A stretch of 64,000 bases of DNA, taken from assembly GCF_900109555.1 (NCBI RefSeq), contig NZ_FNZV01000004.1, positions 1-64,000 of the forward strand, in the 5' to 3' direction. This DNA comes from Pacificibacter marinus (lineage in GTDB: Bacteria > Pseudomonadota > Alphaproteobacteria > Rhodobacterales > Rhodobacteraceae). The notes under the pieces were generated by a model that searched no databases, was not told the DNA's origin, and was given only the letters and a program-made list of their open reading frames with translations. The translations under genes and the position numbers were made by a program. Below, piece by piece: positions 1 through 64,000 of this stretch (within the stretch, counting starts at the first letter, position 1; each line of letters begins with the position of its first letter).

Positions 1-185
1 ATAGTCGGCTGTCTTCGACGCCGGTGTTTATCCTCACAACGTCTGATCATCCAGATGATATCGTTAACGCCCATAATTTCAATGTGGCCGGCTATATCAT
101 AAAGCCAGTGCAAAAAGAACAAATGCTGGATGCTTTGAGCGCTTTAAATGTGTTTTGGAGACTCTGTGAATATCCTATGGAATAG
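1..185 (+). CDS. Response regulator receiver domain, C-terminal end (partial)
   Basis: Reading from base 3, an open frame runs to a TAG at 183-185 and encodes about 60 residues. It contains TPVFILTTSDHPDD followed by NVAGYIIKPV. That is the beta4/beta5 end of a CheY-like receiver domain: the T/S switch residue lies in the TTS stretch and the conserved lysine is in the KP dipeptide. The protein ends about 25 residues after the KP, so it is a stand-alone receiver of the Rcp1-like type with no output domain on this side. The phospho-acceptor Asp and the partner kinase are outside the window. Confidence 0.75.
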   Translation, partial: SRLSSTPVFILTTSDHPDDIVNAHNFNVAGYIIKPVQKEQMLDALSALNVFWRLCEYPME

Positions 186-543
186 AGTGTGAAAAAGGCT
201 GAAATATTTCGTAGTTTTGTGACTTGAATGCGTAAAGGCCTTCCCTGGCGCAGGGTAGTCAATTAAAGGGCTGAACATGGCGCTCAGCAGATAAAAGTTT
301 CAGTGATGTGGTAAAAAAGTCTTGCATTGCGCCTTATTCCGCTGTGTCATCGTGTCCAATGCAAGGTTGTGGTTAACTTTGTTTGCGCAACATTGCGCTT
401 AAAGCGCCTAATATAGGGCGGCGTTAACCATTTGACGTGCATTGCCCCTATACAATCGCAGTTTGTTGCCTTATCAGAGCATCTTTCTTACCTCCGGTCT
501 TTCCGCGAACGCGGCGATTGCCCAATACGGACATGCATTACCC
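186..543. other. Non-coding stretch upstream of the helicase
   Basis: No convincing gene is seen in these 358 bases. The stretch presumably carries the promoter and leader of the helicase gene at 544; a TAATAT at 409-414 is a possible -10 element, but no well-spaced -35 is obvious. A TTG at 442 would extend the helicase frame by 34 residues, but those residues match no helicase feature. Cold-shock helicase mRNAs often have long leaders, so this may be a structured 5' UTR (inference). Confidence 0.3.
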
Positions 544-2601
544 ATGATTACAGCCCTTTCCGACGCCCTTGCCGAGCGCGGCTATGACACCCTCACACCA
601 GTCCAAGAGGCGGTGAATGACCCTGCGTTGCAAGACGCGGATCTTTTGGTCTCGGCGCAAACGGGCTCGGGTAAAACTGTCGGTTTCGGTTTGGCGATCG
701 CGCATACTCTTTTGGGTGATGCAGAACGTTTTGATCGCGCCGAAGCGCCGATGGCTTTGGTCATCGCACCGACACGTGAACTGGCCTTCCAAGTGAAACG
801 CGAACTTGAATGGCTGTATGCCAAAGCTGGTGCGAAACTCGCGTCTTGTGTCGGTGGTATGGATTACCGTGATGAACGCCGCACGCTTGAACGTGGTGCA
901 CATATTGTTGTCGGTACGCCGGGGCGTTTGCGCGATCACATTCAACGTGGGTCACTGGATATGTCCGGCCTGCGTGCGATTATTTTGGATGAAGCCGATG
1001 AGATGCTTGATCTTGGCTTCCGCGAAGATTTGGAATTCATGCTAGGCGAGGCGCCAAAAGAACGCCGCACATTGATGTTCTCGGCTACTGTGCCTGCAAT
1101 GATCGCCAAGCTGGCCAAGCAATACCAACGCGATGCTGTGCGTGTGAACACTGCGGCTGGCGCGAAACAGCACGCTGACATTTCCTACCAAGCGCTGTCT
1201 GTGTCTGCACGTGACGAAGAGAACGCGATCATCAATATGTTGCGTTACCACGATGCGGAAAACGCTATCGTGTTTGCTAACACGCGGGCGTCTGTTGCGC
1301 GTTTGACTGCGCGCTTTGCCAACCGTGGTTTTTCCGTCGTTTGCCTGTCTGGTGAGTTAAGCCAAGCGGAACGCAGCCATGCATTGCAAGCGATGCGCGA
1401 TGGTCGTGCACGTGTTTGTGTGGCCACAGATGTTGCTGCGCGCGGGATCGATTTACCGAACTTGGAATTGGTGATCCACGCTGAATTGCCGACAAATGCC
1501 GAAACATTGTTGCACCGTTCTGGTCGCACGGGGCGCGCAGGGCGCAAAGGGATTTCTGCTCTTATCGTTCCCCCAAAAATGAAGTCCAAAGCTACGCGTT
1601 TGCTGGGGTGGGCCAAATTGACAGCAGAATGGGTCGAGGCGCCAAGCGCTGAGATGATCTTGGCTAAAGATGAAGAAAAGCTGTTGAGCGATCCAGCTTT
1701 GACGGCGGAGCCTTCAGAGCAAGAGGCAGAGTTCGCTGCTAAAATGCTAGAAACACACACACCTGAAAAAATCGCAGCGGCGTACCTGCGGCTTTACCGT
1801 GCGGGTGTATCTGCACCTGAGGAACTTGGTCCGGCACCTAAACCTGGTGAGCGTCCAGAGCGCGCTGCACGTGAAGATTTTGGCAAATCGGTGTGGTTTT
1901 CTTTGTCAGTTGGTCGTGATGATCGTGCCGAGCCACGTTGGCTTTTGCCGCTGGTTTGTCGTGCCGGGAATATCGATAAAACATCTATCGGCGCGATCCG
2001 TATTCGCGACACGCAGAGCTTTGTTGAGTTGAAAGAAGCTGCTGCAGACGGTTTTGAAGCCGCGCTTGATAATGGTGTTTTGGAAGAGAACGTTAAAGCG
2101 ACGCGCTTGGCGACAATGCCTGATTTGGGTGGCGATCGTTCGGGTGGTGGCAAGAAACCGTATGAGAAAAAAACCTACGGCGATAAAAAATCTTATGGCG
2201 ATAAAAAACCATATGAAAAGAAATCCTATGGCGACAAGAAGCCGTATGAAAAAAAAGAGTATGGTGATAAAAAGCCATACGGCAAAGGCGGCGATGGCGA
2301 TAAAAAGCCATACGAGAAAAAACCGTTTAAGAAAAAGTTTGAAGATCCAACACGTGATGGTGCTGTGAGCGACAAGGCGAAAAAGCCACGTAGCAAACCA
2401 GATGGTGACAAAAAGCCATATGAGAAAAAACCATTCGCTGCCGGTGCTGGTGACACGTCCAAACGCGTTTACAGCAAGAAACCTGCAGGCGCTGGTAAGC
2501 CAGGCGGTAAGCCCTATGCGGGTAAGCCATCTGGTGGAAAACCTGCCGCGAAATACGGCAAGCCCAAAGGCGGTGCCGCGACGCCAAAACGCAAAGGCTA
2601 A
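544..2601 (+). CDS. DEAD-box ATP-dependent RNA helicase with DbpA-type RNA-binding domain and repetitive basic tail
   Basis: Unwinds RNA duplexes using ATP, most likely in ribosome assembly or cold adaptation in the cytoplasm. From the ATG at 544 (685 residues) the motifs run in order: Q motif around residue 18, motif I AQTGSGKT (38-45), PTRELA, TPGR, DEAD (149-152), SAT (180-182), ARGIDLP and HRSGRTGRAG (about 325-334). A DbpA-like RNA-binding fold occupies about 448-517. From 536 to the end the protein is a low-complexity tail of GDKKPYEKK-type repeats, then G/K/P-rich sequence, typical of CsdA/DeaD-like helicases that bind rRNA nonspecifically. A TTG at 442 would add residues unlike the family, so 544 is preferred. 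A strong terminator follows. Confidence 0.93.
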   Translation: MITALSDALAERGYDTLTPVQEAVNDPALQDADLLVSAQTGSGKTVGFGLAIAHTLLGDAERFDRAEAPMALVIAPTRELAFQVKRELEWLYAKAGAKLASCVGGMDYRDERRTLERGAHIVVGTPGRLRDHIQRGSLDMSGLRAIILDEADEMLDLGFREDLEFMLGEAPKERRTLMFSATVPAMIAKLAKQYQRDAVRVNTAAGAKQHADISYQALSVSARDEENAIINMLRYHDAENAIVFANTRASVARLTARFANRGFSVVCLSGELSQAERSHALQAMRDGRARVCVATDVAARGIDLPNLELVIHAELPTNAETLLHRSGRTGRAGRKGISALIVPPKMKSKATRLLGWAKLTAEWVEAPSAEMILAKDEEKLLSDPALTAEPSEQEAEFAAKMLETHTPEKIAAAYLRLYRAGVSAPEELGPAPKPGERPERAAREDFGKSVWFSLSVGRDDRAEPRWLLPLVCRAGNIDKTSIGAIRIRDTQSFVELKEAAADGFEAALDNGVLEENVKATRLATMPDLGGDRSGGGKKPYEKKTYGDKKSYGDKKPYEKKSYGDKKPYEKKEYGDKKPYGKGGDGDKKPYEKKPFKKKFEDPTRDGAVSDKAKKPRSKPDGDKKPYEKKPFAAGAGDTSKRVYSKKPAGAGKPGGKPYAGKPSGGKPAAKYGKPKGGAATPKRKG

Positions 2602-2624
2602 AACGCCTGCGCTGATCTGAATAG

Positions 2625-2655
2625 AAAAGCCGAGCAGTCAAATGCTCGGCTTTTT
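2625..2655 (+). terminator. Rho-independent terminator of the helicase gene
   Basis: A 12-bp stem (2625-2636 with 2643-2654, GCCGAGCA core) closes a 6-nt loop and runs into a T stretch, 23 bases after the helicase stop. Confidence 0.9.
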
Positions 2656-2773
2656 GTATGTCGATAACGATGTTTGTGGCAGGGATCGGGCTAGGGTGCG
2701 AGATGTTGTTATATGTATATACAAAGGGTGGTTTTGTGTTTATTTCACCCACCCATATATCTCAATCGCCCAT

Positions 2774-2798
2774 AAAAAAGGGAGCCCGAAGGCTCCCT
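2774..2798 (-). terminator. Rho-independent terminator of icd
   Basis: Read on the minus strand, a GGGAGCC/GGCTCCC stem with a 4-nt loop (2780-2797) is followed by six T residues. It lies 23 bases past the icd stop codon. Confidence 0.88.
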
Positions 2799-2820
2799 AA
2801 ACGGTTCTCGCGTAAACAGC

Positions 2821-5019
2821 TTAACCGATGATGGCGTTCAGCGTTGCAGATGGGCGCATGATAGCTGATGTTTTGACGACATCTGATTTGTAGTAGCCAT
2901 CCATGTCGGCTGGTTTGCCTTCATCTACTTTTAGCTCGTTCAAGATTGTCGCTTCATTGGCGGACAGTTTATCAGCAACATCTGCAAAGTGCGCTTTGAT
3001 GTCTGTATCTACGTCTTGGTTTGCCAAGCTTTCTGCCCAGTACCGTGCGAACCAGTAGTGTGAAGAGCGGTTGTCATTTTGGCCGACTTTGCGCTCGGGC
3101 GATTTGTTTTCAAGCAAGAGTTTGACTGTTGCGTCTTCAACGGCTTGGCCCAAAACTGCCGCTTTGGGTTTGTCTTTGGCTCCTGCGAGGAAGTTGAAGC
3201 TTTCACCCAAGGCACAGAATTCGCCAAGGCTGTCCCAACGTAGGTGGTTTTCAGCGACCAGTTGTTCAACGTGCTTTGGAGCAGAGCCGCCAGCACCAGT
3301 TTCGAACAAGCCACCACCGTTCATCAATTTCACGATAGACAGCATTTTCGCTGATGTCCCAAGTTCCAAAATTGGGAACAGGTCGGTCAAGTAATCGCGT
3401 AAAACGTTGCCAGAGATGGTCACAACATCTTTGCCTTTGGTCATTTCAGCCCATGAGAAACGCGTCGCTTCACGGGGCGCCATGATCGGAATATCTTTGC
3501 CAGCGGCTTTGAGCGCAGCCTCAACGTATTTGATCAATTCTGCGTCATGTGCACGGTTGGCATCCAACCAGAATGCGGCAGTACCAACAGCGTCGAAACG
3601 CTCAATACCGGTTTTGATCCAGTCAAGAATAGGCGCTTTTTTCGCAGTGGAAGAACGCCAGATATCGCCAGCCTCAACAGAGTGAGAATGCAACACATCG
3701 CCGTTCGCCAAAACAATTTCGACAGTCCCAGCAGATGGGATTTCAAAGGTTGTTGGGTGCGAACCGTATTCTTCGGCTTTTTGCGCCATCAAGCCAACGT
3801 TGGACACCGCGCCACATGATGTCACGTCCAATGCGCCGTTTTCTTTGAAGTAGTTGATGGTCTCGTCGTAGATGGTCGCATAGCAGTTGTCAGGGATGCA
3901 GCATTTGGTGTCTGCGGCTTTGCCGTCTGGGCCCCAACCGATGCCGCCAGCGCGGATCACGGCAGGCATGGATGCATCGATGATCACGTCAGAGGACACG
4001 TGCAAGTTAGTGATGCCCTTGTCTGAGTTGACCATGTACATGTCGGGTTTGCCCGCGAGGGCTGCTTTGAGATCAGCTTCAAGTGCGGCGTTGCCCGCGA
4101 TGCGTTCTTCAAGATCTCCAAGGCCAGCGTTAGGGTTAAACCCAAGCGCTTTGACTGTCTCGCCGTGTTTGGCCAAGAAATCTTCGATAAAGACAGACAC
4201 AAAGTGACCAAAGATGATGGGGTCAGACACCTTCATCATGGTTGCTTTGAGGTGGACAGAGAACAAAACGCCGTCTTCCATTGAGGCGATTTCAGCTTTA
4301 ATGAATTCGCGCAAAGCAGCAGCCGACAGGAATGTCGCGTCAACGATTTCACCTTCAAGGTATGTCAAACCGTCTTTGAGAACTGTTTGTGTGCCGTCAG
4401 TTGCGGTGAAAACGATTTTAGCACCACCCGCTTGCGCGGCCGTAATGGTTGCGGATTTTTCATTGGCGTAGAAATCATTGCCAGACATTGACGCAACATG
4501 GGTTTTGGAATTCGCTGTCCATTTGCCCATGGAATGTGGATTGGCCATTGCATAGGCTTTTACAGCTTTGGCAGAACGACGATCAGAGTTACCTTCACGC
4601 AAAACGGGATTCACCGCAGAGCCTTTGACAGTGTCGTATTTGGCGCGAATGGCTTTTTCGGCATCCGTGACAGGGGCTTCTGGGTAGTCGGGGATTGTGT
4701 AGCCTTTGCCTTGCAATTCCGCGATGGCATCTGTGAGCTGGGGGACTGACGCGGAAACGTTTGGCAATTTGATTACGTTTGCGTCGGGTGTTTTTACCAA
4801 TTTTCCAAGTTCAGCTAGGTCATCAGACACGCGTTGCTCTTCGGTCAACAGATCAGGGAACAGTGACAAAATGCGTCCCGCGAGAGAGATGTCGCGGGTT
4901 TCAACATTGATGTCGGCCGCGCTTGCAAAAGAGCGGATGATTGGCAAAAGCGAGTGGCGTGCAAGCTCAGGCGCTTCGTCAACAATTGTGTAGATAATGT
5001 CAGGGGTCTGATTGGCCAT
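2821..5019 (-). CDS. icd: Isocitrate dehydrogenase (NADP+), monomeric type
   Basis: Oxidatively decarboxylates isocitrate to 2-oxoglutarate with NADP+ in the TCA cycle (EC 1.1.1.42). At 732 residues the protein has the size of the monomeric IDH-II family, about twice that of the usual dimeric Icd. It carries the family-typical [13 protein letters not shown] stretch at about residues 137-149, which contains substrate-binding Ser and Asn positions, and [11 protein letters not shown] near the start. The ATG at 5019 gives the family N-terminus [11 protein letters not shown]; an upstream in-frame ATG at 5085 adds 22 residues with no family match. The gene stands alone with its own terminator, divergent from nothing recognisable except a doubtful 31-codon ORF. 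Confidence 0.97.
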
Positions 5020-5171
5020 GCTGTGGTCTCTTTCGCGATTTGATCGGTCAAATACCTGCGCGGGAGAAGCTCGTAGGGCATCCACGGCCTCCGTTCCGCA
5101 CTGTTGGCTTTGAGGTAAATCAGACGGCTGCGCAAGTCAATGTGTGCAACGGTATACAGAGGGGAATCTTT

Positions 5172-5267
5172 ATGTCTGGAAAATCAAAAAATGCGTTAAA
5201 TTCCTACGCGAAACCAAGCATGCAGCGATCATGGCGTTTCAAGACTAAGGTTCGGTTTGGGAATTAA
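5172..5267 (+). CDS. Possible 31-residue basic peptide
   Basis: An ATG at 5172 is preceded at good distance by AGAGGGGA, one of the better ribosome-binding sites in the window. The frame encodes 31 residues rich in Lys, Arg, Ser and Asn and ends at 5267, overlapping the last 39 bases of tsaD on the other strand. I recognise no family. It could be a genuine small protein or chance. The ribosome site is the only positive evidence. Confidence 0.25.
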   Translation: MSGKSKNALNSYAKPSMQRSWRFKTKVRFGN

Positions 5268-6221
5268 ATCGGGCTTAATGCCTTTTTCGATGTAATCCCA
5301 CGTCGCCAAACCGATCATGGCACCATTGTCCGTGGCCCATTTGATCGGTGGCAAGCACAGCGATATACCGTGGTCTTGCGTCAACTTGGCCATACCATCG
5401 CGCAGTTGAGGCGATGCCGCGACACCGCCAACGATGATCAAAGATTTCGGCTGGCATTCAATCACAGCGCGCTCTGCTTTAGCGATCAGCACATCCAGAC
5501 AAGCCGCCACGAAAGAGGCCGACATGTCATCAACGCTTACCTCTGGATGTTTTTCAATATGGCGTGCGACTGAGGATTTCAGCCCAGAGAATGAAAATTC
5601 ATAGCCTTCATTTTTCATCGGACGGGGCAGGCGCAACACAGGCGTGCCACGCTTTGCTGCTGCATCAATGGCCGGACCACCCGGCATTCCAAGACCCAGC
5701 ATGCGCGCGACTTTATCATAGCTTTCACCAACAGAATCGTCGCGTGTGGTGCCGAGCAAACGATAGCTCCATGGGTCACTTAAATGCGCCACAAGCGTGT
5801 GCCCGCCAGACACCAACATCACAACTGCGGGGTATTGGGTGCGCTGTTCTTCTAAATCGACAGAGCGCATGTGGCCGCGTAAATGGTTGATACCATACAC
5901 GGGCACGCCCCACCCCATAGACAGGGCTTGCGCTGTGGATAGGCCAATCAACAATGATCCAATCAATCCGGGCCCGCGTGTGACACCAATGGCTTTTAGG
6001 TCATCAGGCGATACGTTTGCCTCGTTCATAACATTTTGAATCGTAGGTAAAATAGCTTCCAAATGTGCGCGCGATGCCAGCTCGGGGTAGACACCGCCAA
6101 AGGCTTGGTGAACTTCGTATTGCGAGACGGTTTTAATCGCCAGCACGCTGCCATCTTGAGCCACAATCGCGACAGATGTATCGTCGCAAGAGGTTTCGAT
6201 TCCAAGCACATATTTACGCAT
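5229..6221 (-). CDS. tsaD: tRNA N6-threonylcarbamoyladenosine transferase TsaD
   Basis: Catalytic subunit that moves the threonylcarbamoyl group from TC-AMP to A37 of ANN-decoding tRNAs, working with TsaB and TsaE. The 330 residues show the Kae1/TsaD pattern: GIETSCDDTSVAIV at the N-terminus, the metal motif HLRGH (His113, His117), VSGGHT around 138-142, and ATDNGAMIG near the end with Asp298 as a further metal ligand. The ATG at 6221 gives the usual MRKYVLGIETS start; an upstream in-frame start adds 12 unrelated residues. It is the last gene of tsaE-tsaB-tsaC-tsaD, and its start overlaps the tsaC stop by 8 bases. Confidence 0.97.
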   Translation of the reverse strand: MRKYVLGIETSCDDTSVAIVAQDGSVLAIKTVSQYEVHQAFGGVYPELASRAHLEAILPTIQNVMNEANVSPDDLKAIGVTRGPGLIGSLLIGLSTAQALSMGWGVPVYGINHLRGHMRSVDLEEQRTQYPAVVMLVSGGHTLVAHLSDPWSYRLLGTTRDDSVGESYDKVARMLGLGMPGGPAIDAAAKRGTPVLRLPRPMKNEGYEFSFSGLKSSVARHIEKHPEVSVDDMSASFVAACLDVLIAKAERAVIECQPKSLIIVGGVAASPQLRDGMAKLTQDHGISLCLPPIKWATDNGAMIGLATWDYIEKGIKPDLIPKPNLSLETP

Positions 6222-6828
6222 CAGAACGCTCCAAAATTGCTTGTAACACCGCCGCACTTACGGCGCCGACACGTTCAATTTTTGCGGGGTGGGCGCGACA
6301 ATTGACGAGGCTGGATGGGATTTGGGATTTGGCTGATCCATGAATCACATAGTTCGGCGCGCCATTTAGATGCATCAGCGCTTGTGCGGTTGTTGGTGGC
6401 GTATCTTGGCCAGATAAGTTGGCCGATGTGACCAAAAGGGGCCCTAAATCAGTCAATAGGCTGAGGAGAAAGGCATCATCGGGAATACGAACAGCACATT
6501 CATCGCGCCCAGAAAGCCAATCAGGTGTAGCATCTAAATCCAATTCAACCGCAATAGTCAGCGGCCCCGGCATATAGTCACTGCAGAGCAGAGCCGTCGC
6601 TGTTGGTGTTAACTTTCCCCCCAGCGCGACAAGTTGATCGGCATTGGCAATCATGATCGGCAAGTTTTTTGCACGGGGGCGTTTTTTGAGGTCAAAGACC
6701 TTGTCCACAGCGTTCGCATGACTTGGTAAAGCCACAAGGCCAAGCACTGTATCGGTTGCCAGCAACACGACACCGCCGGCGATCAAAGTGGACTTTGCGT
6801 GATCTAAAGATTGCGATGCGGTGCTCAT
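6214..6828 (-). CDS. tsaC: L-threonylcarbamoyladenylate synthase, TsaC/YrdC type
   Basis: Makes threonylcarbamoyl-AMP from threonine, bicarbonate and ATP, the first step of t6A synthesis. The 204-residue single YrdC domain carries KKRPRAKNLP (48-57), PGPLT (85-89) and SANLSG (133-138). The usual PTDTVYGL substrate loop is altered to ATDTVLGL (24-31). The length fits TsaC; there is no Sua5 C-terminal domain. The start overlaps the tsaB stop as ATGA and the end overlaps tsaD by 8 bases, so translation is probably coupled. A second, longer Sua5 could exist elsewhere in the genome; I cannot see that here. Confidence 0.9.
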   Translation of the reverse strand: MSTASQSLDHAKSTLIAGGVVLLATDTVLGLVALPSHANAVDKVFDLKKRPRAKNLPIMIANADQLVALGGKLTPTATALLCSDYMPGPLTIAVELDLDATPDWLSGRDECAVRIPDDAFLLSLLTDLGPLLVTSANLSGQDTPPTTAQALMHLNGAPNYVIHGSAKSQIPSSLVNCRAHPAKIERVGAVSAAVLQAILERSDA

Positions 6829-7436
6829 GATAGCGCCTCAACAATCGGATAAGCGCGTGCATTTGTGTCGGGTATGGCGTGTCTCTTGGCCACTTTAAGC
6901 ATCGTCTTAATCGTTGCGGCATTGACCTCGGGCGCGTCTATGCCTTCAATGTCCACGTTACCTGCAATCGCGTATTTGTCTAATCTTTGGATATGTTTGA
7001 CGGCAATTTCACGTTCACAATGTTCGTAATGTGCAAGTTTTCCAGCTTTGAAAATACCAAAATGCACAAAGGGATTGGCCGCTTTACGTATAATCACTAC
7101 GGGGTCATCGGTTTGATCCGCCAGCTGTGTGCCCAGCAAATCAAAGGCGGGTAAACCAATAGTTGGTATGTCCAAAGCAAACCCCAACCCGTTGGCAAAA
7201 GCGACACCTGTGCGGGTGATGCCGAGGCCGCCGGGACCGATGTCGACGAATATTTCTGTCAGCTCATTTAACTCTGCACCGATGCTGCGCAAACCTGTTT
7301 GCAATACAGATCTGTAGTCGCGTGACCCTAAAAGGGTCGCATCGCTGGCGCTGTCAAAAATAACGGTGTCGTTTTTTGCCAAACCCATCACAGGCACACC
7401 GTTTGACGTTTGCAGTAAAAAGGTGAGCTTAGTCAT
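6825..7436 (-). CDS. tsaB: t6A biosynthesis protein TsaB
   Basis: Non-catalytic paralogue of TsaD that forms the TsaB-TsaD heterodimer needed for t6A transfer. The 203-residue protein has the ASKHA fold pattern of TsaB, but the signatures are diverged. The N-terminal strand reads FLLQTSNG rather than an AIDTS-like sequence, and the glycine loop reads GPGGLGITRTG (67-77) rather than GPGSFTGLRIG. An upstream ATG adds 5 residues; the ATG at 7436 is chosen because it sits within the tsaE stop (ATGACTAA, 8-base overlap). Identity rests on partial motifs plus its place between tsaE and tsaC. Confidence 0.88.
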   Translation of the reverse strand: MTKLTFLLQTSNGVPVMGLAKNDTVIFDSASDATLLGSRDYRSVLQTGLRSIGAELNELTEIFVDIGPGGLGITRTGVAFANGLGFALDIPTIGLPAFDLLGTQLADQTDDPVVIIRKAANPFVHFGIFKAGKLAHYEHCEREIAVKHIQRLDKYAIAGNVDIEGIDAPEVNAATIKTMLKVAKRHAIPDTNARAYPIVEALS

Positions 7437-7947
7437 TGAACAAGGTTCCAAGCGTTTTTAACACAGGATGCCACCGTGGGCTTTGCGCGCTGAGTGTAAA
7501 TGTTCGCGTCTGATCTGAGGCGCCAAAGCCAATGTCGATCTGCAATGGCGCTTCGAAAAATCCATCAATACGTTGGCCCCATTCGATTAAACAGATGCCA
7601 GTTTCAAAATAATCGTCTAGCCCTAGATTATAGAATTCTTTTGAATTTTCCAATCTGTAGGCATCCACATGCAGCACTGGGGCGCGGGGCGTCTCGTAAA
7701 TATTGGCGATGGTATAGGTCGGGCTGGTGACATCTTCATCGCTGCCCAAAGCTTTGACCAACGCGCGAATGAAAAAGGTCTTACCTGCAGCCAAAGTTCC
7801 ATCCAGCATCACGGCGTCGCCTGCTTGCAAATGCGTCGCAAGCGCGGTTGCAATGCGCGTTGTCTGCGCTTCGCTTTCAGCTTGCAGAGTCACAGATATT
7901 GGAGCGGATGCGGCCACGCTGGTGTCCTTTGAATCAAAGTGTTTCAA
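7429..7947 (-). CDS. tsaE: t6A biosynthesis ATPase TsaE
   Basis: P-loop ATPase that resets the TsaB-TsaD complex between t6A transfer cycles. The 172 residues show the Walker A motif DGTLAAGKTFF (49-59), TSPTYTI (74-80), HVDAYRL (93-99) and LIEWGQR (120-126), all in the family order. It is the first gene of the minus-strand operon tsaE-tsaB-tsaC-tsaD, whose members overlap by 4-8 bases. About 20 extra N-terminal residues precede the conserved core, so a slightly later start is possible. The promoter must lie in the short gap above 7947. Confidence 0.94.
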   Translation of the reverse strand: MKHFDSKDTSVAASAPISVTLQAESEAQTTRIATALATHLQAGDAVMLDGTLAAGKTFFIRALVKALGSDEDVTSPTYTIANIYETPRAPVLHVDAYRLENSKEFYNLGLDDYFETGICLIEWGQRIDGFFEAPLQIDIGFGASDQTRTFTLSAQSPRWHPVLKTLGTLFND

Positions 7948-8008
7948 GGGGATTTAGGCGAAATGCACCCAAAGGTCCATGGTGGACTGCGTGTTGTGAG
8001 GTGCGCGA

Positions 8009-8737
8009 TTAAAACAAGCGGTTGAACAGGCTGCGGGGGACGTAGCGTCCCCACTTGAATACCCAAGCAAAGGGGCGCGGAAACGCAGTTTCAAACCGTT
8101 GACTGTCTATGGCGCGGATCACATGATGCGCAGCGACCTTGGGCGTCATGATTTGCGGCATGTTGAAATCGTTTTTCGCTGTGAGCCGGGTTTTGATAAA
8201 GCCCGGATTGGCGATTTGAACGGTGACGCCAGAGCCCTTGAGATCAATAAACAGGTTTTCAGCTAAATGCATGAGGGCGGCTTTGGAGGCCGAATATCCT
8301 ATGGCATCGGGCAAGCCGCGGTAGCCCGACAAAGATCCGATCAACATGATATTGCCTGACCCGCGTGCGACAAGGTTGGGCACGACATGGGCCAGCACAC
8401 GTGCCGCACCCGTGAAATTAGTGTCGATCATTTGTTCTACGATTTCGGAATCCCAATCCTTGGCATTTGTTGGCTCATAAGTGCCCACGCAGTACAGCAT
8501 CGCATCCGCGTGCTGTGTTTGTTTTGCGGCATTGGCAACGCTGTGAATATCGGTGACATCCATTTGCACAACGGTCGCAGCGCTGAGTGTTTGGGCGAGC
8601 GTGTCGAGTTTATGTTGCGAACGCGCAGATAATATTAAGGTGGCACCACGTGCATCCAATGCCTGTGCCAAAGCGGCCCCAAGTCCTTCGGAAGCCCCGA
8701 CAATCCACCACGTTTTCCCGCGTATTGGGTCAGTCAT
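8009..8737 (-). CDS. Short-chain dehydrogenase/reductase (RpoE-linked operon)
   Basis: NAD(P)-dependent oxidoreductase of the classical SDR family, 242 residues from the ATG at 8737, which overlaps the stop of the DUF1365 gene. The cofactor loop reads GASEGLG (14-20), and the catalytic triad is Ser135, Tyr148 and Lys152 in YSASK. The upstream part of the open frame lacks any SDR feature. It is the third gene of an operon led by an FAD oxidoreductase under an RpoE-type promoter. A substrate is not visible. A role in modifying or detoxifying membrane lipid products during oxidative stress is inferred from context. Confidence 0.9.
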   Translation of the reverse strand: MTDPIRGKTWWIVGASEGLGAALAQALDARGATLILSARSQHKLDTLAQTLSAATVVQMDVTDIHSVANAAKQTQHADAMLYCVGTYEPTNAKDWDSEIVEQMIDTNFTGAARVLAHVVPNLVARGSGNIMLIGSLSGYRGLPDAIGYSASKAALMHLAENLFIDLKGSGVTVQIANPGFIKTRLTAKNDFNMPQIMTPKVAAHHVIRAIDSQRFETAFPRPFAWVFKWGRYVPRSLFNRLF

Positions 8738-9513
8738 TTTTTGTCTCCAGATTTGGTCAAAGTATGAGAGGGTGGGGCAGGGCGTCGTCTGTATGTGGCC
8801 CCTTTTGCTTTTAGAACAATCGCTTGCCAATGGATCAATGCCATTGTGCGCAGGGCCCCAAACGGGCGCCGTAGGGCTGCGTGTAACAAAGAACGATTGG
8901 TCAATGACACACGTGGGCCGCTTAACGTTGCTATGACGCCATCGTCATTGTTGCCATGAAAAATGCGGATGGAGATCTTGTCGGACGCGATGTCAAAGGT
9001 GAAATTGTACTGGCCTGCGACCTTTTGAAAGGGAGAGACATGTAATGCTTTGGGGGTCGTGATTTGATCTGTTTTGGTGATCGCACTCAGGTCGTCTTTG
9101 GTACACAAATAAGAATGGCGGTCGCCAAAAGGCGTAGACACTTCTGCAATTATAGCGACTAAATCGGTATCGCGCCATGCCAGCCAAAAGCTGACAGGGT
9201 TAAACCCGTAACCACAAAAACGGGGTTGGGTGAGCAGCGCAATGCGAGGATTTTGCAATCCTGAATCTGCAAAAATTGCACGTGCCCAATCTTGCCCGCT
9301 TCCGTTTTTCAACGGCCCGCCATGGTCACGGTCATAGATTGAGGCCAGATTAAAACGATTGCGCGAAAACAAAAATGGGATGCGTTTGGGCGTATTTTCC
9401 AAATCCAAAAGCACAAAATCAACACCATACCGAAACGCATTTTTGATGGCCCCGCGCCGCGCATGGGTTGTGTGCCCTATGATGTGTTCTATGCTGGGGG
9501 TTGGTCTGATCAT
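8734..9513 (-). CDS. DUF1365 family protein (RpoE-linked operon)
   Basis: 259-residue member of the DUF1365 family. Family-like features are HARRGAIKNAFRYGVDF near residues 17-33 and a central CGYGFNPVSFW. The biochemical function is not established. In many proteobacteria the gene is found beside an FAD-dependent amine-oxidase-like protein, and such clusters are linked to lipid modification and to the RpoE singlet-oxygen response. Here it overlaps the FAD gene upstream and the SDR gene downstream, each as ATGA, so the three are almost certainly made together. Confidence 0.9.
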   Translation of the reverse strand: MIRPTPSIEHIIGHTTHARRGAIKNAFRYGVDFVLLDLENTPKRIPFLFSRNRFNLASIYDRDHGGPLKNGSGQDWARAIFADSGLQNPRIALLTQPRFCGYGFNPVSFWLAWRDTDLVAIIAEVSTPFGDRHSYLCTKDDLSAITKTDQITTPKALHVSPFQKVAGQYNFTFDIASDKISIRIFHGNNDDGVIATLSGPRVSLTNRSLLHAALRRPFGALRTMALIHWQAIVLKAKGATYRRRPAPPSHTLTKSGDKK

Positions 9514-10790
9514 ACCAGAACACGGTCCATTTTTTCAGCGACCTGCACGGCGGAATGGAACCCGTCTTCGTGAAATCCATTGCGCAAATATGCACCCGCG
9601 AACCAAGTGCGATTGTCGCCATTGATCGATTGAATGGTCTGCTGTGCATTCAACGCGGCATTGTCAAAAACTGGGTGATAGAGCGTTGTTTCATCATATA
9701 TTTTTGCTTCATCAATTGGCGTTGCGGCATTGAGCGTGACAAACAAAGGATCGTTTTCATCAATGGCTTGCAATTTGTTCATCCAATAGGTGACGCCAAG
9801 AGCTTGCTCTTGACCTACGGCGTCAGATTTATAAACCCATGACGACCAACAGGCGCGGCGTTTGGGCATTTGCGATGGGTCGCTGTGTAGGGTCACACGA
9901 TTGGCTTGATAGCGCAAATCAGACAGGGCTTTGTGCTCTGTCAGAGTTGGTTTGGCCAGCAGTTTCAGCGCTTGATCCGAGTGACATGCAAACACCACCT
10001 GATCAAAATGATCTTGCGTGCCGCATTGGGTTTTAATCGTCACCCCAAAAGCATCGCGGGTCACAGCGGCCACAGGGGTGCCAAGTCTGAATGTGCAGCC
10101 CATAAGTGTTAGATGGGTCTCAAGTCGCTTTATATACTCGATAGAACCGCCCTTGACCGTGTACCATTGGTGCTGCCCCGTGGCGGACAATAGCGCATGA
10201 TTGCGAAAGAACCGCAGCAAAGACGCAGCAGGATAATTGCGAATTTCACTGGGTGGCGTTGACCAAATAGCCCCGCAAATCGGCATCAAATAGTATTGAA
10301 TGAACCAATCCCCAAGCTGCAAGTCTTGCACCAACGCCCCGATGGTTGTGGTCTCATCAGTGACGTGGGCTTGGGCCGTTTGGTTGAATTTGAAAATATC
10401 ACGGACCATGCGTAAAAAGGCTGGACGTGCGATGTTGGATTTTTGCCCAAACAGCGCTCCAAGTCCCTGCAATCCGTATTCAACCGCGCCGCCATTGATG
10501 GTTGCACCAAAGCTCATGTCCGATTTGATCACAGGTACATTGAGCGCATCAAACATCGCCGTGAGGTTTGGATAATTGGCGTAATTGAAGACAATAAAAC
10601 CGGTATCAACAGGTTGATCGCCGCTTTTGCCTGCCATCAAGGTGCGGGCATGGCCACCCAATCGCGGCTCTGATTCAAACACGGTTACGTCATGCTCGGG
10701 CGACATCAGATAAGCACTGGCTAGCCCTGATATGCCAGACCCAATAATAGCGATGCGTTTGCGGGCGCGGGGAGGGATATCAAATGACAT
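9510..10790 (-). CDS. FAD-dependent amine-oxidase-like oxidoreductase (RpoE-linked operon)
   Basis: 426-residue NAD(P)-binding Rossmann/FAD protein. After a short basic start it has RKRIAIIGSGISGLASA (dinucleotide loop at 17-26), ESEPRLGGHARTL, and QWYTVKGGSIEYI in the middle, as in the flavin amine oxidase-like proteins paired with DUF1365. The ATG at 10790 is preceded by AGGAAA; the open frame extends 96 codons upstream across the intergenic promoter region and is not believed. An RpoE-type promoter places its -10 about 24 bases before the start. A desaturase or oxidase acting on fatty acyl chains is plausible from related clusters, but this is not shown by the sequence. Confidence 0.9.
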   Translation of the reverse strand: MSFDIPPRARKRIAIIGSGISGLASAYLMSPEHDVTVFESEPRLGGHARTLMAGKSGDQPVDTGFIVFNYANYPNLTAMFDALNVPVIKSDMSFGATINGGAVEYGLQGLGALFGQKSNIARPAFLRMVRDIFKFNQTAQAHVTDETTTIGALVQDLQLGDWFIQYYLMPICGAIWSTPPSEIRNYPAASLLRFFRNHALLSATGQHQWYTVKGGSIEYIKRLETHLTLMGCTFRLGTPVAAVTRDAFGVTIKTQCGTQDHFDQVVFACHSDQALKLLAKPTLTEHKALSDLRYQANRVTLHSDPSQMPKRRACWSSWVYKSDAVGQEQALGVTYWMNKLQAIDENDPLFVTLNAATPIDEAKIYDETTLYHPVFDNAALNAQQTIQSINGDNRTWFAGAYLRNGFHEDGFHSAVQVAEKMDRVLV

Positions 10791-10813
10791 AGCGTTTCCT
10801 GTGTTGATTATCT

Positions 10814-10843
10814 TGTCTACGTGGCACGGCGACAAATAGATCA
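10814..10843 (-). promoter_or_regulatory. RpoE-type promoter of the FAD oxidoreductase operon
   Basis: On the minus strand a -35 TGATCT (10838-10843) and a -10 TAGACA (10814-10819) are separated by 18 bases. This matches the Rhodobacter RpoE pattern (TGATC then TAAGA-like) and lies about 24 bases before the start codon. It mirrors the promoter at 10869-10898 on the other strand. Confidence 0.7.
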
Positions 10844-10868
10844 AAATGAAAGTCACTGAATCTATTTG

Positions 10869-10898
10869 TGATCCACAACTCGACGCTGTGCGTAAGAC
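10869..10898 (+). promoter_or_regulatory. RpoE-type promoter of rpoE-chrR
   Basis: A -35 TGATCC (10869-10874) and a -10 TAAGAC (10893-10898) are separated by 18 bases, about 98 bases before the rpoE start. Both hexamers agree with the R. sphaeroides RpoE consensus as I know it, which suggests autoregulation. Confidence 0.72.
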
Positions 10899-10995
10899 CT
10901 GTATGATGGTTAAAGAACGACATATTTCACAGCGCGCCGTGACTGCGCGCCTCAAGCGAACGCCCCCAAGTGGGGGCAAGACGATCCTTGAAAGG

Positions 10996-11562
10996 ATGTC
11001 AGTGACTTTAGGACAGGCGACATCTTTTTCTGAGCAAACGGAATGGATGCTCAAGGTACGCGATGCTCGTGATCGCACTGCATTTGCCAGTTTGTTTGAT
11101 CATTTCGCCCCACGCTTGCGCGGGATGTTGATGAAAAACGGATTTGGTGCGGCGCAAGCCGACGATGTGATCCAAGACGTCATGCTATCTGTCTGGCGCA
11201 AAGCGTCGTCTTTTAACCCTGAGCGTGCTGAGGTGTCGGGCTGGATTTTTCAAATCGCCCGCAACCGTCAAATTGATGTGATCCGCAAAGAACGCCGACC
11301 CATGCCCGAAGACTTGGCTATGCCCGAAAGCACGGACATCGATGGCGAACAGGTTTTAGGCATCGAACAAGAGGTGCAGAAATTGCGCAGCGCGATTGCA
11401 CGTCTCACACCCGATCAACGCGATTTGGTGCAAAAAGCTTATTTGGGTGAATTGACCCACAGTGAAATCCAAGCCGAAACGGGTCTTCCGCTTGGCACGA
11501 TTAAATCCCGCATTCGCCTTGGTTTAGAGCGTTTGCGGTTTGAGATGAAAGGAGAGCGGTAA
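10996..11562 (+). CDS. rpoE: RNA polymerase sigma factor RpoE (ECF, ChrR-controlled)
   Basis: ECF sigma factor that directs transcription of the singlet-oxygen/photo-oxidative stress response when released from ChrR. The 188-residue protein has region 2 around DDVIQDVMLSVWRKA (56-70) and a region 4 helix-turn-helix around THSEIQAETGLPLGTIK (154-170). It closely follows Rhodobacter RpoE in layout. The ATG at 10996 gives the family-length N-terminus; in-frame codons upstream run through the promoter and are discounted. An AAAGG directly abuts the start, unusually close for a ribosome site, so initiation at ATG 11047 is a weaker alternative. chrR follows 2 bases downstream. Confidence 0.94.
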   Translation: MSVTLGQATSFSEQTEWMLKVRDARDRTAFASLFDHFAPRLRGMLMKNGFGAAQADDVIQDVMLSVWRKASSFNPERAEVSGWIFQIARNRQIDVIRKERRPMPEDLAMPESTDIDGEQVLGIEQEVQKLRSAIARLTPDQRDLVQKAYLGELTHSEIQAETGLPLGTIKSRIRLGLERLRFEMKGER

Positions 11563-11564
11563 AC

Positions 11565-12203
11565 ATGACTGACATCGCTCATCATATTCCTGACGCGCTT
11601 CTGGCGTCTTATGTTGCTGGCTCTTTGGCGCGCCCATTTGCGATGGTTGTCGCGGCGCACGTGTCAATTTGCGAAGAGTGCCGCGCCAATTTGGCCGCCC
11701 ATGAAACTGTTGGCGGTGCGTTGCTGCACGATTTTGAACCGATCTCGGTGTCAGATGATTTGCGCGATCGTGTGCTAGGTCATTTGGATGATCCATTTCT
11801 GGCTGAGCCCGCGCGCCCGCACGGAAATCCAACTTATCCGGCTCCTGTTGTTGAGGCGCTGGGCGACAAACCACCACGTTGGCGTTCGCTTGGTCCTGGC
11901 GCAAAACAGTGTATTTTGGAAGCTGGCAAAGCGGGATCTGTGCGTTTGTTGCACATCGCACCTGGGTTTGCCGTGCCGGATCACACCCATGGCGGGCTTG
12001 AGTTGACCTTGGTTTTACAAGGCGCGTTTACCGATGAAACGGGGCGGTTTGGACGAGGTGATCTTGAGGTGGCAGATGACGATCTTGAGCACACACCAAT
12101 CGCAGAACAAGGCATGCCCTGCATTTGCTTGGCGGCCACGGATGCGCCGTTGAAATTTAGTTCTTTCATGCCACGGCTTTTACAGCCGTTGTTCCAGATT
12201 TAA
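11565..12203 (+). CDS. chrR: Anti-sigma factor ChrR (zinc, cupin domain)
   Basis: Cytoplasmic anti-sigma factor that holds RpoE inactive and releases it when singlet oxygen is sensed. The 212 residues show both known modules. The N-terminal ZAS zinc site is His7, His32, Cys36 and Cys39 (HVSICEEC). The C-terminal cupin zinc site has His140, His142, Glu146 and His176. These sit one position away from the published R. sphaeroides ligands, so all metal positions are kept. The ribosome site GAAAGGAG overlaps the rpoE end. A terminator follows. Confidence 0.95.
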   Translation: MTDIAHHIPDALLASYVAGSLARPFAMVVAAHVSICEECRANLAAHETVGGALLHDFEPISVSDDLRDRVLGHLDDPFLAEPARPHGNPTYPAPVVEALGDKPPRWRSLGPGAKQCILEAGKAGSVRLLHIAPGFAVPDHTHGGLELTLVLQGAFTDETGRFGRGDLEVADDDLEHTPIAEQGMPCICLAATDAPLKFSSFMPRLLQPLFQI

Positions 12204-12229
12204 CCTGTATTCAGTCAATTACCTGTTCC

Positions 12230-12257
12230 AAAAGGCGCGCGCTATGCGTGCCTTTTT
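12230..12257. terminator. Bidirectional terminator between chrR and dtd
   Basis: An 11-bp stem (12230-12240 with 12246-12256) is flanked by an A run on one side and a T run on the other, between the convergent ends of chrR and dtd. Confidence 0.75.
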
Positions 12258-12283
12258 GTTGAGTATCATATTAATATGACTGA

Positions 12284-12724
12284 CTAATTATCAGTATCTA
12301 TCCAAATGGTTACAGGGCCATCATTGATAAGACTGACTTTCATATCAGCGCCAAAAATCCCAGTTTGAACAGGGACGCCTGTGTTTGCCAGGTGGTCGGT
12401 AAACGCTTGGTAAAGCTCTTTGCCAGTTTCAGGATCGGCGGCATTTGAAAATCCAGGGCGATTGCCTTTGGTTTCTGCGGCCAAGGTGAACTGGCTGACA
12501 ACCAAAGCTGACCCACCGATGTCGCGCACCGATAGGTTCATTTTACCAGCGCCGTCTTCGAAAATACGGAGTTTTGACAGTTTGATCGCCAGTTTTTGCG
12601 CTTGTGCATCGGTGTCACCACGCATGGCGCAGATCAAGACCAACAGACCCTGATCGCAAGACCCAACCACGTTGCCATCTACTTTAACGCTGACTTCTAA
12701 AACTCGTTGAACTAGGGCGCGCAT
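12284..12724 (-). CDS. dtd: D-aminoacyl-tRNA deacylase
   Basis: Removes D-amino acids wrongly attached to tRNA, a homodimeric cytoplasmic proofreading enzyme. The 146 residues match the family throughout: [15 protein letters not shown] start, SQFTL (77-81) and the cross-subunit NDGPVT Gly-cisPro motif (134-139), plus [11 protein letters not shown]. It starts 2 bases after the stop of the PfkB kinase gene, so the two are cotranscribed. The kinase and the deacylase have no obvious shared pathway. Confidence 0.96.
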
Positions 12725-12726
12725 GA

Positions 12727-13647
12727 TTACATCTCATGCGCCCAAGGTGGATTTGCCCCGGCGCGGGATACGGTAATTGATGCCGCTTTTGATCCCATGG
12801 CCAGTGCTGCGCGCAGCGTGTCGTCATCCAAGTCTTTGAGTGCCGCCTTGGTCAGTTTCCCGCTGTCTTGCAGTGATGCCAACAGCCCAGCGTTAAACGT
12901 GTCACCTGCGCCAACGGTGTCGGCCACGTCGACCTTGGTGGCGGCGACTTGTACGATACCGTTTTTGGTAAAACCGCGCACGCCCTCAGAGCCTTCGGTC
13001 AAACAAACAAGGCTTGGCCCTTGGGTCAAAAGTGTTTGAATATGCTGTTCAATATCGCCATCGCCCATAATCCACAAAAGGTCTTCGTCAGACACTTTGA
13101 CGATATCACAAAGCGACAACATGTGGTCCATACGCGCACGATACCGCGCCTCGTCTTTGATAAAAGAGGGCCGAATATTTGGGTCCATCATGATCACGCG
13201 GGTCGCAGCCTCGCGCGCACAAAGCGCTTCATAGACTTCGCCGCAAGGTTCCACAGGCAATGAAATACCGCCAAAAAACAGCGCCTCAATAGTGTCTGGT
13301 AGGACAGGCAAATCGGCTGGTGTCAGCATGCGGCCCGCAGTGTTTTCATCGTAAAACGCATAGGTAGCATGGCCATCGACCAATTTGACAAAAGCAACTG
13401 TGCAAGGGCGATCCTTGGTCACAACCAAAGATGCGTCCACACCACTTTCGGCAAGTTTGGATTTCAACAATTCCCCAAAGAAATCATTTGATAACCCCGA
13501 ATAAAACGCGGGGCCTGCGCCAAGTCGGCCCAATGCAATCGCCGTATTAAACACCGCGCCGCCTGCATGAGGGGCATAGGCATCTTCGCCCAGCGTAGAT
13601 TCACGGGGCAACATATCGATTAGAGCTTCTCCGGCACACAGGATCAT
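12727..13647 (-). CDS. PfkB-family carbohydrate kinase, probable fructokinase
   Basis: 306-residue ribokinase-family sugar kinase. It starts [13 protein letters not shown], has the GG signature at residues 29-30 in [10 protein letters not shown], and the second PfkB signature [12 protein letters not shown] at 243-254 with catalytic Asp249. DPNIRP at 155-160 is common to fructokinases, which makes phosphorylation of fructose the best guess, but specificity cannot be read from sequence. AAGGAAA precedes the ATG. Cotranscribed with dtd. Confidence 0.9.
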
Positions 13648-13733
13648 GGCGCATTTCCTTATTGGGTCGCTTGGGTTTTAGGGCCGTTAGCGCTATCGGG
13701 GCAAGTATTATCTGCGCAAACCTGCAACCAAAA

Positions 13734-14846
13734 TCACTGATATTCAGAGGCAATATAGCCGACTGCACCGGCAATGAGGACACCCGCAAGGATTGCAAAA
13801 GCAATTTTCCACCGAGACCAAGGGCGCTCGCCTTGCACACGCCCACTGCGTCCGTTGACGACAAAGCGATACGTTTTGCCACGGTATTTATAGGCGGCCA
13901 TCCACACGGGCAGTAAAACATGTTTAAAGGTCACGTTTGAAATCTGTGTTTGCACGTCATGCACGCGCTGGCGGTCACCACCGATGTCAAATTTCACGTC
14001 CCGCAAGATAACGTTGTCCATATAGCCACGTGCAGTTCTGAACCCATCTTCAATCTCGACTGTGTAACTCTCTGCCCGAAACCCTGCAATATAATCAGGT
14101 ACATAAGGTTCCATCGCTTGCAGATCCCAAGGTTCTAAACCTTCGGTATATTTGCGTGGTAATGACGTTGACGCCAGCACCAAAACATCATCAAAAAATC
14201 GTGCGACACGTCCAGATTTGTTGCGCCATTTGGTGCGACGTTCGCGAACTTGTTGGGTTTTCCCATTCCGTGTCACAGTTTTGGTGACATAATAATCGTC
14301 GCCACGCATCCCAGAATACTGTGATTTTGTATCGGCATCAAAGGTCCAGTAGGGCACGTAGATACCTGAAAGTTTACGTCCTTTGCGGGCGTATTCTTTC
14401 AATCCGTTCGGGGCAAACCACAACCCGCCTAGCCAATCATTCATCGCATCGTGGGCAGAGGGTTCACTGAGTGCGAATGGCAGCAATCCACGTGGTTTAA
14501 TCTGGCGATGAAGGCCCGTGTCAGTGACCACAGGTGTGGCGCAAAACGGACAATCCGTGGCATGTACTTCGGCGTCGAATTCCACATGTGCCCCACAGTT
14601 TGGGCACTCCGATATACGGGTTTCTTCGATGTCTTGCTGCGGTAACAGGTCTTGGATCGCGCTGAGATAATCTAGTTCATGCGGTCCTGTTGCGCCCCCG
14701 ATTTCCAACACCTCAGAGGCACCGCAATGATCGCAAACCAGTTGACTTTGGTCTGGTGAAAACCGCATATCCGCACCGCATGTCGTGCAAGGAAATCTGT
14801 GGTTTTCGAGAGCAACATCATGAGCTTGTCCATCGCTATATGCCAT
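13734..14846 (-). CDS. Membrane-anchored zinc-ribbon protein (XpaC-TelA-SPFH operon)
   Basis: 370 residues with two zinc ribbons at the N-terminus: CTTCG (Cys20/23) with CDHC (38/41), then CPNC (81/84) with CPFC (99/102). One transmembrane helix lies at the extreme C-terminus (about 345-365), so the ribbons and the 230-residue middle should be cytoplasmic on a tail anchor. Such proteins are often mislabelled primosomal protein N', but no helicase motif is present. The start at 14846 overlaps the upstream gene by 11 bases. It is the last gene of the xpaC operon. Proteins of similar plan accompany SPFH/PspA membrane-stress genes in Bacillus (ydjG-ydjI), which supports an envelope role by analogy. 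Confidence 0.85.
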   Translation of the reverse strand: MAYSDGQAHDVALENHRFPCTTCGADMRFSPDQSQLVCDHCGASEVLEIGGATGPHELDYLSAIQDLLPQQDIEETRISECPNCGAHVEFDAEVHATDCPFCATPVVTDTGLHRQIKPRGLLPFALSEPSAHDAMNDWLGGLWFAPNGLKEYARKGRKLSGIYVPYWTFDADTKSQYSGMRGDDYYVTKTVTRNGKTQQVRERRTKWRNKSGRVARFFDDVLVLASTSLPRKYTEGLEPWDLQAMEPYVPDYIAGFRAESYTVEIEDGFRTARGYMDNVILRDVKFDIGGDRQRVHDVQTQISNVTFKHVLLPVWMAAYKYRGKTYRFVVNGRSGRVQGERPWSRWKIAFAILAGVLIAGAVGYIASEYQ

Positions 14847-15216
14847 TGCGCCCCCCTGAATGCTCAAAGCTGACGACTTGAGCGATTTTGGTGGCCGTTT
14901 CATTGGTGTGACGGATCACGTGGCAAAAAATCCGTGACTGCGTGCCACGCGTGAGGCGCCCAGATACAGACGCGGCTTTGCCATGTGATACGACCTGATC
15001 CACGGTGATTGTGTCTGGCGCTGTGAGGTCTTCGAAAATTTTGACAATTGCAGAACGCCCCGCTGCAGGCACCTCAGTGCCACGTTCCCATGTGGCATCG
15101 ACCGCGAACATATCACAGGGCAAAGGGCCAACGCCCATCAGCGCGAGCGCGATGTCTTCGGCGCGCGCCTCATGGCGAGCGCGGCCTTCGGCTTTGCGGA
15201 TCACTTTCGGTGGCAT
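14836..15216 (-). CDS. Small NTF2-like protein (XpaC-TelA-SPFH operon)
   Basis: 126-residue protein starting PPKVIRKAEGRARHEARAED. The remainder (for example VVSHGKAASVSGRLTRGTQS and FCHVIRHTNETATKI) has the strand pattern of SnoaL/NTF2-like folds. I do not recognise a named family with certainty. It lies 24 bases after the SPFH gene and overlaps the zinc-ribbon gene by 11 bases, so it belongs to the operon. No signal peptide or membrane segment is visible. It may be a small binding or adaptor protein (inference). Confidence 0.75.
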   Translation of the reverse strand: MPPKVIRKAEGRARHEARAEDIALALMGVGPLPCDMFAVDATWERGTEVPAAGRSAIVKIFEDLTAPDTITVDQVVSHGKAASVSGRLTRGTQSRIFCHVIRHTNETATKIAQVVSFEHSGGRNGI

Positions 15217-15240
15217 GCTCTCTAATCCAACGATTGAAAT

Positions 15241-16341
15241 TTAAGCGCCTGGTGGCGGGGGTGGTGGGGCCACTGAAAACAGTTGTGACAACTCAATCAC
15301 ATCGTCGGCTTCAAGCCAGCCATCTTGACCTGGGGTCCAGACGAATGTTGCGCGCGACAACGTGCCTTTGGCTGCCATTTGTCCCATTTCTGCTTTGGAA
15401 AACGGCCCCTTGGTTTCGCCATTTACGGCGATATGCCAAACGTGTTCAACGGGTGGGGGCGGTGGCGCTTGGACAGCTGTCGTAGGGCGTGGGCCCCATG
15501 GGCCTGCTTGCGTTGCCATACTCATGCCAAGCCCTGCTCCCATGCCCGCACCCATAGATGCTGCCATTGCAGAGTTTTCAGCGCCCATGCCTTCGGCTGC
15601 GTTGAATTTCATGTAGTTGTCGAGATTGCCAACGATGCCCATTGAGGTGCGTTTGTCGAGTGCGGCCTCAACTGCTTCGGGCAGGCTGATATTTTCGATG
15701 TAGAACTCAGGTATTACAAGACCGTATTCTGCCACGACCTTGGAAATCTCAGTCGCAACAAGTTTGCCCAAGCCATCGGTATTGGCGGCCATATCGAGCA
15801 CAGGGATGCCGCTAGAGGCGACGATGCGCGAAAAGGCTTGCACGATGATGTTGCGGATTTGGTATGAGATCTCATCCATCGTAAATTCGCCGTCCGTGCC
15901 GACGATTTCGGTCAAAAACAACGCAGGATTTGATACTTTTACCGTGTAGGTGCCGTAAGCGCGAATGCGCACTGGGCCGAATTCAGGATCGCGACACATG
16001 ATGGGGTTTTTTGTGCCCCATTTCAGGTCCGCAAAGCGTGTCGTGTTGACGTAATACACTTCGGATTTGAACGGAGATTTAAACCCATGATCCCAGTGAT
16101 TGAGTGTTGTCAACACGGGCATGTTGTTGGTCTCTAACATATAAAGGCCGGGGGGGAATACATCCGCCAATTGACCTTCGTGAACGAAAACAGCAGCTTG
16201 TCCCTCGCGAACCGTCAACTTTGCACCGTATTTGATCTCATGATCTTCACGTTCAAAGCGCCACACCATCGTGTCGCGGGTGTCGTCTGTCCAGTGGATG
16301 ACGTCAATAAATTCACCCGTTAGAAAATCGAAAATACCCAT
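15241..16341 (-). CDS. SPFH-domain protein with C-terminal GYF_2 domain
   Basis: 366 residues. The first 230 form an SPFH (band-7/flotillin-like) domain of the YdjI/virion-core type, starting MGIFDFLTGEFIDVIHW. A Gly/Met/Ala-rich linker follows, then a proline run, then a GYF_2 domain around 297-345 with HVWHIAVNGETKGPFSKAEM and a WLEADDV end. GYF domains bind proline-rich peptides, and the linker itself ends in prolines. No membrane helix is seen, so membrane binding would be peripheral. It is the middle gene of the xpaC operon. SPFH proteins scaffold membrane microdomains, and this one likely recruits the zinc-ribbon or TelA partners (inference). Confidence 0.88.
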   Translation of the reverse strand: MGIFDFLTGEFIDVIHWTDDTRDTMVWRFEREDHEIKYGAKLTVREGQAAVFVHEGQLADVFPPGLYMLETNNMPVLTTLNHWDHGFKSPFKSEVYYVNTTRFADLKWGTKNPIMCRDPEFGPVRIRAYGTYTVKVSNPALFLTEIVGTDGEFTMDEISYQIRNIIVQAFSRIVASSGIPVLDMAANTDGLGKLVATEISKVVAEYGLVIPEFYIENISLPEAVEAALDKRTSMGIVGNLDNYMKFNAAEGMGAENSAMAASMGAGMGAGLGMSMATQAGPWGPRPTTAVQAPPPPPVEHVWHIAVNGETKGPFSKAEMGQMAAKGTLSRATFVWTPGQDGWLEADDVIELSQLFSVAPPPPPPGA

Positions 16342-16359
16342 CGGGGTCTCCTTTGGCTG

Positions 16360-17331
16360 TCAGTTGTTATCGCCCATGATCTCACGCGCGATTTGCGCGG
16401 AAATGGGGCGGGCTATTTCAGGGGGCATGCCTGTATGTAAACGCGGGTCATACAGAATGCGTAAAAGCAGTTCGTCGTGTGGTGTCAAAAGCGCAAATTC
16501 TTCGTCGTCGTTGAAAATAGATGGGCGCGCGCGCGGGGTGTCATTGGCAAGGCCAAGTCCCTGCGCGATTTCTTCGTGGAAACATGATTTGCGCATCAAA
16601 TCTGGGTGTTCGCCGCGAATGATTGCCACAGCTTGGCGATACGCACCATTGTCTGCCGGATCAGAGGCGATGACCAAGCAATAGCTTGATCTAGGCATGT
16701 TTTCGACAGACTTGATGGCCGCTTGTCCAATGCCTGGGATCAGTTGCTCAAGGCGTGGTCCAATGCTTTGGCGTTCATCTTCGTTCAACACCAAAACGTG
16801 AAAGTTGGGGCGTGAAGACAGCGTGATGGAATGGCCGCTGGCGCGCGCAAGCCGTTCGGTGAGGTCCGTGACTGTCTTGCGATCTTTGGCGCGCTGGATG
16901 TCAGGGATACTGGCCCCGAATTCCAATCCAATGCGCACGGGTTCTGTCCAGCGGTGCAAGGATGAGGGCGTGGTGCGCGCCACAAAAGCGCCACCGATGG
17001 TCGTATATTCGTCGTTTAGCGCGATTGCATCAAAATTTCTGGCCAATTGGTGTGTGGAAAAGGGCGCATCAGTGCTGCCTGAATCTGTGCGCAACAAATC
17101 ATTGCGCAACAAATCTGATTGTACTTTGGCATAATAATCGGCCATCGCGCGGCTTTGCGCCGAGGGCACGCGATCGATGGGCGTTTGCACCGTGCTCGGT
17201 GCTGTTTGAATGTTTGGACGTGGTTGTGGAATAGGGGACACCGCAGGCGCGACGCAACCTGTTAAAGCTGCGCATGCCACTAGTATTGCGCAAATACTGT
17301 GTCGGCCGTATGCGATGTCCCCTTGTGTCAT
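16360..17331 (-). CDS. DUF2927 lipoprotein, putative metallopeptidase-like
   Basis: 323 residues from the ATG at 17331. The signal peptide ends in the lipobox LTGC (Cys26), so the mature protein is lipid-anchored and periplasmic. A proline-rich spacer follows, then a DUF2927 domain. Its core CFHEEIAQGLGL (about 250-261) resembles a zinc-protease helix with HExxxQ in place of HExxH and a following AND/D context. Whether it is catalytic cannot be told. A tandem 15-base duplication encodes the repeated DLLRN/DLLRT near residue 75. It starts 1 base after the telA stop and is the only clearly periplasmic member of this operon. Confidence 0.85.
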   Translation of the reverse strand: MTQGDIAYGRHSICAILVACAALTGCVAPAVSPIPQPRPNIQTAPSTVQTPIDRVPSAQSRAMADYYAKVQSDLLRNDLLRTDSGSTDAPFSTHQLARNFDAIALNDEYTTIGGAFVARTTPSSLHRWTEPVRIGLEFGASIPDIQRAKDRKTVTDLTERLARASGHSITLSSRPNFHVLVLNEDERQSIGPRLEQLIPGIGQAAIKSVENMPRSSYCLVIASDPADNGAYRQAVAIIRGEHPDLMRKSCFHEEIAQGLGLANDTPRARPSIFNDDEEFALLTPHDELLLRILYDPRLHTGMPPEIARPISAQIAREIMGDNN

Positions 17332-17332
17332 A

Positions 17333-18523
17333 TTAGCCTGACACTGCTGTGCCAGCAGTGTCGCCGGTGCCCGTGCGTTTGGCTTTGGCTGACGCAAGCG
17401 TGTCGCGCAAATCAGCTTCCATTTGCTTCAAATCAGCTTCGGCTGCGGCGCGTTTGGCCTTGCCGTCATCTGCAATCTGTAGACTTTCTTGGATCGTTGC
17501 GATCAGATCGGCATTGGCAGTTTTCACGGCCTCAATATCGAACACGCCACGTTCCATTTCTTGGCGCACCACTTTGTTGGCATCGCGCAGATTTTTGGCG
17601 TTTGATGTGAGCAGTTCATTTGTCAGATCATTCGCTTCGCGTACGGCATATGCAGCCTCGGAAGAGCGTTGAATGGTGACGGCCTGAGCCAATTGTGTTT
17701 CCCACAACGGCACAGTGTTGACCAAAGTTGAATTGATTTTGGTGACAAGTGATTTATCGTTCTCTTGCACCAGACGGATCGAGGGCAAGGACTGCATGGT
17801 CACTTGGCGTGTGAGTTTTAGATCATGCACACGACGTTCCAGATCGTCCCGTGCTGCGCGCAGATCACGCAACTCTTGCGCTTTCATAATCTGATCACTC
17901 TCAGACGCTGCGGTAACTTCCGCTTCTTTGGCAGGGATAGTCACACCGTCGAGTTCTTTGAGTTTTTCTTCGCCAGCCGTGATGTAGATGCCCAATTCGT
18001 TGTAAAACGTCAAAGTGCGATCATACAGAATGTCGAGCGATTTAATGTCTTTAAGCAGAGTATGTTCGTGCGACAAAAGGTTGTCTGTGATGTCGTCGAT
18101 TTGGCTTTGAACCGTTTCAAAACGCGCCACGAATTTTGCCATCGGTGCCGCGCGGCCCAAAAGCTTTTCCCACCATGAACGGTCGCGGCGCACATCCAGT
18201 TCCGACACGGAAAACCCGCGAATGGTGGACACGATGGATCGCAAGCTGTCGCCCGCTGGGCCAACATCTTTGTTGCGCACATCGGCGAGCATCGCTTGGG
18301 AAATTTCTTGTAACTCGGCCTGTGCGCCTGAGCCAAAACGCACGATGGAATTCGTGTCACTCATGTCGATCTCGGCCATCGCGCTGCGAATGGAATCTGC
18401 TTGTGCGGGCTCTGCTGCCTCAAGCACAATCAAGTCACTTGCGGGTTCTGGCAAAACAACGGCTGTGACCGCTTCGACGTCTTTTAATGTGGCTTCAGCC
18501 TTTTGGCGCGTGATGTCGGACAT
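17333..18523 (-). CDS. telA: TelA-family toxic-anion-resistance protein
   Basis: 396-residue largely helical protein of the TelA/KlaA family. It has GFSVSELDVRRDRSWWEKLLG at the family's conserved region (about 107-127), a long coiled-coil-rich centre, and an Ala/Lys-rich C-terminal helix. No signal peptide or membrane helix. The name comes from plasmid tellurite resistance, but chromosomal copies are widespread and their role is unsettled. It lies 27 bases after xpaC, and the xpaC-telA pairing is conserved across bacteria. Here it leads into DUF2927 and SPFH genes, suggesting a cytoplasmic arm of a membrane-stress complex (inference). Confidence 0.92.
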   Translation of the reverse strand: MSDITRQKAEATLKDVEAVTAVVLPEPASDLIVLEAAEPAQADSIRSAMAEIDMSDTNSIVRFGSGAQAELQEISQAMLADVRNKDVGPAGDSLRSIVSTIRGFSVSELDVRRDRSWWEKLLGRAAPMAKFVARFETVQSQIDDITDNLLSHEHTLLKDIKSLDILYDRTLTFYNELGIYITAGEEKLKELDGVTIPAKEAEVTAASESDQIMKAQELRDLRAARDDLERRVHDLKLTRQVTMQSLPSIRLVQENDKSLVTKINSTLVNTVPLWETQLAQAVTIQRSSEAAYAVREANDLTNELLTSNAKNLRDANKVVRQEMERGVFDIEAVKTANADLIATIQESLQIADDGKAKRAAAEADLKQMEADLRDTLASAKAKRTGTGDTAGTAVSG

Positions 18524-18550
18524 GAGATCCCCCTGAGATAACCCTATGAT

Positions 18551-19438
18551 TTACTTTATACCTTCGCGGGCCAAACGGTCGCGAAGCACATCGATTTCGA
18601 TATCAAGATCGACTTTATTGTCTAAAAGTAACGCTTTATTGCGTGCTGTGAAGTTGCTCTCAAGGTCGTGCAAGAGAGCCAAATAGGACGTGCGCGCTTC
18701 AGTATTGCGGCTGCGCGCCCAAATGTCTGCAAATTTGATCGTCGCATCGCGGGCGCCAAGCAAATAAACGCCCAGATACTTGCGCGCTGCCGTCAGATCG
18801 CGTGGATCTTCTTCAACAGTGCGAAACATCGCGCGGGCAGTTTTGGTGAATTGGTCAAGACGGTTTTGTGCTTCGCGGTCGTTGATGCGTTCAAGCGCCT
18901 CACGCATGGATGTCAGGTGGCGTTCAGCCTCGGTCACGGCCTTGGCAACACGATCTTGCTGAAATGTGTCGACCCCTTCCATGCCTTTGTGTTTCAAAGG
19001 ATCGATGCCAAAGGAAAAGCTGTGCAACCCAGCGCCGAGCACGGCAAAGATCACAGCCTCAACTGGACCCCATCCGACTATGCCAACAAGCCCCAGACCG
19101 AGACCGGTCAACACGGACGCAAATATCTTGCGCGGGATCGCAGGGCGCCGCGCCACTTTGCGGGCGTCATATGCTTCTTCGGCTCTTAACCCTTCGCGGG
19201 TCAACCAAGCAGCCCCGACCAACAGTCCCAACGCTACGATGTACTGCGCCATTACGATAGGATCCGCATCAAAAGCCTTCCACGCTAAAGGCAGAGCTGC
19301 GTAGAATAAAAGGTTAGAGCGCGCGCCAACACGAGACGGTTTTTTACCATCAAAAGGACGGGCTGCTGGGGTGCTCGACGTTTTTTTTGCGCTATCTGAA
19401 GTCTCGGGGGAGTACTTTGAACCGTACCGTTTTGCCAT
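18551..19438 (-). CDS. xpaC: XpaC-family membrane protein
   Basis: 295 residues from the ATG at 19438. A basic, proline-containing cytoplasmic N-terminus is followed by hydrophobic segments near 45-60 and 65-80, then a hairpin near 105-140 rich in Gly and Leu. The C-terminal half is soluble and helical, with TEAERHLTSMREALERI and an end like LLDNKVDLDIEIDVLRDRL. This is the XpaC (5-bromo-4-chloroindolyl phosphate hydrolysis) family; the historical name does not imply phosphatase activity. It is the first large gene of the operon. A 25-codon ORF sits 13 bases upstream. Confidence 0.88.
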   Translation of the reverse strand: MAKRYGSKYSPETSDSAKKTSSTPAARPFDGKKPSRVGARSNLLFYAALPLAWKAFDADPIVMAQYIVALGLLVGAAWLTREGLRAEEAYDARKVARRPAIPRKIFASVLTGLGLGLVGIVGWGPVEAVIFAVLGAGLHSFSFGIDPLKHKGMEGVDTFQQDRVAKAVTEAERHLTSMREALERINDREAQNRLDQFTKTARAMFRTVEEDPRDLTAARKYLGVYLLGARDATIKFADIWARSRNTEARTSYLALLHDLESNFTARNKALLLDNKVDLDIEIDVLRDRLAREGIK

Positions 19439-19451
19439 GTACTTGTTCGCC

Positions 19452-19529
19452 TTATATACCAAGGGTGGCGTAAAAGGTCAGTGCAACCAGCAGATAGTAG
19501 GCAAGTTTTTGGGCGCTTTTGGCACTCAT
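19452..19529 (-). CDS. 25-residue hydrophobic peptide preceding xpaC
   Basis: An ATG at 19529 follows GGAGTGAC at a usable distance. The frame encodes MSAKSAQKLAYYLLVALT plus seven more residues, then TAA at 19452. It has a short basic N-terminus and a single hydrophobic helix, as expected for a small inner-membrane protein. The stop is 13 bases before the xpaC ATG, so it would be the first cistron of the operon. It is too short for standard gene callers. Support comes from the ribosome site, residue composition and position; coding has not been tested. Confidence 0.5.
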   Translation of the reverse strand: MSAKSAQKLAYYLLVALTFYATLGI

Positions 19530-19680
19530 ATCGCAGTCACTCCATACCTTTGCGGTGATATACCCGCTTTGCCCAAAAGGGCCTTGCCTTAAGATATAGG
19601 AAACAATTGACGCGCTTGAAAGGGGTAAGCGCGGGGAAGCTTATATCGATGCTCCCCCTCGCGTTTCTTATGGGCGTCGA

Positions 19681-21069
19681 TCAATCGCGCTTTTTACCGC
19701 CACCACCACGTGGCCCACTTGATGGTTTGCCGTCGCCGTGAGATTTAAAGCCCTTGGCGCGGCCTCCATCGGCAGTGCCGCGTGATTTAAAGCCTGCGGA
19801 TTTGAACGCGGGTTTGCCATCTCGGTCGCCTGATTTGCCTTTGTAGCCTTCGCCGCGTGGGGCGCGATCGTCACGATCTCCGCGTGGTTTAAACCCGTCG
19901 CTTTTGGGACCGCGTGATTTGAAATCACGATCGTCGCGGTCGCCACGTGGTTTGAAGTCACGGTCTTTTGGCCCACGATCATCACGGTCGCCACGTGGTT
20001 TAAACCCACCGCCTTTAGGTCCGCGATCATCGCGGTCACGCGAATCTGAGCGGCCAAAGCTTTCTTTGCGTGGGCCACCAGGTTTGCCGCCACGGCTGAC
20101 TTGGCGGCGGGGTTCACGTGGCTCTGATGGGTGTTCGATGTCAGACGCAAAAGGGTCGATGCCAAGCTGATCGCGCAGCACGCGGGCTTTGACTTCTTCG
20201 GCTTGTCCGGGGCGAATTGTGCCCAAACGGAACGGTCCGTAAGAAATGCGCATCAAACGGTTCACCACCACGCCGATGTGTTCCATCGCGCGGCGCACCT
20301 CGCGGTTGCGACCTTCGCGGATGCCGATTGTCAGCCAAGCGTTTGCGCCTTGTTGGCGGTCAAACACGGCTTCCATCGGTTGGAAATCTTCGCCGTCGAT
20401 GGTGATGCCTTTGCGCAGTTGGTCCAGCAGGGCTTCGGACGGTGATCCTTTGACGCGGACACGGTATTTGCGCAACCAGCCAGTATCTGGCAGTTCAAGC
20501 TTGCGTTTCAATTCGCCATCATTGGTGAGCAGCAGCAAACCTTCGGAATTCAAATCGAGACGGCCAACAGACAAAACACGTGGCAGACCAGCTGGTAGGT
20601 TTTGAAATACGGTCGGGCGGTCGAGTTCGTCTTTTTCGGTTGTCACGAGGCCGAGTGGCTTGTGATACAGCCACAAACGTGGGGGCTCAGGCTCGCCGAT
20701 GGCTTGCCCGTCAACGGTGATGCGGTCTTTGGGCAAAACGTTCAAAGCGGGCGAGACAACTTTGCGACCATTCACGGTCACGCGGCCTTCTTCGATGATA
20801 ACCTCGCAATCGCGGCGCGAGGCAACGCCTGCGCGGGCCAGAACCTTCGCGATCCGGTCGCCGGGGCGTGTGCCATCTTCTGCGGCCTCGGGGCCTTTTG
20901 CAGGCCCTTGGGCTGGCGCGCCTTTCTTGGCGTATGGATTTGTGGGGGGCTTTTTGTAAGTTTTGCCCTCTGTCGATCCATGGCTACGGGAGCCTTTGCT
21001 TTTGGAAACAAAGGAGGGAGCGCCAGATTTTGCGCCGCGTGCGGGTTTTTTATCGGAATCGCGTGTCAT
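19681..21069 (-). CDS. rluB: 23S rRNA pseudouridine synthase RluB-type with repetitive basic tail
   Basis: RsuA-family pseudouridine synthase, most likely modifying U2605 of 23S rRNA. The 462 residues comprise a basic Lys/Pro N-terminal extension (1-70), an S4 RNA-binding domain (about 72-105, RIAKVLARAGVASRRDCE), and the catalytic domain with GRLDLNSEGLLLL (Asp172 the nucleophile). From about 325 onward the tail is a low-complexity array of FKPRGDRDDRGPK-like repeats. Repetitive charged tails are common on alphaproteobacterial RluB and differ between strains. It is divergent from tadA. Confidence 0.92.
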   Translation of the reverse strand: MTRDSDKKPARGAKSGAPSFVSKSKGSRSHGSTEGKTYKKPPTNPYAKKGAPAQGPAKGPEAAEDGTRPGDRIAKVLARAGVASRRDCEVIIEEGRVTVNGRKVVSPALNVLPKDRITVDGQAIGEPEPPRLWLYHKPLGLVTTEKDELDRPTVFQNLPAGLPRVLSVGRLDLNSEGLLLLTNDGELKRKLELPDTGWLRKYRVRVKGSPSEALLDQLRKGITIDGEDFQPMEAVFDRQQGANAWLTIGIREGRNREVRRAMEHIGVVVNRLMRISYGPFRLGTIRPGQAEEVKARVLRDQLGIDPFASDIEHPSEPREPRRQVSRGGKPGGPRKESFGRSDSRDRDDRGPKGGGFKPRGDRDDRGPKDRDFKPRGDRDDRDFKSRGPKSDGFKPRGDRDDRAPRGEGYKGKSGDRDGKPAFKSAGFKSRGTADGGRAKGFKSHGDGKPSSGPRGGGGKKRD

Positions 21070-21171
21070 AGCCTTGCCATAGCTGGGGTTTGAGCCCTTG
21101 GGAAGGGGGCAAAATATGTCATTCTCTTACATATGCTTGTCTTGGGCGTGATTCCGCGTCAGTAAAAGCGC

Positions 21172-21627
21172 ATGAACTTTCGATCTTACATGGATATCGC
21201 ATTGGCCGAGGCCAAAGAGGCAGGCCTGCGCGGCGAGGTGCCTGTGGGCGCTGTGATCGTGTCTAAGGCGGGCGATGTTGTTGCACGCGCGGGCAATCGT
21301 ACGCGTGAATGGAATGATCCGACAGCCCACGCCGAAATGGTTGCCATTCGCGCGGCCTGTGCCACTTTAGACCAAGAGCGCCTGACCGGATATGATTTAT
21401 ACGTCACGTTGGAGCCATGCCCGATGTGCGCCGCCGCCATTTCAAATGCACGCATCGCACGGTTGTATTACGGGGCAGGGGACGCGAAATCGGGTGGTGT
21501 TGCTCAGGGGCCGCGTGTGTTTACCCACGCACAATGTCACCACGCTCCCGAAGTTTACGATGGGATTTCTGCGCAGCCGTCTGAGGCGTTGCTCAAAGCA
21601 TTTTTCGCAGCCAAGCGGGGCGTATAA
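21172..21627 (+). CDS. tadA: tRNA-specific adenosine-34 deaminase TadA
   Basis: Converts A34 to inosine in tRNA-Arg(ACG), allowing wobble decoding. The 151 residues have the zinc deaminase motifs HAE (His53, Glu55) and PCPMC (Cys83, Cys86), and the family GEVPVGAVIV and NDPTAHAEM stretches. No strong Shine-Dalgarno is visible before the ATG at 21172. The gene is divergent from rluB, and both act in translation. Confidence 0.95.
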   Translation: MNFRSYMDIALAEAKEAGLRGEVPVGAVIVSKAGDVVARAGNRTREWNDPTAHAEMVAIRAACATLDQERLTGYDLYVTLEPCPMCAAAISNARIARLYYGAGDAKSGGVAQGPRVFTHAQCHHAPEVYDGISAQPSEALLKAFFAAKRGV

Positions 21628-21719
21628 AGTTTGACGCCGATCTTTGATGTGGCCTGAGCGGTATCTAAGTGGGTGGACTATGTCTTTGGTGCTGTTTAGT
21701 ATTGTGACGGGCTGCATTT

Positions 21720-21914
21720 CTACCGATCGGGCTGAAAGATATCTTCGATCGTCTGGTCGAAAAGACGCGCAATGCTGAAAGCAAGCGGAAGACTGGGGTC
21801 GTAGCGCCCCCGTTCCAACGCGTTGACAGTTTGGCGCGACACATTCAGCTGGGCTGCAAGATCAGCTTGTGACCATTTTTTGTGTTGGCGCAATTCTTGG
21901 ATGCGGTTTTTCAT
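21720..21914 (-). CDS. Small XRE-family transcriptional regulator
   Basis: 64-residue protein that is essentially a single Cro/C1 helix-turn-helix: SQADLAAQLNVSRQTVNALE (15-34) is the HTH, followed by YDPSLPLAFSIARLFDQTIEDIF. It resembles the YgzD/YozG type that pairs with small membrane proteins. Its ATG overlaps the stop of the upstream membrane-protein gene (ATGA). Two near-identical palindromes before that gene are its probable operators, so the pair is likely autorepressed. Confidence 0.92.
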   Translation of the reverse strand: MKNRIQELRQHKKWSQADLAAQLNVSRQTVNALERGRYDPSLPLAFSIARLFDQTIEDIFQPDR

Positions 21915-22279
21915 CTAAAGCGTAGCCGCCCGAGCATAACACCGATCACCCACAGAGTTGCCATGAGGGGCCATACGACAAACATTGTGAGCTTGGGGAA
22001 CCCTTCATCTTCTAAGAATCCGTAGCCGAACGTAATCAGTGCGGTTCCGACGAATGCCAAAGCGATTGCTTCGAATTGCAGTTTGCGCTGCATCTCGTCC
22101 AAATGACGGATGCTTCGAATCACAACGCCGCAAATGAATACAACGGGCAGCATCGGAATTAGAGTGACCAGTATGCGCGCTGCTTTGCTTTCAATCCCAC
22201 CTGCGAACAGTTTTTGAGAAAGAAACAGCATTGCGATGTAGACAATAAATCCGATTGCTAAAGAAATCATCCCGCGCAT
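21911..22279 (-). CDS. Four-helix membrane protein paired with XRE regulator
   Basis: 122 residues from the ATG at 22279, preceded by AAGGGTG; ATG 22270 is an alternative. There are four hydrophobic segments at about 4-22, 36-52, 68-85 and 97-114, and between helices 2 and 3 a charged cytoplasmic-looking stretch SIRHLDEMQRKLQFE. No family is named with confidence. The paired small XRE regulator and the gene order are typical of self-contained regulator/membrane-protein modules of unknown role in bacteria. Confidence 0.85.
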   Translation of the reverse strand: MRGMISLAIGFIVYIAMLFLSQKLFAGGIESKAARILVTLIPMLPVVFICGVVIRSIRHLDEMQRKLQFEAIALAFVGTALITFGYGFLEDEGFPKLTMFVVWPLMATLWVIGVMLGRLRFR

Positions 22280-22292
22280 TTTGCACCCTTTT

Positions 22293-22310
22293 TGTAAAGC
22301 TAACTTTACA
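22293..22310. promoter_or_regulatory. Operator 1 of the XRE/membrane-protein pair
   Basis: A perfect inverted repeat, TGTAAAG-CTAA-CTTTACA, lies 14 bases upstream of the membrane-protein start, over the probable -10 region. Confidence 0.65.
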
Positions 22311-22330
22311 TTTGTGCGATTTTGCCGTTG

Positions 22331-22348
22331 TGTCAAGCGTGCTTTACA
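22331..22348. promoter_or_regulatory. Operator 2 of the XRE/membrane-protein pair
   Basis: TGTCAAG-CGTG-CTTTACA repeats operator 1 with one base changed in the arms, 38 bases centre to centre. On the minus strand the changed arm creates a TTGACA that could serve as the -35 box. Confidence 0.6.
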
Positions 22349-22579
22349 TGATGCGATGATTGCTTACCACCCTCGGCAGGGGGGGGCGGCAGGACTTGGG
22401 GTGTCTTTTGAGCCTTGGGTTTGCCTGTATGGTGTTTGATACTCTTCCCAAAACACACGCATCAATCAACTTTGTCTCGCCATATGCTTGATGCGGGGCG
22501 CGGGGCGCGATAAAGCCAATACAAATGGATTTGGCCGCGTGCTTCGTTGTACGCGCAAATGAGATAACGGAGTTGCCCT

Positions 22580-22867
22580 ATGTCGATCGACATTGATACC
22601 GCACGCCGCGTTGCATCGCTTGCACGCATTCGGGTTGAAGAAGATGCGCTTCCTGAATTGGCGCAAGACTTTAACGCTGTTTTGGGCTTTATCGAACAGC
22701 TGACCGAAGTGGATGTCGAGGGCGTTGAGCCGATGACCTCTGTGACGCCGCAGCGTTTGAAGCGCCGTGTGGATGAGGTCACCGATGGTAACCAGCAAGC
22801 CAAAATTTTGAAAAACGCCCCAGATGCACGCGAAGGCTTTTTTGCCGTGCCCAAAGTGGTGGAGTAA
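22580..22867 (+). CDS. gatC: Asp-tRNA(Asn)/Glu-tRNA(Gln) amidotransferase subunit C
   Basis: Small subunit of the GatCAB amidotransferase that converts Glu-tRNA(Gln), and often Asp-tRNA(Asn), to the correct amidated form. The 95 residues match GatC end to end: [33 protein letters not shown] and a C-terminal VPKVVE. An ACGGAG ribosome site precedes the ATG. gatA follows 5 bases downstream. gatB is not next to them and must lie elsewhere. Confidence 0.96.
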
Positions 22868-22872
22868 ACACA

Positions 22873-24354
22873 ATGACTGATCTGAACACACTGACATTGG
22901 CAGCTGCGCGCGATGGTTTGCGCAAGGGTGACTTTACCTCATCTGATTTGACCGAGGCCTGCCTGACGTCTATTTCGGGTGCGGGAAAATTGAACGCATT
23001 TGTCCACGATACATCTGAACAAGCGCGCGAACAGGCGAAAGCCGCAGACGCTCGTATTGCTGCGGGGGACGCACCAAACATGTGTGGTCTGCCGATTGGC
23101 GTGAAAGACGTTTTCGCAACAAAAGGCCAGCCAACGCAAGCGGCGTCCTATATTTTGGACGGATTTAAGCCTGAGTATGAAAGCACGATCACAAGCAAGC
23201 TGTTTGGCGCTGGCGCTGTGATGTTGGGCAAGCTCAACATGGATGAATTCGCGATGGGGTCGTCGAATGAAAATTCTGTGTACGGCCCTGCGATCAATCC
23301 TTGGAAAGTCGATGATCGCGATTTGACCCCCGGTGGGTCATCCGGTGGGTCGGCTGCGGCTGTTGCTGCTGATTTGTGTTTGGCTGCGACTGGTACAGAT
23401 ACTGGCGGATCAATCCGTCAACCCGCGGCTTTCACTGGCACTGTGGGCATCAAGCCGACATATGGGCGCTGTTCACGCTGGGGCGTTGTCGCCTATGCGT
23501 CGTCTTTAGATCAAGCTGGCCCGATGACCAAAACCGTGCGTGATGCGGCGATTATGCTGGAAGCCATGGCGGGTCATGACGCGAAAGACAGCACCTCAGC
23601 TGATCTCGCTGTGCCTGATTTCGAGGCAATGATCACGGGTGATATCAAAGGCAAAAAGATCGGCATCCCCAAAGAATACCGTATTGATGGCATCCCAGAC
23701 GAAATCGCAAAATTGTGGGACGATGGCGCGGCGATGCTGCGCGATGCTGGCGCTGAGGTGGTCGATGTGACCTTGCCGCATACGCAATACGCTTTGCCTG
23801 CTTACTATGTGATTGCTCCTGCTGAGGCCTCATCAAACCTCGCACGCTATGATGGTGTGCGCTACGGTCACCGTGCGAAAATTGGTGCGGGCGATGGCAT
23901 TGATGACATGTACGAAAAAACCCGCGCCGAAGGATTTGGTCGCGAAGTTCAGCGCCGTATCATGATCGGCACCTATGTGCTGTCCGCTGGTTTCTACGAC
24001 GCCTATTACAACCGCGCTCGCAAAGTGCGCACTTTGATCAAGCGCGATTTCGAACAGGTGTTTGCCACGGGTGTCGACGCGATTTTGGCCCCGACCACGC
24101 CATCTGCCGCGTTTGGTATCGGCGAAGTGACGGGTAAAGACCCTGTTGAAATGTATCTCAATGATGTGTTCACTGTGACGCTGAACTTGGCGGGCTTGCC
24201 TGGTATTTCTGTGCCAACAGGGCTGTCTTCTACCGGCTTGCCATTGGGGCTGCAGTTGATTGGGCGTCCATGGGAAGAAGGCGATCTGCTAAATATTGCT
24301 CATAGTCTTGAGCAATCGGCAGGCTTTGTTTCCAAGCCAGGCAAATGGTGGTAA
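22873..24354 (+). CDS. gatA: Asp-tRNA(Asn)/Glu-tRNA(Gln) amidotransferase subunit A
   Basis: Glutaminase subunit of GatCAB and an amidase-signature enzyme. The 493 residues contain the Ser-cisSer-Lys triad: Lys78 in GVKDVF, cis-Ser156 in GGSSGGSAA and Ser180 in [11 protein letters not shown], with the expected 24-residue spacing between the serines. GGAG precedes the ATG. It is cotranscribed with gatC; the lipoprotein gene follows 34 bases downstream. Confidence 0.97.
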
Positions 24355-24388
24355 CTCTACGCGTAACATTCAACTTTTCGGGAGACGC

Positions 24389-25111
24389 ATGATGCGCCGT
24401 GCCGCTTTTGCTGTGATATCTTTGGCTGCTTTGGCCGCCTGTGATCCGCCTGTGCCAAACAGCGGTGCTGGAGTCGGGTTTGGGTCTTATTCAGACTATC
24501 AAGCGAGCCGCGAAGCAGAGCTTATTGCATCTGGAGAAGGTGGTACTGCAGCACGGCCTATGGCTATTTCATCCGAAATGGGCGCCACATCGGGCGATGA
24601 TATTGCCGAAGACGCCATGGCAGCTATCGGACGTGCATCTGGCGCGCCGGCTGATCCCACAGGACAGCTGGAACAGGGCGCAGATGTTGCTCTTGCTGGC
24701 ACTGTAGAAAACGGCATCGGTATCTCAGCGGAAAACGATTTTTCAGCTGTCACATCAGAGCGTTCTATCGCCGAAGATGCAGCCCGTGTGGCGGCCAATC
24801 GTCAAGCCTATGAAGTGGTCGAACCAACGTCGGTGCCCGCGCGCCCCTCTGGCTCTGGCACGTCATTGGTTGAGTTTGCTTTGTCGACCACAAATTCCGT
24901 TGGCCAACCAATCTATTCGCGTTTGACCGTCGGTGCCCAAGCGCGTGCCGAGCGCAGTTGCGCCAAATATCCGTCACCAGACTTGGCGCAAGACGCGTTT
25001 TTGGCGGGTGGTGGACCGCAGCGTAATGTCAAAGGCATGGACCCCGATGGCGATGGTTTCGCGTGTTCTTGGGATCCGCGGCCTTTCCGTTTGGCGTCAC
25101 GCAGCAATTAA
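24389..25111 (+). CDS. Lipoprotein with C-terminal excalibur-like motif
   Basis: 240 residues from the ATG at 24389, after GGAGACGC; the next codon is also ATG. The signal peptide ends in LAAC (Cys18), so the protein is a lipoprotein. The middle is Ala/Ser/Glu-rich and probably unstructured. The C-terminal 45 residues (CAKYPSPDLAQDAFLAGGG then DPDGDGFACSWDP) look like an excalibur-type motif, a short Asp-rich calcium-binding element with paired cysteines. Its position before an AmpD-like amidase suggests a cell-envelope role (inference). Confidence 0.8.
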   Translation: MMRRAAFAVISLAALAACDPPVPNSGAGVGFGSYSDYQASREAELIASGEGGTAARPMAISSEMGATSGDDIAEDAMAAIGRASGAPADPTGQLEQGADVALAGTVENGIGISAENDFSAVTSERSIAEDAARVAANRQAYEVVEPTSVPARPSGSGTSLVEFALSTTNSVGQPIYSRLTVGAQARAERSCAKYPSPDLAQDAFLAGGGPQRNVKGMDPDGDGFACSWDPRPFRLASRSN

Positions 25112-25117
25112 ACACAC

Positions 25118-25819
25118 ATGACTGATCTGACATGCCACTCCCATGCTTCGCCAAACTTTGGCGTACGCAAGGGCGGTGCCGTGCCGGATTTGGTGGTGCT
25201 TCACTACACTGCGATGCGGTCGGCTGATGAAGCTTTGGCGCGTTTGTGTGATCCTGCGTTTGAAGTTTCAGCTCATTATTTGATCGACTGTCATGGCAAA
25301 ATTGTGCGTATGGTCGATGAATCTGACCGCGCATGGCACGCCGGCGCTGGGCAGTGGGGCGATGTCGTTGATGTGAATTCGCGCTCCATCGGAATAGAAC
25401 TGGCCAATTCCGGCTCTGCACCTTTTGCTGCGGCGCAGATGGATGCTTTGGAAAATTTGCTGCGCGATATCATCAAACGCCACGCCATCGCACCCGAACG
25501 GGTGATAGGCCATTCCGATATGGCGCCCAGCCGTAAAATAGATCCGGGTCCCCGTTTTGATTGGCGGCGCTTGGCGTTGCAGGGGTTGAGTATTTGGCCC
25601 AAGTCGAAACAAGGCGTCTCACCTGACCCTCAAGTATTTGTTCAGGCTTTGACGGCTTTTGGGTATAGTGTTGAGACTTGTACGCTCGCATCTGCGCTTA
25701 GTGCATTTCGCGACAGGTTTCGTCCACGACATTCAGGGCCCTTAGACAGCATCGATATGGCGATTGCGATAGATATTGCTGCGCGCTTTCCCGTTGACCG
25801 CGAAGCTTTCACAGCCTAA
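25118..25819 (+). CDS. N-acetylmuramoyl-L-alanine amidase, AmpD/AmiD type
   Basis: Zinc amidase that cleaves the lactyl-amide bond between N-acetylmuramic acid and the stem peptide in wall recycling or remodelling. The 233 residues align with the AmpD fold. The zinc ligands are His29 (VVLHYTA), His132 (GHSDMAPSRK) and Asp142 (DPGPRFDW), and the AWHAG motif is at 72-76. The C-terminal 70 residues resemble a peptidoglycan-binding three-helix domain. No signal peptide is visible, which favours a cytoplasmic AmpD-like recycling role. It starts 6 bases after the lipoprotein gene. Confidence 0.92.
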   Translation: MTDLTCHSHASPNFGVRKGGAVPDLVVLHYTAMRSADEALARLCDPAFEVSAHYLIDCHGKIVRMVDESDRAWHAGAGQWGDVVDVNSRSIGIELANSGSAPFAAAQMDALENLLRDIIKRHAIAPERVIGHSDMAPSRKIDPGPRFDWRRLALQGLSIWPKSKQGVSPDPQVFVQALTAFGYSVETCTLASALSAFRDRFRPRHSGPLDSIDMAIAIDIAARFPVDREAFTA

Positions 25820-25830
25820 GTCCCAAACCG

Positions 25831-26246
25831 CACGGATGGCTGGATGACCGCGGGTTCTGGGCGCGCAAGCGTACTGGGACGCGAGGAAAGTCCGGACTCC
25901 ATTGAACAACAGTGCCGGGTAACGCCCGGCGGGGGCAACCCTAGGGACAGCGCCACAGAGAACAGACCGCCCTACGCGCGCGCAAGCGCACGCTGGGGTA
26001 AGGGTGAAACGGTGGAGTAAGAGCCCACCGCGCGAGCGGCAACGCAAGCGGCACGGCAAGCCCCACTGGGAGCAATGCCAAATAGGGGTTTCGTGTGAGG
26101 CACTGCGTTCGCGCAGAGTGATCATAGGGAGGTTCAAGCCCGAGAGACCCGGGTTGGCAGCTTGAGCGTATTGGTAACAATGCGCCTAGAGGAATGGTCA
26201 TCGAGGGGGCAACCCCAGACAAAATCCGGCTTATAGGCCATCCGTG
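25831..26246 (+). ncRNA. rnpB: RNase P RNA, bacterial class A
   Basis: Catalytic RNA of RNase P, which trims tRNA 5' ends. The ends pair: bases 25830-25840 are exactly complementary to 26237-26247, forming P1. Conserved core elements are present, including GAGGAAAGTCCGGACTCC near 25883-25900 and ACAAAATCCGGCTTAT near 26219-26234, plus GGGTGAAACGGTG in the middle. Length is about 416 nt. A short T-rich stretch follows, but an IS30 remnant begins within about 20 bases of the 3' end, so the native terminator may have been disturbed. Confidence 0.95.
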
Positions 26247-26577
26247 CATATTTTATTAACATCTGTAACCTGCGAATAGGCCTTATTTGGTCTCTCGCTA
26301 AGCTGGCGGGCGACTGCTCCGAGTATGGCTTGGCTAACTCGCATATCAGGCCTTTGGGGACGTATTGTCTGAGAGGGCCGTTGGCATTTTCATTGCCCCC
26401 GCGTTGCCATCAGTCCCAAATTTCAGCCAGCTGCACGGTTCAATTTGAAGCCGAAAGAACCCCTCGACGCCCTCTTTTTATTGCGCGATGATTGGGACAG
26501 AATCTGGGGCATAGCAGGTGGATGTCTTTTTGCTAAAATCCTGTAGCGATATACTTTGCCAAGGGAAATTGAACAGT
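26247..26577. other. Scarred intergenic region between rnpB and the metal ATPase
   Basis: These 331 bases hold the IS30 remnant (26264-26409) and a further 130 bases with an open plus-strand frame ending at 26545. That frame encodes, among others, LKPKEPLDALFLLRDDWDRI and has no start codon of its own. I do not recognise it; it looks like a gene fragment. The ATPase ribosome site AAGGGA is at the right-hand end. Confidence 0.4.
26264..26409 (-). pseudogene. IS30-family transposase, C-terminal remnant with frameshift
   Basis: Read on the minus strand, 26409-26350 encodes WQRGGNENANGPLRQYVPKG, the hallmark C-terminal catalytic region of IS30 transposases with its conserved Glu. After a one-base frame shift, 26317-26264 encodes AVARQLSERPNKAYSQV, the next conserved block (normally like AVADELNxRPRK). 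Nothing of the N-terminal part or the inverted repeats remains. The remnant ends next to the 3' end of rnpB and shows past IS activity at this spot. Confidence 0.8.
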
Positions 26578-28437
26578 ATGCAACAGACAAGTACGAACAG
26601 GTTGAAGACAGCTCTGCTGTTGTTTCCGGTCGCGGGCCTCTTGTCGGGTATAGCTTTTTATTTCGCAGGTAGAGACGACGTTGCGGGCATTGCTTGGTTT
26701 ATCGGGGTTGTTCCCGTGCTGGTGGCTCTTTTGGTTGAGATTTTGCGTAGCCTTTGGCGGGGCGAGGTCGGGTTAGATATAGTTGCAGCGCTGTCGATGA
26801 CCGCGGCACTTACGTTCGGTGAAACGCTGGCGGCAATCGTCGTCGCTGTGATGTATTCGGGTGGAACCTTTCTTGAAAGCTTTGCCGAGGGTCGCGCCCG
26901 CCGCGAGATGCACGACCTGTTGTCGCGTGTGCCCCGAACCGCAACTCTGCACAGAAACGGTGGCCTTGAAGAGGTGCCGCTGGATGACATCGAGCTGGGT
27001 GATCTATTGCTGATCCGACAGGGTGATGTTGTTCCTGTGGATGGCTCGGTTTCGTCAGATGTTGCCTTTGTCGACACCTCGGCCCTGACCGGTGAATCGC
27101 TGCCAGTGCGCTTATCCCGCGGGGCAGATGCCATGAGCGGATCGACCAACGCAGGCGAACCGTTTGAATTGACCGCGACGCGCTGTGCCAAGGAAAGCAC
27201 CTATGCTGGCATTGTGCGTCTGGTCGAGGAAGCTCAGCATTCAAAGGCACCGATGGCGCGGTTGGCTGATCGCTGGTCGTTGGGTTTTCTGGCCGTGACT
27301 GTCGCGATTGCCTTTGCCGCATGGTGGTTTACGGGCGATCCTATCCGTGCTGTGGCGGTTTTGGTCGTGGCGACGCCCTGTCCTTTGATTTTGGCTGTAC
27401 CGGTCGCTCTGGTTGCGGGGCTTTCTCGTGCGGCGCATTTCGGCGTTTTGATAAAGGGCGCAGGGCCGCTTGAGGCGATGGCGCGAATTCGGACACTTAT
27501 TCTCGACAAGACTGGCACCCTGACGGATGGGCGACCGCAGATTGTCTTGATAGACAGTCACGATGACATGGATAAAGACGAGATCCTGCACTTTGCTGCG
27601 GCGCTTGATCAGGCGTCAAAACACCCCGTCGCGCAGGCTATCGTCGCGGCGGCAAAAGCGCGTGATCTTGTGTTGTCCGTGCCTTCGGAGGTTGTTGAAA
27701 TCCCTGGTGAGGGGGTCGTTGGCAACGTTGATGGGCACAAAGTGATCGTCGGCGGTGATGACTTTGTGGCGCAGCGTGTTGGACGCGCTTCGGGTGACCA
27801 CCCAGTCGGTGCGCCAGGATCTGTTCTTGTCGCTGTGGCGGTCGATGGCCAAATGGCGGGGTATCTGGTTATGGCCGATCCTCTACGCAAGGGCATCAGC
27901 GCCATGCTTGCCAGACTGCGCCGCGAAGGAATTGCGCGCATCTTATTGGCGACTGGCGACCGTGCTGAGGTGGCAGAGCACGTGACCGAGGGGCTTGGAC
28001 TTGATGGGATCAGAGCGGAGTTGACGCCCGATCAAAAAGTTTTGCTGGTGCTGACTGAATGCAAAAATGGTCCGGTGATGATGGTCGGTGATGGTGTGAA
28101 CGATGCGCCGGCACTTGCCGCTGCAGATGTGGGCGTTGCTATGGGCGCACGTGGTGCGGCCGCCTCGGCCGAAGCCGCAGATGTGGTGCTGTTGGTGGAC
28201 CGGATTGACCGTCTTGGTTCCGGTATCGAAATAGCGCGCCGCGCAAGGCATATCGCCATGGAAAGCGTCGTCGCGGGGATCAGTTTGTCGGTAGCGGGCA
28301 TGATCGCTGCGGCCTTGGGATACCTGACACCAGTTCAGGGGGCGCTGCTGCAAGAGGCGATCGACGTGGCCGTCATTTTGAATGCGTTGCGCGCCCTGTG
28401 GATCGTGCCTCATGACGAAATGGCAGGACAGGAATAG
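26578..28437 (+). CDS. Heavy-metal translocating P-type ATPase (P1B) with TPC motif
   Basis: ATP-driven metal efflux or uptake pump of the inner membrane. The 619 residues carry TGES (171-174) in the actuator domain, the metal-site motif TPCPL (266-270) in place of CPC or SPC, the phosphorylation motif DKTGTLT (310-316), the P1B HP pair (348-349), and GDGVNDAP (503-510). There is no N-terminal heavy-metal-associated domain. The metal cannot be deduced; TPC pumps are a minority type. The ATG at 26578 follows AAGGGA; an upstream in-frame ATG is less likely. Codon use looks richer in G and C than in neighbours, and the IS30 scar upstream supports acquisition by transfer. Confidence 0.9.
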   Translation: MQQTSTNRLKTALLLFPVAGLLSGIAFYFAGRDDVAGIAWFIGVVPVLVALLVEILRSLWRGEVGLDIVAALSMTAALTFGETLAAIVVAVMYSGGTFLESFAEGRARREMHDLLSRVPRTATLHRNGGLEEVPLDDIELGDLLLIRQGDVVPVDGSVSSDVAFVDTSALTGESLPVRLSRGADAMSGSTNAGEPFELTATRCAKESTYAGIVRLVEEAQHSKAPMARLADRWSLGFLAVTVAIAFAAWWFTGDPIRAVAVLVVATPCPLILAVPVALVAGLSRAAHFGVLIKGAGPLEAMARIRTLILDKTGTLTDGRPQIVLIDSHDDMDKDEILHFAAALDQASKHPVAQAIVAAAKARDLVLSVPSEVVEIPGEGVVGNVDGHKVIVGGDDFVAQRVGRASGDHPVGAPGSVLVAVAVDGQMAGYLVMADPLRKGISAMLARLRREGIARILLATGDRAEVAEHVTEGLGLDGIRAELTPDQKVLLVLTECKNGPVMMVGDGVNDAPALAAADVGVAMGARGAAASAEAADVVLLVDRIDRLGSGIEIARRARHIAMESVVAGISLSVAGMIAAALGYLTPVQGALLQEAIDVAVILNALRALWIVPHDEMAGQE

Positions 28438-28685
28438 CACGGCAGTCATTTTTCCGGCGCACTGTTTTCCAATCTTATGTCCGTTTTGGGACAATTATGC
28501 TCAGACTAAAAAAAGATGTGCTGACCCACTACGAGCGGCAACATAGTTTGCGCAGCTGATATTGGTGGTTGGATATTAGCGGTGTCAAATTGCAAATCGG
28601 TCCCCTTAAGTGGTCCAAACGCTTGGAATTCAATCAAATCACCCCCATATTTAGACCAACAGTTATTTAAACGGGGGATATCCAT

Positions 28686-29396
28686 ATGAGTTTCGTGAAA
28701 ACATTGGCCACTTTGGCTGTCGGTTTTGCTGCTGCAAAAGGCGTTGCCAAGGTCCGCAAAATGGGCGGCATGGACGGCGTGCGGGATGCTATGCGCAAAG
28801 CAGGCGACGAGGGCGGCATGGCTGATCAAATGGGTCAGATGGCTGAGAAATTCGGTGTCCCCGGGGGCGCTGATGCCATTCGCAAGATGATGGGCACTTT
28901 TGGCGGGCAGGCGGCAGATGCGTCTGAAGCGACAGAGGCGGGCCTTGGGTCTTTGTTCGCGGCAATGGGCGGCGCGGCAACTGCAGGGGCGGGCGGATTG
29001 TCTGATATGTTTGCCTCTGTGACACAGGGCACGCCTGTTGGGCAGGCAGCAGAAGACAATGCCAAACTGATGATCCGCGCCATGATCATGGCGGCCAAGT
29101 CTGATGGCGAAATTGACGCCGAAGAGCGCACAAAAATCTTGGATCACCTGACAGATGCTTCGCAGGAAGAAATTGATTTTGTGCAAGCTGAATTGGATGC
29201 GCCTGTTGATCCTGTGGCTTTGGCTAAAGATGCGACTGAGGACACCAAGGGCAAGATTTACGCGGCAGCTTTGATGGCGATCTCTGTGGATACAGCCGCT
29301 GAGCAAAACTTTCTCAAGGCGTTGGCCGCTGCGTTGCAATTGGATGCTGTCCAGCAAACGGAAATCCATCAGGCTATGGGCAAGCCAGCGCTTTAA
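28686..29396 (+). CDS. DUF533 protein with TerB-like C-terminal domain
   Basis: 236 residues. The N-terminus MSFVKTLATLAVGFAAAKGV is a hydrophobic/glycine-rich segment. A Gly/Met/Ala-rich variable region follows, then from about 118 a helical TerB-like domain: AKLMIRAMIMAAKSDGEIDAEE with the acidic DGEID motif seen in TerB metal-binding sites, then KIYAAALMAISVDTAAEQNFL. This is DUF533 (YebE-like). Function unknown; TerB relatives act in tellurite/envelope stress networks. The gene stands alone. Confidence 0.85.
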   Translation: MSFVKTLATLAVGFAAAKGVAKVRKMGGMDGVRDAMRKAGDEGGMADQMGQMAEKFGVPGGADAIRKMMGTFGGQAADASEATEAGLGSLFAAMGGAATAGAGGLSDMFASVTQGTPVGQAAEDNAKLMIRAMIMAAKSDGEIDAEERTKILDHLTDASQEEIDFVQAELDAPVDPVALAKDATEDTKGKIYAAALMAISVDTAAEQNFLKALAAALQLDAVQQTEIHQAMGKPAL

Positions 29397-29711
29397 ATCG
29401 CGCTGCTTTATGAAAATTGTTCTGGGCCTTGGTGTTTTGCACTGGGGCCTTTAATTTGTTTCCCTTTGCGCGTTTATCCCTCTGGTTGCCCATGCGAATC
29501 TATGGCATAGGACGCGCAAGAGCGATGTATTGGTCGATTTGATCGGCCGATGTGTCATAATTTAGGGCCATGGTGGCCTCGCTTGCTTTTTTACTGCAAA
29601 GCCATTGACTCGGCTCAGCAACGCTTTAAAAGGCAGGCTTCAAGAGATTTCACGGGGTGTCACGCGTAAGTGCCCGACTGACCCGTTGGACGTAAGACTG
29701 GAGACTTTAAA
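29397..29711. other. Gene-free stretch upstream of rpmG
   Basis: These 315 bases contain no credible ORF with a ribosome site and no recognised RNA. A TTGACT around 29607 followed by a TTTAAAA stretch could be part of the rpmG promoter, but the spacing is short. The last 70 bases are the rpmG leader, with GGAG near 29700. Confidence 0.3.
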
Positions 29712-29879
29712 ATGGCTAAGCCAACCACAATCAAAATCCGTCTGAACTCAACTGCGGACACGGGCCACTTTTATGTGACCAAGAAAAACGCGCGTACTAT
29801 GACCGAAAAAATGGTCATGAAAAAGTACGACCCAGTTGTGCGCAAGCATGTTGAGTACAAAGAAGGCAAAATCAAGTAA
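29712..29879 (+). CDS. rpmG: 50S ribosomal protein L33
   Basis: 55-residue ribosomal protein of the large subunit, starting [20 protein letters not shown] and containing [18 protein letters not shown]. It lacks the two CxxC pairs, so it is the zinc-independent form. It was found by direct translation from the ATG at 29712 to the TAA at 29877. A GGAG lies upstream and a strong terminator directly downstream, so it is a single-gene unit. Confidence 0.97.
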
Positions 29880-29902
29880 GCCTGATTTGAACGACAAAAT
29901 GC

Positions 29903-29944
29903 AAAAACCGCGCAAACCATCAGGGTTCGCGCGGTTTTTCTTTT
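29903..29944 (+). terminator. Rho-independent terminator of rpmG
   Basis: An 11-bp stem AAAAACCGCGC (29903-29913) pairs with 29929-29939, then continues in T-rich sequence, 24 bases after the rpmG stop. Confidence 0.9.
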
Positions 29945-30009
29945 TAGATAACCCCAGCGGACCTCCCCGAAGCCACGCGTATAGAGCGTGACATAGGAGA
30001 CCTAGACCC

Positions 30010-30591
30010 ATGTGTCTATTGAACGAGACCCCGCTGAGAGACGATTTAGATTTAAGTAATGTTGATGACTTTGATACGGCACAAGTGTTACCACCTTTTG
30101 AAGTGCGCACCGCGGCGCCAAGTGATGCCGCAGCGATTGATACGTTGATTGCAAAAAGCTACGGCGCACTTTTGACGCCCGTGTACCATGATGACATTTT
30201 GGCGCGTGCTTTGCCGCGGATGATGCGCACTGCGCCCAGCCTATTGTCTGGCGGGTCTTATTTTGTTGCAGACGCTGGAGGTGTTTTAATCGGGGCCGGT
30301 GGATGGTCGCAAGCCACGCCTTTTGGCGGTGTTGGGCCACGTGAAAATGGTCACATGCGCCGTTTTGCGGTCTTGCCTGACATGGTGCGCAGCGGCGTTG
30401 GGTCGCTGCTTGTGGCGCATGCTTTGAAACATGCCTGTGCACAAGGGGTGTCTAAAATGTTCTGCTTGTCGACGCTTGCTGCGGAACTGTTTTATGAAAA
30501 TTTGGGGTTTGAAGCGACGGGCGAGGTTGAATTGACCCTTGAGCCCGGTCTGTATTTTCCAGCAATTCAGATGCAGATGGCGTTGACTTAA
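30010..30591 (+). CDS. GNAT-family N-acetyltransferase
   Basis: 193-residue acetyl-CoA-dependent acyltransferase. A GNAT domain starts after a 30-residue lead (EVRTAAPSDAAAIDTLI). The acetyl-CoA loop region reads MRRFAVLPDMVRSGVGSLLV (about 118-137), with R/Q-x-x-G-x-G/A reduced to RSGVGS, and the C-terminal FYENLGFEATGEVEL is typical. The substrate is unknown. AGGAG precedes the ATG and a strong terminator follows. Confidence 0.9.
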   Translation: MCLLNETPLRDDLDLSNVDDFDTAQVLPPFEVRTAAPSDAAAIDTLIAKSYGALLTPVYHDDILARALPRMMRTAPSLLSGGSYFVADAGGVLIGAGGWSQATPFGGVGPRENGHMRRFAVLPDMVRSGVGSLLVAHALKHACAQGVSKMFCLSTLAAELFYENLGFEATGEVELTLEPGLYFPAIQMQMALT

Positions 30592-30619
30592 GCGACAAAT
30601 TTTGAAGATATGCCCACAA

Positions 30620-30647
30620 AAAAGGCCAGTCCTAAGACTGGCCTTTT
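30620..30647. terminator. Bidirectional terminator between GNAT and Bax-inhibitor-1 genes
   Basis: A perfect 12-bp stem (AAAAGGCCAGTC, 4-nt loop, then its complement) is flanked by A and T runs and serves both convergent genes. Confidence 0.92.
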
Positions 30648-30672
30648 CGTTTGAGTATGAAGTCTTTTGTGA

Positions 30673-31413
30673 TCAGTCGCGATTGCCAAGGAAGCTCAGC
30701 AAGAACATGAACATGTTGATAAAGTCGAGGTAGAGGCTCAACGCGCCCATGATCGCGGATTTCGCCAACCATTCAGAGTCCATCGCATGTGCGTGGGCTA
30801 GGTAGTCGTTTTTGATTTTTTGTGTGTCATAGGCTGTGAGGCCCGCAAAAATCAAAACGCCAATTGCAGAGATCGCAAAGCTCAAAACGCCGGACCCCAA
30901 GAACATGTTGACGACCATCGCAACGAGCAAGCCGATCAGGCCCATCATCAAAAACGTGCCCATGCCGGACAGGTTCTTTTGTGTGGTGTAGCCAAAGATC
31001 GAAAGGCCAGCGAATGAAATCGCGGTCACAAGGAATGTTTGCGTGATTGAAACACCTGTGTAGGCAGCAAAGATGTAGCTGATAGACAGGCCAAACAGCG
31101 CTGCGTACACGTAAAAGAACAGTTGCGCGCCAGCGGCGGACAAGCGGTTGATCGCAGCGCCAAAGGCAAAAATCATGCCAAGTGGTGCAAACATTGCAAC
31201 GTAACCAAGGATATTGGGTTTCAGTGTGGCAGGGTCACGAAACAAAGACAAAAGCGCGTCATTTGACCCGACGGCCCATGCCACCAAAGCTGTAAGCAAA
31301 AGGCCCACGGACATTGTGCCGTAAACTTTGTTCATGTGGGTGCGAAGACCCGCATCAATTTGAGCAGATGAGCCTGCGTGTGTGCCTGCATTCATCGTTC
31401 TGTAGTCAGCCAT
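30673..31413 (-). CDS. Bax inhibitor-1/YccA family membrane protein
   Basis: 246-residue integral membrane protein of the TMBIM (Bax inhibitor-1) family with seven hydrophobic segments starting at about residue 28. The segment AYDTQKIKNDYLAHA near 198-212 matches the conserved Asp-containing loop that acts in calcium/pH gating in BsYetJ, and FINMFMFLLSFLGNRD is the typical C-terminus. The bacterial homologues YccA and YbhL interact with FtsH or are calcium leak channels; the role here is not known. AGGAGAC precedes the ATG at 31413; an upstream start adds 12 residues without support. Confidence 0.94.
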   Translation of the reverse strand: MADYRTMNAGTHAGSSAQIDAGLRTHMNKVYGTMSVGLLLTALVAWAVGSNDALLSLFRDPATLKPNILGYVAMFAPLGMIFAFGAAINRLSAAGAQLFFYVYAALFGLSISYIFAAYTGVSITQTFLVTAISFAGLSIFGYTTQKNLSGMGTFLMMGLIGLLVAMVVNMFLGSGVLSFAISAIGVLIFAGLTAYDTQKIKNDYLAHAHAMDSEWLAKSAIMGALSLYLDFINMFMFLLSFLGNRD

Positions 31414-31534
31414 CGACTGTCTCCTGTGCGACTTAAATTCTTTTGCCAAGCGGTTTACTTGGTTTCCAAATCAATATTGGGGTGATTGTGTTCGTTTTCA
31501 AGTCTCAAATGAGGCAAAATTGAATATCCAAATA

Positions 31535-31567
31535 CAAAAAGACCGCACTCAAGCAGGGCGCGGTCTT
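31535..31567 (-). terminator. Rho-independent terminator of the DUF1127 gene
   Basis: On the minus strand AAGACCGC (31560-31567) pairs with 31539-31546, followed by a run of five T residues. Confidence 0.8.
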
Positions 31568-31617
31568 GATCTTGATGGTTCGGGGACAATGAGACCAATC
31601 AAGTGGAGTTGGGCAGA

Positions 31618-31839
31618 TTACTTCATCCAGTGCTGTGGCGCATCCCACGCGGGGCGCGCGGATTCTTTTAGGGCATCAAAGCGTGAGAGGCCAATATCTG
31701 CCAGCAAAGTGTCGTCAAGTTCAGCCAAGGCTTTGCGTTGACGCGTCACTGCTCGTGCTTGAATAAAGCGAGAGAGCAAAGAGAGGGCAGGGCGGGCAGG
31801 GCGGGCACGCGAAGCGCGCTGCAGCGTCAATGTAAGCAT
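31618..31839 (-). CDS. DUF1127 small basic protein
   Basis: 73-residue basic protein. An Arg/Ala-rich N-terminus is followed by the DUF1127 (YjiS-like) core RKALAELDDTLLADIGLSRFDAL. Alphaproteobacterial DUF1127 proteins bind RNA and influence small-RNA turnover, phosphate and carbon metabolism in Agrobacterium and Rhodobacter (CcaF1); the role of this copy is unknown. AGGAAA precedes the ATG at 31839. It has its own terminator and is divergent from the LysR gene. Confidence 0.9.
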   Translation of the reverse strand: MLTLTLQRASRARPARPALSLLSRFIQARAVTRQRKALAELDDTLLADIGLSRFDALKESARPAWDAPQHWMK

Positions 31840-31958
31840 GGGTTGTTTCCTATATGTGAAGTGTCGGCGTCTATGTATCATTCATGTTGATATGTTTCGG
31901 CGATCATGCGACATAAGTAAAATGAATGATTGTTGGGCAAAGCATCACGGAGTTTGAT

Positions 31959-32840
31959 ATGGCGAGAAATTTGGATATGACGGCGTTGCGGTCTTTTGTA
32001 GCTGTCGCAGATTGCGGTGGTGTGACGCGCGCCGCAGGTTTTTTGAATCTCACGCAATCTGCCGTCTCGATGCAACTCAAGCGCCTTGAAGAAAGTCTTG
32101 ATCTGAAATTACTCGATCGCTCTGCACGCACCATCGCGTTGACTGCCAATGGCGAGCAGCTTTTGTCATATGCGCGCCGGATGCTTGACCTTAATGACGA
32201 AGTGTTCGGACGGCTCACAGCGCAAGAATTCGAAGGCGAGATCGTTTTGGGCGTGCCCCATGACATTGTCTACCCATCCATTCCGCAGGTGCTACATCAG
32301 TTCAATGCGTCTTTTCCTCGGATGCGCGTCAATCTTGTGTCGTCTTATACGATCAAGCTGAAAGAGATGCTGGAACGTGGCGAAGCGGATTTGATTATGA
32401 CCACAGAAGACGGATTAGATCCTGGTGGTGAAACAGTTGTGGAACTGCCGATGGTGTGGATCGGTGCGATTGGCGGGGCTGCTTGGCGGCATCGGCCGCT
32501 GCGTCTGGCCTTTGAACATAAATGTCTCTTCCGAAAGCCTGTGCAGCAGGCCTTGGATGAAAGCGGCATTCCGTGGCAGATGGCGATTGAAAGCGATCAG
32601 TCGCGCACGATTGAGGCGTCCGTGTCTGCCGATCTTGCTGTGCATGCGATGCTTGTTGGATCGACGCCACCGCAATCTGAACCCATTCAGCACGGGGGCG
32701 CTTTGCCAGAGCTTCAGTCGAAAAAGGTCAATATGTATCGCAAGGATGCCACACAAGGCAAAGCGATTGACGCATTGTGCGCTTTGTTGCGCAGCTCTTA
32801 TGAAATGCGGGTCAGCGCGCGGGAATTGGCTGCACAATAG
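31959..32840 (+). CDS. LysR-family transcriptional regulator
   Basis: 293 residues from the ATG at 31959, after ACGGAG. The N-terminal winged HTH reads ALRSFVAVADCGGVTRAAGF then LTQSAVSMQLKRLEESL, a textbook LysR start, followed by an effector-binding domain beginning near residue 90. The pattern resembles the LrhA/HexA subgroup. No divergent target is adjacent apart from the DUF1127 gene, whose promoter region it shares. The ligand is unknown. Confidence 0.93.
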   Translation: MARNLDMTALRSFVAVADCGGVTRAAGFLNLTQSAVSMQLKRLEESLDLKLLDRSARTIALTANGEQLLSYARRMLDLNDEVFGRLTAQEFEGEIVLGVPHDIVYPSIPQVLHQFNASFPRMRVNLVSSYTIKLKEMLERGEADLIMTTEDGLDPGGETVVELPMVWIGAIGGAAWRHRPLRLAFEHKCLFRKPVQQALDESGIPWQMAIESDQSRTIEASVSADLAVHAMLVGSTPPQSEPIQHGGALPELQSKKVNMYRKDATQGKAIDALCALLRSSYEMRVSARELAAQ

Positions 32841-32849
32841 GGCGTGGAC

Positions 32850-33824
32850 CTAAAGCGTGATGATCACTTTTCCTGTCGCCGTGCGATTGGACAATAGGCT
32901 TAGCCCATCGGTTGCTTGTTCCAACGGCAAGCGGTTGGAAATATGTGGCGTTATTTTGCCCTGAGCGGCCCAATCGAAAATCTGTGTTAAGGATTGCGTC
33001 ACAACATCTGGCGCAAAGTTGAAATAAGCTCCCCAATAAAAACCAATCACCGAGATGTTTTTCACCAGCATGTGGTTGGGTTTCAGCTTGGGCAGATCCC
33101 CTCCCGCAAAGCCGATCAAAAGAACGCGCCCATCAGGATTGGTCGCCCGAAAGCATGCCTCGAACAATGTGCCCCCCACGGCGTCATAGACCACATCAGC
33201 GCCACCAAGCGCTTTGATTTTATCGCGCAGATCAGGGTCATCTGCATCGATCAAATGGTCGGCCCCAGCGCTGCGGGCTACGGCAAGTTTTGATGCGCCG
33301 CGTGCCACCGCGATCACTTCTGCGCCCATCAGTTTGCCCAGTTCCACAGCCGTCAATCCCACGCCGCCCGCAGCCCCCGTCACAACAAGCCGTTCACCAC
33401 TTTGCAAGCGCGCCTTATGGGCCAGCGCCATATGTGATGTGCCATAGGCGATCTGCAAAGCGGTGGCATTCTCAAAAGTCAAAGCGTCTGGCAGGGGGAT
33501 GCAGCGCTGCGCGGGTACATTTGCTTTTGTTGCCAGCCCGCCTTGCCCTGCAAAGACGGCGACGCGCATGCCTTTGCTCAGATGGCGCGGAGCATTCTTT
33601 CCGAGTGCAACAATATCACCAGCCATTTCAAGCCCGAGTGTAAAGGGCAGCTTGGGGGTGTCTTGATAGGTGCCTTTGCACATCAAGAGATCGGCAAAAT
33701 TCAACCCACAGGCTCGCACGCAGATTTGCACTTGGTCTTGAGTTGGGGGATCAAGGGCGACGTGCGCAAGTTGCGGCGGCTTTGAGAAATCGGTGACTTG
33801 GACTGCTGAAATGATATGTGGCAT
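32850..33824 (-). CDS. Zinc-independent quinone oxidoreductase (MDR family)
   Basis: 324 residues of the medium-chain dehydrogenase/reductase superfamily, NADPH:quinone oxidoreductase branch. GLNFADLLMCKGTY (about 40-53) is the family's substrate-side motif, and the NADPH loop is TGAAGGVGLTAVELGK (149-164). The structural zinc cysteines are absent, as expected for this branch. It probably reduces quinones or enones. It is convergent with the LysR gene, with only 9 bases between stops. Its upstream region contains a 21-bp direct repeat. Confidence 0.93.
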   Translation of the reverse strand: MPHIISAVQVTDFSKPPQLAHVALDPPTQDQVQICVRACGLNFADLLMCKGTYQDTPKLPFTLGLEMAGDIVALGKNAPRHLSKGMRVAVFAGQGGLATKANVPAQRCIPLPDALTFENATALQIAYGTSHMALAHKARLQSGERLVVTGAAGGVGLTAVELGKLMGAEVIAVARGASKLAVARSAGADHLIDADDPDLRDKIKALGGADVVYDAVGGTLFEACFRATNPDGRVLLIGFAGGDLPKLKPNHMLVKNISVIGFYWGAYFNFAPDVVTQSLTQIFDWAAQGKITPHISNRLPLEQATDGLSLLSNRTATGKVIITL

Positions 33825-34201
33825 GTCGGTTTATAGACTTAAATTACAAAACAAGTGAATCATCGAAATCGTCGCAGGGGGGAAATTCCGCTATTTTTTT
33901 TGAAAATCCTGTTACGTTATCTGAAAATTATGTTACGTAAAGTAAACGTATTTTCGATAATAGGGTTCGCAAAATGCAAATTGCAAATGTACTCGCGCTA
34001 AGGTTTAATAATAAAATCGATTTTTAGGCGCTCGGGAATTATTATTTTTTCGTATAATTATAAATTATTATTAAATATCAATCACATGAATTTTGTTCGT
34101 TCGGGCCTATCCAAAAAGACAGGTTGAGACTCGAGTCAACTCGGTCAAAATTTGCTACACACGCATAGGTTATTCTGTGCCCCCAGTAAGGAGCAGTTAA
34201 T
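33825..34201. other. AT-rich intergenic region with tandem repeat
   Basis: This 377-base divergent region is by far the most AT-rich in the window (poly-A/T tracts at 34038-34080). It holds two copies of TGAAAAT-NN-TGTTACGT-WA at 33901-33919 and 33922-33940, exactly two helical turns apart, and a 10-bp palindrome GACTCGAGTC at 34128-34137. No ORF is credible. The repeats look like paired regulator sites; the AT tracts could bind nucleoid proteins. Confidence 0.6.
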
Positions 34202-34576
34202 ATGAAACATCCGGTGGATGTACATGTAGGAAAACGCGTTCGACATCGTCGTTGGATGGTTGGAATGACACAACAACAGCTTGCCGAAAAGGTGGGCATT
34301 AAGTTTCAACAAATCCAAAAGTACGAAACAGGTATGAACCGCGTTTCTGCGTCTCGCCTTTGGGATATTTCCGAAGCGCTCGGTGTGCCCGTTGCCTTTT
34401 TCTTTGATGGCGTTGATGCTGCGACAACCGATGTGTCGGCTGTAAATGAATCTGTTCCTGCAGATCTTCTTGCTGATAAAGAAGCTCTTGAATTGGTCCG
34501 TTCCTATTATTCAATCCCAGAAAATCAACGCCGCCGCTTGTTTGAATTGGCGCGTGTTTTGTCTGACGTCGCCTAG
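34202..34576 (+). CDS. XRE-family regulator of the alphaproteobacterial type
   Basis: 124 residues. It starts with a HTH domain: DVHVGKRVRHRRWMVGMTQQ, LAEKVGIKFQQIQKYETG, then NRVSASRLWDISEALGVPV. The C-terminal 50 residues (ALELVRSYYSIPENQRRRLFELARVLSDV) are helical. This architecture is very widely conserved in Alphaproteobacteria. AAGGAG lies upstream of the ATG at the end of a long AT-rich leader. Targets are unknown; self-regulation through the upstream palindrome is possible. Confidence 0.92.
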   Translation: MKHPVDVHVGKRVRHRRWMVGMTQQQLAEKVGIKFQQIQKYETGMNRVSASRLWDISEALGVPVAFFFDGVDAATTDVSAVNESVPADLLADKEALELVRSYYSIPENQRRRLFELARVLSDVA

Positions 34577-34634
34577 TATTATGACATTTGCGCCCGCGTG
34601 GCGCTGTCTGTTGGTAAATGTAGTTTTTTGCAAT

Positions 34635-34675
34635 GGTCCCGATGCCTTCACTGGCTGCGGGACCTTCGCGTTTTT
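34635..34675 (+). terminator. Possible terminator after the XRE gene
   Basis: GGTCCCG (34635-34641) pairs with CGGGACC (34658-34664), and a T run begins seven bases later. The delayed T run makes this uncertain. Confidence 0.35.
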
Positions 34676-34742
34676 AATAGCCCCTTTGCATCTCAAGCTT
34701 CAGTCTTTGTTTGTCCCAAGCGTCTTGACGCAGATCACCTGA

Positions 34743-34849
34743 CACTTTACCGCAAGAGATAAGCGTGGGCGCGTCGCCGCATCGCTGCTCATTCCGGCGC
34801 CAGATGTCGATCCCGCGCAGGCCGAACGCAAGGGGCGTGATCTAAAATG
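34743..34849 (+). pseudogene. Unrecognised coding fragment ending at hisN
   Basis: A stop-free plus-strand frame with protein-like content (HFTARDKRGRVAASLLIPAP then DVDPAQAERKGRDLK) ends in a TGA overlapping the hisN ATG as ATGA. It has no ATG, GTG or TTG start and is preceded in frame by TGA at 34740-34742. It looks like the 3' end of a gene that was once coupled to hisN. I cannot name the family. Confidence 0.35.
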
Positions 34850-35656
34850 ACACAGGCAAACATTGATGCACACCAGCAGCAAGACATCATCGCAACAGCC
34901 AATGCTGCAGCAGATGTCGCACGCGAGATAACGCTCAGCTATTTTCGTGGCACATCTCTAAACACCGAATCCAAACTGGAAGCAGGGTTTGATCCCGTCA
35001 CAGTTGCGGATCGGGGGGCAGAACAAGCCATGCGCGCGGTTATTGCCAAAATGCGTCCTGATGATGCCATTCACGGCGAAGAATTTGGCCCGACCAAGGG
35101 CACTTCGGGTTTGACTTGGGTGCTTGATCCTATTGATGGGACGCGTGGATTTATTTCTGGCACGCCCACATGGGGTGTTTTGATCGCTTGCCGTGACGAG
35201 ACACGGGTGCATGTCGGTGTGATCGATCAACCTTATATTGGCGAAAGATTCTTTGGCGGCTTTGGGATAGCAGAGCTGACAGGGCCGCATGGAGACAGGC
35301 CTTTGGCGGCACGGCGCGGCGTTGCGTTGAGCGATGCAATCATTTTCACGACCTTCCCAGAAGTCGGCACGCCGCAAGACCGCAAAGGTTTTGAGGCCGT
35401 TGCATCCAAGTGTAAATTGACGCGATACGGGATGGATTGTTATGCCTACGCGCTTTTGGCTGCAGGGCAAATCGATTTGGTGATCGAAGCTGGTTTGCAG
35501 CCCTATGACGTTTTGGGTCCCATCGGCGTGATCGAAGCTGCCGGTGGCGTGGTCACCGATTGGCAGGGTAATTCAGCGCAAAAAGGCGGGCGCATTATAG
35601 CCGCAGGATCAAAAGCTCTGCTGGACGAAGCTTTGGCATTGCTTGGCGATCACTGA
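34847..35656 (+). CDS. hisN: Histidinol-phosphatase, inositol-monophosphatase type
   Basis: Dephosphorylates histidinol phosphate in histidine synthesis. The 269 residues belong to the FIG/IMPase superfamily with metal motifs GEE (77-79) and LDPIDGTRGF (93-102), and a C-terminal QPYDVLGPIGVIEAAGG in place of the usual WDxxP/A motif. The GTRGFISGTPTWG stretch is typical of the HisN branch rather than inositol monophosphatases. It may be translationally coupled to a truncated upstream frame. No other his gene is near. Confidence 0.88.
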   Translation: MTQANIDAHQQQDIIATANAAADVAREITLSYFRGTSLNTESKLEAGFDPVTVADRGAEQAMRAVIAKMRPDDAIHGEEFGPTKGTSGLTWVLDPIDGTRGFISGTPTWGVLIACRDETRVHVGVIDQPYIGERFFGGFGIAELTGPHGDRPLAARRGVALSDAIIFTTFPEVGTPQDRKGFEAVASKCKLTRYGMDCYAYALLAAGQIDLVIEAGLQPYDVLGPIGVIEAAGGVVTDWQGNSAQKGGRIIAAGSKALLDEALALLGDH

Positions 35657-35757
35657 CCTGTCTTTTAAAGGTCCGTCACCAACAGGGCCGGGCAATCAAC
35701 AAGGCCAGTCACCAACGATGTGAGGCGCTATAACTTTACGATCTGAAAGGGCTTAAA

Positions 35758-37101
35758 ATGCATCCTTGTTTCATTATTCGTGGCGCAGATGTCGTTGTGA
35801 CGATGGATGACGCACGGCGCGAGATCAAAGGCGGTGATATTTTGGTCCGCAATGGCGTGATCGAAGCTGTCGGTACGCTTTTGTATGATGACGATGCGCA
35901 AATCATCGATGGGCGTGGCTGCGTTGTGACACCTGGTTTGGTGAACACGCACCACCATTTGTTTCAGACGCTGACACGCGCTGTGCCCGAGGCGCAAAAC
36001 GCTTTGCTTTTTGGTTGGTTGCAGCAACTTTACCCGATTTGGGCGCAGTTCACGCCGGATCACATGCGCACCTCTGCCATGGTGGGACTGGCGGAATTGG
36101 CCTTTTCGGGATGCTCACTGACCTCAGATCATTTGTACCTTTACCCCAATGGATCGCGGTTAGAAGACACCATTGATGCCGCCAAACAAGTCGGCATTCG
36201 CCTGCATGCCACACGTGGCGCGATGAGTATTGGTGAAAGCGATGGAGGTTTGCCGCCTGACAGTTTGGTCGAGCGCGAAGACGATATTCTAGATGATTGC
36301 ATCCGCGTGATTGATGCATTTCATGACCCAAATCCCGGTGCGATGATCCGCATTGGTGTTGCGCCATGTTCGCCCTTTTCCGTCAGCCGAGATTTGATGC
36401 GCAACGCGGCACTTTTAGCGCGCGATAAAGGCGTGATGATGCATACGCATTTGGCCGAAAACGATGAAGATGTGGCCTATTCCTTAGAAAAGTTCGGCTG
36501 TCGTCCGGGGCAATACGCCCAAGATTTGGGCTGGGTGGGCCCTGATGTGTGGCACGCGCATTGTGTCAAACTGGATGTGTCCGAAATCGAATTATTTGCC
36601 CAAACAGGCACAGGTGTGGCTCATTGCCCATGTTCAAATTGTCGTCTTGGGTCTGGCATCGCTCCTGTGCGCGCGATGCGGGATGCCGGGGTCAATGTGG
36701 GGCTTGGGGTCGATGGATCAGCGTCCAACGATGCCGGTAATCTGGTGTCAGAGGCGCGCCAAGCCATGTTGTTGCAACGTGTGATGAACGGGGCTGACAA
36801 AATGAGTCCACGTGAGGCCCTGGAGATCGCGACGCGCGGCGGGGCGCAAGTGCTGGGTCGTGATGATGTTGGACAAATCGCTGTGGGTATGCGGGCCGAT
36901 ATTGCCCTTTGGGATGTCTCTGACATTGAATCTTCGGGCAGTTGGGATCCTGCTGCGCTGCTTTTGGCAGGTCCAACGCAGGTCAAGCATCTCTTTGTCG
37001 AGGGCAATCAGATCATCAAAGACGGCTGGCTTGCGACGCTGGATATAAGGCGGGTTCTGGATCAGCAATCAATGTTGGTACAGGGCCTTATGGGGCGCTA
37101 G
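35758..37101 (+). CDS. 8-oxoguanine deaminase (amidohydrolase)
   Basis: 447-residue amidohydrolase of the TrzN/AtzB-like branch, most similar in layout to 8-oxoguanine deaminase (EC 3.5.4.32), which converts 8-oxoguanine to urate. Metal-binding residues are NTHHHLFQTL (HxH at 65-67), HTHLAENDED with a further His, HAHCVK, and LGVDGSASND with the catalytic Asp. GAAAGG precedes the ATG. It is convergent with guanine deaminase, so two purine-base deaminases face each other. Hydroxyatrazine-type hydrolases share the fold, so the substrate is inferred. Confidence 0.85.
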   Translation: MHPCFIIRGADVVVTMDDARREIKGGDILVRNGVIEAVGTLLYDDDAQIIDGRGCVVTPGLVNTHHHLFQTLTRAVPEAQNALLFGWLQQLYPIWAQFTPDHMRTSAMVGLAELAFSGCSLTSDHLYLYPNGSRLEDTIDAAKQVGIRLHATRGAMSIGESDGGLPPDSLVEREDDILDDCIRVIDAFHDPNPGAMIRIGVAPCSPFSVSRDLMRNAALLARDKGVMMHTHLAENDEDVAYSLEKFGCRPGQYAQDLGWVGPDVWHAHCVKLDVSEIELFAQTGTGVAHCPCSNCRLGSGIAPVRAMRDAGVNVGLGVDGSASNDAGNLVSEARQAMLLQRVMNGADKMSPREALEIATRGGAQVLGRDDVGQIAVGMRADIALWDVSDIESSGSWDPAALLLAGPTQVKHLFVEGNQIIKDGWLATLDIRRVLDQQSMLVQGLMGR

Positions 37102-37184
37102 ATCGATGTTGTGTGTCATAGTGTTTGGCTATCGTTTTTGACGCGTGTGCAACGTGGTCACGTGAAATAGCGACACACAAGCGA

Positions 37185-38501
37185 TTACGCCACAGGGATG
37201 CCCATCACATAGGTTTTTGAAATAGCACGATCATCGCCCATCATGATGGTGGGAAATACGGATTCCCAAATGGTTTGGGCTCTTGCGCTACGCTGCGCGA
37301 TTTCAGGTGTGGATGCCAAATCAATGACTGTCAAATCCGCTTCCATCCCGACCGCAATGCTGCCGATCTGTGCGCCCATATGCAGTGCCTCGGCGGACCC
37401 TTTTGTGGCCAACCACAACAACTGCGCTGGGTGCAATGCTGTGCCTGTCAGCTGACCTATTTCATAGCTCGCTGCCATGGTCCGCAACATTGAAAAACTG
37501 GACCCACCGCCAGTGTCCGTAGCCAAACCAACGCGTAAACCATCTGCTTTACGTGCCGCCATATTGAACAAGCCTGATCCAATAAATGTGTTTGAGGTTG
37601 GGCAATGTATGAGCGAGCTGCCAGTGTCTTGCAGGCGCGCAATTTCGCGTGGCTCCAAGTGAATAGCATGGCCAAACAAAGCGCCTTTGCCAATCAATCC
37701 ATATGTTTCATAGGTGTCCAGATAATCGCGCGCGTTGGGATAAAATGACTTTACCCATGCGATTTCATCGGTCTGTTCGCTTAGATGAGTTTGCATTAAA
37801 CAGCTTGGGTTTTCGGCCCAAAGCGCACCAAGCGCTTCGAGTTGCTCAGGGGTTGAGGTGGGCGAAAATCGCGGCGTGATGGCATATGTTGCGCGGCCTT
37901 TACCGTGCCATTTGTTCAACAAAGCTTTGGACTGGTCATAAGCAGTTTGTGCTGTGTCACGCAGACCCTGGGGGGCTGTGTCTCGGTCCATACAGGTTTT
38001 GCCTGCAACAATGCGCATTCCGCGCGTTTGAGCGGCTTTAAACAGCGCATCCACAGATTCAGGATGAATCGTGCAAAAGGACGCAACCGTTGTGGTGCCA
38101 TGAGACAGCAAAAAATCCAGATACAAGTTTGCAATCTCGCGGGCATAGGCGGTATCTGCAAAACGCTGTTCTTCGGGGAATGTGTAGGTGTTCAGCCAGT
38201 CAATTAATCGTTTGCCCCAAGAGGCGATGATGCCCGTTTGCGGATAATGTGCATGAGCGTCAATAAAGCCGGGGCTGATCAACGCGTCCCCATGATCGTG
38301 TACGGTGGCGTGCGGCGCGGTGCGGCGCAGGGTGCTGAGCGGGGCAATTTGCGCAATCAGTCCATTTTTAATCAAAATGGCGCTTTTTTGTGCTGTCACG
38401 GCTTGTTCGGCAGGCAAGGTAAATGGATCGCCATGATACGTGACAATCTGACCCGATATGATGCTGTCTTGCGTGACTTTTGATCCGAGAGGGCGTGACA
38501 T
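37185..38501 (-). CDS. guaD: Guanine deaminase
   Basis: Deaminates guanine to xanthine in purine salvage/catabolism (EC 3.5.4.3). The 438 residues carry FIDAHAHYPQTGIIASWG with the HAH metal site (His83, His85) and the GuaD-typical YPQ, QTHLSEQTDE, GHAIHL, HCPTSN and ATDTGGGSSFSM. GGAG precedes the ATG at 38501. It is divergent from mgtE. Confidence 0.95.
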   Translation of the reverse strand: MSRPLGSKVTQDSIISGQIVTYHGDPFTLPAEQAVTAQKSAILIKNGLIAQIAPLSTLRRTAPHATVHDHGDALISPGFIDAHAHYPQTGIIASWGKRLIDWLNTYTFPEEQRFADTAYAREIANLYLDFLLSHGTTTVASFCTIHPESVDALFKAAQTRGMRIVAGKTCMDRDTAPQGLRDTAQTAYDQSKALLNKWHGKGRATYAITPRFSPTSTPEQLEALGALWAENPSCLMQTHLSEQTDEIAWVKSFYPNARDYLDTYETYGLIGKGALFGHAIHLEPREIARLQDTGSSLIHCPTSNTFIGSGLFNMAARKADGLRVGLATDTGGGSSFSMLRTMAASYEIGQLTGTALHPAQLLWLATKGSAEALHMGAQIGSIAVGMEADLTVIDLASTPEIAQRSARAQTIWESVFPTIMMGDDRAISKTYVMGIPVA

Positions 38502-38634
38502 GGCAAACTCCAAAAAAATATTACGCTAACCTAGAACGAGGAATTTCGAAGGTAAATCGATCTAGCCCCTGTTTCTTGATCTCTTGGTGCCGTAGTGTTT
38601 GCAAAAGAGGCAACTTAAGGTCCGTGAGCACAGT

Positions 38635-40026
38635 ATGGTTGAAGAATTCGCACAGCAAGAACAGAACGAAACGCAGGACGAAGATGGTTATGTCTTAAGT
38701 CCTAGGGTTATCTCTGCGATTCTCTTTGCCGTAGAAACGCAGGACCAAGCTAAACTGATCGACTTGATGGAACCGCTGCACGCGGCTGACATCGCCGACC
38801 TTTTGGAGCAGGTCAACGCCTTTGATCGGCGCAGGCTTGTCGAACTTTACGGGCGCGAGCTGGACGGTGAAATCCTGTCCGAGGTGGATGACGGTATCCG
38901 CGAAGAAGTTATCGCGCTTATGCGGCCCGAAGTTTTGGCCGAGGCTGTGCGTGATCTCGAATCTGACGATGTTGTTGATCTGATTGAAGATCTCGAAGAT
39001 GACGCGAAAGAAGCGATCTTGGCCTCGCTCGAAGATGCTGACCGTGTCGTTGTCGAACAGTCTTTGTCCTACCCTGAATTTTCCGCGGGCCGTTTGATGC
39101 AGCGCGAAGTGGTGATGGGGCCTGAGCACTGGAATGTAGGTGAAGCAATTGATTTTATGCGCGAAACCGAAGGTCTACCCGAAGATTTCTACCACATGGT
39201 GATTACAAATCCACTGATGCATCCCATCGGTCACGTGACACTTGGCAAGATTTTGGGCGCGCCGCGTTCCCAGTTGTTGCGCGATATTTTGGAACCGGGA
39301 TTTCGGACTTTTCGCGTCGATGAAAGCGAATCTGACGTCGCTTATGCGTTCAACCAATACCATATGATTTCCGCGCCTGTGGTCGATGACGACGGCCGTG
39401 TGATCGGTGTGATCACCATCGATGACGCGATGAATGTGCTTGATGAAGAACACGAAGAAGACATCATGCGCCTTGCGGGTGTTGGCGATGGAACTTTGTC
39501 TGACCGCGTGTCTGAGACCGTAAAGCAACGCCTGCCTTGGTTGGCGGTGAACTTGATGACGGCGATCATGGCGTCGTTGGTTATCGCCCAATTTGAGGCC
39601 ACAATTACAGCACTGGTGGCTTTGGCTGTTTTGATGCCCATCGTGGCATCCATGGGGGGTAACGCGGGTACGCAGGCGCTTACCGTGGCTGTGCGCGCGA
39701 TTGCCACACGCGATTTGACCGGTGCAAACGTGTGGCGGGTGATCCGGCGCGAGGTGCTTGTGGGGTTGGTTAATGGTTTGATTTTTGCCGTGATCATGGG
39801 CGCCGTTGGCATGATTTGGTTCGGCTCTCCGGCGCTTGGCTTGGTGATTTCTACCGCTATGGTAATCAATTTGGTCGTCGCTGGGTTGGCAGGCATTGGC
39901 GTGCCTGTTGTGTTGGAACGGATCGGCGTCGATCCCGCTTTGGCGTCTGGCGCATTCGTGACCACTGTGACCGACATTGTGGGATTTTTCGCGTTCTTGG
40001 GGCTTGCCGCTACATTTTTATTGTAA
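38635..40026 (+). CDS. mgtE: Magnesium transporter MgtE
   Basis: Homodimeric Mg2+ channel gated by cytosolic magnesium. The 463 residues comprise an acidic N domain (to about 140), two CBS domains (about 145-265, for example VVMGPEHWNVGEAIDFM and RVIGVITIDDAMNVL), the plug helix, and five transmembrane helices from about 295 with SMGGNAGTQALTVAVRAIA as the pore signature. The ATG at 38635 is chosen over a TTG 36 bases upstream. No M-box riboswitch is seen in the 130-base leader. Confidence 0.95.
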   Translation: MVEEFAQQEQNETQDEDGYVLSPRVISAILFAVETQDQAKLIDLMEPLHAADIADLLEQVNAFDRRRLVELYGRELDGEILSEVDDGIREEVIALMRPEVLAEAVRDLESDDVVDLIEDLEDDAKEAILASLEDADRVVVEQSLSYPEFSAGRLMQREVVMGPEHWNVGEAIDFMRETEGLPEDFYHMVITNPLMHPIGHVTLGKILGAPRSQLLRDILEPGFRTFRVDESESDVAYAFNQYHMISAPVVDDDGRVIGVITIDDAMNVLDEEHEEDIMRLAGVGDGTLSDRVSETVKQRLPWLAVNLMTAIMASLVIAQFEATITALVALAVLMPIVASMGGNAGTQALTVAVRAIATRDLTGANVWRVIRREVLVGLVNGLIFAVIMGAVGMIWFGSPALGLVISTAMVINLVVAGLAGIGVPVVLERIGVDPALASGAFVTTVTDIVGFFAFLGLAATFLL

Positions 40027-40073
40027 AATATTGTGAGCCGAAATTTCGGGACTAAAATGTCAGGGGCGTTGAT

Positions 40074-40643
40074 TTGGTAGATGTGAGTGTTGATTTAAAA
40101 GCCATTGCCCGCAAGCGCGCGCTTGAACAACGGGGCATTGCGCATCTACGCGACCAAGAGCGTGCCGCACAAGCTGGCGCTTTGTTGACTGGATTTTTAA
40201 CCCCCTATTTCGGCAAAGTTATTGCTGGATATATGCCGATTAAATCCGAAATTGACCCTCTGCCTGCGATGCATTTTTTATCGAAACAAGGCCCTGTTGC
40301 TGTGCCTGTGGTCGAGGCAAAGGCAACTCCGCTTCGGTTTGATACATGGACCCCAAAGGCCCAGATGGTCGCCGGAGCATATGGGGCTCAGGTGCCGAAA
40401 GTGTCAAAGCCAGTCGTCCCTGATGTGTTGATTGTGCCGCTTGTGGCCTTCAATCGTGCGGGGCATCGGCTTGGGTATGGTGGCGGATTTTATGATCGCA
40501 CTTTGGCCAAATTACGTGAGACCCAAGACGTGTTTGCAGTTGGATTCGCTTATAGCGGGCAGGAAATGTCTGATTTTCCAGTGACACAGTTTGACGTGCC
40601 TTTGGATGCTATTGTGACCGAAGCCGAAGTTTTCACGCTCTAG
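40074..40643 (+). CDS. 5-formyltetrahydrofolate cyclo-ligase
   Basis: Converts 5-formyl-THF to 5,10-methenyl-THF with ATP. The 189 residues have the basic N-terminal helix KAIARKRALEQRG, the PIKSEIDPLPAM stretch and the family signature LGYGGGFYDRTL near 133-144. The start is a TTG at 40074 preceded by CAGGGG at suitable distance; a GTG at 40083 is possible. 48 bases after mgtE. No 6S RNA, often found beside this gene in proteobacteria, is evident in the short upstream gap. Confidence 0.93.
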   Translation: MVDVSVDLKAIARKRALEQRGIAHLRDQERAAQAGALLTGFLTPYFGKVIAGYMPIKSEIDPLPAMHFLSKQGPVAVPVVEAKATPLRFDTWTPKAQMVAGAYGAQVPKVSKPVVPDVLIVPLVAFNRAGHRLGYGGGFYDRTLAKLRETQDVFAVGFAYSGQEMSDFPVTQFDVPLDAIVTEAEVFTL

Positions 40644-40713
40644 GTAACTTACGCGCTCATTTGGGGGCGTGCGGGGCTTGCATTTGCACGCCAAGGGCGG
40701 ATAAGCCAGTCGC

Positions 40714-41526
40714 ATGAAAATTCTATTTCTCGGCGATATCGTCGGTCGCGCAGGGCGCGATGCGGTGATCCAACGGCTGCCCAGTTTGCGTCAAGACTGG
40801 AAGCTCGATTTTGTTGTGGTGAACGGTGAAAACTGCACCAATGGCATGGGCTTGTCTGCGGACCACGCCAAGCTTTTGCTTGAAGCTGGCATTGATTGTT
40901 TGACCCTCGGCGATCACGCGTTTGATCAAAAAGACATGATGCAGTTTTGCGAAACTGAGACGCGGATCATTCGCCCGATTAACTTTGCCAAAACGGCGCC
41001 GGGACGTGGCGTGCGCATCTTTGAAGACGCGCGCGGTCGTCGCATTTTGGTGGCGCAGGTTTTGGGGCAAGTGTTCATGAAGCGCGCCTTTGATGACCCA
41101 TTTTCTGCATTAGACGATGTGTTCAATCGTCACAAACTGGGCGGACAAATCCAAGCTGCGTTGATTGATGTACATTGCGAAGCCACATCTGAAAAAATGG
41201 CGATGGGGCATTTTTGCGATGGCAAGGCGTCAGTCGTTGTCGGCACGCACACCCATGTTTGTACCGGAGATGCACAAATTTTGCCCGCTGGCACGGCCTA
41301 TTTGACCGACGCTGGCATGTGCGGCGACTATAATTCTGTGATTGGTATGGACAAAGCAGAACCGCTGCGTCGCTTTATCACAGGCATGTCAAAGGGGCGG
41401 TTTGAACCTGCAAAAGGTGAAGCAACCCTGTCTGGCGTTTACGTGGAAACAGATGACCGCACGGGCCTTGCCACACGGGTCAAACAAATCCGCCATGGCG
41501 GCCGTTTGGAACAAAGTCAGCCTTAA
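40714..41526 (+). CDS. YmdB-family metallophosphoesterase
   Basis: 270 residues of the TIGR00282 family, binuclear-metal phosphodiesterases. The metal ligands are in LFLGDIVGRAGRD (Asp8), VVNGENCTNGMGL (Glu39/Asn40), LGDHAFD, DVHCEATSEK and VVGTHTHVCTGD. Bacillus YmdB is a cyclic-nucleotide phosphodiesterase affecting biofilm gene expression; activity here is not proven. It starts 70 bases after the 5-FCL gene and probably shares its transcript. Confidence 0.92.
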   Translation: MKILFLGDIVGRAGRDAVIQRLPSLRQDWKLDFVVVNGENCTNGMGLSADHAKLLLEAGIDCLTLGDHAFDQKDMMQFCETETRIIRPINFAKTAPGRGVRIFEDARGRRILVAQVLGQVFMKRAFDDPFSALDDVFNRHKLGGQIQAALIDVHCEATSEKMAMGHFCDGKASVVVGTHTHVCTGDAQILPAGTAYLTDAGMCGDYNSVIGMDKAEPLRRFITGMSKGRFEPAKGEATLSGVYVETDDRTGLATRVKQIRHGGRLEQSQP

Positions 41527-41658
41527 TCGCACGGCATTGTTTTCGCACAATGAAACCTCAAAGATGACTTTGAACCCTCTACATGCATTTTGCAGCTTGT
41601 GGAGGGCGTGTCTCCGCGTCCATTATACGCGCAGTCTTTATCAAGTCGTTGAGGTGGC

Positions 41659-43440
41659 ATGGAGATTTTTCATTTTGAACCGATGACACAAGCAATTGTG
41701 TCTTTGGTGGTGGTCGGGTTCATGTTCGTGCTGTTTGTGCGCGAGGTTTTCCCGACTGAAGTGGTCGCCTTAACAGGAGCCGCTTTGATGATGGTCTTGG
41801 GGATTTTGCCCTATGATGCTGGCCTGGCTGTTCTGGCAAACCCCGCGCCTTGGACCATTGCCGCGATGTTTATCGTGATGGGCGCTTTGGTGCGCACCGG
41901 TGGGCTTGAATGGTTCACGCGCCTTGCGGGGCGTTCAGCCGAAAAGCACCCGTCGTTGTCCATTGGAATGCTCTTGGCTGTGGTTGTCGTCTTGTCCGCA
42001 TTCGTGGCCAACACCCCCGTCGTGGTCGTGATGATTCCTGTCTTTGTTCAGCTCAGTTCAAAGATTGGTATTTCGGCGTCTAAGCTTTTGATCCCGTTGT
42101 CCTATGCCGCGATCATGGGGGGCACGATGACGTTGATCGGGACCTCGACAAACCTCTTGGTTGATGGTGTGGCGCGTGCCCAAGGCATGGAACCTTTTTC
42201 GATTTTTGAGGTCTCAATTCTTGGGGCGATCATTGTCGTTTGGGGGATGGCCTATTTGTATTTCATCGGTAGGCATCTGCTGCCTGAACGGGACAGCTTG
42301 GCCAATATGCTGAGCGGCTCACGGGGCAAAATGAAGTTTTTCACCGAAGCGATTGTGCCTCCTGACAGCAACTTGATCGGGCGCGAAGTTTTGGATGTTC
42401 AACTGTTCAAGCGCGAAGGTGTGCGGTTGATCGATGTGGTGCGCGGCGACACGTCACTGCGCCATGCCCTTGAAAGCGTCGCGCTTGAGGTTGGGGATCG
42501 CATCGTGTTGCGGTCGCAAATATCCGAGCTCTTAAGTCTTCAGCGGGATAAGTCTCTCAAACGTGTGAACCAAGTGTCGGCAGTCGAAACGACGACCGTG
42601 GAAACGCTGATCACGCCCGGATGCAAAATGGTTGGCCGTTCACTGGTGTCCATGCGTCTGCGGCGGCGGTACGGGATTTATGTTTTGGCTGTTCATCGAC
42701 GCAACCAAAACTTGGGCCAAAAGATCAATGATTTGGTCGTGCGGGTCGGTGACACATTGCTGATTGAGGGCGCGCCTGCCGACATTCAACGCCTTGCTGC
42801 GGATATGGATATGGGCGACGTGTCAAAGCCGACCGAGCGCGCGTATCACAGATCACATGCACCGATTGCGCTGATCGCGATGTTTTCCATCGTGATTTTA
42901 GCCGCCTTTGGCGTCGCGCCGATTTTGATGCTGTCTGTCGTTTCCGTCGCGGTGGTTCTGGTCACGCGCTGTATTGACGCCGAAGAAGCCTTTTCCTTTG
43001 TTGACACCCGACTGCTGACTTTGATTTTTTCGATGCTGGCTGTCGGAGCATCGCTGCAGGCTTCTGGCGCTGTTGCTATGATCGTGGGGTGGATCGCGCC
43101 GTTGCTTGATGGATTGCCGATCTTCTTTGTGATCTGGTCAATCTATTTGATGACATCCGTTTTAACCGAACTTGTGTCCAACAATGCTGTGGCTGTTGTG
43201 GTCACTCCGATTGCCATCGCGCTTGGGCATCAAATGGGGCTTGATCCACGTGGACTTGTTGTGGCTGTGATGGTCGCTGCATCTGCATCTTTTGCCACGC
43301 CGATTGGCTATCAAACCAACACGATGGTTTATGGGCCGGGGGGGTATAAGTTCACTGATTATATGAAGGTCGGTATCCCGCTTAATATTTCCATCGGGCT
43401 TTTGTCATCGGCGGTTATTCCATTTTTGTGGCCACTTTAA
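41659..43440 (+). CDS. SLC13/DASS-type permease with two TrkA-C domains
   Basis: 593-residue inner-membrane transporter. There are two membrane halves (about 1-215 and 395-593), each with a family signature: FVANTPVVVVMIPV with LIGTSTNLLVDG, and ELVSNNAVAVVVTPIAIALG with ATPIGYQTNTMVYG. Between them are two TrkA-C (RCK_C) domains at about 220-385 (PDSNLIGREVLDVQL, and CKMVGRSLVSMRLRRRYGI). This plan is common in SLC13-like permeases for sulfate, citrate or other anions; the substrate is open. GAGGTGGC precedes the ATG. Confidence 0.92.
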   Translation: MEIFHFEPMTQAIVSLVVVGFMFVLFVREVFPTEVVALTGAALMMVLGILPYDAGLAVLANPAPWTIAAMFIVMGALVRTGGLEWFTRLAGRSAEKHPSLSIGMLLAVVVVLSAFVANTPVVVVMIPVFVQLSSKIGISASKLLIPLSYAAIMGGTMTLIGTSTNLLVDGVARAQGMEPFSIFEVSILGAIIVVWGMAYLYFIGRHLLPERDSLANMLSGSRGKMKFFTEAIVPPDSNLIGREVLDVQLFKREGVRLIDVVRGDTSLRHALESVALEVGDRIVLRSQISELLSLQRDKSLKRVNQVSAVETTTVETLITPGCKMVGRSLVSMRLRRRYGIYVLAVHRRNQNLGQKINDLVVRVGDTLLIEGAPADIQRLAADMDMGDVSKPTERAYHRSHAPIALIAMFSIVILAAFGVAPILMLSVVSVAVVLVTRCIDAEEAFSFVDTRLLTLIFSMLAVGASLQASGAVAMIVGWIAPLLDGLPIFFVIWSIYLMTSVLTELVSNNAVAVVVTPIAIALGHQMGLDPRGLVVAVMVAASASFATPIGYQTNTMVYGPGGYKFTDYMKVGIPLNISIGLLSSAVIPFLWPL

Positions 43441-43551
43441 TTTAGCAACTGGTTGGTTTGGCGCGTTCATTCGATTGGCTGGCCTTGCAGGCACAGGCCC
43501 GCATCGCCTATACGTGGGCAAAGCTGAAATTCTAGTTGCGAAAGGCTCCTC

Positions 43552-44301
43552 ATGGCAGGCCACTCAAAATGGGCAAATATCCAACACCGTAAAGGTCGTC
43601 AGGATAAATTGCGTTCGAAACTCTTTTCCAAACTCGCCAAGGAAATCACCGTTGCGGCGAAAATGGGCGATCCCGATCCAGATAAAAACCCGCGTTTGCG
43701 CATGGCTGTGAAAGAGGCGAAATCAGTCTCTGTGCCAAAAGATGTGATTGATCGCGCGATCAAAAAAGCCATCGGCGGCGATGCGGAAAACTACGACGAA
43801 ATTCGCTACGAAGGCTACGGTCCCAATGGTGTGGCTGTGATTGTGGAAACGATGACAGACAACCGCAATCGCACCGCATCTACTGTACGGTCTACGTTTT
43901 CCAAAAACGGCGGTAACTTGGGTGAAACAGGGTCTGTTGGGTTCATGTTCGACCGCAAAGGGTCGATCTCATACACGCTTGAAGTTGGCGATGCTGACAC
44001 CGTGATGATGGCCGCCATCGAGGCGGGCGCAGAAGATTGCGAAACCACAGAAGACGGACATCAGATCACGTGTTTGGATACAGATCTCAACGAAGTTTCC
44101 ACTGCTTTGGAAGCTGAGCTCGGTGAATCTGAAAGTACCAAATTGATTTGGCTGCCAAATATTCAGACAGAACTTGATCTGGATGGTCTGGAAAAGTTGA
44201 TGAAGCTTGTCGATGCTTTGGAAGATGATGATGACGTGCAAACTGTCACCACAAACTTTGAAGCCTCAGATGACGTTATGGCGCAATTTTCAGACGAATA
44301 G
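43552..44301 (+). CDS. YebC/PmpR family protein (TACO1-like)
   Basis: 249-residue protein matching YebC from end to end: [20 protein letters not shown] at the start, [11 protein letters not shown]-like [16 protein letters not shown] in the middle and an acidic C-terminus. The family was named as transcriptional regulators, but recent work on YebC places it on the ribosome, easing translation of proline-rich stretches. GAAAGG precedes the ATG. A terminator follows. Confidence 0.96.
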
Positions 44302-44354
44302 TCACATGGTGCTGCAGGCCAAAACCGAAACTTGGCTTGCACCAAACTGATATG

Positions 44355-44383
44355 AGCTCCGCCAAGTTAGGCGGGGCTTTTTT
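44355..44383 (+). terminator. Rho-independent terminator after yebC
   Basis: A 9-bp G/C-rich stem (44355-44363 with 44370-44378, one G-T pair) with a 6-nt loop runs into six T residues. Confidence 0.88.
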
Positions 44384-44469
44384 CATGGCGTGAGAGTTAT
44401 GTGTGTTTTGAGCGTTAGCCATGTTTTGCAAAATCTTGATGCACTCTGTGCTGAGTTGTAAGGACAAGA

Positions 44470-45090
44470 ATGTTTGATGGATTTTCACTTGCAACGGCCA
44501 TAACGGGCGCGCTGACTGGGCTGTCATTGATCGTGGCAATCGGATCGCAAAATGCCTTTGTTTTGCGGCAAGGATTGCGACGAACGCATGTTTTGCCCGT
44601 CGTGCTGGTGTGCGCTTTGTCGGATGCCATTTTGATTTGCACGGGCATTTTTGCTTCGGCTTGGATCACCACGATTATGCCAGCATTTTTGCCTGTCATG
44701 CGCTGGGGCGGGGCTGTATTTTTGATCGTCTATGGAGGGCTTGCTTTGCGCTCTGCCATACGCGGGGGGCAAACTCTGTCTGGCGAAGGCGATAAAGCCC
44801 AATCGGTCTTTGCCGCTATCATGACATGCTTAATTCTGACATGGCTGAACCCGCATGTTTATTTGGACACCGTGGTGTTGCTCGGGGCGATTTCAACAGA
44901 ATTTGGGTCCACACGCGGGTCTTTTGCACTTGGTGCGGTTTTGGCATCGGTTTCATTCTTTGCGACGCTGGGATATGGTGCTCGCTTTTTGGCGCCGATC
45001 TTTGCAAAAGAGATTGCTTGGCGCTGCCTTGATGTTTTGATTTGCTTCATCATGTGGGCCATCGCTGCCACATTGGTTTTTTCGGCGTGA
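44470..45090 (+). CDS. LysE/ArgO family amino-acid exporter
   Basis: 206-residue inner-membrane protein with six hydrophobic segments. ALTGLSLIVAIGSQNAFVLR (about 13-32) and LTWLNPHVYLDTVVLLG (about 123-139) are the LysE/ArgO signatures. It probably exports basic amino acids (arginine or lysine); no LysG-type regulator is next to it. AAGGACA precedes the ATG. Confidence 0.93.
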   Translation: MFDGFSLATAITGALTGLSLIVAIGSQNAFVLRQGLRRTHVLPVVLVCALSDAILICTGIFASAWITTIMPAFLPVMRWGGAVFLIVYGGLALRSAIRGGQTLSGEGDKAQSVFAAIMTCLILTWLNPHVYLDTVVLLGAISTEFGSTRGSFALGAVLASVSFFATLGYGARFLAPIFAKEIAWRCLDVLICFIMWAIAATLVFSA

Positions 45091-45120
45091 GATACGGCGA
45101 GAGGCTGTAAAGAGTTCAAA

Positions 45121-46008
45121 ATGACAGACACATCGATTTCTAAACCATTAGCAGGCGTTTTGTGGATGGTAGTGACGACCATTTGTTTCGTTTTGGTCAA
45201 TGTCACCGTTAAAATCATCGGTACAGGGCTTCCCATCGCGCAGGTCGCTTTCATGCGATTCTTATTGGGGTTGGTGTTCTTGATTCCAATGCTAGGGGCC
45301 GTGCGCCGCGTGCGGCTGACGCGGGCAATCGTTTGGTTGTCGCTTGGGCGTGGTGTGGTTCATGCGGTTGCTATGGGGCTTTGGTTCTATGCGATGACGC
45401 GCATTCCTATGGCCGAAGTGACCGCGATGAATTTTATGAATCCCGTCTATGTGACCCTTGGGGCTGTGGTCTTTTTCAATGAAAAAATAGCGCTGCCACG
45501 GATCCTTGCGCTTGGGTTGGCCGTGATTGGTGGTTTGGTGATTTTGCGCCCCGGTCTGCGCCCTATTGATCCGGGGCATGTTGCGATGATTTTCGCCGCA
45601 GTCGCCTTTGCGGGTAGTTATCTTTGCGCCAATGCCATGTCCAAACGGGTGCCTGCTACGGTCGTGGTGTTTGCGCTGTCGACTGTTGTGCCATTGATCT
45701 TGGCACCTTTCGCGATCGCGGTTTGGCAAACGCCCACATCAATGCAGGTGCTTTTGATCTTTTTGACCGCTTTTTTCGCCACTGTGGCCCATTATTGCAT
45801 GACGCGGGCGTTTGCTTGCGCGCCGCAATCTATCGTTCAACCGGTGTCTTTCTTGCAGTTGGTCTGGGCGATGATACTTGGGGCTGCTTTGTTTGGCGAA
45901 GGCTTTGACGGGTTTGTCATGCTTGGCGGAGCGATGATCATGGGGTCTGTGACTTATATCACCATGCGCGAGATGCGCGCCAAGCGTCGTGCAAAAATAG
46001 CATCTTAA
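45121..46008 (+). CDS. EamA/DMT-superfamily transporter
   Basis: 295 residues with ten predicted transmembrane segments in two EamA repeats (about 10-140 and 150-285). MAEVTAMNFMNPVYVTLGAV and RAFACAPQSIVQPVSFLQLV are typical of the two halves. The C-terminus is strongly basic (MRAKRRAKI). Substrate unknown. It follows the LysE exporter by 30 bases, so the two exporters may be cotranscribed. Confidence 0.9.
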   Translation: MTDTSISKPLAGVLWMVVTTICFVLVNVTVKIIGTGLPIAQVAFMRFLLGLVFLIPMLGAVRRVRLTRAIVWLSLGRGVVHAVAMGLWFYAMTRIPMAEVTAMNFMNPVYVTLGAVVFFNEKIALPRILALGLAVIGGLVILRPGLRPIDPGHVAMIFAAVAFAGSYLCANAMSKRVPATVVVFALSTVVPLILAPFAIAVWQTPTSMQVLLIFLTAFFATVAHYCMTRAFACAPQSIVQPVSFLQLVWAMILGAALFGEGFDGFVMLGGAMIMGSVTYITMREMRAKRRAKIAS

Positions 46009-46097
46009 AAGACGCAATCTGTTGATCCGTGTCAAAGCCATGGTTCGTGAAATCAAACACACTCAAGCTAAGGAAACGCATAGATAGGAGACGCACT

Positions 46098-46340
46098 ATG
46101 TCCAATACACCACATGAATTGTCAGCCGACTTTCCCGAGCTTGCCGATAAAATATCTGCGATGAAAATGTCAGATACGCATTTTGCGCGTTTGCTGGAAG
46201 AATACCACGCATTGAATCGCCAAGTGCATCGTGCAGAAACTGATGTCGAGCCTATGGATGATTTGGCACAAGCTGAGCTTCGCAAAAGCCGTATGGCATT
46301 GAAAGATGAACTGTACCAAATGCTAACTGCGGCAGCTTAA
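46098..46340 (+). CDS. DUF465 (YdcH-like) small helical protein
   Basis: 80-residue helical protein with the DUF465 pattern: HFARLLEEYHALNRQVHRAE, then LRKSRMALKDELYQML. A hairpin of two helices is expected. Function unknown. TAGGAG precedes the ATG at 46098; an upstream in-frame start is not supported. Confidence 0.92.
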   Translation: MSNTPHELSADFPELADKISAMKMSDTHFARLLEEYHALNRQVHRAETDVEPMDDLAQAELRKSRMALKDELYQMLTAAA

Positions 46341-46375
46341 ACGCACTGCCGGAACTGTCTGGTTCAATTACTTGT

Positions 46376-46404
46376 GGGCACGTTAACCGTAAGGTGACGT
46401 GCCC
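46376..46404 (+). terminator. Possible terminator after the DUF465 gene
   Basis: GGGCACGT (46376-46383) pairs with ACGTGCCC (46397-46404) around a 13-nt loop. The following sequence is T-rich but interrupted, so efficiency is doubtful. Confidence 0.45.
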
Positions 46405-46441
46405 CTTGTGTATGTTCTTGTTTTACCCCGTATGATGAGGC

Positions 46442-47200
46442 GTGAAGTGGGGTATTATACAATATGTTGCGGCTTTCTCAGCCGTGCTGGGGCTCAGTGT
46501 GGCTTTTCCAAACGTGCGCTCTGGCGGCGTTGAGGCGGTGCAGGCACGTCAAGTCTCCAAAAGCAGTATAGACAATGATGCGCCGCATTTTACAGGGCAG
46601 GCGCGTGTGATTGATGGCGATACATTGGCACTTGGCGCTGTGCGCATTCGACTGCACGGCATTGATGCGCCAGAGGTCTCACAGACCTGCACAGATACGC
46701 ATGGAGCAGTCTGGAGTTGCGGTCAGTGGTCTAAGGCTGCGCTGGAACGACTGGCATCTGAAACGGTGAACTGTGTGCAAAAAGACATTGATCGCTATAG
46801 CCGCATTGTGGCTGCTTGTTATGTGTACCAAATCGACATCAATGCTGCAATGGTCGCAAAAGGCGCGGCCTTTGCTTATGCCAAATACTCAACCGATTAT
46901 ATCGCCGATGAAGCCCAAGCGCGTCGTTTGGCAACGGGAATGTGGCGCTCTGGCGTTCAAACACCGTCTGACTATCGCGCAGATAAACGTGCGGGGCAGC
47001 AAAGCCAACAGGCTTCAAGGGGTGTCGCGCCAGTCAAGGGGTGTGCAATCAAGGGCAATATTTCCCAATCTGGCCGCTTGTTTCATGTTCCAGGGTCGCG
47101 TTGGTATGATGGCACCCGCATCAACACTAACAAAGGGGAACATTGGTTTTGTTCCGAAGCTGAGGCACGGGCCGCTGGATGGCGTGCCGCGCGCAGTTGA
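46442..47200 (+). CDS. Secreted thermonuclease-like nuclease with sunset domain
   Basis: 252 residues from a GTG at 46442. A hydrophobic N-terminus (about 5-22) acts as signal or anchor. The SNase domain spans about 52-170, with DGDT (58-61), Arg70, Glu78 in GIDAPE and Arg118 as the Staphylococcus nuclease catalytic equivalents. The C-terminal 55 residues (KGCAIKGNISQSGRLFHVPG, then RWYDGTRI and EHWFCSEAEARAAGWR) are the small 'sunset' domain often fused to such nucleases. The start codon is uncertain because GAGG abuts the GTG directly. Confidence 0.87.
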   Translation: MKWGIIQYVAAFSAVLGLSVAFPNVRSGGVEAVQARQVSKSSIDNDAPHFTGQARVIDGDTLALGAVRIRLHGIDAPEVSQTCTDTHGAVWSCGQWSKAALERLASETVNCVQKDIDRYSRIVAACYVYQIDINAAMVAKGAAFAYAKYSTDYIADEAQARRLATGMWRSGVQTPSDYRADKRAGQQSQQASRGVAPVKGCAIKGNISQSGRLFHVPGSRWYDGTRINTNKGEHWFCSEAEARAAGWRAARS

Positions 47201-47328
47201 AATTTTCTATCTCTCCATGCGATTTGGGTAAGTCTCTGCATTTGATATTGGTCTTGAACAAAGAAGTTCACAAAAATCGCATAAAGCCTCTTGTACCCAC
47301 TGTCAGCATCCGCTAAATCGCCTGCACC

Positions 47329-47404
<76 letters not shown>

Positions 47405-47715
47405 TTTCAAATCAATATCAAGATACATCCGACAGGTTTACCTGTCATCGACGCGACATGATATTGAGCTGGGCTAGGGTGTACCAAGCCAGCATTCTAC
47501 GCCTCACACCTCACAATTCTCTTGCGTTAGACTAAAGACGCCAAGTCGAATTCAAGCCTCTATTGTGTGTTTTGGGGGTGATTTATGACATCCGCTTTGC
47601 CGGCGTAATTTTTTTTGCCAGCGAACTCACATTTCGTGCATATGGCGCTTGACGCGCAAGCCGTGCGGCCATAGAACGCCCCAACGTTCAGAAGGAAACG
47701 ACTGAATGGTAGCGA
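47405..47715. other. Gene-free stretch between tRNA-Val and tRNA-Asp
   Basis: 311 bases with no credible coding or RNA feature. A small inverted repeat around GACAGGTTTACCTGTC (47431-47446) may act as a processing or termination structure for the tRNA-Val transcript. Confidence 0.3.
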
Positions 47716-47792
47716 GCGGTTGTAGCTCAGTTGGTTAGAGTACCGGCCTGTCACGCCGGGGGTCGCGGGTTCGAGTCCCGTCAACCGCGCCA
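47716..47792 (+). tRNA. tRNA-Asp (anticodon GTC), copy 1
   Basis: 77-nt cloverleaf. Acceptor GCGGTTG/CAACCGC, D-arm GCTCAGTTGGTTAGAGT, anticodon stem CCGGC/GCCGG around CTGTCAC (anticodon GTC), T-arm GCGGGTTCGAGTCCCGT, encoded CCA. Confidence 0.97.
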
Positions 47793-47851
47793 CGCTACCT
47801 CGTCCATCGGGACGCCTCGAAGTGAGGCAGGAAATAGCCGAAAGGCAATGC

Positions 47852-47928
47852 GCGGTTGTAGCTCAGTTGGTTAGAGTACCGGCCTGTCACGCCGGGGGTC
47901 GCGGGTTCGAGTCCCGTCAACCGCGCCA
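47852..47928 (+). tRNA. tRNA-Asp (anticodon GTC), copy 2
   Basis: Base-for-base identical to copy 1, starting 136 bases further on, with a 59-nt spacer. Probably a recent tandem duplication processed from one transcript. Confidence 0.97.
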
Positions 47929-48006
47929 CTTTTCTTCTTACAAATTTGAATAGTGGTGCTTACAGCGCGCAATTTCTATTGCCGTTTTATTCCATAACCT
48001 GTGCGA

Positions 48007-49404
48007 TTATTCTATCGCGTAGGGCAGGGTGCCACGTCTGTTGGGGTCAATCGTTAATGCGCGTTCCAGTGGCGGGACTGAGCGTTGATGACAGGTCGCG
48101 CGCTCGCAAATACGGCACGAAATCCCGATCGGCTCATAGGCGCTTGGTTTTTTCACATCCAAATCATCGGCGTAGACCAAATCAGCGGCATGATTGATCT
48201 CGCAGCCCAACCCAATCGCATAACGGCGCACGGGCGCATGGAATGAGCCGCCAGATTTTGACACGTCGCGGGCAATCGATAGGTATCGCACCCCATCCGG
48301 CGTTTCGGCCAGTTGGCGAATAAATCGTCCGGGTGTTTCAAAGGCTTGATGCACATTCCACAGCGGGCATGCGCCGCCATAGCGCGCAAATTGCAACCGA
48401 GTTGATGAATGCCTTTTGGTGATGGTGCCTGCTTGATCGACGCGTACAAAATAAAACGGAATGCCCTTGGCCCCTGAACGTTGCAAGGTGGACAGGCGGT
48501 GGGCGACTTGTTCGATTGAGGCCCCAAACTGATCGCTGAGCATTTCTAAATCGTGACGCATCTCGCGCGCGGCCGTCCAGAACGCGGTATAGGGCAGCAA
48601 AGCGGCCCCAGCGAAGTAATTGGCCAAGCCGATCCTTGCGATTTTTCGTGCGTCTTCGGTGTGAAACCGTGCCAAATCCAGCGTGGCCTCAAGTAAATCA
48701 TGCTGCGTAAGCAGGGCCAGTTGATGCAGGATTTGAAAGCTTTGCGTCGCGCGCGATGTGCGGGCGCAGACCGACAAAATCCCGCGCTCTTTGTCAAATT
48801 CACGGACGTTGCTGGAATTATACCGCACGTGAATTCCCAACGTCTTGAGTGTTTCAATTGCGGCCACCGTGGCGTCGCGGGCGGTGCCATTTGGCGCTGC
48901 AAAATGCTCTGCCGCACGGTCTATCGAATCAATGTAATTGTCACAGTAGTGAAAAAAGTCACGGACCTCTTCCCATGGAGATGGGCGGGCAGGGCTTTCA
49001 TCACGTCCAAGGGCTTCGTCCAGAGAGGCCAGACGTTCGGTGCCCTGCCTGTAGGCGCTGTGCAGTTTGAGAAAGGCTCGGGCAAGCGCAGGGGCGTTGC
49101 TGGCGGCCAATCGCAAGTCTGCCAGAGGCGGTGCGCCATCGGCGAACACAGGGTCTGCCAAGGCTTCGCGCATGTCCGTCACCATGCGTTCCGCGTCGCC
49201 TGTTGACAGTTGGGTCACATCGAACCCAAACTCTTGCGCCAGCGCCAAAACCACACCTGTCGATACAGGGCGATTGTTGTTTTCCATCTGGTTGAGATAG
49301 GGCAGTGACACGCCAAGCTTTTCGGCAAAAACACGTTGGGTTAAGCCCAAACGCGTGCGTGTTTCGCGGAGTTTCGCGCCGGCGTAGAGTTTTTGCTGTG
49401 CCAT
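48007..49404 (-). CDS. pccR: PccR-type short-chain fatty acyl-CoA regulator (ScfR)
   Basis: 465-residue transcription factor. The N-terminal XRE HTH (about 10-62, AKLRETRTRLGLTQRVFAEK and LGVSLPYLNQMENN) is followed by a long helical region and a DUF2083/ScfR C-terminal domain rich in His and Cys (GISCRICERATCHQRSVPPL). In R. sphaeroides the orthologue PccR activates propionyl-CoA carboxylase genes in response to propionyl-CoA. Its position 1.5 kb from pccB in the same neighbourhood as pccA and mcm supports the same role. TTTGCAAA-like sites lie 15-65 bases before its own start, pointing to autoregulation. Confidence 0.92.
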   Translation of the reverse strand: MAQQKLYAGAKLRETRTRLGLTQRVFAEKLGVSLPYLNQMENNNRPVSTGVVLALAQEFGFDVTQLSTGDAERMVTDMREALADPVFADGAPPLADLRLAASNAPALARAFLKLHSAYRQGTERLASLDEALGRDESPARPSPWEEVRDFFHYCDNYIDSIDRAAEHFAAPNGTARDATVAAIETLKTLGIHVRYNSSNVREFDKERGILSVCARTSRATQSFQILHQLALLTQHDLLEATLDLARFHTEDARKIARIGLANYFAGAALLPYTAFWTAAREMRHDLEMLSDQFGASIEQVAHRLSTLQRSGAKGIPFYFVRVDQAGTITKRHSSTRLQFARYGGACPLWNVHQAFETPGRFIRQLAETPDGVRYLSIARDVSKSGGSFHAPVRRYAIGLGCEINHAADLVYADDLDVKKPSAYEPIGISCRICERATCHQRSVPPLERALTIDPNRRGTLPYAIE

Positions 49405-49418
49405 GGAGCCTCACACGA

Positions 49419-49468
49419 TTTGCATTTTTGCGTATGTTCAGCATCGCCTTTGCAAACATTTTGCGCAA
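49419..49468. promoter_or_regulatory. Probable PccR sites upstream of pccR
   Basis: TTTGCATT directly followed by TTTGCGTA (49419-49434), and TTTGCAAA-N4-TTGCGCAA (49449-49468). The second resembles the TTTGCAAA-N4-TTTGCAAA motif that I recall being reported for R. sphaeroides PccR. Confidence 0.6.
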
Positions 49469-49525
49469 GCCGTTTTGCGGCCCGCCTCCTGCGACTGTTT
49501 GGCACTCAAAGTGTGTTTGTATGTC

Positions 49526-50740
49526 CTACGCGTTGAGGGCGCGCTCGCGGCGCATGACCCATAGAATGCAAAGAATACTGACAAAAGACACGGCCATCAT
49601 GATCAAAATCAAAGGCAGGGCGCCATGTTCTTCGGACATGACAGATCCTGCGGCAGCTGACAGTGCTGCGCCGCCGCCAATCATCATCGCCCCGCCAAGC
49701 CCCGCTGCGGTTCCTGTGAGTTTAGGGCGCACTGACATTGATCCTGTGACTGCATTGGGGATGGTCAAACCATTGCCAAACCCGAGTGGAATCAACAAGG
49801 TAAAGAACCAAAAAACAGTGATTTGACCCGTGACGATGAAAAGCGCGCACAGGGCGATGCCCGCAAATGTAAAGAGGGTCCCAATCAGGCACATGTTGTT
49901 CATGCCAATGCGTCTTGAATAGCGTGCGGATAGAAAATTCCCAAAGAAATACCCAATGGCAGGGGCGCCGATGCCCATGCCGAGGGCTGCTTCAGAGATG
50001 TGAAATATCTGAACGCCTACAAACGGCGCGCCCCCTATAAAGGCGAAAAATGCGCCAGAAGCAAAAGCTGAACACAGGGCATATCCCATAAAACGCTGTG
50101 ATGACAAGAGGTCTGGAAAGCCTTTGATCATTTGAAAAAAAGATCCGCTGGATGCAGGGGCTGTTTCGCCCATATCGAAATACACCAAGATAAAGAGCGC
50201 TACACCACATGAAAACATAAGCCAAAAGGTACTTTGCCAGCCAAAGGCCAAGGTCAAAAAACCGCCAAATGTGGGCGATACCATGGGCACGAGCGACATG
50301 CCCATCGTCACATAGGCCATCATGGTTGCGGCCATATCACCGGGGTATATATCGCGCACCACAGCACGGGACAAAACCATCGCTGTGACGATGCCTGCTT
50401 GGGCAGCGCGCATGATGAGAAAGGTTTGAATAGTGGTGGTTTGCATGGCCGCATAGGATGCAAGGATGAACAAAAGAACCCCCGCAAGTGCCACGGGACG
50501 TCGCCCAAACCGATCCGACATAGGGCCGACGATCAGCTGCAAAATAGCGTTCATCCCCATAAAGACACCCACAGAAAGCTGCATGTATTTATAGTTTGTG
50601 CCGAAGTAATCGGTCATTTCAGGCAGCGCTGGTAAAAAGACGTTCATCGCCATGGCCGAAATCCCAGCCATTAAAACAAGCGTGAGAATATGGGGCGGTG
50701 TCGTACGGTCTAAAAAGCGTATTTTGGGCATTTTTGTCAT
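49526..50740 (-). CDS. Bcr/CflA-family MFS drug exporter
   Basis: 404-residue major facilitator protein with twelve hydrophobic segments. MAMNVFLPALPEMTDYF and the loop VGPMSDRFGRRPVALAG (MFS motif A), plus RAAQAGIVTAMVLSRAVVRD (TM4), identify the Bcr/CflA multidrug-efflux branch. It shares the strand of pccR and is divergent from pccB, with a 219-base region between that carries TTTGC motifs. Whether it exports a metabolite of this pathway or is simply a neighbour is unknown. Confidence 0.9.
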   Translation of the reverse strand: MTKMPKIRFLDRTTPPHILTLVLMAGISAMAMNVFLPALPEMTDYFGTNYKYMQLSVGVFMGMNAILQLIVGPMSDRFGRRPVALAGVLLFILASYAAMQTTTIQTFLIMRAAQAGIVTAMVLSRAVVRDIYPGDMAATMMAYVTMGMSLVPMVSPTFGGFLTLAFGWQSTFWLMFSCGVALFILVYFDMGETAPASSGSFFQMIKGFPDLLSSQRFMGYALCSAFASGAFFAFIGGAPFVGVQIFHISEAALGMGIGAPAIGYFFGNFLSARYSRRIGMNNMCLIGTLFTFAGIALCALFIVTGQITVFWFFTLLIPLGFGNGLTIPNAVTGSMSVRPKLTGTAAGLGGAMMIGGGAALSAAAGSVMSEEHGALPLILIMMAVSFVSILCILWVMRRERALNA

Positions 50741-50841
50741 TTGTGAACAATAGCTTCGTCTAAGGCTAAGTCTATCGCAATCGTGGCGCGTTTTTGCACA
50801 GGGCTTTGTAGAGTTTGGAGCACCGTTGAGGGTCTGTATGG

Positions 50842-50934
50842 TTTGCGACTTTGCAATTAACGTTGGGCATTGTTTGCATCCTTTGCAAATCTGCCAAACT
50901 TTGCTTTGAGCATACGGTTTGCAAGGCTAAGGTA
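50842..50934. promoter_or_regulatory. Cluster of TTTGC motifs upstream of pccB (probable PccR sites)
   Basis: TTTGCGAC directly followed by TTTGCAAT (50842-50857), TTTGCATCC followed by TTTGCAAA (50873-50889), and a further TTTGC (50900-50904) and TTTGCAA (50928-50934) lie in front of pccB. The same motif occurs before pccR. Confidence 0.6.
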
Positions 50935-50959
50935 AGGCGACCCGAAGAGGAGCCACCCT

Positions 50960-52492
50960 GTGAAAGATATTATCCAAGAACTTCATGATCGCCGCTCAGA
51001 TGCCCGTTTGGGCGGAGGCCAACGTCGCATTGATGCACAGCATGCCAAGGGCAAACTTACAGCACGTGAGCGTGTTGAGTTGTTGTTGGACGATGGCAGC
51101 TTTGAAGAGTTCGATATGTTCAAAACTCACCGCTGCACTGATTTTGCTATGGAGCAATCCAAGCCAGCGGGCGACGGGGTGATCACGGGCTGGGGGACTA
51201 TCAATGGCCGTATGGTCTATGTCTTTTCTCAAGATTTTACAGTGTTTGGCGGATCTTTGTCCGAAGCACACGCAGAGAAAATCTGTAAAATTATGGATAT
51301 GGCGATGCAAAACGGCGCGCCCGTCATTGGCATTAATGATTCTGGTGGCGCACGCATTCAAGAAGGCGTTGCATCGCTCGCAGGTTATGCAGAAGTGTTT
51401 CAGCGAAATATCATGGCGTCTGGCGTGGTGCCGCAAATCTCTGTCATCATGGGGCCGTGCGCGGGCGGCGCGGTGTATTCACCCGCGATGACCGACTTTA
51501 TCTTTATGGTTAAAGACACGTCTTACATGTTTGTCACGGGGCCTGACGTGGTCAAAACCGTGACCAACGAAGTGGTGACGGCAGAGGAACTTGGTGGCGC
51601 ATCCACACATACCAAAAAATCATCGGTCGCGGATGGCGCGTTTGAAAATGACGTGGAAACCCTGACCGAAGTGCGCCGTTTGGTGGATTTTTTGCCGCTC
51701 AACAATCGTGAAAAAGCCCCCGTGCGCCCGTTCTTTGATGCGCCAGACCGCATTGACGTGTCGCTTGATACGATCATTCCCGACAATGCAAACACGCCTT
51801 ATGACATGAAGGAAGTGATCCATAAGGTCGTTGATGAAGGCGACTTTTACGAAATCCAAGCTGAACATGCCAAAAATATTATCACAGGTTTTGCGCGTCT
51901 CGAAGGGCAAACAGTTGGCGTTGTGGCCAACCAGCCCATGGTGCTGGCAGGGTGTTTGGATATCGACAGCTCTAAAAAGGCCGCGCGGTTTGTGCGCTTT
52001 TGTGATGCCTTTGAAATCCCCGTTTTGACGCTTGTTGATGTGCCTGGGTTCTTGCCTGGCACAAGCCAAGAATACGGTGGCGTGATCAAACACGGAGCGA
52101 AACTTTTGTTTGCTTACGGCGAAGCCACGGTTCCCAAAGTCACTGTAATCACACGCAAAGCTTACGGTGGCGCGTATGATGTGATGGCCTCGAAACACCT
52201 GCGCGGTGATTTCAATTACGCATGGCCCACGGCGGAAATCGCGGTGATGGGGGCAAAGGGCGCGACCGAAATTATTCACCGTGGCGATCTTGGGGATGCG
52301 ACTAAAATTGCAGCCCACACCGCAGATTATGAAGACCGTTTTGCCAATCCATTTGTGGCGGCAGAGCGCGGATTTATCGACGAGGTGATCCAGCCTCGGT
52401 CGACCCGCAAACGTGTCGCGCGGGCTTTTGCATCTTTGCGCAATAAAAAGCTCGAAAACCCGTGGAAGAAACACGACAATATCCCTTTGTAG
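50960..52492 (+). CDS. pccB: Propionyl-CoA carboxylase beta subunit
   Basis: Carboxyltransferase subunit that moves CO2 from biotin to propionyl-CoA, giving (S)-methylmalonyl-CoA. The 510 residues show the acyl-CoA carboxyltransferase plan: [40 protein letters not shown], and in the C half [20 protein letters not shown] and [14 protein letters not shown]. Start is a GTG at 50960 after GAAGAGGAG. It heads a plus-strand run ending with pccA, and the upstream region holds TTTGC motifs fitting PccR control. Confidence 0.97.
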
Positions 52493-52513
52493 ATCGGGAT
52501 TTGTGAGGACATC

Positions 52514-52876
52514 ATGGGAAAGTCGAAACATCAACACTGGCATATGCTGCGCGAGGCCGACGGGCTGACACTGACGCGTCGCCTGCCTGCGCGCTTTGAT
52601 TTTGCGGCAAAAACCGTAATTTCAGGTGGCGCGGCTCTGCGCAAAGGTCGGGTTGCAACGCAAGTGCGTCAAGATATGTGGCGCGCGCTGCAATCTTTGC
52701 GCGGGTTTGCGCCCGTGGTGCAGTTGCGTGTCGTGGGGGATGATCTTGAGATTACTGCGGGCGGGTCTGTGTCGGGCCAGTTCCCCAAATTGCGGTCCAT
52801 CGCGCTGGTGTCTGATGTTCTTGAGTGCCCAGAGCGCCGCGCGCGTTGGATGCGCAGTGCGCAAAGGGTAACGTGA
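52514..52876 (+). CDS. Conserved-looking small protein between pccB and pccA (120 aa)
   Basis: 120-residue basic, cytoplasmic-looking protein starting MGKSKHQHWHMLREADGLTL. No motif or membrane segment is recognised. GAGGAC precedes the ATG. Its TGA shares a base with the next gene's ATG (TGATG), so the two are translationally coupled. It starts 21 bases after pccB. Operon position suggests expression with propionyl-CoA carboxylase; function unknown. Confidence 0.8.
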   Translation: MGKSKHQHWHMLREADGLTLTRRLPARFDFAAKTVISGGAALRKGRVATQVRQDMWRALQSLRGFAPVVQLRVVGDDLEITAGGSVSGQFPKLRSIALVSDVLECPERRARWMRSAQRVT

Positions 52877-53298
52877 TGCGGTATCCTGCATTTACCACTG
52901 CATTGATTTGCACAGTTTTGAATGGAACGGGGTTGGCAGCACAGGCGGACATCGTTCCCAAAACGCTTGCGCCCATCACAGTGCCATCCGGCCAACCGGT
53001 TCAGTTTTTTGAAAGCTTATTGGATCGCCCTGCCATGGGACTGACGGCGCGGTTTCGGTTTGTTGCGCCCCAGTTGCCGCAAAAGCTGGCCGATCTGGGC
53101 TATGAGCAGCTTGAGGCTGATATGGCGTATCTGTGTGACACCTATGCCTTGCCGCGTCTTGCGGGACCTGTTCCATCGATGATTGTTATCTCAATGTCTG
53201 ACCGCGCCGTTGAGTTTGCTTCTACTGAAGCAGACGTGACACAAGTGTTCGAAGCCTACCGCCCTTCTGGTGACATATGCGAATGGGAGGCGTTCTGA
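52876..53298 (+). CDS. Secreted DUF6497-like protein (140 aa)
   Basis: 140 residues from the ATG at 52876, which overlaps the previous stop. The N-terminus (MRYPAFTTALICTVLNGTGLA) is a signal peptide ending near residue 23. The mature part includes RFRFVAPQLPQKLADLGYEQ and a PSMIVISMSDRAVEFA strand pattern. It resembles the DUF6497 family of Rhodobacteraceae, from memory. A periplasmic product inside a propionate operon is unexpected. The stop again overlaps the next ATG as TGATG. Confidence 0.75.
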   Translation: MRYPAFTTALICTVLNGTGLAAQADIVPKTLAPITVPSGQPVQFFESLLDRPAMGLTARFRFVAPQLPQKLADLGYEQLEADMAYLCDTYALPRLAGPVPSMIVISMSDRAVEFASTEADVTQVFEAYRPSGDICEWEAF

Positions 53299-53525
53299 TG
53301 CGATCACATCTGCCTTCATCGCATATTTTTCAGCAGGTTTTCATGCGTATTTTGCAAATAATGACTGCCTTTGCCTGCAAATATGCTCTGTTCAATGACA
53401 CCGACAAAAGATATTTCCTCGCAAGTCAAATCAAGGCACGCACCACGGTGGGCGTGACTATATTGGCCGCCAGCGCCGTGGTCACGATCGACCCGATCGC
53501 GCGCAGACCGCAGGAGAACGCATAA
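53298..53525 (+). CDS. Small protein with one membrane segment (75 aa)
   Basis: 75 residues from the ATG at 53298, coupled to the preceding gene by TGATG. An amphipathic N-terminal half (HIFQQVFMRILQIMTAF) precedes a charged loop and a hydrophobic segment TVGVTILAASAVVTI (about 52-66). No family recognised. Its TAA lies 1 base before the next ATG. Confidence 0.6.
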   Translation: MRSHLPSSHIFQQVFMRILQIMTAFACKYALFNDTDKRYFLASQIKARTTVGVTILAASAVVTIDPIARRPQENA

Positions 53526-53526
53526 C

Positions 53527-53940
53527 ATGCCACCCAAAGATTACATGCCCAAACACAAAGGGTTCCCAAGCCGGTTCCCCGGATCAGATTTTCAATTCAC
53601 CATCCGCCGCGCCAATCCCAAAGGTGTGACGCCGATCAAAGCCCTTGAGCGCTTCAAAGATCGCAAATCCGTCGACAAACGGGTTGATACGGCCTTTATC
53701 ACGACGCTTTGGAATTACTTTGGCGAAGAGCCTTTTGAACGCGGCAATTTGGATGCAGGGCGGTTGTCATGGTTTTGGGGGCGCGAAGTTGTGCCAGCTG
53801 ATCCTGATAACTTCGATCCTGCGTCTTATGAGGCGTTGATAAAAATCAACGTAAAAATCGCGCAAGTGACATTTCCCGAATTGTTCGTGGCCGATGATCC
53901 GTTTGAAGATGACGCTGAGAACGATGAGGATGACAGGTAA
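53527..53940 (+). CDS. Hypothetical acidic-tailed protein (137 aa)
   Basis: 137 residues starting MPPKDYMPKHKGFPSRFPGS, with an aromatic-rich middle (TLWNYFGEEPFERGNLDAGR) and a strongly acidic C-terminus (DDPFEDDAENDEDD). GCAGGAG precedes the ATG. No known family. It is the fourth of the small coupled genes after pccB. Confidence 0.75.
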   Translation: MPPKDYMPKHKGFPSRFPGSDFQFTIRRANPKGVTPIKALERFKDRKSVDKRVDTAFITTLWNYFGEEPFERGNLDAGRLSWFWGREVVPADPDNFDPASYEALIKINVKIAQVTFPELFVADDPFEDDAENDEDDR

Positions 53941-54115
53941 GATGCGCGGATTGTCGCTTTCACTCAGCCCCAATGGGCAAAGGCACGCCAGTTTTGGCGG
54001 GGCGTTTGCGCGGGGGCTTGTGTGTGCGGCAATTGGGTTTCACGATACACGTGAACAAGGATCCCCGAATGTTGAATGCCTTGTTCTCGCGCGTTCTCGC
54101 GTCCCTTCCCCTCTG

Positions 54116-54156
54116 GCAAGGATTGCTACAACAGATTGCAATCCTTGCTTTTTTTT
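54116..54156 (+). terminator. Strong Rho-independent terminator between pccB operon and pccA
   Basis: A perfect 11-bp stem GCAAGGATTGC (54116-54126) pairs with 54138-54148, followed by eight or more T residues. It ends the pccB transcript. Between 53941 and 54115 no convincing gene is seen. Confidence 0.93.
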
Positions 54157-54291
54157 CAAGTCTCAGCGACTGCAGGCGTGCTATGCGCCGTCTTTCGCCG
54201 ACACTGCTATTTTGTTTAGATTTTACTTTTCTCAGCGGTCTTTATGGGGCAAGCTGATAAAAAATATTCTTCAACAAAGAGCGGTAAAATC

Positions 54292-54492
54292 ATGCGTAAA
54301 TCATTTATCACACTCGCCCTCGTGTCTGTCACAGCCCTTGCTGGTTGCATGGACAATGACTCTGAGCGCGCGATTGCAGGCGGCCTTGCTGGGGCGCTCA
54401 TTGCAGACACAACAGGCGGCAGCGCCACAACCGGTGCAATCGCAGGGGCCGCAGCTGGCGCGCTTTGCGACGACGTGCGTTTGTGTAACTAA
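54292..54492 (+). CDS. Small glycine-zipper lipoprotein
   Basis: 66 residues from the ATG at 54292. Signal peptide MRKSFITLALVSVTALAGC has a clear lipobox (LAGC, Cys19). The mature part is a glycine/alanine zipper (AIAGGLAGALIADTTGGSAT, then TGAIAGAAAGAL) like OmpA-associated or 17-kDa-antigen-type zippers, ending in a short Cys-containing tail. Probably outer-membrane associated. It sits between the terminator and pccA, so it likely has its own promoter. Confidence 0.8.
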   Translation: MRKSFITLALVSVTALAGCMDNDSERAIAGGLAGALIADTTGGSATTGAIAGAAAGALCDDVRLCN

Positions 54493-54671
54493 CACTGCAG
54501 TCACATTTATAGCTTCAAGCGTGCAGATTTGCGTGTTTGGACATCGTGAAAATAAAGGTTTTCGAGCTGGCCCGCTCGGAAGCCTTTTTTCATGCGCATG
54601 ATTTAGACACTTTCGCGCGCCGCATGGGCAACGTGTTGGCACGGCGATATGAGGACAGAAAGGGAGAGCAC

Positions 54672-56669
54672 ATGTTTGATAAGATACTGATCGCCAACCG
54701 AGGCGAGATTGCCTGTCGTGTGATAAAAACCGCTCAGAAAATGGGGATCAAAACGGTCGCTATTTATTCGGATGCGGACAAAAATGCGCTGCATGTGAAG
54801 ATGGCGGATGAAGCTGTCCACATCGGACCTGCGCCAGCCAATCAATCCTATATCGTAATCGATAAGGTCATGGATGCGATCCGCCAAACAGGGGCGCAAG
54901 CCGTGCATCCTGGGTACGGATTTTTGTCTGAAAATTCTAAGTTTGCCGAAGCTTTACAGGCCGAAGGTGTTGCTTTTGTCGGTCCGCCTGTGGGCGCGAT
55001 CGAGGCTATGGGCGATAAAATCACCTCTAAAAAGCTGGCGCAAGAAGCCGGCGTTAGCACTGTTCCCGGGTATATGGGCTTAATTGAGGACGCCGATGAA
55101 GCCGTCAAAATCTCGAATGAGGTTGGTTATCCGGTGATGATCAAAGCCTCTGCCGGCGGCGGTGGCAAAGGTATGCGTGTGGCCTATAATGATGACGAGG
55201 CGCGCGAAGGCTTTCAATCGTCGAAAAATGAGGCCGCGTCGTCATTCGGCGATGACCGTATTTTCATTGAGAAATTCGTCACTCAACCGCGCCATATTGA
55301 AATTCAGGTGCTCTGTGACAGTCATGGCAATGGCATTTACCTGCACGAACGTGAGTGTTCGATTCAGCGCCGCAATCAAAAAGTCATCGAAGAGGCTCCG
55401 AGCCCATTCTTGGATGCAGCAACGCGCAAAGCCATGGGTGAGCAAGCCGTCGCACTGGCGCAGGCTGTGGATTACACCTCGGCCGGTACTGTGGAATTCA
55501 TCGTTGATGGCGACCGTAATTTCTATTTCCTTGAAATGAACACGCGCTTGCAGGTCGAGCACCCTGTGACCGAGATGATCACGGGTATTGATCTGGTCGA
55601 ACAAATGATCCGCATCGCAAATGGTGAAGCGTTATCAATCAAACAAGACGATGTGCAGATGAATGGCTGGGCGATGGAAAGCCGTCTGTACGCCGAAGAT
55701 CCTTACCGTAATTTTCTGCCTTCAATCGGCCGTTTGACCAAATACCGCCCGCCAGCCGAAAGCGTCTCTGACACTTGCGTTGTGCGTAATGACACAGGCG
55801 TTTTTGAAGGTGGTGAAATTTCGATGTACTACGATCCGATGATCGCCAAACTGTGCACGTGGGGGCCAACGCGGGATGCGGCCATCGCGCATATGAGCGA
55901 CGCATTGGACGCGTTTGAAATCGAAGGTATTGGGCACAACTTGCCATTTTTATCTGCCGTAATGGATCATCCGCGTTTTGTTTCGGGCAATATCACCACT
56001 GCATTTATCGAAGAAGAATACCCCGAAGGATTTGAAGGCGCTGTGCTCAGTGACGCGCAGCTGAATAAAATAGCTGCGTCTTGTGCTGCCATGTACCGCG
56101 TGTCCGAAATTCGGCGGTCCCGCATTTCGGGCCGTATGGACAATCACGAGCGAAAAGTGGGTGCTGATTGGGTTGTGCAGATTGCCGGCCAAGATTTCCC
56201 TGTGCGCATTGATGCCGATAAAACGGGCTCAAACGTCACGCTGAATGGCCAAACTCTGCGCATTGAAAGCGAATGGGTGCCGGGGCAAACTTTGGCCGTT
56301 GTGCGCGTCGATGATGTTCCGATCACATTGAAAGTTGGTAAGGTGGCTGGGGGATTTCAAATCCGCAATCGTGGGGCTGACCTTAAAGTCTTTGTACGCA
56401 GTCCGCGTGCGGCTGAGCTGTCTAAATACATGCTTGAAAAGTTGCCACCTGACACATCGAAATTGCTGCTTTGCCCCATGCCAGGGTTGATCGTCAAAGT
56501 CGATGTTGCTGTTGGGGACGAGGTCCAAGAGGGTCAAACCTTATGTACGGTCGAGGCGATGAAAATGGAAAACATTCTGCGCGCTGAACGCAAAGCTGTG
56601 GTGAGTAAAATCAATGCGGTCGCAGGCGATAGTCTCGCCGTTGACGAAGTGATTATGGAGTTTGAATAA
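54672..56669 (+). CDS. pccA: Propionyl-CoA carboxylase alpha subunit (biotin carboxylase/BCCP)
   Basis: Biotin-dependent subunit that carboxylates its own biotin. The 665 residues contain the biotin carboxylase domain (MFDKILIANRGEIACRVI start, ASAGGGGKGMRVAY ATP grasp loop, FLEMNTRLQVEHPVTE), the BT linker, and a C-terminal biotinyl domain with EAMKMEN, the biotinylated lysine being Lys631. AGGGAG precedes the ATG at 54672; an upstream in-frame ATG is not supported. It is separated from pccB by five small genes and a strong terminator. Confidence 0.96.
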   Translation: MFDKILIANRGEIACRVIKTAQKMGIKTVAIYSDADKNALHVKMADEAVHIGPAPANQSYIVIDKVMDAIRQTGAQAVHPGYGFLSENSKFAEALQAEGVAFVGPPVGAIEAMGDKITSKKLAQEAGVSTVPGYMGLIEDADEAVKISNEVGYPVMIKASAGGGGKGMRVAYNDDEAREGFQSSKNEAASSFGDDRIFIEKFVTQPRHIEIQVLCDSHGNGIYLHERECSIQRRNQKVIEEAPSPFLDAATRKAMGEQAVALAQAVDYTSAGTVEFIVDGDRNFYFLEMNTRLQVEHPVTEMITGIDLVEQMIRIANGEALSIKQDDVQMNGWAMESRLYAEDPYRNFLPSIGRLTKYRPPAESVSDTCVVRNDTGVFEGGEISMYYDPMIAKLCTWGPTRDAAIAHMSDALDAFEIEGIGHNLPFLSAVMDHPRFVSGNITTAFIEEEYPEGFEGAVLSDAQLNKIAASCAAMYRVSEIRRSRISGRMDNHERKVGADWVVQIAGQDFPVRIDADKTGSNVTLNGQTLRIESEWVPGQTLAVVRVDDVPITLKVGKVAGGFQIRNRGADLKVFVRSPRAAELSKYMLEKLPPDTSKLLLCPMPGLIVKVDVAVGDEVQEGQTLCTVEAMKMENILRAERKAVVSKINAVAGDSLAVDEVIMEFE

Positions 56670-56728
56670 CCCATGACGCTGTTGACTGCACCTCAAAGTA
56701 TTGACCGAAACGCCGCGCACTTTGCGCT

Positions 56729-57187
56729 TTATCGTGCAGCTTGTGCGGCGTCTTTGGCGGCTTTGATTTCTTGCTGGCGCAGCGGAGTTTTGTCGATGGC
56801 ACGGGTGATCTCGCGCAGATCCCAAGGGTCGGGTTTGCGAAACATCACAGCGCCATTTTTGTCCACAACCACAAGCGAAAATCCACGCGGTCGCAAGGTT
56901 TTGCGGACAGGGCTCAGTGTATCGGGATCGGTATCAGTCAACACCACAACATCGCGTTCAGTCAGCAGTTCTGGACGATCAGTCAACAAATTCATTTGTC
57001 TGACAAAATTCAGATCAAGCGGGTTGTCTGCAAAAACGACCAGTACGCGGTTTGTCCATTTAAAATCTGCCAAGTCTATACCTGACGCATTTTGCCCCAG
57101 TTCAACCGTCGCAGCGTCTTGTGCAAAGCTTGCGGGCGCAAACATGATAGAAATTGCGCTTAGAGCGCTGAGAAATATGTGTTTCAT
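56729..57187 (-). CDS. DUF4174 secreted protein
   Basis: 152 residues with a signal peptide (cleavage near SFA-Q, residue 22-23). The mature part has a thioredoxin-like strand order: [47 protein letters not shown], without a CxxC motif. This is the DUF4174 family. It is on the opposite strand, wedged between pccA and mcm, and so is not part of their transcript. Function unknown. Confidence 0.85.
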
Positions 57188-57295
57188 CGATCCTCCGGTC
57201 CTTTTCTATATAGGGGCTTGTGCAGGATTTACCAAGGAATCCAACAGGTGTTTTACTGCGATGGCCCCGCAGCGCACCGTGTGAAAGGAACTCGC

Positions 57296-59431
57296 ATGAC
57301 TGATCGAAAACTCTGGACTGAACTTGCAGGCAAAGAGCTTCGCGGCAAACCTGTTGAAAGCCTTGAATGGGATACGCTTGAAGGTATCAAAGTCAAACCG
57401 CTGTATGATGAAGGTGACATCAAAGATTTGCCGCATCTTGGTAATACGCCGGGGCAAGCGCCCTTTACGCGTGGCGTCAAAGCGACGATGTATGCGGGGC
57501 GCCCTTGGACCATCCGTCAATATGCTGGGTTTTCAACGGCGGAAGAATCGAATGCCTTTTACCGCAAAGCGCTAGATGCAGGCCAACAAGGTGTCTCTGT
57601 CGCTTTCGATTTGGCAACGCACCGTGGGTACGACAGTGATCATCCGCGTGTCGAGGGCGATGTCGGCAAAGCTGGCGTGGCGATTGACAGCGTTGAGGAT
57701 ATGAAAATCCTGTTCGATGGCATCCCGCTAGACAAAGTGTCGGTATCGATGACGATGAACGGCGCTGTGATCCCAATTTTGGCGAGTTTCATTGTGACGG
57801 GCGAAGAGCAGGGGCATGATAAAGCCCTGCTGGCGGGCACCATCCAGAACGATATTCTCAAAGAATTTATGGTGCGCAACACGTATATTTATCCACCCGA
57901 ACCATCGATGCGGATCATCGCGGATATCATCGAATACACGGCCAATGAGATGCCGAAATTCAACTCGATTTCGATCTCTGGCTATCACATGCAAGAAGCT
58001 GGCGCGAACTTGGTGCAAGAACTTGCATTCACTTTAGCGGATGGGCGCGAATACGTGCGCACAGCGATCAAAGCGGGCATGGATGTCGATAAATTCGCGC
58101 CACGTTTGTCGTTCTTTTTCGCCATCGGCATGAACTTTTTTATGGAAGCCGCCAAACTGAGGGCCGCGCGTTTGCTATGGACGCGGGTGATGGATGAATT
58201 CGATCCAAAGTTGGAAAAGTCCAAGATGTTGCGCACACACTGCCAAACCTCTGGCGTGTCTTTGCAAGAACAAGACCCCTATAATAACGTGATCCGCACC
58301 GCATATGAGGCGATGTCGGCGGCTTTGGGCGGCACGCAAAGTCTGCACACCAACGCATTGGATGAAGCCATTGCTTTGCCAACAGAATTTTCAGCCCGCA
58401 TTGCGCGTAACACGCAACTAATTTTGCAAGAAGAGACAGGCATCACCAATGTCGTCGATCCGCTGGCGGGATCGTATTACGTCGAAAGCTTGACTGCGGA
58501 ATTGGCAGACAAAGCTTGGGAATTGATGGAAGAGGTCGAGACCATGGGCGGCATGACCAAAGCAGTCAATACCGGTATGCCGAAACTGCGCATCGAGGAA
58601 TCTGCGGCCAAACGACAAGCATTGATTGATCGCGGGACCGAGGTGATCGTGGGCGTTAACAAGTACCGCAAAGATAACGAAGACCCGATCGATATTTTGG
58701 ATGTAGACAATGTGGCCGTGCGCGCGAGCCAAGTTGCACGACTTAAGCAAATCCGTGCCACGCGCGATGAGGCGTTAATGGCTGAAACTTTGGCTGATCT
58801 TGAGGCCGCTGCGCAATCTGGCAAAGGCAATCTATTGGCATTGGCCGTAGAAGCGGCTCGTGCTCGTGCCACAGTGGGAGAAATTTCAATGGCGATGGAA
58901 AAATCATTCGGGCGACACCGCGCCGAGGTCAAAACTTTAGCGGGCGTCTATGGTGCCGCTTATGAAGGCGACGCAGGCTTTGCGCAGATCCAAAAAGACG
59001 TTGAAACTTTTGCAGAAGCCGAAGGCCGCCGCCCGCGTATGTTGGTGGTGAAAATGGGCCAAGATGGTCATGACCGTGGGGCCAAAGTCATTGCCACAGC
59101 TTTCGCCGATATAGGGTTCGACGTTGATGTTGGTCCGCTGTTTCAAACCCCTGCTGAAGCCGCGCAGGATGCCATCGACAATGACGTACACATCGTTGGT
59201 ATTTCATCGCAAGCCGCGGGGCACAAAACCCTTGCGCCGAAACTGATTGATGAACTGAAAGCCCAAGGCGCGGGCGATATTATCGTGATTTGTGGTGGGG
59301 TGATCCCGCAGCAAGACTACGCCTTTTTGAAAGAGGCTGGCGTCAAAGCGATTTTTGGCCCGGGGACCAATATCCCAAACGCTGCGCGTGAAATCTTGGA
59401 ATTGATTGGATCAAGCCCTAACAAATCATGA
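57296..59431 (+). CDS. mcm: Methylmalonyl-CoA mutase
   Basis: B12-dependent enzyme converting (R)-methylmalonyl-CoA to succinyl-CoA, completing propionyl-CoA entry into the TCA cycle. The single-chain 711-residue form has the TIM barrel ([30 protein letters not shown]) and a C-terminal cobalamin domain with DGHDRG (His592 the cobalt ligand) and [17 protein letters not shown] precedes the ATG at 57296; the upstream in-frame extension crosses the DUF4174 promoter region. Methylmalonyl-CoA epimerase is not in the window. Confidence 0.97.
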
Positions 59432-59679
59432 TTGCCCATCGGTGAAACGTGAGTGATGAACCCGATATGAAATGACATGTTGGACGTATCAATCTTGCAC
59501 ACCTGTCCAATCGAAGAGGTGCGATTTAGATTTCCTTTTCTGTTGGATTTTTGGGGCACGGGGATCGCGCTTGTACAACCAGCCATTTTGAACTTTTAGG
59601 GTAATTTATGGCATCTGATGCGAATTGGCTTTTGGCGTTGGAAGGTGACGCAAAGCTGTCATGCACCCTATCAGTCATA
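59432..59679. other. Gene-free region after mcm
   Basis: No intact gene. Together with the adjoining nhaA remnant this makes about 780 bases without a working gene. A short imperfect repeat of TTGGACGT/TTGGATTT-like sequence is visible but not convincing. Confidence 0.3.
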
Positions 59680-60112
59680 TGACCCGCGCCAAATGGTTTG
59701 CGCGCCACGCCTGTTTTGACCAAAATCGAAGTCATGCCAAAGACACCTATTTGTTTGCCTAAAATCAGACCTGCGGCAACGCCCAAGGGCAACGGATCAA
59801 ACAGGTTGGAAAATGTTATGCTTTCAAACACAACGCCTGCGTTGGCAAAAGCAAAAATAGGCACGATGCCGAACAAGACGTAAGGCGACAATGCGTGCTC
59901 TAATGAGTGCAGTGTGGATTTGCCCCACTTGTCTTTCATTGGGATGAAAAGGCTGTGATGACACCGCACAAGGTCATCCAAGATCGCCAGTGTTGGTAAA
60001 AATACTTTGAGCGATGTTGGGACTCTTGCCACCATCATCGCTGCGGTGGCTGAAAACATTAGAATGATGCCGCCTGAGGCCTCACTATCGAAAAAGTTTT
60101 CTAGTCATCTTA
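59680..60112 (-). pseudogene. nhaA: nhaA Na+/H+ antiporter pseudogene with internal deletions
   Basis: On the minus strand the frame reads NFFDSEASGGIILMFSAT, the NhaA N-terminus, and then jumps to RVPTSLKVFLPTLAILDDL (normally around residue 125-145). It jumps again to PMKDKWGKSTLHSLEHALSP and FGIVPIFAFANAGV, then DPLPLGVAAGLILGKQIGVFG and VARKPFGAG. About 100 residues are missing at the first join and about 70 at the second, and the last two helices are gone. No function is possible. The frame survives in pieces, so decay seems recent. Confidence 0.88.
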
Positions 60113-60214
60113 GGAGCATTTTGTGCTTTTCTTTCCATAATTAGATGTTCAACATATAGAGAAATGGGTTCGTTCCTGACTCTTTCAATATAAGACTACA
60201 ACTTTTGGTGAACT

Positions 60215-60835
60215 ATGCCCTATTTTCTCGATCATTTGGTGGTTTGTGCGTCGAACCTCGACCAGGGGCGGCTCTGGGTTGAGGGGCTCTTGGATGTGCC
60301 ATTCGAAAAGCGCGGTGTGCATGACCTGATGGGCACGCACAATCATCTCGTGGCGTTGGACAAAGATGCCTATTTCGAAGTTATCGCAATCGACCCTGCT
60401 GCACCAAAGTTGCCACACGCGCGTTGGTTCGATTTGGACAATTTTGGTGGGCCACCCAAGCTGTCGAACTGGGTCGTGCGCTGCGATGATCTTGAGGAAG
60501 CATGGGAGCGCGCCCCTGCCACGGTTGGGCGGATTATGTCTTTTGAACGGGGTGAGTACGCATGGCGCATGCTGGTGCCTGAAGATGGCAAACCTTTGTT
60601 TGACGGTTGCTTTCCCACCTTGATCGAATGGCAATCCAAACACCCTGCACCGGCATTGACGCACCGTGATTTACGCTTGCGTCGCTTGAAATTAACGCAT
60701 CCAAACGCAACAGAATTGCGCGCAGCCCTTGCACCTTTCGTGCAAGCTATGGAACATGTTTCTATCGGCGAAGGCGCACAGGCGTCTTTACAGGCGGAAA
60801 TCGGATCGGCATCTGGGGAGATTTGGATCGCATGA
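60215..60835 (+). CDS. VOC-family (glyoxalase-like) protein
   Basis: 206-residue protein with a glyoxalase_3-like fold: FLDHLVVCASNLDQGRLWVE at the N-terminus and GKPLFDGCFPTLIEW in the middle, the last containing a likely metal Glu. It is a distant relative of methylmalonyl-CoA epimerase but does not match that family's length or motifs, so an epimerase role is not supported. Its TGA overlaps the next gene's ATG. Confidence 0.85.
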   Translation: MPYFLDHLVVCASNLDQGRLWVEGLLDVPFEKRGVHDLMGTHNHLVALDKDAYFEVIAIDPAAPKLPHARWFDLDNFGGPPKLSNWVVRCDDLEEAWERAPATVGRIMSFERGEYAWRMLVPEDGKPLFDGCFPTLIEWQSKHPAPALTHRDLRLRRLKLTHPNATELRAALAPFVQAMEHVSIGEGAQASLQAEIGSASGEIWIA

Positions 60836-61323
60836 CACTTCGCACAGCAACACCAGCAGACGCGGCGGCCATTAAGGCCATTATGAAACCCGTAATCGAC
60901 GGGTCTACGGCGTCATTTTCCTCAATAGAGCGCAGCGTTGAGCAATGGGCGGACTTGATCACAGCACGTCTAAATGAGGGGCGCGCATTTTATGTCGCCG
61001 AAGTGGACGGCGTTGTGGTTGGGTATGCCACCTACGAGCAATTTCGCTCGAACAACAACGGCTATCGCTACACGATGGAACACTCGGTGTACCTGAGCGA
61101 TGCAGCCCAAGGGCGTGGCTTTGGGCGCATTTTGTTGATCACTATCGAAGAGCACGCCCGCGAGGCTGGCCATAAATCTATGATCGGTGTGATTGATGGG
61201 GATAACACGGCCTCGATCGCGTTTCATCAGGCACTTGGCTACAAGGAAGTCGGGCGCATTCCGCAGTCTGGCTATAAATTCGACCGCTGGCTGGACGCTT
61301 TGTTTATGCAAAAATTCTTATAA
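60832..61323 (+). CDS. GNAT acetyltransferase, phosphinothricin-acetyltransferase type
   Basis: 163 residues, coupled to the VOC gene by ATGA. The PAT/MddA-like pattern is TLRTATPADAAAIKAIMKPVI, MEHSVYLSDAAQGRGFGRILL (acetyl-CoA loop Q-G-R-G-F-G) and NTASIAFHQALGYKEVGRI. Homologues acetylate methionine sulfoximine, sulfone or phosphinothricin. The true substrate is unknown. Confidence 0.92.
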   Translation: MTLRTATPADAAAIKAIMKPVIDGSTASFSSIERSVEQWADLITARLNEGRAFYVAEVDGVVVGYATYEQFRSNNNGYRYTMEHSVYLSDAAQGRGFGRILLITIEEHAREAGHKSMIGVIDGDNTASIAFHQALGYKEVGRIPQSGYKFDRWLDALFMQKFL

Positions 61324-61404
61324 AAACGGGTGTGACTGACGATGGTGTCGCACATCATGTGTTTGTGACCTGACACTGACACATCCCTCGTTTAAGGTGT
61401 GATT

Positions 61405-62088
61405 ATGTCAATTTGGTACCGCATATTAGACGCTCTCGCTGCGTTACGTTCTGGGGAAAGTCTGTCTTCGGTTTTTGATCTTTTGAGATCAGAACCTGAA
61501 CGGCGTGTCGGCTTTGCAATCGCAGTCATTGGACTTGGGGCTAAAATGGCCAAAGCTGATGGACTGGTGACCCGCGACGAAGTCACCGCCTTTCGCGAAG
61601 TGTTTCATATTTCCCCCGAAGACGAAGTTGCAGCTGGTCGTGTTTTCAATATGGCCCGCCAAGATGTTGCAGGGTTTGAAGATTACGCAAAGCGCGTCAA
61701 AGCCATGTATGGCGACAATTGCGAGCCGCTATTGGATTTGTTGGATGGTCTGTTTCACATCGCATTGGCTGATGGGGAGTATCACCCAAACGAAGATGTG
61801 TTTTTACAGCGCGTCGCCGATATTTTCGAAATCAGTGACCGTAAATTTAGCACCATACGCGCACGGTTTGTGCCGGATGCGCAGCGTGATCCCTATGATA
61901 TTTTGGGCGTTGAACCAGCAATGGATCTGGCTGATATCAAGTCTGCCTACCGCGCGCTTGTGCGAGAAACACACCCAGACAAAATGATCGCGCGGGGGGT
62001 GCCCAAAGAGGCGGTGCACATGGCCACCAAACGGCTGGCGGAAATCAACACCGCTTGGGATAACATCGCACTTGAGCGCGCCAGCTGA
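61405..62088 (+). CDS. TerB-DnaJ domain protein (DjlA-like)
   Basis: 227 residues. A TerB-like helical domain (about 35-150, with ADGLVTRDEV and LADGEYHPNED acidic metal-site motifs) is followed by a J domain (162-225) with HPD at 190-192. This is the DjlA architecture, but the N-terminal membrane helix of E. coli DjlA is missing, so it should be soluble. The J domain stimulates DnaK. AAGGTG precedes the ATG. TGA overlaps the next gene's ATG (TGATG). Confidence 0.92.
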   Translation: MSIWYRILDALAALRSGESLSSVFDLLRSEPERRVGFAIAVIGLGAKMAKADGLVTRDEVTAFREVFHISPEDEVAAGRVFNMARQDVAGFEDYAKRVKAMYGDNCEPLLDLLDGLFHIALADGEYHPNEDVFLQRVADIFEISDRKFSTIRARFVPDAQRDPYDILGVEPAMDLADIKSAYRALVRETHPDKMIARGVPKEAVHMATKRLAEINTAWDNIALERAS

Positions 62089-63125
62089 TGCGCATTGCCA
62101 CATATAATGTGGAATGGTTCGATGCGTTGTTTGACGAAAAAGGTCGCTTGCAGTTAGACGACGACTGGTCTGCGCGGCGTGATGTGACGCGCCGTGCGCA
62201 GATTGAAGCGTTGTCTTTTGTGTTCAACGCATTAGAGGCCGATGCCGTGATGGTGATTGAGGCGCCAGATACATCGCGCCGCCGTGATACCGTGACAGCG
62301 CTTGAACAGTTTGCGGATTTTGCCGGTATCCGTGCACGCGCGGTAGAGACTGGATTTATCAACGATACGCAGCAAGAGATTGCATTGCTGTATGATCCAT
62401 TGGTTTTGCGTGCCAAACATGACCCAAAAGGCAGCGTCACTGTTGCGCTAGGTGGCGCGCCGCCAGCGTTTGATTCCGTGTACCATCTTGATCTTGATAC
62501 AGACATGAGCGGCGATCCCGTCCGCTTTTCCAAACCCCCACTTGAGTTGCATATGGAACTGCGAGAAACAGGGTTTTCTTTTCGGATGATCGGCGTTCAC
62601 ATCAAATCGAAAGCGCCTTATGGGGCGCGCAATCGTGATCATGAAATTCGGATTGCCATCGAAAATCGCCGCAAGCAAGTGGCACAATGCATATGGTTGC
62701 GTCAGCGCATTGAACAGCATCTGATCGCAGGCGAGCCTGTGATCGTTTTGGGCGATTTCAATGATGGGCCGGGGCTGGATGAATATGAACGATTGTTTGG
62801 CCGTTCAGGTATTGAGATCGTGATAGGCGAGGGCACAGGCGGGACATCCGCTGATCAGCGCTTGTTTGACCCGCACGCACGTATGGCCATCGCCCCCCGT
62901 GCCAGCGCCACACCTACGTCATCGCGGTTCTATGTGCGCCATGAGAAACGCTATCTGTCGGCGCTTTTGGATTATGTGATGGTGTCACAAGATTTAGCCC
63001 CTAAGGGCAAATGGCGAATTTGGCACCCGTTTGAAGATGCAGAATGCTACGACACCGTCCCTTTGCGTGAAGCTTTACTACGCGCCTCGGATCATTTCCC
63101 TGTGACTGTAGATTTAGATTTATAG
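62088..63125 (+). CDS. Endonuclease/exonuclease/phosphatase-family protein
   Basis: 345-residue EEP-superfamily hydrolase. MRIATYNVEWFDALFD carries the Asn of the active site, MVIEAPD the metal Glu, IGVHIKSKAPYG a further motif, VLGDFNDGPGLDEYE the GDFN motif, and ASDHFPVTVDL the terminal Asp-His pair. All catalytic positions are in place. The target (nucleic acid, phospholipid or other) is unknown. Coupled to the TerB-DnaJ gene by a 1-base overlap. Confidence 0.92.
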   Translation: MRIATYNVEWFDALFDEKGRLQLDDDWSARRDVTRRAQIEALSFVFNALEADAVMVIEAPDTSRRRDTVTALEQFADFAGIRARAVETGFINDTQQEIALLYDPLVLRAKHDPKGSVTVALGGAPPAFDSVYHLDLDTDMSGDPVRFSKPPLELHMELRETGFSFRMIGVHIKSKAPYGARNRDHEIRIAIENRRKQVAQCIWLRQRIEQHLIAGEPVIVLGDFNDGPGLDEYERLFGRSGIEIVIGEGTGGTSADQRLFDPHARMAIAPRASATPTSSRFYVRHEKRYLSALLDYVMVSQDLAPKGKWRIWHPFEDAECYDTVPLREALLRASDHFPVTVDLDL

Positions 63126-63151
63126 AGCGCAGCACAGGTGCTTGTTGGGGG

Positions 63152-64000
63152 CTACTTTTTGGCGTGTCTGACTTCAGTCTTTGCGCCAAGTGCGTTTGCA
63201 AGCGACATAAATCGTGCTTCGGTGACTTCGCCAAACAAATCTTCTGCTTCGGGTTTAAGCGTTAAGATGAGTTCTTTTTTCTTGGGGAAAAACCGCATTT
63301 CGGCCATCTCGTCGGGTGCATCTACGGCGATCATAGCCCCAAATCGCATGGCTTTCCCCAATACTTCGGCGTTTTGAATTTCTTGTTCTGATAGCATGTC
63401 AATCAGCGGTGCAAAGCTTGTGCCTTCGCGCGAGTTTTTGTAGCGGTGCAACAAGGCAAGTCCTAGAAAAACGCGTTCTTTGTGGGTCAAGCCGCCTAAA
63501 TTGGCACGCGTCGCGTTGTCGAAACACACCTCTGCACGGTAATCAGGATGCGCGCGCCATGTCACATCATGCAGCAAGCAAGCGGCACGGATCAGGCGCA
63601 TTTTCTCATACTCACGCGCCCTAAAGATAGGCTCGATAAATCGGTGCAGACGTTTGCCAACCCCTGGCAGACGCGCATCTTTATGCTCGGCAAAGCGGCA
63701 GGCTTCAATCAGTGGATCACGTTCCCGGATGGCTTGGGGCATTTGTTCATACAACATGCCTTCGCGGATGCCATAAGACGAGATGCAAATCTCTTTGGGC
63801 TTAAACGTGCGCACCATTTGGCGCAGCACTTCCGAGGCTATGGGCACCAAAGCCATCCGTGCAGACGAGGTGCCTGTTTTGCTGCGAATGTCTTCCAATG
63901 GATTGTCGTGGATATAGGCAATCGTTTTGCTGACATCGCGCACTGACATGCGATATTCGTGCAGCACATGTAGGGGATAGCCGCGACGCTCCATGTCGAT
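63152..64000 (-). CDS. ppx: Ppx/GppA phosphatase, C-terminal part (runs off the window)
   Basis: The minus-strand frame is open to the right-hand edge and ends at 63152. The 282 visible residues include ERRGYPLHVLHEYRM, then SSYGIREGMLYEQMP, the typical end of the second ASKHA domain, and the C-terminal HD-like region (RAACLLHDVTWRAHPDYRAE). This is the alphaproteobacterial exopolyphosphatase type. The N-terminal catalytic domain lies outside the window. Convergent with the EEP gene. Confidence 0.93.
   Translation of the reverse strand: MDMERRGYPLHVLHEYRMSVRDVSKTIAYIHDNPLEDIRSKTGTSSARMALVPIASEVLRQMVRTFKPKEICISSYGIREGMLYEQMPQAIRERDPLIEACRFAEHKDARLPGVGKRLHRFIEPIFRAREYEKMRLIRAACLLHDVTWRAHPDYRAEVCFDNATRANLGGLTHKERVFLGLALLHRYKNSREGTSFAPLIDMLSEQEIQNAEVLGKAMRFGAMIAVDAPDEMAEMRFFPKKKELILTLKPEAEDLFGEVTEARFMSLANALGAKTEVRHAKK

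Follow-up and report, generated by a model that had tools for sequence, protein, structure and literature searches.

A conserved alphaproteobacterial operon joins XpaC-TelA and SPFH-zinc-ribbon pairs behind a membrane microprotein and a promoter-like element

RESULTS

Gene content and conservation of the operon

The window analyzed here is the whole stretch of 64,000 nucleotides from Pacificibacter marinus. Inspection of its open reading frames revealed six tightly packed genes and a small upstream ORF, all on the minus strand, in agreement with the original prediction. The six genes form an operon with the order XpaC-TelA-DUF2927-SPFH/GYF_2-(SnoaL-like)-double zinc ribbon. The features, listed by coordinate, are as follows:

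13734..14846, minus strand: double zinc ribbon protein with two CxxC ribbons and a C-terminal transmembrane anchor, YdjG-like
14836..15216, minus strand: 126-aa SnoaL/NTF2-like accessory protein, found in a few genera only
15241..16341, minus strand: SPFH (Band_7_1) and GYF_2 protein (PF13421, 7.1e-99; PF14237, 2.6e-20)
about 15438-15289, minus strand: GYF_2 domain (PF14237) within the SPFH gene
about 15267-15250, minus strand: proline tail PPPPPP within the SPFH gene
16360..17331, minus strand: DUF2927 lipoprotein (PF11150, 8.5e-58) with lipobox LTGC and replaced zinc ligands (E253, Q257, N263)
17333..18523, minus strand: TelA (PF05816, 2.9e-106), all-helical, with a very long helical hairpin predicted
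18551..19438, minus strand: XpaC-like membrane protein (PF10112, 4.7e-25, and alignment)
19452..19529, minus strand: microprotein MSAKSAQKLAYYLLVALTFYATLGI with one transmembrane helix (profile-based survey and pN/pS)
19592..19626, minus strand: promoter-like element (ACCCCTTTCAAG...CCTATATCT), its -10-like part from 19600

The full order is retained in 73 of the 80 loci most similar to the window, and the complete gene set was present in 22 of the 28 family neighbourhoods fetched; TelA was found in 133/149 genomes of the family (Rhodobacter/Roseobacter). A core without DUF2927 occurs in four further alphaproteobacterial families (loci L047-L050), and the order is maintained over five. Conservation of the operon is far above chance, and its core is XpaC-TelA-SPFH-zinc ribbon. 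The gene order is thus not confined to a single strain; such confinement would have spoken against the predicted module spanning periplasm, membrane and cytosol, and that prediction is supported. The open literature searched yielded no publication on the combined module, in line with the claim that it has no described pathway.

That the operon is an anti-phage defence module is very improbable. One Vibrio plasmid does carry an SPFH-zinc ribbon pair and a TIR-domain gene roughly 3 kb apart, but the family keeps the order almost universally and by vertical descent, unlike defence genes, and comparison of the six proteins with PADLOC profiles of known antiphage systems gave nothing convincing (three marginal partial hits, the best at E 0.0098 over part of a profile).

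The NTF2-like gene, which had been predicted as a member of the module, is present in the window operon; it is a local accessory confined to a few genera and not part of the core. Pfam gave no match for the window's 126-aa protein. Among its seven known homologues, the four that were scanned all matched SnoaL_2, an NTF2-like fold (3.3e-5 to 0.043), below the curated cut-off.

A promoter-like element precedes the unit

The family consensus of the upstream element is CTAGCA-N17-CTATAT. It was present in 54 of 88 non-redundant loci and fell below the threshold used in the other 34; a mean of 1.1 loci was expected from 20 shuffles scored with the identical matrix. In 51 of the 54 loci the element lies 30-54 nt before the microprotein. 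Sites of more than 20 bits numbered 42 in 4.53 Mb, both strands counted, and all were located at this operon (35 assigned by rule and 7 by reading the list). The window's own copy, which scores 19.4 bits, is weaker and, at 71 nt upstream of the microprotein, farther off than the family norm. A sigma-70 scan of 13500-19800 found promoters and terminators no commoner than in shuffled sequence.

Two known classes were rejected for the element. The excerpts consulted on the RpoHI/RpoHII promoters of R. sphaeroides describe a conserved TTG at -35 (PMC3441632, PMC10673084), and an excerpt on CenR gives its site as TGA-N8-TGA (PMC9275681); both mismatch the consensus.

Where the SPFH gene is split off from the operon, the element precedes it in 4/15 loci at >10 bits versus 0/84 contiguous loci (5, 4 and 3 of 15 at thresholds of 8, 10 and 12, the contiguous count being 0/84). 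The signal ahead of split-off zinc-ribbon genes is weak (3/52 versus 1/47, >10 bits). The pooled p value of 0.0024 for split-off genes is driven by SPFH and is optimistic, since the loci are related.

This re-use of the element bears on a somewhat unlikely reading, in which XpaC-TelA and SPFH-zinc ribbon are two independent dyads carried on one transcript for the same stress and form no joint complex, as re-use before split units requires co-regulation only. XpaC and TelA lie near each other without SPFH at L053-L056, L058, L074 and L080, and SPFH-zinc ribbon stands without XpaC-TelA alongside at L195 and L197-L210, as it does in records from Vibrio, Comamonas, Tsukamurella and Enterococcus; the halves can therefore act apart. 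Moreover, three of the genomes with a separate SPFH-zinc ribbon pair (G297, G354 and G470) have TelA elsewhere. Against this reading, an order held across five alphaproteobacterial families outlasts what co-regulation alone usually preserves, which is an argument and not a test.

The small upstream ORF encodes a conserved membrane microprotein

The ORF at 19529-19452 had been described as a leader peptide. An HMM-based survey instead detected a membrane microprotein in 90 of 112 fetched xpaC-bearing loci, immediately ahead of xpaC in 89, with no match in the other 22. Its frame has a pN/pS of 0.32, compared to 1.2 and 2.0 in the remaining two frames; judged from these ratios, the microprotein is under selection at the protein level. 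The stop codon of the microprotein either touches or overlaps the start of xpaC, which in the window is ATG 19438 (MAKRYGSKYSP; compare MAQRFGGKYSP elsewhere) and not TTG 19462. The PF10112 and PF05816 genes adjoin on one strand as an XpaC-TelA dyad. At the sequence level, these comparisons establish that the genes are one conserved unit preceded by a conserved promoter-like element, with the microprotein, a predicted one-helix membrane protein, as its first gene.

The SPFH and zinc-ribbon proteins

The proline tail was present in 119 of 121 SPFH proteins with GYF_2 and in none of 14 without it. The zinc-ribbon protein starts at about ATG 14846; all eight Cys of its ribbons are invariant among 23 aligned sequences, and its membrane helix was identified by eye. 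It is homologous to an Enterococcus protein encoded between SPFH and TPM genes (E 3e-31, 93% coverage), which upholds the predicted precedent for SPFH-zinc-ribbon pairs in other bacteria. A YpeB-like domain, stated for YdjG in an excerpt of PMC11237479, was not among the 25 families listed of the 27 that Pfam matched at E up to 1. From their sequence relationships, the SPFH-zinc-ribbon half of the operon and the YdjI-YdjG part of PspA-YdjGHI systems appear to be homologous.

The modelled DUF2927 lipoprotein has a metzincin-like fold without zinc histidines

The most likely start of the DUF2927 protein is ATG 17331. Its model (pLDDT 89.6) adopts a matrixin fold: the 50 structural matches listed were MMP chains and karilysin (Z 10.7-11.6), and the best extended over 146 residues (Z 11.6, rmsd 2.6). 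Sequence search of solved structures found none related to DUF2927. The alignment of 38 operon members, registered on the invariant Cys250, revealed the motif EExxQxxGxxN, with E253, E254, Q257 and G in 38/38 and N263 in 37/38. All three His positions of the metzincin zinc motif HExxHxxGxxH/D are non-His in every member, and the general-base Glu (E254) is retained in every one. For the Met-turn, as read in sequence, all 38 members have PSIFND after the motif and no Met there. The predicted protease-like motif is thus borne out in the fold of the model and not in the zinc ligands.

Catalytic activity as a metallopeptidase that cleaves a periplasmic signal, its ligands being unusual (E-E-x-x-Q...N), would account for the matrixin fold, the kept general base and the invariance of the substituted residues; it is quite improbable, given the loss of all three histidines and the fact that relatives elsewhere (L225, L218 and L226) keep HExxHxxGxxH or HExxHxxGxxGH. 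Since the zinc ligands are lost from a metzincin fold, the modelled DUF2927 protein is apparently non-catalytic and more likely to serve in peptide binding or in sensing than to act as a protease.

TelA, PspA and tellurite

The TelA model contains two helices of about 80-90 residues that form a hairpin, and it is weak (pLDDT 72, pTM 0.63). Foldseek returned no match at E <= 0.001, and no related protein was found by sequence search of solved structures. The 50 VIA matches listed included alpha-pore-forming toxins, BAR domains, bacterial dynamin and others (Z 8.7-14.4), values no higher than usual for helical-bundle models; PspA and ESCRT-III chains were not among these 50, which excludes nothing. 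An ESCRT-III/PspA-like fold for TelA was dropped on these grounds.

The Pacificibacter marinus genome, which lies close to Celeribacter, gave no match to PspA (PF04012) or to the TPM protein YdjH (PF04536), and 124/149 family genomes lack PspA above the cut-off. Replacement of PspA by TelA was not borne out as an anti-correlation, PspA being present in 3/16 TelA-less and 22/133 TelA-bearing family genomes. In a class-level draw, PspA occurred in 0/6 genomes with the core module versus 21/142 overall, too few for meaning. With a weak TelA model and structural matches at the level usual for helical bundles, any replacement of PspA by TelA is an analogy.

Excerpts of the literature link XpaC-TelA to envelope stress, with induction reported from Bacillota only (PMC12791056, PMC3139573). 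When Listeria lmo1967 (TelA) was disrupted, sensitivity to nisin rose 4-fold and that to tellurite 2-fold (PMC12791056, citing Collins 2010), and the same 2026 paper describes the function of the pair as not well established. In Lactococcus, llmg_1115 (XpaC-like) and telA1 (llmg_1116) appear in a table of raised genes for membrane-protein overproduction/CesSR (PMC3139573). The predicted precedent for XpaC-TelA in other bacteria therefore stands, with the correction that, in the excerpts, the Bacillus TelA cited beside XpaC is YaaN and not YceH.

A tellurite (toxic anion) resistance operon with secondary membrane effects would fit the 2-fold Listeria effect and the listing, in the portion of PMC6955997 consulted (citing O'Gara 1997), of R. 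sphaeroides telA as a chromosomal tellurite resistance determinant. It is improbable: the nisin effect is the larger, Pfam matches of the six proteins include no oxyanion transporter or metal-reducing enzyme, and the frequency of TelA in the family suggests a general role.

DISCUSSION

A proposed membrane-protection complex

We infer an envelope-stress function of the operon from its relatives. Two stress-linked pairs, a microprotein, a promoter-like element and a disarmed lipoprotein together suggest a membrane-protection machine without PspA, and we give a PspA-independent complex of this kind about an even chance. In such a complex, envelope stress would induce the whole unit. The YdjG-like zinc-ribbon protein would hold the SPFH assembly to the inner membrane, the role that YdjG and YdjH have for YdjI in Bacillus, where, according to an excerpt of PMC8581546, membrane placement of YdjI and PspA requires both. 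GYF_2 domains might bind the conserved PPPxP tails and thereby cross-link SPFH subunits or recruit partners. XpaC, partnered by the microprotein as a small subunit, would bring long-helix TelA to the membrane as a cytosolic effector in the position held by PspA in Bacillus. The metzincin-like lipoprotein could sense misplaced periplasmic peptides or tether the complex to a lipid layer, and the SnoaL-like protein would be an optional add-on.

A bolder version is doubtful: an alphaproteobacterial membrane-surveillance machine with its own promoter class, in which a lipid-anchored dead metalloprotease detects periplasmic peptides that are unfolded or cleaved, the 25-30-residue membrane microprotein couples this readout to XpaC, and TelA assembles on a GYF_2-polyproline-cross-linked SPFH ring, doing PspA's work in bacteria that mostly lack PspA.

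The XpaC-TelA and SPFH-zinc-ribbon pairs were known already and are linked to membrane stress in other bacteria. New here are the membrane microprotein, the conserved promoter-like element, the metalloprotease fold without zinc His and the pairing of GYF_2 with a proline tail. Across a large family that has laboratory species among its members, one unit joins two envelope-stress-linked pairs of distant bacteria whose mechanisms are not yet settled, and the operon could reveal roles of TelA and XpaC. The unit offers three testable openings: a microprotein so small that gene finders could miss it, an element that could define a regulon, and a protease fold seemingly turned non-catalytic.

Comparison with known systems

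The DUF2927 model has in common with matrixin/metzincin peptidases (MMP-7, MMP-9 and karilysin) the fold and the position of the general-base Glu; the metzincin H-E-x-x-H-x-x-G-x-x-H is E-E-x-x-Q-x-x-G-x-x-N in the operon. The R. sphaeroides telA locus, from the same bacterial family, is a candidate counterpart only (excerpt of PMC6955997). The XpaC-TelA pairs of Bacillota (Listeria lmo1966-1967 and Lactococcus llmg_1115-1116) comprise the same two families at neighbouring locus numbers; SPFH, zinc-ribbon, DUF2927 and microprotein genes go unmentioned in the excerpts on them, whereas here all belong to one unit.

The Bacillus subtilis PspA-YdjGHI system, according to excerpts of PMC8581546 and PMC11237479, has an SPFH Band_7_1 protein beside a double zinc ribbon membrane protein, as here, the likeness to YdjG resting on the Enterococcus homologue and not on comparison with the YdjG sequence itself. 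PspA-YdjGHI includes PspA and a TPM protein (YdjH), both lacking in this genome. The SPFH protein here ends in GYF_2 and PPPxP, in place of the zinc ribbon found in PspA-YdjGHI, and the operon adds XpaC, TelA, DUF2927 and the microprotein.

Conservation of the operon

The operon comprises six minus-strand genes, and Pfam agrees with the families named in this list:
19438-18551, minus strand, xpaC (PF10112-type XpaC, Pfam)
18523-17333, minus strand, telA (TelA, Pfam)
17331-16360, minus strand, DUF2927 lipoprotein (Pfam; lipobox)
16341-15241, minus strand, SPFH protein with a GYF_2 domain (Pfam)
15216-14836, minus strand, 126-aa protein (ORF)
about 14846-13734, minus strand, double zinc-ribbon (ZnR) protein (two zinc ribbons)

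Gene order across Alphaproteobacteria, which the original prediction had offered as a check, was investigated by scanning contigs from one genome per species. At least 585 SPFH relatives were confirmed, and the best 80 were retained; these are the window's nearest kin and not a random sample, the closest being those of Celeribacter litoreus (89% identity in SPFH) and C. neptunius (86%), which places the organism in the Rhodobacteraceae/Roseobacter group. The order XpaC-TelA-DUF2927-SPFH-ZnR was kept intact in 73 of these best 80 loci (58 with no addition, 7 that include the 126-aa gene, 7 preceded by a tandem XpaC-like gene and 1 containing a second SPFH fragment). Six of the remaining seven (L088, L091, L103, L124, L129, L134) lie close to a contig end, which could explain their absent genes; in the other, L162, the zinc-ribbon gene is found elsewhere on the opposite strand. 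We also observed a second, diverged XpaC-like gene in tandem ahead of xpaC in 8 of the 80 loci (L095, L101, L102, L107, L113, L145, L157, L162); of two scanned, one meets the Pfam cut-off and the other has no PF10112 match.

Among 149 genomes drawn from the family Rhodobacteraceae, TelA was present in 133 and DUF2927 in 142. The complete operon was found in 22 of 28 family neighbourhoods (L046, L058-L084), picked mostly for a high TelA score; three of the incomplete six lacked DUF2927, two held XpaC-TelA only and one XpaC-TelA-DUF2927. One of the 22, L083, has its zinc-ribbon gene in two overlapping frames (10034-11181), by frameshift or sequencing error. Some genomes may duplicate species, as the L060 and L099 stretches are identical, and so the locus counts are not all independent. 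In the class draw (142 genomes), TelA was present in 13, DUF2927 in 17 and XpaC in 9, and the XpaC-TelA-SPFH-ZnR core was clustered without DUF2927 in four other families (L047-L050).

At the level of the phylum (299 genomes), TelA was present in 50 and the SPFH-GYF_2 profile matched 41, six of these matches resting on the GYF part alone (ranges judged by reading). Eighteen neighbourhoods were taken from this draw, one of which (L212) was the full operon of the same family. SPFH was present in all the remaining 17 (16 from other classes), with an adjoining zinc-ribbon match in 15; XpaC and TelA were not found within these stretches, some of which are short contigs, and TelA was located elsewhere in the genome in three cases. 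Thus, with the core clustered in Alphaproteobacteria and SPFH(-ZnR) standing without XpaC/TelA in stretches of other classes, the operon has the appearance of a fusion, specific to Alphaproteobacteria, of two dyads that are each widespread.

Downstream on the operon's strand, the window carries genes for a PfkB-like kinase and a D-aminoacyl-tRNA deacylase-like protein (13647-12284, by eye), and many other loci also have a same-strand ORF pair of about 300 and 145 aa downstream. The plus strand holds two ORFs (10846-12203), by eye an ECF sigma factor-like one and a ChrR-like anti-sigma one, a pair that resembles the RpoE-ChrR singlet-oxygen pair; no link to the operon is implied.

Promoter-like element and microprotein

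A word search and an iterated matrix revealed a promoter-like element, CTAGCA-N17-CTATAT (consensus.cC.CTaGCaag..g..gc...a.cgCCTATaTTt). Of 88 non-redundant upstream regions 54 carry it, and in 51 of the 54 it stands 30-54 nt ahead of the start. Shuffles gave a mean of 1.1 matches with the same matrix; since the matrix was fitted on the same loci, this excess is partly by construction, which is not so for specificity. The latter was assessed over 4.53 Mb, counting the window and L046-L164 on both strands, where 73 sites exceeded 14 bits; an automatic rule placed 51 of them at the start of the operon. The other 22, read by hand, lay ahead of the long microprotein form (11), XpaC and its small ORF (1, L081), SPFH (3), the zinc-ribbon gene (1) or elsewhere (6), and all 42 sites over 20 bits were operon sites. 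The window's own copy (19592-19626, minus strand) is weaker and lies 71 nt from the start. Where SPFH is more than 250 nt from the preceding gene, the element occurs within 130 nt in 4 of 15 loci (L062, L068, L075, L123), compared to 0 of 84 where the two are contiguous. Its presence ahead of split-off SPFH genes, in loci that are related, is evidence of co-regulation.

Directly ahead of xpaC, the ORF at 19529-19452 had been predicted to be a leader peptide. Instead, codon analysis indicates a gene for a conserved one-helix peptide under protein-level constraint, with a pN/pS of 0.32 (bootstrap 0.25-0.39) versus 1.2 and 2.0 for the two alternative frames (85 aligned cores, a few anchored out of register; 38 independent pairs). 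A profile built from 18 peptides (consensus roughly MxxTxLQKxAYxLLIxLxFGVTSGWLGGL) was searched against 50,673 small ORFs from a six-frame translation of the window and L046-L164; none of the loci listed gave a second match below E = 1. In the 91 loci collected, window included, the start codons were ATG in 79, GTG in 7, TTG in 4 and CTG in 1, under a rule that favours ATG. The xpaC start lay -4 to +5 nt from the microprotein stop in 67 of the 69 loci where a pattern located it; by an xpaC profile, 89 of the 90 loci fetched have the microprotein directly ahead of xpaC, at a median of -1 nt (range -4 to +30), and in L123 it was 692 nt away. The profile had no match in 22 of 112 fetched XpaC loci, nine outside the family (L006, L047-L050, L053-L056) and 13 inside, at least seven of the latter (L059, L061, L063, L068, L070, L081, L082) having a diverged one-helix ORF or weak match in place. 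Moreover, 22 of the 91 loci have a frame that runs upstream into a two-helix form, 62-108 residues long when counted from the most distant start, with the promoter-like element ahead of this long form in 11. No Pfam family scored above cut-off for the microprotein.

DUF2927 lipoprotein and the 126-aa protein

The AlphaFold2 model of the DUF2927 lipoprotein (pLDDT 89.6) matches matrix metalloproteases and karilysin over residues 99-297 (Z up to 11.6, 146 residues, rmsd 2.6); Foldseek gave a probability of about 1.0, with a best E of only 1.8e-3. The zinc motif H-E-x-x-H-x-x-G-x-x-H becomes E253-E254-x-x-Q257-x-x-G260-x-x-N263 when registered on the invariant Cys250. E253, E254, Q257 and G260 were found in 38/38 sequences and N263 in 37/38. 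This makes a pseudo-metzincin, with a site that is invariant and repurposed, the most likely reading of the operon protein. For comparison, 14 of 23 places of the class draw were examined, operon ones excluded; 13 matched and L224 did not. Nine of the 13 had the EExxQ form, and in L223 the motif pattern found nothing. Three (L225, L218, L226) retained the histidines in canonical or near-canonical metzincin zinc motifs, and PF11150 thus appears to mix members that are likely active with others that are likely dead. The window's genome encodes a second DUF2927 protein (G000:C32:250145-250747, L213) in a 511-aa open frame with a degenerate EExxQ motif, and two or more matches are reported for most of the 142 genomes of the family that have DUF2927.

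Homologues of the 126-aa protein were present in 7 of the best 80 of at least 585 SPFH loci (Celeribacter, Maritimibacter, Sinisalibacter, Rhodalgimonas), and a profile that took the window's protein as its seed found none in the 39 neighbourhoods L046-L084. The same slot holds other ORFs in other genomes. The gene is accessory. In L063, L073, L075 and L076 the slot between the SPFH and zinc-ribbon genes encodes membrane proteins, cytochrome-b561-like by eye; a Pfam scan of the one from L073 found nothing.

GYF_2 domain and proline tail of SPFH

GYF_2 was present in 121 of 135 SPFH sequences, and 119 of the 121 end in a PPPxP-type tail; the two exceptions are truncated at a contig end (L129) or end in PPPIQRA (Vibrio). 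The tail was found in 0 of the 14 sequences without GYF_2, two of which (in L117, L202) are fragments, and in 90 of 3872 stop-to-stop ORFs of at least 150 codons. PPP also stands just ahead of GYF_2 in 118 SPFH sequences. The closest solved GYF structure is that of the gliding protein AgmX (7z3c, E 3.5e-9). GYF domains bind proline-rich peptides, and from this and the pairing of domain and tail we infer that SPFH may contact itself, in cis or in trans.

Comparison with known stress systems

No paper on the combined unit was found in the open literature, most subscription papers lying outside coverage; to that extent, the view that the module matches no described pathway stands. Bacillota XpaC-TelA pairs are tied to envelope stress (PMC3139573, PMC12791056). 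The transcriptome table of a membrane-protein overproduction/CesSR paper gives 10.3-fold for Lactococcus llmg_1115 (XpaC-like) and 3.4-fold for llmg_1116 (telA1) (PMC3139573). Listeria lmo1966-lmo1967 is discussed alongside the garvicin KS response, with a reported 4-fold increase in nisin and 2-fold in tellurite sensitivity for the lmo1967 mutant (PMC12791056, citing Collins 2010). By citation, PMC6955997 counts R. sphaeroides telA among tellurite resistance genes.

Eight Cys are invariant in the zinc-ribbon protein, which by eye also has a membrane helix at its C-terminus. Tblastn against plasmid records gave 12 matches in Paracoccus, Pseudorhodobacter, Vibrio, Comamonas, Tsukamurella and Enterococcus. 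The Enterococcus gallinarum homologue (26.7% over 93%, E 3e-31) has an SPFH gene on one side and a TPM gene on the other, which is the composition of B. subtilis ydjGHI. The C-terminal module of SPFH differs between these systems, with GYF_2 in the window, a zinc ribbon in Enterococcus and, elsewhere, SHOCT-like or helix-turn-helix ends (by eye; the annotation of one Comamonas gene names SPFH together with helix-turn-helix). On a Vibrio coralliilyticus plasmid (L228), about 3 kb separate an SPFH-zinc ribbon pair from a TIR-domain gene that is encoded on the other strand.

YdjG combines a membrane segment with two zinc ribbons and a YpeB-related domain, and localisation of YdjI (SPFH) and PspA requires YdjG and YdjH (TPM) (PMC11237479, PMC8581546). 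In contrast to PspA-YdjGHI, the window's genome has neither PspA nor a TPM protein. The sequences show gene content and order, the coding microprotein, the promoter-like element, zinc-ligand loss and GYF-tail pairing. The best-supported reading is a membrane-protection assembly; it would be induced by stress, its products would form a complex in which each part has its presumed role, and it would act like PspA-YdjGHI without PspA, with TelA as putative cytosolic effector.
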